Part shown: positions 1 through 34,963 of the stretch, in pieces
How the letters are laid out: the number at the start of each line of letters is the position of its first letter
How positions within the stretch are numbered: position 1 is the stretch's first letter
NCBI GenBank assembly: GCA_937936275.1
Contig: CALHCJ010000134.1
Coordinates: 1 to 34,963, forward strand
Source: an uncultured Flavobacteriaceae bacterium
Lineage (GTDB): Bacteria; Bacteroidota; Bacteroidia; Flavobacteriales; Flavobacteriaceae
Direction: 5' to 3'
Length of the DNA: 34,963 bases
Made by a program: the position numbers and the translations under genes
The notes under the pieces: generated by a model
Databases searched by the model: none
The model's input: the letters and a program-made list of their open reading frames with translations, nothing else
Told to the model about the DNA's origin: nothing

Positions 1-149
1 TTGTAGGTTAATCTAATTATTTCTTTTCCGTTTTCATCAATTATTTTTTCCTGAGTTAATACACCCTTTTTTATTTCATGGTGCCCTAGATAGGATTTAA
101 CCGATTTTAATAAAACTTTTATACGATAGGATATGTCGTTAAATTCCAT
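1..149 (-). CDS. hypothetical protein, 3'-truncated by window edge (MEFNDISYRIKVLLKSVKSYLGHHEIKKGVLTQEKIIDENGKEIIRLTY...)
   Basis: Open minus-strand frame from ATG at 149 to the window edge (49 codons, no stop); not in the ORF track because it runs off the edge. Confidence 0.45.
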   Translation of the reverse strand, partial: MEFNDISYRIKVLLKSVKSYLGHHEIKKGVLTQEKIIDENGKEIIRLTY

Positions 150-234
150 TCTTTTTGATAATGCACTACAACAATTAGCTAAGAGTACCTTAGTACGCTT
201 AGCCTTTTTAATTGGAGCATTAAAATTCCTACAA

Positions 235-271
235 AAAAGTCCGATTACCAAGATTAGTTGTTCGGACTTTT
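235..271 (-). terminator. Rho-independent terminator downstream of gnd
   Basis: AAAAGTCCGA / TCGGACTTTT perfect 10-bp arms, followed by a T-run when read on the minus strand. Confidence 0.7.
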
Positions 272-297
272 CAACAGCGTACTGATGTAGTTTTCGC

Positions 298-1707
298 TTA
301 GGCTTCCCATTCCGTATGAAAAGTACCTTCTTGATCTAAACGCTCATAGGTATGTGAACCAAAATAGTCACGTTGTGCTTGAATTAAATTCAAAGGCAAA
401 CGACTTGAAGTGTATGCGTCAAAATACGTTAATGAATTAGAGAGTCCTGGTAAGGGTATACCATTGGTTGCTGCGTAAGCAACCAATTCACGAGCAGCCG
501 CTACGGTGCTTTGTACTTTAGAAACAAAAGTGGGCGAAAGTAACAGGTTGGGTAAGTTGCTATCTGCTTTAAAAGCTTCGGTTATATCAGCTAAGAGTCC
601 CGCTCTGATGATACACCCTGCTCGCCAAATTTTAGCGATCTCAGAAATATCAAGGTCATAGCCATATTCTTTTGAGGCATCTGCTAATTGATGCAAACCT
701 TGAGCATAGGTAATGATAAACGAAAAGTATAGTGCTTGTTCAGCAAGCCCTTTTAATTTTTGTTTATCCATGGCAGCAACTGCGGGTCGGTCATACAGTT
801 CATCCGCTTTGATACGTTCCTCTTTTAAGGCTGAGATTTCGCGCATGCTTACGGCAATATCAATCGAAGGTACTGGAATGCCTAAGTCCATAGCGTTTTG
901 GCTGGTCCATTTTCCAGTGCCTTTTTGTTTTGCTTTGTCTAAGATTTTATCTACCAAACGGCCATCACCAAGATCATCCTCTTGTTCAAAAATTTCTGAA
1001 GTGATTTGCACCAAGAAGGATTGTAAGCGTCCGGCATTCCATTGCGCATAGGTTTGGTGGAGTTCATCATTGTTGAAGTGTCCTCCTTTTTTTAGTACAT
1101 CATAAATTTCAGAAGTCAATTGCATGAGTCCGTATTCAATGCCATTGTGTACCATTTTTACATAGTTTCCAGCAGATTTTGGTCCTAAATAGGTCACACA
1201 GGGTTCTCCGTTGTACTTCGCGGAAACCGCTTCGAAAATAGGTTTTACGTGTTGGTAGGCCTCACGATTACCACCAGGCATAATACTTGGCCCCAAGCGA
1301 GCACCTTTGGCACCACCTGAAACACCAGCTCCAAAGAAATGAATGCCTTTGTCTGCTAAATACGCTTCTCTTCGGTCGGTATCGGTAAAGAAAGAATTTC
1401 CACCGTCAATAATAATATCATCTTTATCTAATAGGGGTAAAAGGCTTTCGATCACAGCATCTACCACTTTTCCCGCGGGTACCAACAACATGATTTTTCG
1501 GGGTGTGGACAGCGAATCAACAAATGTTTTTGCCCCCGAACTCGCATTTACTTTTTGTATATCGCCACCTTCTTCAATCAGCGCACTTACTTTTTCTTCA
1601 TCAAGATCATTACCAAAAGCTGAAAACCCGTTATCTGCAACGTTAAGAATAAAATTGCGCCCCATGACGCCTAAACCTACTAATCCGAAATCGTATGTAC
1701 CCTTCAT
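298..1707 (-). CDS. gnd: 6-phosphogluconate dehydrogenase, decarboxylating
   Basis: 469 aa; N-terminal GLVGLGVMGRNFILNVADNGF, IIDGGNSFFTDTDRR, GAGVSGGAKGARLGPSIMPGG, KMVHNGIEYG motifs of the 6PGDH family. Confidence 0.97.
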   Translation of the reverse strand: MKGTYDFGLVGLGVMGRNFILNVADNGFSAFGNDLDEEKVSALIEEGGDIQKVNASSGAKTFVDSLSTPRKIMLLVPAGKVVDAVIESLLPLLDKDDIIIDGGNSFFTDTDRREAYLADKGIHFFGAGVSGGAKGARLGPSIMPGGNREAYQHVKPIFEAVSAKYNGEPCVTYLGPKSAGNYVKMVHNGIEYGLMQLTSEIYDVLKKGGHFNNDELHQTYAQWNAGRLQSFLVQITSEIFEQEDDLGDGRLVDKILDKAKQKGTGKWTSQNAMDLGIPVPSIDIAVSMREISALKEERIKADELYDRPAVAAMDKQKLKGLAEQALYFSFIITYAQGLHQLADASKEYGYDLDISEIAKIWRAGCIIRAGLLADITEAFKADSNLPNLLLSPTFVSKVQSTVAAARELVAYAATNGIPLPGLSNSLTYFDAYTSSRLPLNLIQAQRDYFGSHTYERLDQEGTFHTEWEA

Positions 1708-1846
1708 TTACTGTTATTAATATGAATTAAAAATGTCCTTTCTCAAAAATAAATTAAAATAACGAGAAGGGGTTAAAACTTCATCTAAAGTCGTTGTGAA
1801 ACCTTTTTCTTTTCGATACTTTTAACCTGTAAATAAGAGCAACCCT

Positions 1847-3376
1847 ATGAATATGACAGAAAATCAAATGTTGATTATTTTCGGAGCTTCTGGAGACCTG
1901 ACTGCCCGAAAGTTGATACCCGCTATTTTAAACCTTGCTGTAGACGGTCACTTACCTGATAATTTTGTGGTTTTGGGTGCTAGTCGTAGTGCTTGGTCTG
2001 ACGAAGAGTTTCGTAAAAATGTAGTTTTAGAAAGCAAACATTTGAAAGATGAGATCAAGAAAGATAGTGAGAAGATTATTGATCAATTTGTAGATAAGCT
2101 TTTTTATCATGAATTAAGCGACGATCAAGATTCTGATTACGGACCCTTGAGCGATCGAATTGCCGACTTGAATGAAACGCATCAAACGGATAGCAACTAC
2201 ATTTTCTATCTTTCTGTTCCTCCATCGGCGTATGAGTCGATTTCTAAAGGTTTGCATGAACAAGATTTAGATGACGAAAATGAGGGTTGGCGACGATTGA
2301 TTGTTGAAAAACCTTTTGGTTATAGTTTAGACACTGCAAAAGAACTCAATACTATTCTTCAGCGTTATTTCAAAGAATCTCAAATTTTTAGAATTGATCA
2401 TTACTTGGGTAAGGAAACCGTTCAGAATTTGCTGGTAACTCGTTTTGCGAATAGTATTTTTGAACCACTTTGGAACAGAAATTATATACATCATGTTGAA
2501 ATAACGAATGCCGAAAGCGGCGGCGTAGAAAAAAGAGCCGGTTATTATGATAAATCAGGAGCTTTACGTGATATGTTTCAAAGTCATCTATTACAGATTG
2601 TCGCCTTAATTGTGATGGAACCTCCTTTGAGTGCGGATGCGGAAGAAATTCGAAATGAGAAATTAAAGGCTTTAAAGTCTCTTCGGATTATGACCGATAA
2701 GAAAGTTTTACACGATCATACCATTCGGGCCCAGTACGTGAGCTCTGTGATCAATGGAGAGAAAGTAAAAGGATATCGTGAAGAAGAGGGGGTTGACCCC
2801 AATTCCATAACAGAAACCTATGCAGCCTTAAAGTTTTTTGTAGATAATTGGCGTTGGGCAGATGTTCCTTTTTATGTGCGAACTGCAAAGCGCATGCCTA
2901 CAAAAGTAACTGAAGTTGTCATTCACTTCAAGTCGCCTCACCATCAGATTTTTAAAGATTCGGGTATGACGAATAAAGACAACAAACTGGTCATTCGAAT
3001 TCAACCTGATGAGGGTGTTTTGATAAAATTTGGAGTTAAAGTTCCGGGTCAAGGTTTTAAAGTGGAGCGCGCAAATCTAGATTTCTATTACTCAAGTTTA
3101 ACGGAAACACATGTTATGGAAGCCTACGAGCGTCTTTTGTTAGACGCCATGCAGGGAGATGCTACTTTATATGCGCGAGCAGATGAAGTAGAAGCAGCAT
3201 GGGAGTTTGTAGACCCCATTTTAAACTATTGGAAAACTTCAGATGCAAAGGTCTATGGGTATTCTGCGGGCGTATGGGGTCCTGAAAATGCAGATGAACT
3301 CATTGAAGGTTTAGGCATGTGGCGTAATCCAGGGGAGAATTTAGCGGACGACCCCGGATTCTGTGTAATTTGTTAA
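1847..3376 (+). CDS. zwf: glucose-6-phosphate 1-dehydrogenase
   Basis: 509 aa; N-terminal IFGASGDLTARKLIPA and the active-site motif RIDHYLGKE. Actual start could be ATG 1847 or the in-frame ATG at 1853. Confidence 0.97.
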   Translation: MNMTENQMLIIFGASGDLTARKLIPAILNLAVDGHLPDNFVVLGASRSAWSDEEFRKNVVLESKHLKDEIKKDSEKIIDQFVDKLFYHELSDDQDSDYGPLSDRIADLNETHQTDSNYIFYLSVPPSAYESISKGLHEQDLDDENEGWRRLIVEKPFGYSLDTAKELNTILQRYFKESQIFRIDHYLGKETVQNLLVTRFANSIFEPLWNRNYIHHVEITNAESGGVEKRAGYYDKSGALRDMFQSHLLQIVALIVMEPPLSADAEEIRNEKLKALKSLRIMTDKKVLHDHTIRAQYVSSVINGEKVKGYREEEGVDPNSITETYAALKFFVDNWRWADVPFYVRTAKRMPTKVTEVVIHFKSPHHQIFKDSGMTNKDNKLVIRIQPDEGVLIKFGVKVPGQGFKVERANLDFYYSSLTETHVMEAYERLLLDAMQGDATLYARADEVEAAWEFVDPILNYWKTSDAKVYGYSAGVWGPENADELIEGLGMWRNPGENLADDPGFCVIC

Positions 3377-3423
3377 TAAAACAGGACCTAGAATTTATAC
3401 GCTAGTTAAATTGATCCCCTAGA

Positions 3424-4134
3424 ATGAAAATAAAAACATACAAAACAAAACAAGAAGTTGCTTTAAACTTCTCAAGATATTTAGCCATTTTAATAGCCGC
3501 TAGAGATACGGTGCATATCGCCTTATCTGGTGGCAGTACTCCAAAAATAGTATTCGATGAACTTGCCGCAAATTTTCAAGAGGATATTGATTGGAGCGGT
3601 GTGCATTTGTATTGGGGCGATGAACGCTGTGTAGACCCCACCGATGATGATAGTAATTACAAAATGACGCAGGAGCATTTGATTTCAAAAATTGATATTC
3701 CTGAGAAAAATATTCATCGTATCAAAGGTGAGAATGATCCAGAGCGTGAAGCAAAAAGATATTCGGGTGTATTAGCGACAAATCTCCCTTCAGTGAATGG
3801 CATTCCTCAATTTGACATGGTAATTTTGGGCATGGGTGATGACGGGCATACAGCTTCTATTTTTCCTCATGAGATAAACCTTTGGTATTCCAACCAGTAT
3901 TGTGAGGTAGCCGTTCACCCTGATTCAGGGCAACGGCGTGTTTCTATTACAGGTCAAATTATAAATAATGCTGATTGCGTAGTTTTTTTAGTGACAGGAT
4001 CAAACAAAGCTGAAAAATTCGATGAGATCATAAACCAAAAAGGAGATTATCGAAATTATCCGGCACGTCTCGTAAAGCCGACTTCAGGAAAATTGATATG
4101 GTTTATAGATAAGGATGCCGCCGAAATGGGGTGA
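3424..4134 (+). CDS. pgl: 6-phosphogluconolactonase
   Basis: 236 aa; LSGGSTPK, WGDERCV, GMGDDGHTASIFP motifs; lies directly downstream of zwf. Confidence 0.96.
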   Translation: MKIKTYKTKQEVALNFSRYLAILIAARDTVHIALSGGSTPKIVFDELAANFQEDIDWSGVHLYWGDERCVDPTDDDSNYKMTQEHLISKIDIPEKNIHRIKGENDPEREAKRYSGVLATNLPSVNGIPQFDMVILGMGDDGHTASIFPHEINLWYSNQYCEVAVHPDSGQRRVSITGQIINNADCVVFLVTGSNKAEKFDEIINQKGDYRNYPARLVKPTSGKLIWFIDKDAAEMG

Positions 4135-4309
4135 CGATCTTATTGCTATGGATTTATACTTCGGTTAGAAGTAAATGTAAGCTTTTTAAATTGCTAGGAT
4201 TGGTTCGTAAACATCTACACGATCATCGCAATGTAAAATGCTACAACACTCACGTCCAAATTAATGTTAATTTTTGCTTTAATGCCCTGCGTGTTCGCTC
4301 TGTGCTTAT

Positions 4310-4855
4310 TTACTTCAAGATAATTTTGATGTTCTCTTTATTCAAAAAAGCAATATAGCTTTCTGCATCAAAATTCTTTGCTTCAAACTGGGTATCTCTC
4401 TTAAAAGCTGCTTCTTTTCTAAATTTACTGCGAGCAAAACGACGTATACCCTGATGATCTTCCACCAATAAACCAGGTACTTTCATGCTTTTACCATCTG
4501 AATCTTTAGCGACCATGGTAAAGTAAGATGAATTGCAATGTTTCTTTTTGCCTGTGGTAATGTTCTCGGATTCCACACGAACACCGACTACCATTGAAGT
4601 CCGCCCCGTATAATTTACAGAAGCTTTCAAGGTCAATAATTCACCAACTTCAACAGGTTGCAGGAAATCTACGCGATTCACAGATGCCGTTACGCAATAC
4701 TTTTGAGAATGTTTTGAAGCACATGCAAAAGCAATTTGGTCCATAAGGCTAAGAATGTGGCCACCGTGAATTTTTCCCCCAAAGTTAGAATGGGAGGGGA
4801 GCATCAATTCTGTGATCGAGAGTCGAGATTCGCGTGCGGTTTTAAATTCATCCAT
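4310..4855 (-). CDS. acyl-CoA thioesterase (hotdog fold, YciA/BACH-like)
   Basis: 181 aa; LPSHSNFGGKIHGGHILSLMDQIAFACASKHS, typical of hotdog acyl-CoA hydrolases. Confidence 0.88.
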   Translation of the reverse strand: MDEFKTARESRLSITELMLPSHSNFGGKIHGGHILSLMDQIAFACASKHSQKYCVTASVNRVDFLQPVEVGELLTLKASVNYTGRTSMVVGVRVESENITTGKKKHCNSSYFTMVAKDSDGKSMKVPGLLVEDHQGIRRFARSKFRKEAAFKRDTQFEAKNFDAESYIAFLNKENIKIILK

Positions 4856-4859
4856 GGTA

Positions 4860-5225
4860 TTAATTCCGAATATGAGGTGATTGTTCTTTCTCGACTTCTG
4901 TAACGAAGTACTTCGAATCTCCTAGCCAAAAGAAAGTGGCATAACGTTCGACATAGGTAAGTTTTACATATTGCCCTTGATATTCTTGCAGCTTTTCAAT
5001 CACTTTTTCGTCTTTATCTAATACAGAAAAAGTAAATATCTGGGCCCCTGAAATACCCTGGCTGATTTCGCCTTCCCAAGTTTTCACAAGGACACCTTTA
5101 TTACTGAACTTTATTAATTCTCCTGATCGCGTGCCTTCACTATAGGTGACAAAATAGATAAACGCGTAGTACGCCATGAAAACGGCAATCATACCAAATA
5201 CCCCAATACCTAATACTTTTTTCAT
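4860..5225 (-). CDS. hypothetical membrane-anchored protein
   Basis: 121 aa with one N-terminal TM segment; stop/start overlap with rmuC (5222). Confidence 0.75.
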   Translation of the reverse strand: MKKVLGIGVFGMIAVFMAYYAFIYFVTYSEGTRSGELIKFSNKGVLVKTWEGEISQGISGAQIFTFSVLDKDEKVIEKLQEYQGQYVKLTYVERYATFFWLGDSKYFVTEVEKEQSPHIRN

Positions 5226-6568
5226 AATTCTAATTTAGGTTCTTCAAAATCATCTTCTTGTGCTCGTTTCAAGATCGGCTCAGGAATAGACTTCTTTGCT
5301 TTCGCGCCCATTTTCTTTAATTTCTCAATACTTGTGATAATATTACCGCGTCCCTCTACCAATTTATTCATAGCGCCTTTGTATTCATCTTTCGCATCAT
5401 CCATTTTCTTACCAACCTTCATAAGGTCACCGACAAAACCTTCAAATTTATCATAAAGTGCTCCCGCTTGTCTGGCAATTTCGATAGCATTGCGTTGCTG
5501 TTTTTCATTGTTCCACATACTGTCTATCGTGCGTAAGGTAGCCAATAAAGTAGATGGAGTAACGATTACAATATTCTGCTCAAAAGCCTTGTTATACAAT
5601 GAGTTATCATTATTTATGGCTATAGCAAATGCAGGTTCAATAGGAATGAAGAGTAATACAAAGTCAGGACTTTCCATTTCGTACAAATCTTCATACTTTT
5701 TAGCGGATAGTTGGTCCACATGCCTGCGGAGGGAATTGATATGATCTTTCAGATATTTTGCTTGTAGTTCATCTTCTTCGGCGTTCACATAACGCTCATA
5801 ATCTGTTAGAGAAACTTTAGAATCTACAATCATCTTCTTTCCGTCAGGAAGATTAATAATCACATCGGGAAGCACGCGAGAACCGTCTTCTAAGGTAAAA
5901 CTCTGCTGTACAATATATTCTCTATCTTTTTCTAAACCAGATTTTTCAAGTACACGCTCTAGAACCAATTCACCCCAGTTGCCTTGCATTTTACTATCTC
6001 CCTTAAGGGCTTTAGTCAAATTCTCAGCTTCTTGCGTAATTTTTAAATTTTGTGTTTGAAGGTTTAATAACTGTTCTTTCAGCGCAGAATGAATACTTAT
6101 ATTTTCTTTTTGACTCTCTTCTACCTTCTTTTCGAACAATTGTATTTTCTCATTTAAAGGCGTAAGAATATCTTTGATGTTTTTCTCATTACGCTCAGTA
6201 AATTTTAGACTTTTCTCTTCAAGTATTTTATTCGCAAGGTTTTCAAATTCTTTGGTAAATTTTTCTTGCAGCTTTTCAACTTCTTCCTTTTGTTCTCGGT
6301 TTTTAAGCTGAAGATTTTCCATATCCGCTTGGTAGCGAACAATTTGATTACCCAACTGCTCTTTTTCTGTTTGTAAATGCATTTTGTGCTCCTCACTATC
6401 GCGCAGTCGTTGCTCAAGAATGGTCACATTATTCTGCAATTGCTGTTGCCGTTCTTCCAGTGCGCTCTGACTAGATTCCGTTTTGAGATTTCGGATGTAA
6501 TTCCCTAAAAAATAGCCAATTGCAAGGCAAACTACGCCTATTAAAAGATATATTAAGTATTCGTTCAT
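5222..6568 (-). CDS. rmuC: DNA recombination protein RmuC
   Basis: 448 aa; N-terminal TM plus long coiled coil, then GDSKMQGNWGELVLERVLEKSGL...DVIINLPDGKKMIVDSKVSLTDYERY, the RmuC domain. Confidence 0.94.
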   Translation of the reverse strand: MNEYLIYLLIGVVCLAIGYFLGNYIRNLKTESSQSALEERQQQLQNNVTILEQRLRDSEEHKMHLQTEKEQLGNQIVRYQADMENLQLKNREQKEEVEKLQEKFTKEFENLANKILEEKSLKFTERNEKNIKDILTPLNEKIQLFEKKVEESQKENISIHSALKEQLLNLQTQNLKITQEAENLTKALKGDSKMQGNWGELVLERVLEKSGLEKDREYIVQQSFTLEDGSRVLPDVIINLPDGKKMIVDSKVSLTDYERYVNAEEDELQAKYLKDHINSLRRHVDQLSAKKYEDLYEMESPDFVLLFIPIEPAFAIAINNDNSLYNKAFEQNIVIVTPSTLLATLRTIDSMWNNEKQQRNAIEIARQAGALYDKFEGFVGDLMKVGKKMDDAKDEYKGAMNKLVEGRGNIITSIEKLKKMGAKAKKSIPEPILKRAQEDDFEEPKLEL

Positions 6569-6633
6569 TCGTGTGCTCTAGTGTTCGAAGTAAAGATACA
6601 AGATTGCCTCACAAAAAGAAATAAGCTTTAAGT

Positions 6634-7416
6634 TTACTTTGTAATACGAAAGGTTTCTGTTTGAGCATCGAAGCTTACCGTATCTCTTGGAAACAAGTCA
6701 TTAAATGATCCTTTAGCGATTAGTTCCTTGGGTTTTCCAAAGGGACTAGATGTAGGCTTTAATAAGAGCATCTGATCACAAAGTTGTAAAGACATTTCGA
6801 TTTCATGACTCGTGAATACAATGGTTTTTCCAGTTTCTCTAGCAATGTTTTTCAACAATTTTAAAATCTGCACTTTATGATAGATATCTAAATGCGTAGT
6901 AGGTTCATCCAACAAAATAATGTCAGTATCTTGTGCCAATGCACGAGCAATCATTACACGTTGCAATTGACCATCACTCAATTCAAAGCACTTTTGATGC
7001 TTGAGTTCTTCTAACTGAAGCATCGTTATAACTTCGGTAATTTTAGCTTCGTCTTCTTCAGATAAACTGCCTATCCAATTGGTGTAAGGTTGTCTTCCTA
7101 AAGCAATCAGCTCGTATACCGTTAAGTTTTTAGAAGCACTGGGCTCCGTCAAAACGATGCTAATTTCCGATGCCAGAGCAGTAGTAGTGTAATGCTCTAA
7201 GGATTTACTTTTTAATAAAATTTCACCAGCCAGAGGTCTTTGTAGATTCGCCAAGGTTCGTAGTAGTGTAGATTTTCCAACGCCATTAATTCCGACTATG
7301 GCTACCAACTCGCTGGGGTATACTTCAAAATTAATATGCTGCACCACAACCTTGTCTTTATATCCGATGGAAATGTTCTTTGCAGAAAGTGTAGTATGTG
7401 GCTTTGCCTTGCTCAA
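6634..7416 (-). CDS. ABC transporter ATP-binding protein (FecE/BtuD-type)
   Basis: 260 aa; Walker A GINGVGKST, signature LSDGQLQRVMIARAL, Walker B DIILLDEPTTHLD. Confidence 0.93.
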   Translation of the reverse strand: MSKAKPHTTLSAKNISIGYKDKVVVQHINFEVYPSELVAIVGINGVGKSTLLRTLANLQRPLAGEILLKSKSLEHYTTTALASEISIVLTEPSASKNLTVYELIALGRQPYTNWIGSLSEEDEAKITEVITMLQLEELKHQKCFELSDGQLQRVMIARALAQDTDIILLDEPTTHLDIYHKVQILKLLKNIARETGKTIVFTSHEIEMSLQLCDQMLLLKPTSSPFGKPKELIAKGSFNDLFPRDTVSFDAQTETFRITK

Positions 7417-8444
7417 AATAGCATTTTTTGTTTACGAGTTAGTAACCATATGACCACTGGAGCTCCAATGATTGATGTTATTGCATTGATAGGCAGTACG
7501 TTTGCAGAACTAGGTATTTGCGCAATAAGGTCACAGAGCAACATTAAGATAGCTCCACAAAGCAAAACTGCGGGTACCAACACTTGATGATTGGTGGTAT
7601 TAAAGAGCTGCCGTGCTAAATGAGGCACTGCAAGACCTACAAAAGCAATAGGTCCCGCAAAAGCGGTAATGCTTCCTGCCAATAAAGCTGTTGCAATGAT
7701 AATTATATAACGTGATTTTTGGAGCTGCACGCCCAAGCTCTTTGCATAATTTTCTCCCAAAAGAAGTGCATTTAATGTTTTAATGGATGCAATGCTTAGC
7801 GCAATTCCAATAATTACAATTCCTGATAACAAAGAAACTTGTGACCACGATACGTCTCCGAGACTACCAAAAGACCAATAGACATAGCGTTGCAGTTCTT
7901 CAGAAGTGGTAAAGTAGGAAAGGACACTTACGATTGCCGCGGTAATGCTTCCGAACATTAAACCAATAATTAACAAGGCCATCGTGTCTTTTACTCGCGT
8001 TGCTACCGCAAGAACAACTAGTAATACCAGAAAGCTGCCCGCACTGGCCGCGATTGCTAGAGAAATCGTGTTGATGAGACCAAAGCTTAGTATTCCTGAA
8101 AAAATAGAAGAGCCCATAATCAGTAGTGCGGCACCTAAGCTGGCTCCTGAACTAATCCCTAAAACAAAGGGGCCGGCTAGCGGATTTCGAAAGAGCGTTT
8201 GCATAAGTAATCCACTGAGGGCTAAACCACCGCCTGACAGTATAGCGGTAAGGGCTTTTGGCAAGCGATAACTCCATAGAATATAATTCCATGATTCGTT
8301 TTCTATCTTCCCTGAGAAGAGTTCGCTTAGTACTTGCGTAAAGGGAATGCTCACAGAGCCAAAGCTAATATTTAAAACAAATGATAGCGAAAGTGCCAAA
8401 AGCAAAAAAATAAATGGAATACGATATGAACCAGTTTTTTTCAA
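7413..8444 (-). CDS. FecCD/BtuC-type ABC transporter permease
   Basis: 343 aa polytopic; RLPKALTAILSGGGLALSGLLMQTLFRNPLAGPFVLGISSGASLGA; 4-nt overlap with the ATPase gene. Confidence 0.94.
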   Translation of the reverse strand: MKKTGSYRIPFIFLLLALSLSFVLNISFGSVSIPFTQVLSELFSGKIENESWNYILWSYRLPKALTAILSGGGLALSGLLMQTLFRNPLAGPFVLGISSGASLGAALLIMGSSIFSGILSFGLINTISLAIAASAGSFLVLLVVLAVATRVKDTMALLIIGLMFGSITAAIVSVLSYFTTSEELQRYVYWSFGSLGDVSWSQVSLLSGIVIIGIALSIASIKTLNALLLGENYAKSLGVQLQKSRYIIIIATALLAGSITAFAGPIAFVGLAVPHLARQLFNTTNHQVLVPAVLLCGAILMLLCDLIAQIPSSANVLPINAITSIIGAPVVIWLLTRKQKMLF

Positions 8445-8445
8445 A

Positions 8446-9609
8446 TTATTCTAAGGGCTTAAAAAATACAGGTTGGTGATCTGGTAATAAAGGGGGGTGT
8501 AAAATAGAAATAAGGTCTTTCAACACCAAATCAGGGCGCTGTGGTGCCAGTTCATAATACAACAAACCTCCGGTAGCTCCTCTAGTACTTGAAAATGTAA
8601 AAACCTTTTTGTTTTTAAAAGCATCAAATTGTTGGTAATGTTTACTGGCGGCTAACATGTCTTTGTACGACGTGAATTGAGACGGACCAATCCAAAAATC
8701 AGCATTTTTACCCTGTGCTAAAACACTTTCCCAACTGAGGGATAAACTTCCTGTTTCTAAAGTTTCTTTCCATAGATAATTTGAATTGGCGTCACTTAAA
8801 AACTGAGCAGCCCAACTCTTACCTCCAGGCAGGTACCAAACATCTTTGTACATCGCACCACTTAAAACGGTTGAAATATTTGGAGCAGTTTTTGCGAGAT
8901 TTTTAGTTTTTAAATAGGATGATTCGATATCGTTAAAAATCTTTTTGGCGGTACTTTCTTTTTCAAAAAAAGGAGCAAAAAATTTAATCCATTCCGCTTT
9001 TCCTAAAGGGGTTTCTTCGGTCCAGTCTCCATTGTATACCACAGGAATATTACTTCTTTGTAGGGTTGCATAGGTTTTGTTTTGGCTACTAATACTAAAA
9101 CCTACAATCAATTCAGGATGAAGTTCAATGGTCATTTCTGTATTGATGGCATCATTATTTCCTAGCTCTTTTACGAGTCCTTGATCGATGCGTTTTCTTG
9201 TTTTTTCTGAAGAAACATATTTGGTGTCTGGAAAGCCGACAAGAAGGTCTTCAACTCCCAAGGCCTCTAAAGCTGGTATATGAGTAGTAGAGGTAACGAC
9301 TATATTCTTTACAGGAACGGCAACAATAGCATCATATTCATTTTTGTTTAAGGTGATACTGGCTAGTTTTTCTCTAGGGATTAGCGCATAGGTAAAACTA
9401 GCTTCAGCATTTGGCCAAGGGGATGTAATCTTGATGGTGGTCATTCCATTCGCTGATTTTTCAATGGAAAACCCTTTTGCATACTTAATTTTCTCTGTAT
9501 TAACGAGAATATGATCTGGAAGCGTCTCTTTCTTTTGTGGTTTGCATGACACCAAAAGGAAGAAAAGGATAAGATGAAGAAAACTTTTGAATCGAAATGG
9601 AAATTGCAT
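8446..9609 (-). CDS. ABC transporter substrate-binding lipoprotein (BtuF-like)
   Basis: 387 aa; lipobox LLVSCKPQ; helical-backbone metal receptor features (ALEALGVEDLLVGFPD...); operon with permease and ATPase. B12 substrate inferred from the adjacent cobalamin riboswitch. Confidence 0.9.
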   Translation of the reverse strand: MQFPFRFKSFLHLILFFLLVSCKPQKKETLPDHILVNTEKIKYAKGFSIEKSANGMTTIKITSPWPNAEASFTYALIPREKLASITLNKNEYDAIVAVPVKNIVVTSTTHIPALEALGVEDLLVGFPDTKYVSSEKTRKRIDQGLVKELGNNDAINTEMTIELHPELIVGFSISSQNKTYATLQRSNIPVVYNGDWTEETPLGKAEWIKFFAPFFEKESTAKKIFNDIESSYLKTKNLAKTAPNISTVLSGAMYKDVWYLPGGKSWAAQFLSDANSNYLWKETLETGSLSLSWESVLAQGKNADFWIGPSQFTSYKDMLAASKHYQQFDAFKNKKVFTFSSTRGATGGLLYYELAPQRPDLVLKDLISILHPPLLPDHQPVFFKPLE

Positions 9610-9667
9610 TTTTCAAAAGTAGTATTATTTAATCTTCTGCTTTAAAGATTAAACAAAATGTTTACAT

Positions 9668-9885
9668 TCGCAACGAATTTTGGTTTTTATCACTTTTCAA
9701 AGCGATAAAATTAAAAGGGAATCTGGTGAAAAACCAGAACTGTTCCCGCAACTGTAAGTTTGTGTTGAATTCACTTCTACACCTCATTAATTTGAGATGT
9801 TATTTTCTTCAACGTCACTATCCTTTAAAAACGGATGGGAAGGCCAAATAACATAAAACAAGTCAGGAGACCTGCCAGATTCAAA
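9668..9885 (+). promoter_or_regulatory. cobalamin (AdoCbl) riboswitch upstream of the TonB-dependent receptor
   Basis: Core motifs AAAAGGGAATCTGGTGAAAAACCAGAACTGTTCCCGCAACTGTAAG (B12-box region) and AGTCAGGAGACCTGCC in correct order on the + strand, ~80 nt upstream of the receptor ATG. Ends are approximate. Confidence 0.93.
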
Positions 9886-9965
9886 CAACGAATGTTAAAC
9901 TTTCGGGATAAAAGTTTTGCGTATGGGGACAGACATATCGTATACCCGTTTTTGAATGAATTGAA

Positions 9966-11840
9966 ATGAATAAAAACGTATTGAGTTTTTGCGCAACAAT
10001 TTTGCTATGCGCAGTAATTACAGCACAGGAATCTGAGAAAGATCCTATTCCTGCTGAGAATTTGGATGAAGTGGTTGTGACCGATTCTCGATTTCCGCTA
10101 AAAAGGGAAAATTCTGGTAAAACAGTCATAAAGATTACATCGGAGGAGCTACAAAGAAATCAAGGAAAATCAATACCTGAGATCATTAATACTAAAAGTG
10201 GTTTTGAAATCGTAGGAAGCAGGGGTAGAGATGGTATTGTTTTAGGTGTTTTTGCCAGAGGCGGTAGAGGTCGCCAAGTATTGATTATTATTGATGGTGT
10301 TCGTGTTGCTGACCCATCTTCATTTTCTTCGGAGTATGATTTACGCTTATTATCAAGCGCAAATGTAGCATCTATTGAAATCATCAAAGGAGCTTCTAGT
10401 ACCCTGTACGGACCTAATGCGGCAACTGCCGTTATCAATATTACTACAAAGAAGGCTTCGAGCCGAAAAATAGCTCTGAACGTATCTTCAAGTGCAGGGA
10501 CAAATCAGACGGCTGTAGACCAAAACTATAATTTGTCTCGATCGTCAAATAGTGCTAAAATTAGCGGTACTTTAAATAAGTTCTCCTATGCCATTGGTGC
10601 TTCGAATACCTATGCCGAAGGCTTATCTGCTTTGGTTACACCAGATAACGAAAAAGATCCTTTTTCTAAAATAAGTGCCGATGTTCGATTAGGATATCGC
10701 TTTTCTGAACATTTTAATTTGATTGTTTATGGCAATCAAACCAAAGTAAAAAATAGTTTTGATGAATCTTTTGGCTTGTCTGATGCTCCTTATCAATTCT
10801 TATCGAAACAAGAGCGGTTAGGAATTTCTTCTCAGTATACCTATACCAACGGATCGTTTAATCTAAATGCTGCTTACGGCGCTTATAATTCAGAAAGTAT
10901 AAGTGCCTTTCCTAATACTTTTGCCGGAGATAATTTTGCAATCGATGCTTTTAATAAATACAAATTCAATGATAATTTATATACTGTTTTAGGCTTAAAT
11001 TATATTGATGACACCGCTGATTTAGCTACCCAGAAAAACTTTACAATATTAGATCCCTATGTGAACTTGGTGTATGTTTCAGACTTTGGACTTAATTTGA
11101 ACACCGGAGCTCGCTTTAATAATCACTCCGAATACGGTGGCAATTTCGTTTTTAATTTGAATCCTTCCTTTGTGGTAAAAACGAAGTCAGGATACATTAA
11201 AGTTTTGAGCTCATACGCTACTTCTTATATAACGCCCAATTTAACACAATTGTTTGGTGCCTTTGGAGCAAATCCTGATTTAGAACCAGAAGAAGATCGA
11301 ACGATCGAAGCTGGGCTTGAATATTTTAGTAATGACCGGTTACGTTTGAGTGCGCTATATTTCAATCGAAAAGAACAAAATTTCATCACTTTTGATCCGA
11401 TAACTTTCGGTAGTATCAATGCTGAGAATACGATTGATGCACAAGGAGTAGAGCTAGAATTGGATTGGAATCCAAACCAGAATATGCAATTCAATGTGAA
11501 CTATACCTTTACAGAACGCAAAGGCGATAACGCAATCCGATTACCAAAAAACAAGGTGAACGCAACTTTTGGTTATCAGTTTTCTAAGCGGACCAATGCT
11601 ACTTTAAGTTATGCTTATATAGGACAACGTTTGGATAGCGATTTTGGAGTTTTTCCTGCGATTGATGTTCCTTTAGATCCGTATAGTATAGTAGACTTGT
11701 ATTTTGGTTATGCGATGATACCCAACAAACTAAATCTATTTTTAAGTGCTTCAAATCTGCTAAACGAAAGTTTTACTGAAGTACTAGGTTTTACTACACG
11801 CGGAAGAAATTTTAGAATGGGCTTTAACCTGACGCTATAA
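9966..11840 (+). CDS. TonB-dependent receptor, probable cobalamin receptor (BtuB-like)
   Basis: 624 aa; signal peptide, NLDEVVVTDSRFPL (TonB-box-like), plug domain IIKGASSTLYGPNAATAVINITTKK, C-terminal RNFRMGFNLTL barrel end; preceded by a cobalamin riboswitch. Confidence 0.95.
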   Translation: MNKNVLSFCATILLCAVITAQESEKDPIPAENLDEVVVTDSRFPLKRENSGKTVIKITSEELQRNQGKSIPEIINTKSGFEIVGSRGRDGIVLGVFARGGRGRQVLIIIDGVRVADPSSFSSEYDLRLLSSANVASIEIIKGASSTLYGPNAATAVINITTKKASSRKIALNVSSSAGTNQTAVDQNYNLSRSSNSAKISGTLNKFSYAIGASNTYAEGLSALVTPDNEKDPFSKISADVRLGYRFSEHFNLIVYGNQTKVKNSFDESFGLSDAPYQFLSKQERLGISSQYTYTNGSFNLNAAYGAYNSESISAFPNTFAGDNFAIDAFNKYKFNDNLYTVLGLNYIDDTADLATQKNFTILDPYVNLVYVSDFGLNLNTGARFNNHSEYGGNFVFNLNPSFVVKTKSGYIKVLSSYATSYITPNLTQLFGAFGANPDLEPEEDRTIEAGLEYFSNDRLRLSALYFNRKEQNFITFDPITFGSINAENTIDAQGVELELDWNPNQNMQFNVNYTFTERKGDNAIRLPKNKVNATFGYQFSKRTNATLSYAYIGQRLDSDFGVFPAIDVPLDPYSIVDLYFGYAMIPNKLNLFLSASNLLNESFTEVLGFTTRGRNFRMGFNLTL

Positions 11841-11846
11841 CAAAAA

Positions 11847-11871
11847 AAGGCTTGAGTTTTGCTCAAGCCTT
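11847..11871. terminator. Bidirectional intrinsic terminator between convergent genes
   Basis: AAGGCTTGAG-TTTTG-CTCAAGCCTT, with an upstream A-run and downstream T-rich tract. Confidence 0.85.
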
Positions 11872-11892
11872 CTCTTTTTACGAGATCTCTTC

Positions 11893-13386
11893 TTACTGAA
11901 TGGCCTCTGGTAATTTCGTGATATACATGTTGTCTTTAATAGAAGAGAACATCTTAGAGTTCGTCATTGGTTTTGCAGCCATTTTAACCGTAAAGTTTCT
12001 TTTACCCGCTCCAGTTATTTGTTCTATCGCCTTGGCGAGTAAAGGCTCATTTTGATCGCCTAAAATTCCTAAGTTTTCTAAATCTTCCTCGAGTTCGATA
12101 TCAGGTAATAATCCACTTGTATAATCAGAGAACCCGTCTGCGTTTTCGTTACGACCGATCAAAGGTTGTATTGCCCAGTTATTACCTTGTCGAATTTTGC
12201 TCTTTCGTTCAGGATTATACACATAAGGGCCAAAATCGCTTTCTCTATCATCAACCATGGTTACGGAAAATTCATTCTTTCCGCGAGTTGCTTCGCCAAT
12301 CTGAATAACCTCCATATAAGGCTCTAGACCATTTATTACCAATTCACTAGCAGATGCAGATCCGTTGGTTGTAATAATGTATACGGTTGATAGATTGAGC
12401 GTGTTGATAGCCGTTCCGGCTGAAGTTTTATCCGCAAAAAATCGTCGAGTTTCGGTGTTGTTATCTCTCAGAATTTCCTGATATTTTTCATTATATCTAG
12501 CGTTTAGAAAAACATCATTTGTATTGGTACCATAAATCATACTGGAAAGAAACAATGAAGTTCTAACAGATCCTCCTGGATTGTACCTAAGATCTAAAAC
12601 CAAATCAGTAACTCCGCTTGATTTGAAACGTCCGAAGGCATCATTCAACTGCTCGTCATATTCGTTGGTAAAGGCGTTATAAATGATATAACCGATTTTT
12701 TTGTCCCCTATTTCAAAAACTTTGTCCAATAAAACAGGATTCTCAGCAAGACCTTGCTCTTTGGTTAGTATGACCTCTACTTCATTGGGCGTTATGGTTC
12801 CTCCAGATATTGTTGCCATATTTAAGGTATACGTATCTTCTTCTCCAAACAATAAATCTCTAAAATTATTGATATCTAAGGTTTGTCCATTCACACCAGT
12901 AAAAATATCACCTCTCTTGATGTCTTTGTTTGCAGCGTCTGACCCAGGAATAATGTATTGTACATAACCAAAAACATCATCACTACCTTGAAAACGTACC
13001 AAACCAAATTCTAATCCATTACTCCTAGAAATTCCAGCCAACTGATTTGTAAGTTCTACATAGTTATCAGAAAAGAAACTAAAACGATCTTCAGAAAACC
13101 GTAATTTATTATCGAAAAAGTTGGCCGGATCTTCTTCCGTCAATAAAAACTCCGTGTAGCTTTCAACGCCTTCTGTAGTGTTTGGAAACTTGTCATCAGC
13201 TAAATCTGCTACATCAGCTTGCCAAAAATACCAGAAATTCATAGCCTTCCACATAAAGTCTTGAACTTCAACACCTGCATCAGGATCAGGATTTACCGTC
13301 TCTGGAGCACTTATGCCATCATCACTCTTGTTGCAGGAGAGACCTAAAAAGAGTACAAGTATCCAGCTTAATTTCAAATTCTTCAT
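11893..13386 (-). CDS. S41 family peptidase lipoprotein (PDZ-containing)
   Basis: 497 aa; lipobox LGLSCNKSD; PDZ-like GDIFTGVNGQTLD; S41 motifs LVLDLRYNPGGSV, TNGSASASELVINGL, GEATRGKNEF. Confidence 0.92.
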   Translation of the reverse strand: MKNLKLSWILVLFLGLSCNKSDDGISAPETVNPDPDAGVEVQDFMWKAMNFWYFWQADVADLADDKFPNTTEGVESYTEFLLTEEDPANFFDNKLRFSEDRFSFFSDNYVELTNQLAGISRSNGLEFGLVRFQGSDDVFGYVQYIIPGSDAANKDIKRGDIFTGVNGQTLDINNFRDLLFGEEDTYTLNMATISGGTITPNEVEVILTKEQGLAENPVLLDKVFEIGDKKIGYIIYNAFTNEYDEQLNDAFGRFKSSGVTDLVLDLRYNPGGSVRTSLFLSSMIYGTNTNDVFLNARYNEKYQEILRDNNTETRRFFADKTSAGTAINTLNLSTVYIITTNGSASASELVINGLEPYMEVIQIGEATRGKNEFSVTMVDDRESDFGPYVYNPERKSKIRQGNNWAIQPLIGRNENADGFSDYTSGLLPDIELEEDLENLGILGDQNEPLLAKAIEQITGAGKRNFTVKMAAKPMTNSKMFSSIKDNMYITKLPEAIQ

Positions 13387-13443
13387 TTCTTAGTTTTACT
13401 ACAATAATTTACGCCGTGTTATAGCTTCAACGTAAGTTTCCTA

Positions 13444-14970
13444 CTATTTATTTGAAGACTGAGGAGCTTTCATTACCCCATCCATCAACATCATATTGTT
13501 CGTAGCTTTCATAACTGAAGAACTGGAAATTAAATCAATTGGAAATATAGGCTCAAAGCTAGATTTTGAAGTGTTACCAGCAATTACATTTAAAGCTAAA
13601 GCTAATAATGGCTCTTGTGGTTCACCAAGCACACCCAAGTTTGCAATATCTTCACGCAATTCATTGTCAGGTTGCAATCCACCAGTGTAATCTGAGAAAC
13701 CATCTGCATTCTCGTTTCTTCCCAAAAGCGGTTGAATTGCCCATTGATTATCAGGGTTAATGTTATCTTCACGATCAGCGTCATAAAAGAAGTTATTTGC
13801 CCTGTCATCAACAAAAGTTATAGAAAATTCATTTTTTCCAACAGTGGTAGTACCAATTTGAATAACATCAACATAAGGTTCTAAACCATTTATTACTAAT
13901 TCACTTGCAGAAGCAGTAGAACTTGAAGTTATTACGTATACTCTATTAAGATCTAAAGCATTAATCGGCGAACCGTCAATAGTAGTAGCGACAAAATTGC
14001 TTTCACCATCTCCTGGATCAAATGTGGACTGAATTTTCTGGTTGTATCTAGCTTTTAAGAAAAGCTCGTTGGTTTTAGTTCCGTAGATAGAACTAGCAAT
14101 TTGAATGGCAGAAGAAACACGACCACCACCGTTATACCTGAAGTCTAGAATAACTTCATTGACTCCAGCCGCTTTAAATTCACCAAAAGCATCATTCAAC
14201 TGCTCATCGAAGTCAGCAACGAATGAATTGTACATGAGGTATCCAATTTTGATTCCACCTTCTTCAATCACTTTTTTGATTAACACAGGGTTTTCAGTAA
14301 ACCCTTCTTCTTTAGTCAAAGAAAGTACTCTTCCGCTTGGTGAGATGGTATTGTTTTCTAAGACAGCAAAGTTCATATCATAGGTGTCTAAGTCTCCAAA
14401 CAACAAATCAATATAATTGTCTAGCGTAAGATTAGTACCATTTATTCCTATAAAAATATCTCCACGTCTAATATCTTTTCCATCCGCATCAGAACCTGGC
14501 ACTATATATCTAACAAAACCAAAAATATCTCTGTCATCGCCATATCTGCCTAAACCGAATTCAACACCATCGCTTTTTGATACGCCTTGAAAACGCTGTA
14601 CCAGATCCTTATAATTTTCACTTAAGAAACTAAACCGATCTATGGCAGCGTCTTCTCCAACAATATTTTCATGTTGATAACATATTTTATAGAAAAAGTC
14701 AGCGGGATCATTTTCTGACGATAAGAATTCGGCATAGTCCGCTTCTACATCATCTTTGGTGTCCGCTAGATCAGCGACATCTGCTTGCCAAAAATAGAAA
14801 GCATTCATAGCTTCCCACATAAAATCTTGAACAGGAAAATCAGCAACTAATTTTACTTCGGGATTATCACCTTCACCGTCTGGGTTATCTGGAGTTACAG
14901 GATCATCATCATTACTACAACTACTAAAAACAAATCCGATAGCTAGGAACAACAAGAGGTACTTTTTCAT
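13444..14970 (-). CDS. S41 family peptidase lipoprotein (paralogue of the downstream gene)
   Basis: 508 aa; lipobox FSSCSNDDD; VILDFRYNGGGRV, SSSTASASELVINGLEPYVDVIQIG, TTVGKNEF; high similarity to the 11893-13386 product. Confidence 0.92.
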   Translation of the reverse strand: MKKYLLLFLAIGFVFSSCSNDDDPVTPDNPDGEGDNPEVKLVADFPVQDFMWEAMNAFYFWQADVADLADTKDDVEADYAEFLSSENDPADFFYKICYQHENIVGEDAAIDRFSFLSENYKDLVQRFQGVSKSDGVEFGLGRYGDDRDIFGFVRYIVPGSDADGKDIRRGDIFIGINGTNLTLDNYIDLLFGDLDTYDMNFAVLENNTISPSGRVLSLTKEEGFTENPVLIKKVIEEGGIKIGYLMYNSFVADFDEQLNDAFGEFKAAGVNEVILDFRYNGGGRVSSAIQIASSIYGTKTNELFLKARYNQKIQSTFDPGDGESNFVATTIDGSPINALDLNRVYVITSSSTASASELVINGLEPYVDVIQIGTTTVGKNEFSITFVDDRANNFFYDADREDNINPDNQWAIQPLLGRNENADGFSDYTGGLQPDNELREDIANLGVLGEPQEPLLALALNVIAGNTSKSSFEPIFPIDLISSSSVMKATNNMMLMDGVMKAPQSSNK

Positions 14971-15239
14971 TTTCTTTTTTTTAAAGATTTCTATTATTAG
15001 GTCGGTACTAGATTAAAACATTACAATTGCACTAATACGAACCTGATTACTGAACAACTTAATTCTCAAAAACCCTACCATTTTTCACAATGTATTAGTT
15101 TTGGAATATTGGCTCATTCAATAAGATACTTTCATACACTTTGTACGTGCCTAAATTAGGGACATTAGCACAAAAAAAAAATTATTTGTAACAAAATTCG
15201 TTATACTTCGTCTTCCTATTGTAAACGGCTAAGAGCAGC

Positions 15240-15773
15240 TTGCAAAACATCAACCAACTCATAATGCAGCAGTCAGAATTTTTAAATGTGGTCATGCCTT
15301 TTAAGGATAAGCTCTATAGACTAGCAAAGCGCTTGCTAGTATCGACTGAAGAGGCTGAAGACGCAACTCAAGAGATTCTTTTGAAATTATGGTCGAAGAA
15401 AAAATCGATGGAGACGTATAAAAATGTAGAGGCTTTTGCCATGACCATGACAAAGAACTTTTGTTTAGATCGTTTAAAATCAAAGCAAGCTGGAAATTTG
15501 AAGTTGGTACATAGCAATTATGAAGAAAAGGGAAGCCAGTTACAAACTCAAATTGAAGCAAAAGACAGTGTAAATTGGGTAGAACGGATTATGGAGGAGT
15601 TACCAGAACAACAAAAGATGGTATTACAACTTCGAGATGTGGAGGAGTATAATTACGATGAAATATCAGAAATGCTTGATATGCAACCTACAGCGGTTCG
15701 TGTTGCCTTATCAAGAGCAAGAAAAACAGTAAGAGAAAAATTAGTTCAAAAACATAATTATGGAATTGGATAA
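15240..15773 (+). CDS. RNA polymerase ECF-type sigma factor (sigma-70 family)
   Basis: Region 2 (LYRLAKRLLVSTEEAEDATQEILLKLW) and region 4 (LPEQQKMVLQLRDVEEYNYDEISEMLDMQPTAVRVALSRARKTVREKL). Start could be the in-frame ATG at 15264 (MQQSEFL). Confidence 0.95.
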   Translation: MQNINQLIMQQSEFLNVVMPFKDKLYRLAKRLLVSTEEAEDATQEILLKLWSKKKSMETYKNVEAFAMTMTKNFCLDRLKSKQAGNLKLVHSNYEEKGSQLQTQIEAKDSVNWVERIMEELPEQQKMVLQLRDVEEYNYDEISEMLDMQPTAVRVALSRARKTVREKLVQKHNYGIG

Positions 15774-16215
15774 GATTGAGAAATTAATAGAAAAATATCT
15801 TGAAGCAGAGACCACGGTAGCTGAAGAGAAAGCTTTGAAAGCTTACTTCACAGAAGAAAAGGTTGCAGCTCATTTGGAGGAATATAAGCCCATGTTTCAA
15901 TATTTTTCAAGTGCTAAAGAAGAGCAGTTCACGCAGCAAGTAAGTTTAGATAGTATTGCCAGTGTAACTGAGAAAAGAAGAAAGTTCAGTTATAAGTGGT
16001 TGTCGGTAGCAGCAGTAGGTTTATTGTTTTTTGGCATCTATTTTGGTAATGTATACAGAGAAAAGCAAATTGAGAAAGAAAAAGCACAAATTGCTTATGA
16101 GCAAACGAAGGAAGCTTTAAATCTGTTAGCAGAAAATTTCAGTAAAGGCACTGAAAAAGTGGCGTATCTAAATCAGTTTGAAGAAACAAGACAGAAAATT
16201 TATAATAAAAAATAG
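15760..16215 (+). CDS. putative anti-sigma factor, single TM segment
   Basis: 151 aa; overlaps the sigma factor stop by 14 nt; cytosolic N-terminus, one central TM (WLSVAAVGLLFFGIYFG), coiled C-terminus. Role inferred from position and topology. Confidence 0.75.
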   Translation: MELDKIEKLIEKYLEAETTVAEEKALKAYFTEEKVAAHLEEYKPMFQYFSSAKEEQFTQQVSLDSIASVTEKRRKFSYKWLSVAAVGLLFFGIYFGNVYREKQIEKEKAQIAYEQTKEALNLLAENFSKGTEKVAYLNQFEETRQKIYNKK

Positions 16216-16236
16216 TAAACACTTAATAAACAAAAC

Positions 16237-16779
16237 ATGAAAAAGTTCCTAGTAATAATAGTAGTAGCACTATTGCCCTTCACGGGGTTCTCACAGTCGA
16301 TTTTCGATAAGTATGAAGATTTAGATGAGGTTAGTGCTGTGGTGGTAAGTAAAGCTATGTTTGATCTTCTGGTGCGAATGGATGTAGATGTAGATGATCC
16401 AGAGGCTCAAGAATATATGGATATGGCCCAGAATTTGACAGGTTTGAAAGTTTTTAGTACTGAAGATGCTAAAGTTTCAGCTGATATGAAAGCAACAGTT
16501 TCTAAATACCTTAAATCAGCTTCTATGGAAGAGCTAATGAGGGTAAAAGATAAAGATGCCAATGTGAAATTTTATATCCGAAATGGTAAAGATAAAGATC
16601 ACGTGAGCGAATTGTTAATGTTTGTCACAGGAATGAAAAACGTTGACATTGACATGAACGGAAGAAAATTCGAAACGGTCTTATTATCCTTAACAGGTGA
16701 TATCGACCTCAATAAAATAGGCGCATTGACTAAGAAAATGAATCTTCCTGAAGAATTAAATAAAGCAGGAAAACAATAG
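16237..16779 (+). CDS. DUF4252-like secreted protein
   Basis: 180 aa with signal peptide; SIFDKYEDLDEVSAVVVSK...MRVKDKDANVKFYI; paralogue immediately downstream. Confidence 0.82.
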   Translation: MKKFLVIIVVALLPFTGFSQSIFDKYEDLDEVSAVVVSKAMFDLLVRMDVDVDDPEAQEYMDMAQNLTGLKVFSTEDAKVSADMKATVSKYLKSASMEELMRVKDKDANVKFYIRNGKDKDHVSELLMFVTGMKNVDIDMNGRKFETVLLSLTGDIDLNKIGALTKKMNLPEELNKAGKQ

Positions 16780-16847
16780 TAGTATAATAATTATTTCATC
16801 AATCAATTTTTAATCAATCCCAATAATCCCTACAAAATAGGAAAGGG

Positions 16848-17402
16848 ATGTCAAAACAAACAGTCATGAGAAAACTTAGTTTAGTAGTAGCAATTGCAAT
16901 TTTACCATTATTTGGTTTTTCACAATCCATCTTTGATAAGTATGAAGATATGGATGAGGTGGGCACTGTAGTCGTCAATAAAGGTATGATCGATTTGGTT
17001 TCAAAAATCGGAAGTATGACCGATGACAGAGAAGCACAAGAATTTGCCGAAGTAGCCAAAGGAATTAACGGGATAAAGGTATTTATTACGGAAGACAAAG
17101 GAGTCGCTTCTAGTATGTCAGCCACCGTTAAGAAGTATTTAAAGTCTTCTTCAATGGAAGAATTGATGCGGGTGAAAGACAAAGATGTTAATGTAAAATT
17201 TTATATCAAAAGCGGGAAAGACGAAGATCATGTGAGAGAATTGTTAATGTTCGTTTCTGGAATGAAGGATGTTGATATTGATGGTCGTAAGTTTGAAACA
17301 GTTTTGGTTTCTATGACTGGTGATATCGATTTAAATCAAATTGGTGCCATTACAAATAAAATGAATTTGCCGGACGATTTAAAGAAGGCTGAGAGACAAT
17401 AA
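16848..17402 (+). CDS. DUF4252-like secreted protein (paralogue)
   Basis: Closely similar to 16237-16779. Start more likely the in-frame ATG at 16866 (MRKLSLVVAIAILPLFGFSQ, signal peptide). Confidence 0.82.
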   Translation: MSKQTVMRKLSLVVAIAILPLFGFSQSIFDKYEDMDEVGTVVVNKGMIDLVSKIGSMTDDREAQEFAEVAKGINGIKVFITEDKGVASSMSATVKKYLKSSSMEELMRVKDKDVNVKFYIKSGKDEDHVRELLMFVSGMKDVDIDGRKFETVLVSMTGDIDLNQIGAITNKMNLPDDLKKAERQ

Positions 17403-17491
17403 ATTAAGAGTTTTATCGGTAGTCCTAGATTGTAAGCCCAAGGGTAATACAAATTAGGACTACCTGCTTAACTTAACTAAAACACAAGAAC

Positions 17492-18031
17492 ATGAAAAAT
17501 ATTTATCACATTGTATTCCTTGCATTTATTGCGGTATGTACCGCGTGTTCTTCTACACAAAGTTTACAAGAGTATTATGTAGATAGTGCTGAGAATCCTA
17601 ATTTTCTCTCTATTGATGTTCCTACAAGTATTTTAAATTTAGAGAAAGCCGATTTGACCGAGAAACAAAGAGAGGCACTAGAATCGTTACAAAAATTAAA
17701 TATTCTTGCTTTTAAAAAAACGGGGAAAAACTTGGATGCTTATCAAGTTGAAAAAACGAAAGTAAAAGCAATTCTAAAGAACAAAGAGTTCAATGAATTG
17801 ATGCGTATGAACACCCCATATGGTAAGGCAACGGTAAAGTATTTAGGAGATACAGGTGCTATTGATGAGGTAATCGTTTATGGTGATAATAAAGAAAAAG
17901 GATTTCTCTTAGTGAGAGTGTTAGGAAATGACATGAACCCTGCGAACATGATGCAACTTTTAGAAGCAATTCAAAAGTCGGATTACAAAGGTGAGGGTTT
18001 TGGCCAATTAGAAGATCTTTTTAAGGGGTAA
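17492..18031 (+). CDS. DUF4252-like lipoprotein (divergent third member)
   Basis: 179 aa; lipobox VCTACSST; C-terminal ELMRMNTPYGKATVKYLGDTGAIDEVIVYGDNKEKGFLLVRVLGND resembles the two upstream paralogues. Confidence 0.75.
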   Translation: MKNIYHIVFLAFIAVCTACSSTQSLQEYYVDSAENPNFLSIDVPTSILNLEKADLTEKQREALESLQKLNILAFKKTGKNLDAYQVEKTKVKAILKNKEFNELMRMNTPYGKATVKYLGDTGAIDEVIVYGDNKEKGFLLVRVLGNDMNPANMMQLLEAIQKSDYKGEGFGQLEDLFKG

Positions 18032-18054
18032 AAGAAAAATTATAAAGTGTTTTT

Positions 18055-18087
18055 AAAGTCCATTTTGGAAATTCCAAAATGGACTTT
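18055..18087 (+). terminator. Intrinsic terminator of the ECF sigma/DUF4252 operon
   Basis: AAAGTCCATTTTGG-AAATT-CCAAAATGGACTTT perfect 14-bp stem followed by TTATATT. Confidence 0.85.
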
Positions 18088-18199
18088 TATATTATGAAAC
18101 GATCATTTAATTGATAAAATGAAAAATAATTGTGACCTTCTCTATATATTGGTGTCTTAAAATAAAAATATTAACCCTTAAAAAACACTATAATACATT

Positions 18200-19009
18200 A
18201 TGGAAGATGCGCAAATCTGGATTGACAAAGGAATAGATTTCATTGTAGAATTTGGCCCGAAATTACTTGGAGCTATAGTTATCTACATTATCGGTTCTTG
18301 GGTCATTAAAAAATTAATGAAACTCTTGAGAAAAGGGATGACCGCTCAAGAATATGATAAATCATTACAAAAATTTCTGTTAAGCTTAGCAAAATGGGCA
18401 CTTACTATATTTTTGATAATAACTGTTATTTCTACTTTAGGTGTAGAAACTACGAGTTTAGCAGCAGTAATTGCCGCTGCAGGTTTAGCCATTGGTTTGG
18501 CATTGCAAGGTTCTCTTTCCAATTTTGCTGGAGGAGTCTTAATTATTATTTTTAAACCTTATAAAATTGGTGATTTGGTAGAGGCACAAGGTGTTTTGGG
18601 TTCTGTAAAAGAAATTGAAATTTTCACTACTAAATTGATCACACCTCAAAATAAATTGGCTATCGTACCAAATGGGGCTATGGCTAATGGAAACATTATC
18701 AACTATACTGCGGAAGGTAAAATGCGAGTAGATACAACCGTAGGTATCGGTTACGGAGAAGATATTAAAAAAGCAAAAGATGTGCTTTTAGAAATGCTAA
18801 AATCAAACCCTAAAGTTCTTCAAGATCCCGCTCCATCGGTAAATGTTGAAAATCTAGGCGATAGCTCTGTAGATTTGGCAGTAAGACCGTTTTGCAAACC
18901 AGAAGATTATTGGGATGTTTTCTTTGCGACTGTTGAAGGTAGTAAACTTGCTTTAGATAAGGCCAACATTGAAATTCCTTATCCACACGAAGTTCAAATT
19001 AATAAGTAA
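18200..19009 (+). CDS. small-conductance mechanosensitive channel, MscS family
   Basis: 269 aa; TM3/beta region AAVIAAAGLAIGLALQGSLSNFAGGVLIIIFKPYKIGDLVEAQGVLGSVKEIEIFTT, IVPNGAMANGNIINYT. Confidence 0.96.
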   Translation: MEDAQIWIDKGIDFIVEFGPKLLGAIVIYIIGSWVIKKLMKLLRKGMTAQEYDKSLQKFLLSLAKWALTIFLIITVISTLGVETTSLAAVIAAAGLAIGLALQGSLSNFAGGVLIIIFKPYKIGDLVEAQGVLGSVKEIEIFTTKLITPQNKLAIVPNGAMANGNIINYTAEGKMRVDTTVGIGYGEDIKKAKDVLLEMLKSNPKVLQDPAPSVNVENLGDSSVDLAVRPFCKPEDYWDVFFATVEGSKLALDKANIEIPYPHEVQINK

Positions 19010-19029
19010 ATTTTAAAATTTACTATAAT

Positions 19030-19062
19030 AAAAGCCTCATTATATGAAATAATGAGGCTTTT
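19030..19062. terminator. Bidirectional intrinsic terminator
   Basis: AAAAGCCTCATTAT-ATGAA-ATAATGAGGCTTTT perfect 14-bp stem. Confidence 0.85.
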
Positions 19063-19172
19063 ATATTTTTGCTCTATTATCGAAACTTAAATCTTTCGAT
19101 CCTTGCTTGCAAACCCAAAGTAAATTGACTTTTATCTCTTACAGGCTTTCCATGAAGTTGGCGGTATAGCAA

Positions 19173-20516
19173 TTAAATACCAGTATAGTTGCTTGGGCTT
19201 ATCGCTTTTAGTTCGGTTTTTATTGCTTCCGAAACATCTAAGGTGTCAATAAACTCTGCAATAGACTGTTGATTGATTTTAGTGTTTGTTCGTGTTAGTC
19301 CTTTTAGTGCTTCGTACGGATTGGGGTATCCTTCTCTTCTTAAGATGGTTTGGATGGCTTCAGCGACAACGGCCCAGTTATTTTCTAAATCTTGTTCAAA
19401 TTTTTCCTTGTTCAAAAGGAGTTTGCCTAATCCTTTTAAAGTAGATTGAAATGCAATGGCAGTATGTGCAAACGGAACGCCCACATTTCTTAGTACCGTA
19501 CTATCGGTTAAATCACGTTGTAATCTTGAAATTGGAAGTTTAGCAGACAAATGTTCAAAAATGGCGTTCGCCAAACCAAGATTTCCCTCAGAGTTTTCAA
19601 AATCAATCGGATTTACCTTATGCGGCATTGCTGATGACCCCACTTCTCCAGCTTTTATACGCTGCTTGAAATAATCCATAGATACGTACGTCCAGAAATC
19701 ACGATCCAAATCAATTAAAATGGTATTAATTCTTTTCAGAGTATCAAACAGGGCAGCCATATGATCATAGTGCTCAATTTGAGTGGTCGGAAAAGAATGA
19801 TGAAGACCCAATTTTTCTTGAACAAATTGTTTTCCGAAGGATTTCCAATCGATATTAGGATATGCTACTTTATGTGCATTATAATTTCCGGTAGCACCCC
19901 CAAATTTAGCTGCGCTAGGAATGTCATTCAACAAGTTAAATTGTTCTTTAAGACGTTCTACGTAAACTTCAATTTCTTTTCCTAAGCGAGTAGGCGAAGC
20001 GGGCTGCCCGTGGGTTCTCGCCAACATAGAAACTTCAGCCCATTCTGCTGCTAGTGTTTTTAATTTCTCAACGACTTCCAAATATAGGGGAACATAGACC
20101 TCATTCATAGCCTCTTTCAATGAAAGGGGAATAGCCGTATTGTTAATATCTTGTGAGGTCAGACCAAAGTGAATAAATTCTTTAAAAGAGGCCAATCCCA
20201 AAGTATCAAATTTTTTCTTAATAAAATATTCAACCGCCTTTACATCATGATTGGTTACTTTTTCAATTTCTTTTATGTCTGCTGCATCAACGGTATCAAA
20301 ATTATGATATATGTCTCTTAAGGCTTTGAATTTAGCAGTATCGAAAGCTGCAAGTTGTGGTAAAGGAATTTCACAAAGTGCAATGAAATATTCAATTTCA
20401 ACACGAACTCTATACTTTATAAGCGCTTCTTCTGAAAAGAAGGGAGCGCAGTTGCTTACTTTACCACGGTAACGACCGTCAATAGGGGAGATGGCATTCA
20501 ATTGGTTTAAAGACAT
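19173..20516 (-). CDS. purB: adenylosuccinate lyase
   Basis: 447 aa; LNAISPIDGRYRGKVSN, ARTHGQPASPTRLGKE, signature GSSAMPHKVNPIDFENSEGNLG. Confidence 0.97.
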   Translation of the reverse strand: MSLNQLNAISPIDGRYRGKVSNCAPFFSEEALIKYRVRVEIEYFIALCEIPLPQLAAFDTAKFKALRDIYHNFDTVDAADIKEIEKVTNHDVKAVEYFIKKKFDTLGLASFKEFIHFGLTSQDINNTAIPLSLKEAMNEVYVPLYLEVVEKLKTLAAEWAEVSMLARTHGQPASPTRLGKEIEVYVERLKEQFNLLNDIPSAAKFGGATGNYNAHKVAYPNIDWKSFGKQFVQEKLGLHHSFPTTQIEHYDHMAALFDTLKRINTILIDLDRDFWTYVSMDYFKQRIKAGEVGSSAMPHKVNPIDFENSEGNLGLANAIFEHLSAKLPISRLQRDLTDSTVLRNVGVPFAHTAIAFQSTLKGLGKLLLNKEKFEQDLENNWAVVAEAIQTILRREGYPNPYEALKGLTRTNTKINQQSIAEFIDTLDVSEAIKTELKAISPSNYTGI

Positions 20517-20645
20517 TATATTTAAAATTGGTGAATTTTAGAAAGGGGCAAAGATAGCCATTAGTTAAACAGATTAAAAGAAGGACAGCAACAAGTTCGT
20601 TATTCGATAGTATACCGTATGGTTAGAATCCTTCTAGTATCTAGG

Positions 20646-21218
20646 CTATAATTTAATCTTCGTTAGCGTCATTCTTGCTCTGGCTTTGTAAGCAGCACTG
20701 CCACGTTCATAATTTCGTTCTAAAATCAGTTTTAGCTCAGGGTGAATCCATTCAAACTTACTTCCTAATAACAATAGACAGGTCATAGAATAAGCTTGTG
20801 CCGCCACTTTGTGATCTCCGATTAACCAATCAAAACATGCTGCTGTAATATGTTCCAGATGAACATCCTTTACAAATTTTTGAACTTGGGTATCATTTTG
20901 TTTGAAATAACCTAGAGTTAAGTATTCACATATCTTTGCCATTGGTCGAATAGAAGAGTCCAATTTTAAATTACCAATAGTAGTAGTAAAAAGGTCGAGA
21001 TGAGGAAATAAATAAGGCAAGTTTTCTTTAGCCGTAAATTCTAGAACCCAACAAGCTTTTGAAGAAATAATACTGTAATCATCTTTAGCGATTTCAAATA
21101 AAGGACCAACTAAGTTTGAATTTTTAGAAACTAACTGTGCCATTTCCATTCGTTTCTCTCTTGAGTGATTAACGTAATCCAATGATTTCACAAGCTGTTC
21201 TTTTGTCATTTCCTTCAT
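20646..21218 (-). CDS. hypothetical protein, helical-repeat (HEAT-like) character
   Basis: About 190 aa from the probable start MKEMTKEQLVKS (ATG at 21218) rather than the ORF-track start; all-helical sequence. Confidence 0.7.
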   Translation of the reverse strand: MKEMTKEQLVKSLDYVNHSREKRMEMAQLVSKNSNLVGPLFEIAKDDYSIISSKACWVLEFTAKENLPYLFPHLDLFTTTIGNLKLDSSIRPMAKICEYLTLGYFKQNDTQVQKFVKDVHLEHITAACFDWLIGDHKVAAQAYSMTCLLLLGSKFEWIHPELKLILERNYERGSAAYKARARMTLTKIKL

Positions 21219-21234
21219 GAACTTTACTAAATAT

Positions 21235-21930
21235 TTACGAGTAAGTAGCAATCAATTTATCGACAAGTTTAGGAATACCTTTAGCAGCCGTATTCTCAAT
21301 AATCTTCAATTTTTCATGTTGTGACTTGCTTACATTTGGTTTTGGATCAACAAAAAAAATAGGTGTATCCGATGGCGCAAAATTAATAAGACTAGCGGCT
21401 GGATATACTTGCATTGACGTACCTATTATGATCAGAATATTTGCTTTTTCTGTTATTTCTACCGCTGTTTCTAAAAGAGGAACTTGTTCACCAAACCATA
21501 CGATATGTGGTCTTAATTGATGCCCGTTTGTACAAAGGTCACCAACGTTTACATCCTTATTCCATTGAAGAACCTCGTTTTCGTTTATCGTACTTCTGAC
21601 CTTGAGCAGTTCACCATGTAGATGAAGTACTTTCGAGCTTCCCGCTCTTTCGTGTAAATCGTCTACATTTTGAGTAATAATAGTGACATCAAAATATTCT
21701 TCTAAGCGTACAAGTGATATATGGGCTTCGTTAGGTCGCACCGTAAAAAGTTGTTTTCTTCTTTGGTTATAAAAATCAAGAACTAATGCCGGGTTGTTAA
21801 CAAAACCCTGAGGAGAGGCGACCTCCATTACATCATGACCTTCCCAAAGTCCATCAGAGTCTCTAAACGTATTAATACCGCTCTCTGCGCTTACACCAGC
21901 ACCAGTAAGAACTACTATCTTTTTTTTCAT
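21235..21930 (-). CDS. Sir2 family NAD-dependent protein deacylase
   Basis: Start placed at MKKKIVVLTGAGVSAESGINTFRDSDGLWEGHD; TQNVDDLHERAGSSKVLHLHGEL; IGTSMQVYPAASLI. The ORF track extends the start too far upstream. Confidence 0.93.
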   Translation of the reverse strand: MKKKIVVLTGAGVSAESGINTFRDSDGLWEGHDVMEVASPQGFVNNPALVLDFYNQRRKQLFTVRPNEAHISLVRLEEYFDVTIITQNVDDLHERAGSSKVLHLHGELLKVRSTINENEVLQWNKDVNVGDLCTNGHQLRPHIVWFGEQVPLLETAVEITEKANILIIIGTSMQVYPAASLINFAPSDTPIFFVDPKPNVSKSQHEKLKIIENTAAKGIPKLVDKLIATYS

Positions 21931-21966
21931 CAGATTAAAAATAACCATTTTCATTATATTGGTCTG

Positions 21967-22623
21967 ATGATTAACCAGCAACTTTTGACATATTTGGAAG
22001 CCTTTATTTCCGAAGAACGTAAACAGCGCTTTATTGATGTTTTGGAAGAGCGAACAACCTATATTACGGTGGCCATAGAAGATGTATTTCAAATGCACAA
22101 TACAAGCGCAGTAATTCGAAGTTGTGAAGTTTTTGGAATACAAGAGGCACATGTCATTGAAGCACGAAATAAGCAGACTTTAGATAAAGAAATTGCTATG
22201 GGTGCTGAAAAATGGGTCGATATTACCAAATACGAAAGCTCAAGTACCTGTATTGCAAGTCTTCGTGAAAAAGGATATCAAATAATCGCAACGACACCCC
22301 ATGCAAATGACTGTTTGTTACAAGATTTTCAAATAGAAGGTAAAACAGCATTATTTTTTGGCACAGAAAAAAATGGACTCACGGATACGGTTTTAAACGA
22401 AGCTGATGGTTTTCTTAAAATTGATATGCAAGGTTTCACTGAGAGTTTAAATATTTCAGTTTCAGCTGCAATTATTTTACAAAACCTAACCACTAAGCTA
22501 AAACAAATGAATGTGGATTGGGGTCTCACGGACGAAGAGAAACTAGTTCGACGTTTAGATTGGACAAAAAAAAGTATTAAGAGTATCGATGATATTTTAA
22601 CACGTTACGATACACAGTCTTAA
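21967..22623 (+). CDS. trmH: SpoU-type RNA 2'-O-methyltransferase, TrmH-like
   Basis: Start at MINQQLLTYLEAF; NTSAVIRSCEVFGIQEAHVIE, ALFFGTEKNGLTDTVLNEADGFLKIDMQGFTESLNISVSAAI SPOUT motifs. Confidence 0.9.
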   Translation: MINQQLLTYLEAFISEERKQRFIDVLEERTTYITVAIEDVFQMHNTSAVIRSCEVFGIQEAHVIEARNKQTLDKEIAMGAEKWVDITKYESSSTCIASLREKGYQIIATTPHANDCLLQDFQIEGKTALFFGTEKNGLTDTVLNEADGFLKIDMQGFTESLNISVSAAIILQNLTTKLKQMNVDWGLTDEEKLVRRLDWTKKSIKSIDDILTRYDTQS

Positions 22624-22667
22624 CAATTTTTATTACATTTAATTTCAACCAACTAATTGATTAACAA

Positions 22668-23195
22668 ATGTATATAGTAATTTATATTGTAGTCAGTCTA
22701 ATAATTTTAGTGCTTATTTTAACGCTGATAGCTCCAAAAACGTATGATGTTTCTCGTTCTGTAGAAATAGCAAAACCTAAGAACGAAGTGTTTACGTATT
22801 TGCGATCTTTGAAGAATATGGATGAATGGTCACCTTGGGCTAAGAAAGATCCGGATATGGAGAAAAAATTTACTGGAATAGATGGTGAAGTCGGTTCTCA
22901 GAGCTATTGGAACGGAAATAAAGAAGTAGGAGAGGGAGAACAAGAAATTAAAAAAATAGTGGATGGAGAACGCATTGAATCAGAATTGCGTTTTCTTAAA
23001 CCTTTTAAGTCCACATCTGATTGTTATATGAAGGTTGAAGATCTTGGGGAGGAAAAAACTAAAGTTATTTGGGGTTTCTCAGGAAAAAATAATTTTCCGA
23101 TGAATATAATGACTCTTTTTAAAAGTATGGATAGTATGGTAGGGCCAGATTTTGAAGAAGGAATGTCTAGTTTAAAGCGTATTTTGGAAGAATGA
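22668..23195 (+). CDS. SRPBCC (polyketide cyclase/START-like) family protein with N-terminal TM
   Basis: 175 aa; YDVSRSVEIAKPKNEVFTYLRSLKNMDEWSPWAKKDPDMEKKFTG. Confidence 0.87.
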   Translation: MYIVIYIVVSLIILVLILTLIAPKTYDVSRSVEIAKPKNEVFTYLRSLKNMDEWSPWAKKDPDMEKKFTGIDGEVGSQSYWNGNKEVGEGEQEIKKIVDGERIESELRFLKPFKSTSDCYMKVEDLGEEKTKVIWGFSGKNNFPMNIMTLFKSMDSMVGPDFEEGMSSLKRILEE

Positions 23196-23575
23196 GTATG
23201 GATTATAACATGGTTGGATGGTTTGAGATTCCAGTGCAAAATATGGATCGTGCCCAAAAGTTTTATGAGAACGTATTCGACATATCTATTTCCATACACG
23301 ATTTTGGAGGCCTGTTAATGGGATGGTTTCCTAATGCGCCGGGCAAATCAGGAGCGACTGGTTCTTTGGTCCAGCACGAAATGTATGTGCCAAGTGATAT
23401 TTCAGGACCATTACTTTACTTTTCTTGTAATAACCTCGAAATTGAACTGAATCGAGTCAAAGATGCCGGCGGAGAAGTTATAAAAACCAAAACCCAAATA
23501 GGAGAAGAGCATGGTTTTATGGGCATTTTCATAGATTCTGAAGGTAATCGCATTGCACTGCATTCATCATCTTAA
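23192..23575 (+). CDS. VOC (glyoxalase/bleomycin resistance-like) family protein
   Basis: 127 aa; VGWFEIPVQNMDRAQKFYENVFD ... GFMGIFIDSEGNRIALHS; 4-nt overlap with the upstream CDS. Confidence 0.92.
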   Translation: MSMDYNMVGWFEIPVQNMDRAQKFYENVFDISISIHDFGGLLMGWFPNAPGKSGATGSLVQHEMYVPSDISGPLLYFSCNNLEIELNRVKDAGGEVIKTKTQIGEEHGFMGIFIDSEGNRIALHSSS

Positions 23576-25263
23576 CGCTTTGAAACTTCGAGTAATGCTA
23601 TATCATATTCATTTTCTAAAATAACTTTTCCATTTTCAACTAGAACTTCAGTTTCTGAATACGTGTCATAAAGTTTAGTGCCATCTCCGAAAAAACCTTT
23701 CACCCACAGTGATTTCTTTCCTTTTGGTAAATCTAATCCGACGACGACTTTATCTTTATAATCATCTTTCACATAAGTTCTGCTGAATACGTAAGGTTTT
23801 TTACCTAATCTTTTATGCTTTCCCGCTCCGATGGCAGGGTGCTGATCTCTAAATTGACCAACTTTTCTCCAGTGCTCTAGAATATTTTGGGTTTCGGAAT
23901 TATTTTTAATGTCTTCCCAATTCATAAACGATCTCAGGGTAGCATCTCCCTGCGTTCCTTCAATCGTTAAATCACGCGCACTTTCATCTCCGTAGTATAT
24001 CTGAGAAGTTCCTGGTGTAAGCAATAAAACGTTTGCAGTCTTGATAGGTTGTTGACGATCTTTATCAAACGGACTTCCATCATCATGAGAAGTCAAGTAA
24101 TTAACCACTCCTTTTCCTTTAAATTCAGTATGTAGTAGGGAGCTATATTTTTTGAAAATGGATTCGTAATCATTTTGAGCATCATTCTTTAAATCAAAAT
24201 TTATAAGACTATTAAATCCGTAGTCAAAATAGTCTACTTTTTTATCTCCAAAGTCAAAAGGCCTACCCCCCGAAATACCATAATTATATACTTCGCCCAT
24301 CATGTAGAACTCATTGTCATCTAAGACTTCTTTAGGATGGTTTTTCTTCCAATTTGCAAATGCTAAACCTGCTTGCTCTCGCAATTCAAGCCATGCCTTT
24401 TCATCGGCATGTTTCACCGTATCTACACGATACCCATCAATGCCCATATCTTTCACATAATCCGTAAGCCACTTAATTATATAGGCTCTGGGAGTTCTGG
24501 TATAACCGGTACGTTCAAAGAAAACGGCCAGCTCATCAAGTTCTGTGGTGAGGCGGCCTTCATCTTTCCATTTCGCCAAAAGCGCGTCAGGTAGTACAAC
24601 GGCTTCATCAGATTCCGTCAAGATATCTGGCAGATTTTTAACCAAAGCACAGCTTGTAGTATTCTCATAGGTAGTAAAACCACAAACAGGTTCTGTACGA
24701 ACCCACTCAGACGGCCAAACGGGATCTTCTTCTGTAACTGGTCCTGTATGATTTAAAACTACATCCATGAGCACTCGTATTCCTTTTCTATGTGCGGTTT
24801 TAATCATGATTTCTAAATCTTCCTTTGTTCCAAAGTTTGGATCTAGAGCGGTCCAGTCTTTGGTCCAATATCCATGATATCCATAAGTATTGCCCGTACC
24901 TTCATCCGTATCGCCATGTATTTGTTCAACAACAGGGGTGAACCAAATGGCATTCACGCCCAAATCAGTAAAATAATCTTCTTCTATCTTCTCTGTAATT
25001 CCTACAATATCGCCGCCCATGAAGCCACGGAGTTCTGCGGGAGTATTAGTTCTGTTTAGGGTAGTGTCGTTTTGGGTATTTCCATTATTAAAACGATCGG
25101 TAAGTAAGAAATAGATATTTGCTCCTTCCCAGACAAAAGGTGTTTCCCTTCGGAAGTCATCGGAAATTTTATTTGCTACATCTGCAACTTTTTTAGAAGT
25201 ATTTTGTTGTTTGCAAGAAACAAGTAGGAGTAAGGTGGCAAGAATAATGAGGCCCTTCTGCAT
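23572..25263 (-). CDS. GH13 alpha-amylase family lipoprotein
   Basis: 563 aa; lipobox LLLVSCKQQ; GH13 regions VLMDVVLNHTGP, GIDGYRVDTVKHA, FYMMGEVYNYG, VNYLTSHDDG. Confidence 0.94.
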   Translation of the reverse strand: MQKGLIILATLLLLVSCKQQNTSKKVADVANKISDDFRRETPFVWEGANIYFLLTDRFNNGNTQNDTTLNRTNTPAELRGFMGGDIVGITEKIEEDYFTDLGVNAIWFTPVVEQIHGDTDEGTGNTYGYHGYWTKDWTALDPNFGTKEDLEIMIKTAHRKGIRVLMDVVLNHTGPVTEEDPVWPSEWVRTEPVCGFTTYENTTSCALVKNLPDILTESDEAVVLPDALLAKWKDEGRLTTELDELAVFFERTGYTRTPRAYIIKWLTDYVKDMGIDGYRVDTVKHADEKAWLELREQAGLAFANWKKNHPKEVLDDNEFYMMGEVYNYGISGGRPFDFGDKKVDYFDYGFNSLINFDLKNDAQNDYESIFKKYSSLLHTEFKGKGVVNYLTSHDDGSPFDKDRQQPIKTANVLLLTPGTSQIYYGDESARDLTIEGTQGDATLRSFMNWEDIKNNSETQNILEHWRKVGQFRDQHPAIGAGKHKRLGKKPYVFSRTYVKDDYKDKVVVGLDLPKGKKSLWVKGFFGDGTKLYDTYSETEVLVENGKVILENEYDIALLEVSKR

Positions 25264-25423
25264 TTTTAAATATTTTGTTTAAAGCTATAAAATGAAGATG
25301 GTATTATAAAATTTATTTAAGAAGATGTACCACGATTATTTTTTCTAAAGATAAATTTTGAAAAATTACTACAGAAGCTAAGTAGGTACAGCAATAATCA
25401 GGGAGAGAAGTATCACCTATAAA

Positions 25424-26236
25424 TTACTTCTTACTTTTTTTGTTTCTGTTGAGTACCTTAAAATCTTCATAACAACTGCTAATTGCATCTAAAATTTGAA
25501 GATCATTTGCTGTTTTTATAAATGATTTGGAATAGCTACAGTTGTTAAGAATGTCTTCAATATCAATCTTTTCGAGCTGTAATAACTCAGTGAGAGCTTC
25601 TCGATCAAATTTTGAGGCTAGTAAGTTTCTTATTTCATCGTCTTCTTTTACCTGCCTTAATTTTCGCATTTGAGCCGGCTTCTTACCAAAAAGGTTTCGC
25701 AGTAAATCTGCGGGATTTAAAATAGCACCAAGTACTTTAGTTACTGCACTAGGATTTTTGTTACCTGCTTCATAACCAACGGATAATCCCGATATACTGT
25801 ACTGGTAGGCATTATTAACAGGTAAATTTTTAACATCAATTTCTAAATAACCCGTTAATTGATATGGTCTAACAATAACTTCTTCTAAGGCATAAGCAAG
25901 TTCTGTCAAAGCTACTTTAGTATCTTTGAATTTGAACATGTCGTTGGTTACTCGAATCTTTTGTGTTTTAAAGCCAATATACGAAAAGTAAAGCGTGTCA
26001 TTTACCGCTGCACTAATGGTGAATTCTCCATTTTCGTTGGTAATTGTTCCTTTGACTTGATTTAAATTGACAATGTGTACACTTTCTAATGGACGTTCAC
26101 TTTGGGCGTTTATTACAATAGCATTAAACTCTTTACTATTCGTATTTTCATCTTCTTTTTCTTCTTGGGTGTATCCCAAAAAGCTTATCCCAATAAAAAA
26201 TAAGCATAAAATTTTCTTCATTCGATCAGCTATCAA
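25424..26236 (-). CDS. CarboxypepD_reg-like domain protein, secreted
   Basis: N-terminal signal (likely start MKKILCLFFIGIS) and AIVINAQSERPLESVHIVNLNQVKGTITNENGEFTISAAVNDTLYFSYIGFKTQKI. Confidence 0.85.
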   Translation of the reverse strand: MIADRMKKILCLFFIGISFLGYTQEEKEDENTNSKEFNAIVINAQSERPLESVHIVNLNQVKGTITNENGEFTISAAVNDTLYFSYIGFKTQKIRVTNDMFKFKDTKVALTELAYALEEVIVRPYQLTGYLEIDVKNLPVNNAYQYSISGLSVGYEAGNKNPSAVTKVLGAILNPADLLRNLFGKKPAQMRKLRQVKEDDEIRNLLASKFDREALTELLQLEKIDIEDILNNCSYSKSFIKTANDLQILDAISSCYEDFKVLNRNKKSKK

Positions 26237-26308
26237 TTGCTAAAAGTACTAAACAAAACAAAAAAATACGCCGAAGCGTATTTTTTAATATACAATTAAC
26301 AGGTGTCT

Positions 26309-28105
26309 TTAAAAGAAATTACTCTTTCTTTTCTTACTTCTTCGATTGCCTGAATTTTCGCTTTTGCCTTGGTTTCTATCTCTCTTTTTACTTCGGTCAC
26401 GACCTCCGCTACTTCTGCTATAGCTCCTATCTCGGCCACCACCACTACTTCGGCCACTTCGTTTGCGATCTCTACGACCACCTCCACCGCCAGGGTTTTT
26501 AGACACTTCTACATTTACAAATCTACCTTCTACCTTTAGGTCGGTAAAAGTTGCTAAAATTTTATCGGTAACAGCGGCATCAGTATTAAAGAATGAAAAA
26601 CTCTCTTTGACATCAACTTTGAATACATCATCTTGATTCAAGCCAACAGTATCTCGAATAAAATCTTTTAAAGACATCCAATCGTAACCATCTTTTTCAC
26701 CAACATTTACGAAATAACGTACTGACCCTGAAGTTGGTGTGTCACCGCGATTGCTTCTGTCGCGATCTCTACCTCCTGATTCTGAAGTGTTTAAATCTTT
26801 TGCCTTGTTGTAATAATTAAAGAAGCGTGTGAATTCAACCGAGACAATCTTTTTTATCAATTCTTCGCGATCTACATCTTTTAGCACATCATTAATTGCT
26901 GGAAGATAAGCCTCAACATCTTCATTAATCTCCGTATCTTTTATTTTATTGGCTAAATGGTAAAGCTGTATTTCGCAGATTTCCATTCCTGTTGGAATCT
27001 TTTTTGGTATGAATTTTTGCTGAATTTTATTCTCTATGGATTTTATTTTTCGCATTTCACTACGAGTAACAATAACCATAGAAATACCTGATTTACCAGC
27101 TCTCCCTGTTCGTCCACTTCGGTGTGTATATGTTTCAATCTCGTCAGGAAGTTGATAATTGATAACATGTGTAATGTCATCTACATCAATACCACGAGCG
27201 GCTACATCGGTCGCAACCAACATCTGTATTTGTTTCTTTCTGAAGGAGTTCATGACCAAATCTCTTTGGTTTTGACTTAAATCACCATGTAACGCACCAG
27301 CGCTATACCCATCTTCAATTAACTTTTCTGCAACTTTTTGAGTATCTCTTTTTGTTCGACAAAAGATTACCGCAAAAATGTCCGGATTGGTGTCTGCTAG
27401 TCTTTTTAAAGCGGGGTAGCGATCTCTACCGCCTACCACATAGTATTCATGCTGAACGGTCGAAGTACCTGCATTTTTGGTTCCAACAGTAATTTCTTGT
27501 GGATTGTGCATGAACTTTTTGGCTATGTGAGATACCTCTTTAGGCATTGTAGCCGAAAATAGCCAAGTAGATTTCTCGTCAGGCGTATTTGATAGAATAT
27601 CTTTAATATCTTCAAAAAAGCCCATATTCAACATTTCATCAGCTTCGTCAAGAACACAATAATCAATTTTTGAAATATCAACAAGTCGCCGGTTGATCAT
27701 ATCTTTCATACGACCTGGTGTGGCAACAATAATCTGTGCCCCTCTTTTTATTTGCCTCGCCTGCTCGGTAATGCTGGCACCACCATAAATAGCTACGGTA
27801 CTCACGTTTTTTTCGTATTTCGAATAGAGCTTGAGTTCGTTTGTGATTTGCAAACAAAGTTCACGAGTAGGAGAGAGAATTAAGCCTTGAGTGGTTCTAC
27901 TGTTGCTATCTATTTTTTGAATTAGAGGAAAACCAAATGCGGCGGTCTTTCCTGTACCCGTTTGCGCTAATGCAACTAAGTCAGTTTCTGTTTCTAATAG
28001 AATTGGAATTGCTTTTTCCTGTACTTCCGACGGGTTTTCAAATCCCAAATCGGCAACAGCATCTAATAGGGACTTGTCAAGCCCTAGTGCTTCAAATTTT
28101 TTCAT
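26309..28105 (-). CDS. DEAD/DEAH-box RNA helicase (DeaD/CsdA-like, DbpA-type RNA-binding domain, RG-rich tail)
   Basis: 598 aa; ALAQTGTGKTAAFGFP, PTRELCLQI, VLDEADEML, SATMP, HRSGRTGRAGK; Arg/Gly/Ser-rich C-terminus. Confidence 0.96.
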   Translation of the reverse strand: MKKFEALGLDKSLLDAVADLGFENPSEVQEKAIPILLETETDLVALAQTGTGKTAAFGFPLIQKIDSNSRTTQGLILSPTRELCLQITNELKLYSKYEKNVSTVAIYGGASITEQARQIKRGAQIIVATPGRMKDMINRRLVDISKIDYCVLDEADEMLNMGFFEDIKDILSNTPDEKSTWLFSATMPKEVSHIAKKFMHNPQEITVGTKNAGTSTVQHEYYVVGGRDRYPALKRLADTNPDIFAVIFCRTKRDTQKVAEKLIEDGYSAGALHGDLSQNQRDLVMNSFRKKQIQMLVATDVAARGIDVDDITHVINYQLPDEIETYTHRSGRTGRAGKSGISMVIVTRSEMRKIKSIENKIQQKFIPKKIPTGMEICEIQLYHLANKIKDTEINEDVEAYLPAINDVLKDVDREELIKKIVSVEFTRFFNYYNKAKDLNTSESGGRDRDRSNRGDTPTSGSVRYFVNVGEKDGYDWMSLKDFIRDTVGLNQDDVFKVDVKESFSFFNTDAAVTDKILATFTDLKVEGRFVNVEVSKNPGGGGGRRDRKRSGRSSGGGRDRSYSRSSGGRDRSKKRDRNQGKSENSGNRRSKKRKSNFF

Positions 28106-28292
28106 AATGTGTTTTACGTTAATCGCAAATATGTCTGTTGCATAAGAGCGATTATCGATATAACCTATCAGGCTCGGCGCAACACATGCTATACTAGCGG
28201 CATTTATTAAAGCGGCAAAGGTACTGCTATTTATTGAAAGCGTAAAGTCTGGTTAATCTGGCTTTAAATTTAGGCTCTTTAAGAAGAGGGTG

Positions 28293-28880
28293 TTAAGTAG
28301 CGTTAGAAATAGATTTTAAATAATTTAGAAGTTCTTGAATAGCTCTACCACGGTGACTTATTTTGTTTTTGACATCCATAGAAAGTTCTGCAAAGGTTTG
28401 CTCGTAACCGAAAGGTTTGAAAATGGGATCATAACCAAATCCTGCTGAACCTCTTTTTGTCTTGATAATTTCACCCTTTACTTCTCCTGAAAAAAACAAG
28501 GTTTTCTCTTTTAGGTTTAACGCAATAACTGTTTTAAAATGAGCATTTCTATTGTTTATGGCTTGGAGTTCAAACAAGAGTTTTTGCATATTGTTTTCTG
28601 CACTTTTTTGTGGTCCAGCGTAACGCGCAGAGTAAACGCCAGGAGCACCATTTAGTGCATCAACTAAAAGGCCCGTGTCGTCTGCAAAACAGGGTAAGTC
28701 ATAGTTTTTAGTAACAAAATCAGCTTTTAGCTTTGCATTTCCCTCTAGGGTATCTGCCGTTTCTGGTATTTCTTGATCACAACCGATATCAGTTAAAGAA
28801 ACCAATTCAATATGCTGTGGTACTAACACTTTTACCTCATCGAATTTGTTTTGGTTATGAGTTGCAAAAACAAGTTTCAT
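28293..28880 (-). CDS. rdgB: non-canonical purine NTP pyrophosphatase (RdgB/HAM1)
   Basis: Start at [66 protein letters not shown]. Confidence 0.95.
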
Positions 28881-28967
28881 AATATTTAAAGTTTGTATTG
28901 TATTTTTTAAGAAATGCGATTGAAACGCATCCAAAAATAGTAATTTTAAACCCTATAAAAACGCATT

Positions 28968-29420
28968 ATGAAATTGAAGGTCCCACCGGCATTGGTTTTA
29001 ATTGTATTCGGAGTATTGATGTATGTGCTAGCTCGATTGCTACCCGTTGGGTATTTTGATTTCTTCGGAAGAAGTTATTTGATGTATGCGTTGCTTATAA
29101 TATCAGGATGCATCGGTTTTATCGCGCTTTTTCAATTTTTCAGTACAAAAACAACAATTGACCCGACTACGCCTTCAAAAGCAACAAAACTTGTTACTTC
29201 TGGATTGTATCAATATTCTAGAAACCCGATGTATTTAGGTATGCTATTAGTGCTTTTAGCGTGGGGAATATGGCTGGGAAATGCGTTCAATGTTTTGCTT
29301 GCTGCGGGATTTGTGGCGTATATGAATAGATTTCAAATTATTCCAGAGGAAGCTGCCCTGCTGCAACTGTTTGATAAAGAATATAAACAATATTGTACGC
29401 TCGTTCGAAGATGGTTTTAA
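28968..29420 (+). CDS. isoprenylcysteine carboxyl methyltransferase (ICMT)/PEMT-like membrane protein
   Basis: 150 aa, multiple TMs; LVTSGLYQYSRNPMYLGMLLVLLAWGIWLGN ... IIPEEAALLQLFDKEYKQYCTLVRRW. Confidence 0.88.
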   Translation: MKLKVPPALVLIVFGVLMYVLARLLPVGYFDFFGRSYLMYALLIISGCIGFIALFQFFSTKTTIDPTTPSKATKLVTSGLYQYSRNPMYLGMLLVLLAWGIWLGNAFNVLLAAGFVAYMNRFQIIPEEAALLQLFDKEYKQYCTLVRRWF

Positions 29421-29428
29421 TATATAAA

Positions 29429-29532
29429 CGAATATGCTAATAGTGAGTACTTATTAGTATATTCGCTTATAATACTAAATTATTAGCTAATTAGCTTATA
29501 TATTCATATATTAGCGTTTTAGCTTATATATT
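29429..29532. repeat. Cluster of inverted and direct repeats (putative operator array) between the ICMT-like and SatD-like genes
   Basis: IR CGAATATGCTAATA (29429-29442) / TATTAGTATATTCG (29452-29465), one mismatch; direct repeat TTAGCTTATATATT at 29491-29504 and 29519-29532; IR GCTTATATAT (29494-29503) / ATATATTAGC (29506-29515), one mismatch; GCTAATTAGC palindrome. Confidence 0.75.
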
Positions 29533-30144
29533 ATGATAGCAATAATCACTGGTGATATCATTAATTCTGAGGAACACAACGCTTCTGAATGGGTTGGTGC
29601 ACTTAAAAAACAATTTTCAAAATGGGGTGAATCTCCTTCTGATTGGGAGATTTATAGAGGTGATGAGTTTCAATTAAAACTATCACCAAAGAAAGCCTTG
29701 TGGGCCGCATTAGAGATCAAAGCCATTATTCGTTGTGTCAAAGATTTAGATGTTCGAATGGCGATTGGCATTGGCTCTGAGACTTTCAAGGGTGTTAGTG
29801 TGAGCGAATCAAACGGTAGCGCTTATCAACGTTCAGGGCGCATTTTTGAGACCTTAAAAGAAGATAAATTAAATCTTGCTATCGCCACAGGGAATACAAA
29901 AGAAGATGAAAGTTTAAACTTAATGCTTAAACTCGCCTTAGATTTTATGGATGAATGGACTTCCGTATCTGCTGAGATTGTCGCGATTGCTTTAGAAAAT
30001 CCGAAGTTAACGCAGCAAGAAATAGCCTCACAATTACATATTCAACAATCAGCTGTGAGTCAACGTCAGAAGAGGGCAAGGCTTGATCTCGTTATGGAAC
30101 TTCTAGCGTACTATCCTAAAACCGTAAAACGAATGAAGCCATGA
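29533..30144 (+). CDS. SatD-like family protein: N-terminal cyclase-like domain plus C-terminal HTH
   Basis: 203 aa; MIAIITGDIINS ... WEIYRGDEFQLKLSPKKALWAALEIKAII ... DVRMAIGIGS ... AYQRSGRIFETL, then LTQQEIASQLHIQQSAVSQRQKRAR (HTH). Confidence 0.8.
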   Translation: MIAIITGDIINSEEHNASEWVGALKKQFSKWGESPSDWEIYRGDEFQLKLSPKKALWAALEIKAIIRCVKDLDVRMAIGIGSETFKGVSVSESNGSAYQRSGRIFETLKEDKLNLAIATGNTKEDESLNLMLKLALDFMDEWTSVSAEIVAIALENPKLTQQEIASQLHIQQSAVSQRQKRARLDLVMELLAYYPKTVKRMKP

Positions 30145-30839
30145 TCTTATTTACGAAGCTGTTACTAGCGCATTTGATTGGTGATTTTTTACTTCAGCCT
30201 AAGAAGTGGGTAAAAGATAAAGAGAAAAAGAAAGCTGCTTCAAAATATCTCTACCTTCATGTGCTACTACATTTTGCGGTTACTATGATCTTACTTTGGG
30301 ATTTTAGTTTTTGGAAAATCGCATTGTTTATTTTGATATCACATTATTTAATTGATCTATCAAAATTGTATGCCAACTCCTTGTTTAAGAACGAGAGCAT
30401 TCCCTTTTTTGTAGATCAAGTACTCCATATAATTGTTTTATATTGTTGTGCATACTTCGACAATTTATGGGAACACACCTCTTCTTTGTTTAAACAGTTA
30501 GATTGGACTTTAGTCACAGCAATTGTATTCGTAAGCTTTCCAGCGGCCATTATTATGGGAAAATTGTTAGAACCCATGTCTGAGAAATTAGAAATGGACC
30601 ACAAGTCATTGCCAAATGCTGGCAAATATATCGGAATCATAGAACGTCTTTTTGTACTCCTCTTTATTATCCTTGACCATTGGGAAGCTATTGGTCTTTT
30701 AATTACTGCTAAATCAGTTTTTCGTTTTAATGATTTAAAAGAAAGTAATAGTAGAAAGCTGACGGAGTATATTTTAATAGGCACTTTGATCAGTTTCGGA
30801 ATTGCTATTATTACAGGAGTCATTTACATTTCTTTATAA
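30141..30839 (+). CDS. DUF3307-like polytopic membrane protein
   Basis: 232 aa; HLIGDFLLQ, HVLLH, SHYLIDLSK, DQVLHI, NAGKYIGIIERLFVLLFII; start overlaps the upstream stop (ATGA). Confidence 0.82.
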   Translation: MILFTKLLLAHLIGDFLLQPKKWVKDKEKKKAASKYLYLHVLLHFAVTMILLWDFSFWKIALFILISHYLIDLSKLYANSLFKNESIPFFVDQVLHIIVLYCCAYFDNLWEHTSSLFKQLDWTLVTAIVFVSFPAAIIMGKLLEPMSEKLEMDHKSLPNAGKYIGIIERLFVLLFIILDHWEAIGLLITAKSVFRFNDLKESNSRKLTEYILIGTLISFGIAIITGVIYISL

Positions 30840-30851
30840 CCGCAAACAATC

Positions 30852-31631
30852 ATGAAGCTTTATTGTATTCTCTTTATTCTAGTGGCATCAAGTTTTTCTG
30901 CCTATGCACAAACTAAGTACTTCAATTCGTTTGACGATACGAAAATTGCTTACACTGATGAAGGTAACGGTACACCCATACTGCTTATTCACGGATTTAT
31001 TAACACTAAAGAATCTTGGGATAAAACCGCTTTGAAGAAAGATTTATTGGCCAAAGGTTATCGTGTTATTGCTCCTGACCTTCGTGGCAACGGGGACTCT
31101 GATAAGCCTCACGATGATGATGCCTATTCACAAGATGCTGAAGTGATTGATTTAATGTTTCTAATGGTAGAATTAAAACTAAGCAAATACTGGGCTGTCG
31201 GATATTCTAGAGGAAGTATCATCTTAGCAAAATTGTTAACAAAAGACAAAAGGCTTAAAAAAGCTGTGCTAGGCGGAATGGGTATTGATTTTACGAATCG
31301 AAATTGGGACAGACGTATAATGTTTAGAGATGCTTTTAATGGAAAAATAATAGAAGAGACCAAAGGTGCAGTTGAATATGCAAAGTCTATCGACGCTGAT
31401 TTAAAAAGTCTTTACTTACAGCAAAAACATCAATCAGTCACCACGAAAAGGCAGTTGCAATATGTAAAAGCAAAAGTGCTTGTTATAGCAGGTGACGAGG
31501 ATACAGACAATGGAGACCCTGAAGCACTACATCAAGCGATACCCAAAAGTAAATTTGAGATAGTTCAAGGCGATCATAACGGCACTTACAAAACAGAAGC
31601 TTTTTCAAAAGAGATACTATCCTTTTTTTAA
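30852..31631 (+). CDS. secreted alpha/beta hydrolase
   Basis: 259 aa; signal peptide; LLIHGFINTKESWD, DLRGNGDSDKP, nucleophile elbow GYSRGS, GDEDTDN and GDHNGT for Asp/His of the triad. Confidence 0.9.
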   Translation: MKLYCILFILVASSFSAYAQTKYFNSFDDTKIAYTDEGNGTPILLIHGFINTKESWDKTALKKDLLAKGYRVIAPDLRGNGDSDKPHDDDAYSQDAEVIDLMFLMVELKLSKYWAVGYSRGSIILAKLLTKDKRLKKAVLGGMGIDFTNRNWDRRIMFRDAFNGKIIEETKGAVEYAKSIDADLKSLYLQQKHQSVTTKRQLQYVKAKVLVIAGDEDTDNGDPEALHQAIPKSKFEIVQGDHNGTYKTEAFSKEILSFF

Positions 31632-31769
31632 AAAGCTAGATACTTCCATAACTATAATTTTCTTCTATATAAATGGCAATGTGTTACAGGGATAACTTTT
31701 GATAACATTACCAAAAGTCCATCCGAATAAATCTTTATTTTTGACTTTATTTTATAAATAAGTTTAATA

Positions 31770-33662
31770 ATGATTGACGTGGCACGTAAATACGTTTTCG
31801 ATTTTGATAGCACCTTAACTAGAGTAGAAGCACTTGATGTTTTGGCAGAGATGACTCTTAAAGGAAAGTCGAACCGAGATGAAATAATTGAGGAGATTCA
31901 GAAAATTACCAATCTTGGTATTGATGGAGACATTTCTTTCACAGAGTCTTTAGAGCGACGTATCAAATTATTGAACGCCAATAAATCAGACTTATCAGCA
32001 TTGGTAGAAGAATTACGCCATAAAATTTCTAAATCCATAGAATCAAACAAAGAGTTTTTTGAAAAATTTTCTGATGACATTTATGTGATTTCTTGCGGAT
32101 TCAAAGAGTTTATTGATCCTATTGTTAAAGAGTATAATATTCCTTCTGATCGCGTTTATGCCAATACCTTTGAATTCGATTCAGACGGAAAAATTATAGG
32201 TTTTGACGCAGAAAATCCATTATCACAACATAATGGTAAAATAGAGTGTCTAAAACAAATGGACTTAGACGGTGAGGTTCAAGTAATTGGTGATGGGTAC
32301 AGCGATTATGTAATGCGAGAGGCCGGTATTGCGGATAAATTTTTTGCTTATACCGAGAACGTTCACAGAGAAAAGGCAGCGAGTAACGCTGATCACGTGA
32401 CTCCTAATTTAGATGAGTTTCTTTTTGTAAATGATTTACCCCGTAATATTTCTTATCCTAAGAATAGAATCAAAATTTTACTGCTCGAAAACGTCCATCC
32501 GGATGCATTCGAAAATTTATCGGAAGATGGATTTTCTGTTGAACTTGTAAAGCATAGTCTTACGGAAGAGGAGTTAATAGAAAAAATAAAAGGCGTACAT
32601 GTTTTAGGTATTCGCTCAAAAACACAGGTAACCCAAAAAGTGATCGACGCTGCCAATAAATTATTGGTTGTTGGTGCTTTTTGTATTGGTACTACCCAAA
32701 TAGATCTAGATCACTGTAAACGTAATGGTGTGGTGGTATTCAATGCGCCGTATAGCAACACGCGATCCGTTGTAGAATTAGCTATTGGAGAAATTATTAT
32801 GTTGATGCGAAGCGTTTTTCCAAGAAGCACTGAGATTCACAAAGGTCAATGGCAAAAGACTGCCGTTGGTTCGAGAGAAGTACGTGGGAAAAATTTAGGA
32901 ATTGTTGGTTATGGTAATATCGGTAAGCAATTATCAGTTTTGGCAGAAGCTATCGGTATGCGTGTTTACTATTATGACGTCGATGATAAACTTGCTTTAG
33001 GAAATGCGGTTAAATGTAACACTTTAGAAGATTTGCTTAGTGTTTCTGACGTGGTAACACTCCATATTGATGACAACAAGGCCAATAAAAACTTTATCGG
33101 AGAGCGCGAAATTAATCAAATGAAAACTGGAGCAATGTTGATTAATCTTGCTAGAGGTTTCGTTGTTGATATTGCTGCTTTGGCGACTGCTTTAAAGTCT
33201 GGTAAGCTAGGGGGAGCTGCTATAGACGTTTACCCCGAAGAGCCAAGAAGTAATGGTGATTTTATTACTGAATTACAGGGCTTAGATAATGTAATACTAA
33301 CACCTCATGTTGGTGGAAGTACACAAGAAGCACAACGTAATATTGCTGATTTCGTACCGAATAAAATTATGGAATATGTTAATGCTGGTAGCACCGTTGA
33401 TGCGGTAAATTTCCCCAATATTCGATTACCGAAACAGAACAAAGCGCATCGTTTTTTGCATATTCATAAGAATGTACCCGGTATCATGGCTAAAATCAAT
33501 GAGGTGTTGGCAAAGTATGAAATGAATATCTCTGGTCAATACCTATCTACAGACAATGAGGTGGGTTATGTGATTACTGATTTAGACAAAGAGTACAATA
33601 AAGATGTGATTAAAGCCCTCAAAAAGATTGAAAACACAATTAAGTTTAGAGTGCTTTATTAA
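31770..33662 (+). CDS. serA: HAD (SerB-like) phosphatase / D-3-phosphoglycerate dehydrogenase fusion with C-terminal ACT domain
   Basis: 630 aa; HAD motifs DFDSTLT, ISCGF, K in QHNGKIECL, IGDGYSD; 3PGDH motifs FCIGTTQIDLD, GIVGYGNIGKQL, INLARGFVVD, TPHVGGSTQEAQ; ACT-like C-terminus. Confidence 0.93.
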   Translation: MIDVARKYVFDFDSTLTRVEALDVLAEMTLKGKSNRDEIIEEIQKITNLGIDGDISFTESLERRIKLLNANKSDLSALVEELRHKISKSIESNKEFFEKFSDDIYVISCGFKEFIDPIVKEYNIPSDRVYANTFEFDSDGKIIGFDAENPLSQHNGKIECLKQMDLDGEVQVIGDGYSDYVMREAGIADKFFAYTENVHREKAASNADHVTPNLDEFLFVNDLPRNISYPKNRIKILLLENVHPDAFENLSEDGFSVELVKHSLTEEELIEKIKGVHVLGIRSKTQVTQKVIDAANKLLVVGAFCIGTTQIDLDHCKRNGVVVFNAPYSNTRSVVELAIGEIIMLMRSVFPRSTEIHKGQWQKTAVGSREVRGKNLGIVGYGNIGKQLSVLAEAIGMRVYYYDVDDKLALGNAVKCNTLEDLLSVSDVVTLHIDDNKANKNFIGEREINQMKTGAMLINLARGFVVDIAALATALKSGKLGGAAIDVYPEEPRSNGDFITELQGLDNVILTPHVGGSTQEAQRNIADFVPNKIMEYVNAGSTVDAVNFPNIRLPKQNKAHRFLHIHKNVPGIMAKINEVLAKYEMNISGQYLSTDNEVGYVITDLDKEYNKDVIKALKKIENTIKFRVLY

Positions 33663-33719
33663 GTTACAAAGTTGATTTCTTTTCCCTTGATATTTGGTCC
33701 TTGCATTTTTGACTTTTTG

Positions 33720-34193
33720 CTATCTGTGATGATAGGGTTCGTTTTTCAGAATTGTAAAAGCTCGATATAACTGTTCAACCACAAAGAGTCGAACCATTTG
33801 ATGCGAAAAAGTCATTTTTGATAGGCTAACTTTTCCTTGAGCTTTTTGATAAACAGTGCTACTAAATCCATAAGGACCACCAATGACAAAAACGAGTTGT
33901 TTGATTCCCGAGTTCATCTTTTTTTGCAGATACGTTGAGAAGTCAACGGAAGTCAATTGATTACCGTTCTCATCGAGTAAAATTAAAATATCAGTAGCAT
34001 GTAATTTTTTCAAAATTAGCTCACCTTCTTTTTCTTTCTGCTGGGTTTCTGAAAGGTTTTTGGCATTCTTGATGTCAGCAATAATCTCTAATTCAAATTT
34101 TACGTAATGTTTCAGCCTTTTTTCATATTCCGAAATTAATTGCTGAAGTGGCTTACTATCTGTTTTACCTATGGCAAGAAGTTTAATGGTCAT
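33720..34193 (-). CDS. rlmH: 23S rRNA (pseudouridine1915-N3)-methyltransferase RlmH
   Basis: 157 aa; MTIKLLAIGKT, LLDENGNQLTSVDFS, VFVIGGPYGFS, LSKMTFSHQMVRLFVVEQLYRAFTILKNEPYHH. Confidence 0.97.
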   Translation of the reverse strand: MTIKLLAIGKTDSKPLQQLISEYEKRLKHYVKFELEIIADIKNAKNLSETQQKEKEGELILKKLHATDILILLDENGNQLTSVDFSTYLQKKMNSGIKQLVFVIGGPYGFSSTVYQKAQGKVSLSKMTFSHQMVRLFVVEQLYRAFTILKNEPYHHR

Positions 34194-34263
34194 ACGGCAA
34201 AAGTAAAGGAATTTCTGAATTGGATTTTGTTTTTCTTAATTTAGCATAAAGCCAGAAAAGCAC

Positions 34264-34963
34264 ATGATTTCAAAAGAACAATTCCAAAAAGAAATAGATG
34301 GTATCATAGCCAATGCAATTCGAGAAGATGTAGGTGATGGTGATCACAGTTCATTGTCTTGCATTCCTAAAACCGCGACCGGAAAAGCAAAGTTGTTGGT
34401 AAAGGATGAGGGAACTATTGCAGGAATTGACTTTGCGAAGCAAGTATTTGCCCATGTTGATCCGAATATGAAAGTGGAAGTCCTTCTGAAAGATGGATCG
34501 CCCGTAAAATATGGAGATATAGCCTTTTATGTTACTGGAAGTTCTCAAAGTATTCTAAAAGCGGAACGTTTAGTATTGAATGCCATGCAACGTATGAGCG
34601 CCATCGCGACAAAAACAAAATCGTTTGTTGATTTGTTAGAAGGCACGGGCACTAAAATTTTGGATACCCGAAAGACTACCCCAGGAATACGGGCTCTAGA
34701 GAAATGGGCGGTTAAAATTGGGGGAGGAGAGAACCATCGTTTTGCCTTATATGATATGATTATGTTAAAAGACAACCATATCGATTTTGCAGGCGGAATT
34801 ACAAAAGCAATTAACAAAACAAAAGCGTACTTGAAAGAAACCACTCGCGATTTAAAAATAATTGTGGAAGCTCGTAGTTTAAAGGAAATTGAAGAAATTT
34901 TAGAATCTGAAGGAGTTTACAGAATATTGATTGATAATTTTAATTATGAAGATACACGAACTG
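34264..34963 (+). CDS. nadC: nicotinate-nucleotide pyrophosphorylase (carboxylating), truncated by window end
   Basis: Open frame from ATG 34264 to the window end; REDVGDGDHSS, LNAMQRMSAIATKTK, ILDTRKTTPGIRALEKWAVKIGGGENHRFALYDMIMLKDNHI. Confidence 0.95.
   Translation, partial: MISKEQFQKEIDGIIANAIREDVGDGDHSSLSCIPKTATGKAKLLVKDEGTIAGIDFAKQVFAHVDPNMKVEVLLKDGSPVKYGDIAFYVTGSSQSILKAERLVLNAMQRMSAIATKTKSFVDLLEGTGTKILDTRKTTPGIRALEKWAVKIGGGENHRFALYDMIMLKDNHIDFAGGITKAINKTKAYLKETTRDLKIIVEARSLKEIEEILESEGVYRILIDNFNYEDTRT

Follow-up and report, generated by a model that had tools for sequence, protein, structure and literature searches.

The satD gene lies on the forward strand at positions 29533–30144 of the window (the whole stretch of 34,963 nucleotides that was analysed), starts with ATG and encodes a protein of 203 residues, in which an AlphaFold2 model places a palm domain in front of a C-terminal helix-turn-helix (HTH). 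The protein belongs to the SatD family, PF16264, with an E-value of 1.3e-10 and a score of 41.7 bits (cut-off 29) over residues 2–186. It is followed on the same strand by the gene for a membrane protein of 232 residues (30141–30839), which begins in a 4-bp overlap with the satD stop, and is preceded by a spacer, from the stop of the upstream gene at 29420 to the satD start at 29533, that is filled by four 20-bp dyads (29423–29528). On either side of this unit Pfam identifies an isoprenylcysteine/phospholipid methyltransferase-like protein (28968–29420) and an alpha/beta hydrolase (30852–31631). The source genome is a member of the Flavobacteriaceae near Maribacter, with a single satD copy in its assembly; among the matches listed, the nearest named relative of the protein is from Maribacter algarum (82%), and other Maribacter as well as Zobellia species are also close.

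At least 561 SatD relatives were found in a genome scan. The Pfam model detects the family in 80 of 396 sampled Bacteroidota genomes, about one fifth, and it evidently misses members, since clear SatD genes are present in several genomes in which it reports none. A plasmid search returned three SatD records, on haloarchaeal and proteobacterial (Sphingomonas) plasmids. An origin in phages or mobile defence was considered and dropped because the IMG/VR scans and the phage search contained no SatD relatives. In PADLOC-DB, which covers anti-phage defence, SatD has no match and the membrane protein only a weak one (0.019). The name SatD comes from the secretion and acid tolerance operon of Streptococcus mutans, and in the literature the protein is labelled an acid-tolerance or DNA-binding protein; the papers found, among which subscription journals are thinly covered, contain no published fold, operator, activity or partner for it.

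The pairing of satD with the membrane protein gene is a general feature of the family. This gene starts within 30 bp 3' of satD in at least 150 of 160 loci, most commonly with a 4-bp overlap of the ATGA type, as in the window. The converse also holds: SatD is encoded directly upstream in 23 of 26 DUF3307 loci that were chosen solely for a DUF3307 gene with no Pfam-detected SatD at that place. The haloarchaeal plasmid carries the same satD–partner pair, and on the Sphingomonas plasmid satD is followed by the gene for a membrane protein of 138 residues. In the window the partner matches DUF3307 (PF11750; E-value 1.6e-28) and its model is all-helical (pLDDT 90). The DUF3307 domain makes up the N-terminal half (30147–30491, forward strand), with His11, Asp15, Gln19, His40, His68, Asp72, Asp92, Gln93 and His96 conserved, a His/Asp pattern that may resemble that of membrane metal hydrolases. 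Outside the Pfam match there is a C-terminal core (30609–30833, forward strand) of about 100 residues, in which Gly165, Glu168, Arg169, Lys191, Arg195, Glu209, Tyr210, Gly214 and Ser218 are almost invariant. The core is found in all forms of the partner, while the short partners of 106–138 residues (L046–L060 and L162) consist of it alone, lack DUF3307 and match no Pfam family above the cut-off. The part common to all SatD partners is then this unnamed C-terminal core and not the Pfam domain. We do not claim a fold for the partner, since a Foldseek search with its model gave no credible solved relative.

The initial annotation had read SatD as a compact class III nucleotide-cyclase-like domain fused to an HTH, pointing to a series of motifs that are all present in the translation in the order given: ITGDIINS at residues 5–12 (with Asp8), IYRGDEFQLKLSPKKALWAALEIKAII at 40–66 (with Gly43-Asp44), DVRMAIGIGS at 73–82 and SAYQRSGRIFETL at 96–108. 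The resemblance goes beyond chance, because Asp8, Ser12, Asp44, Gly43 and Arg75 are conserved in 45–49 of 49 sequence clusters. The proposed fold was borne out by structure prediction and by profile comparison. The AlphaFold2 model, built from 61 relatives, has a mean pLDDT of 93.2 and a pTM of 0.90, and its elements follow the order E-H-E-E-H-E-H-E before an all-helical part that contains the HTH. The palm, or nucleotidyl-cyclase-like, domain comprises residues 1–122 (29533–29898, forward strand), with strands at 2–10, 38–41, 45–50, 73–81 and 115–118 and helices at 21–28, 52–67 and 96–111. Nearly all of the best PDB matches of the model in Foldseek are palm nucleotidyl cyclases or related proteins, so that the palm, on the presence of which the initial annotation had staked its reading, is indeed found in the model. 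The cyclases among them include mycobacterial adenylyl cyclases, adenylyl cyclase Ma1120, light-regulated cyclases and uridylate cyclase, and the other palms include the GGDEF protein DosC, GTP cyclohydrolase III MJ0145, Cas10 of the Csm and Cmr complexes and the Panoptes mCpol. The probabilities are mostly 0.9–1.0, the E-values 1.6e-3 to 5e-2 over about 110–150 aligned columns and the TM-scores about 0.4; the last two are modest because the shared palm accounts for only about 120 of the 203 residues. Against viral models there was one GGDEF-type match, the rest being noise.

In profile–profile comparison (hhalign) the SatD palm reached a probability of 90% against Bacteroidota class III cyclases (E-value 1.5e-6 for one comparison) and 82% against GGDEF domains (E-value 1e-5), with the controls, the SatD HTH and DUF3307, at 0.1–2.9%; the GGDEF and class III profiles themselves reach only 1.4% with each other. 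The class III alignment places Asp8 on the first metal aspartate and Gly43-Asp44 on the GD hairpin, just as had been suggested from the motifs. This link is detectable only by the model and profile–profile comparison: PDB sequence searches with the single protein or with a profile gave HTH relatives and noise only. Likewise, the class III family PF00211 does not match the window protein at E-values up to 1 and is missing from the 25 families listed for 20 SatD members, and GGDEF (PF00990) has no Pfam match in the window SatD, which a GGDEF search of its own genome missed too. In that assembly, which is about 85% complete, neither PF00990 nor PF00211 has any match. As predicted by the model and the profile comparison, the N-terminal half of SatD has the palm fold of nucleotidyl cyclases.

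Conservation within the palm was counted over 216 SatD proteins grouped into 49 clusters below 50% identity. Asp8 at the end of strand 1 (codon 29554–29556, forward strand), the first predicted metal ligand, and Ser12 are invariant (49/49). Asp44, the second predicted ligand, which sits with Gly43 in the beta hairpin (codons 29659–29664, forward strand), is present in 48 clusters, the exception being a truncated fragment (L211). Further conserved positions are Gly43 (47/49), Gly81 (46/49), Arg75 (45/49), Gln47 and Trp142 (43/49 each). The expectation of the initial annotation that the acidic residues of ITGD and RGDEF would be kept across homologues therefore holds for the two aspartates, but not for Glu45, which is serine in 27 of the 49 clusters; where the diguanylate cyclase signature reads GG(D/E)EF, the window protein has RGDEF and the family as a whole xGD(S/E). 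Similarly, the SGR segment that had been noticed is present in the window protein, but its Arg103 occurs in only 18 clusters (glutamate in 13), and residues 97–103 contain no conserved asparagine, so the class III transition-state Asn/Arg has no family-wide counterpart in the 49 clusters. The near-invariance of Asp8 and Asp44 argues that the putative two-metal site is under strong constraint, and the overall pattern is compatible with binding of a metal-nucleoside triphosphate, with or without chemistry. Since neither the second acidic residue of GGDEF nor the class III transition-state arginine is conserved, SatD may or may not be a catalyst.

Compared with known palm proteins, SatD shares with class III cyclases the fold, the first-strand aspartate, the GD hairpin and the (V/I)R.(A/G)IG. 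strand, all in the same order, but differs from them in being missed by their Pfam model, in lacking a family-wide transition-state arginine and in its fusion to an HTH. With GGDEF diguanylate cyclases it has in common the fold and the xGDEF-like hairpin, although the first glycine and the second acidic residue of GGDEF are not kept in the family. The mCpol of Panoptes (OptS, 9pd0) and GTP cyclohydrolase III (2qv6), both found by Foldseek, are likewise small palm proteins with a two-metal site; however, they have no HTH, and SatD has no match in the defence library. Transcription factors of the PucR/CdaR type carry, in front of an HTH, a GGDEF-like palm that is degenerate and lacks the metal site, whereas SatD, with the same domain order, keeps both metal aspartates.

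The HTH itself spans residues 159–183 (30007–30081, forward strand), where Sigma70_r4 and HTH_24 score above the Pfam cut-offs, confirming the fusion; the model has helices at 161–168 and 172–181, with the recognition helix at about 172–181. A set of candidate operators for it lies directly in front of the gene. The dyads, to which no strand is assigned, follow the palindromic pattern TATWAGC-N6-GCTWATA: dyad 1 (TATAAACGAATATGCTAATA, 29423–29442, one mismatch) starts 2 bp after the upstream stop, dyad 2 (TATTAGTATATTCGCTTATA, 29452–29471, one mismatch) follows at a distance of 29 bp, dyad 3 (TATTAGCTAATTAGCTTATA, 29481–29500, perfect) after another 29 bp, and dyad 4 (TATTAGCGTTTTAGCTTATA, 29509–29528, perfect) after 28 bp, ending 4 bp before the satD start codon. 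No perfect site other than dyads 3 and 4 occurs in the 3.38 Mb assembly, and looser matches elsewhere are no commoner than those to a reversed-pattern control. Congeners also have few perfect sites, and where a genome has several they always form one cluster. In 91% of 216 satD loci, a three-copy array with a period of 28–29 bp outscored every one of 20 dinucleotide shuffles (median z 9.1 across the loci). A scan of periods from 22 to 36 in satD upstream regions gave scores of 49 for 28 bp and 39 for 29 bp, while all other periods, and control regions too, scored about 30. Dyads specific to their locus occur 2.49 times per satD upstream region, whereas 810 kb of other sequence from these loci contain a single one. 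Candidate arrays also stand 5' of satD on the haloarchaeal plasmid (L161) and on the Sphingomonas plasmid (L162). These two loci lie outside Bacteroidota, and their arrays have the same period with quite different half-sites.

If SatD is the protein that binds these arrays, its recognition helix and the half-sites should be matched to each other. The half-sites differ between genera yet stay palindromic (GCTTATA, CGTAATA, AGGAATA, GCAGATA, CCCGATA and others), and among about 200 SatD columns residue 177, a glutamine in the window (codon 30061–30063, forward strand), shares the most mutual information with offsets 5 and 7 of the half-site, followed by residues 174 and 173. This ranking, which did not depend on any predefined classes, was obtained with 146 loci and again with 43 clusters below 60% identity, and fades at 13 clusters. 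With residue and site classes that were defined after inspection of the data, a basic residue 177 (Lys/Arg) pairs with G at offset 5 (8 of 9 clusters against 1 of 32, p = 8e-7), an acidic one (Glu/Asp) with G at offset 7, that is, with C on the other strand (p = 2.5e-5), and glutamine with CT/AG (p = 1.4e-5), each over 41 clusters. The pairing is chemically sensible. Nor is it tied to one background. In the family to which the window protein belongs, L061 (SEG, GCAGATA) and L063 (SQG, ACTAATA) have one HTH background in common, and L064 (SER, CCCGATA) has another in common with the window (SQR, GCTTATA). On a palm-domain tree of 210 branches, 11 of 17 changes of residue class, in the same post hoc classes, fall on a branch with a change of site class (hypergeometric p = 2e-10). 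Given that the letters of the half-site covary with residue 177, which is part of the recognition helix, these sequence comparisons make SatD almost certainly the protein that binds the predicted operator array in front of its gene.

How might such a protein work? Alongside what was computed directly, namely the family, the fold, the conserved aspartates, the operon, the arrays and the covariation of HTH and operator, we propose that SatD is quite probably a nucleotide-responsive autoregulator of the satD–membrane protein operon, acting through a tandem operator array. The HTH would bind, we infer as dimers, an array of two to five palindromic operators of 20 bp spaced 28–29 bp apart, with one SatD dimer on each dyad; binding is probably cooperative, since the period is fixed. 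Occupied to within 4 bp of the start codon, the array would then control satD and its partner, most likely by repression, which we favour over activation because the dyads take up the spacer as far as the start codon; a promoter was not found in the window. In the palm, Asp8 and Asp44 most likely serve to bind a nucleoside triphosphate with its metal, or a product derived from that nucleotide; such binding would change the affinity of SatD for DNA or its oligomeric state. The suggestion of the initial annotation that the cyclase-like domain controls the attached DNA-binding domain is plausible in this light; the tandem operators and the tie to the downstream membrane protein go beyond that annotation, which had noticed neither. 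Streptococci carry satD, although not universally, and those strains of Streptococcus pyogenes that were tested cannot do without the gene, yet 29% of genomes lack it (PMC11323703). This combination would fit a guardian repressor of a harmful partner, although it is not proof of one.

The strongest competitor to autoregulation by a nucleotide is that SatD is primarily an enzyme, either a compact nucleotidyl cyclase or one that modifies GTP or makes oligonucleotides, with the messenger acting on the partner and autoregulation merely setting the dose. In its favour are the near-invariant pair of metal aspartates, the presence of active cyclases, GTP cyclohydrolase III and mCpol among the structural neighbours, the obligate pairing with a membrane protein, which resembles messenger–effector pairs, and the lack of any GGDEF or class III match in the assembly itself, at about 85% completeness. 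However, the position of the second acidic residue of GGDEF is serine in most clusters and the SGR arginine is not conserved, the ubiquity of the HTH and the operator array speaks in the first place for transcription, and PADLOC links SatD to no defence system, so we regard this explanation as rather unlikely. At the other extreme SatD could be a repressor blind to any ligand, with the palm serving only for dimerisation or as a structural scaffold. The metal site could be purely structural, given that the palms of the PucR/CdaR proteins, the closest known factors with a palm and an HTH, are degenerate, and the weak Foldseek match to 3onq, a regulator of polyketide synthase expression (probability 0.47), may represent a relative of that kind. 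But the two aspartates are on surface loops and, together with Ser12 and the GD hairpin, are near-absolute across clusters down to 15–20% identity, which makes a mere scaffold improbable. It is very unlikely that a different regulator occupies the dyads, or that they are a repeat in RNA or DNA with no link to SatD: the covariation is statistical and a co-inherited second regulator could in principle produce it, but the covarying residues are those of SatD's own recognition helix among some 200 columns of equal ancestry, residue and site changes co-occur on branches of the tree, and the arrays stand at satD and essentially nowhere else.

With SatD taken as a nucleotide-responsive autoregulator, the system becomes testable. 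Its fold and metal site are predicted, as is an operator that can be read through a code at residue 177; the target is dedicated and confined to one locus, and the partner is almost invariant, with a core domain that has no Pfam name. The operator arrays, present upstream of about 91% of 216 satD genes, are new here, as is the covariation between HTH and operator; we found nothing mechanistic on record. If the palm binds nucleoside triphosphates, SatD would be a family of transcription factors that reads the nucleotide state through an intact, rather than degenerate, cyclase-like site. One may go further and imagine SatD and its partner as a widespread, unrecognised nucleotide-signalling module, in which a catalytically competent palm makes or consumes a nucleotide, its own occupancy gates the array and either the nucleotide or SatD controls the membrane protein; we consider this a speculative extension with a low chance of being correct.

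A minor observation concerns transcription starts. In 28 of the 216 loci a Bacteroidota -7 box (TAnnTTTG) ends 4 bp before the start codon. No such box is seen near the array in the window, and for this reason we do not claim leaderless transcription there. In one genus group (L014–L027) the box reads TATATTTG and, ending at this same distance of 4 bp from the start codon, shares bases with the last dyad, an arrangement which suggests a near-leaderless satD transcript in these genomes.
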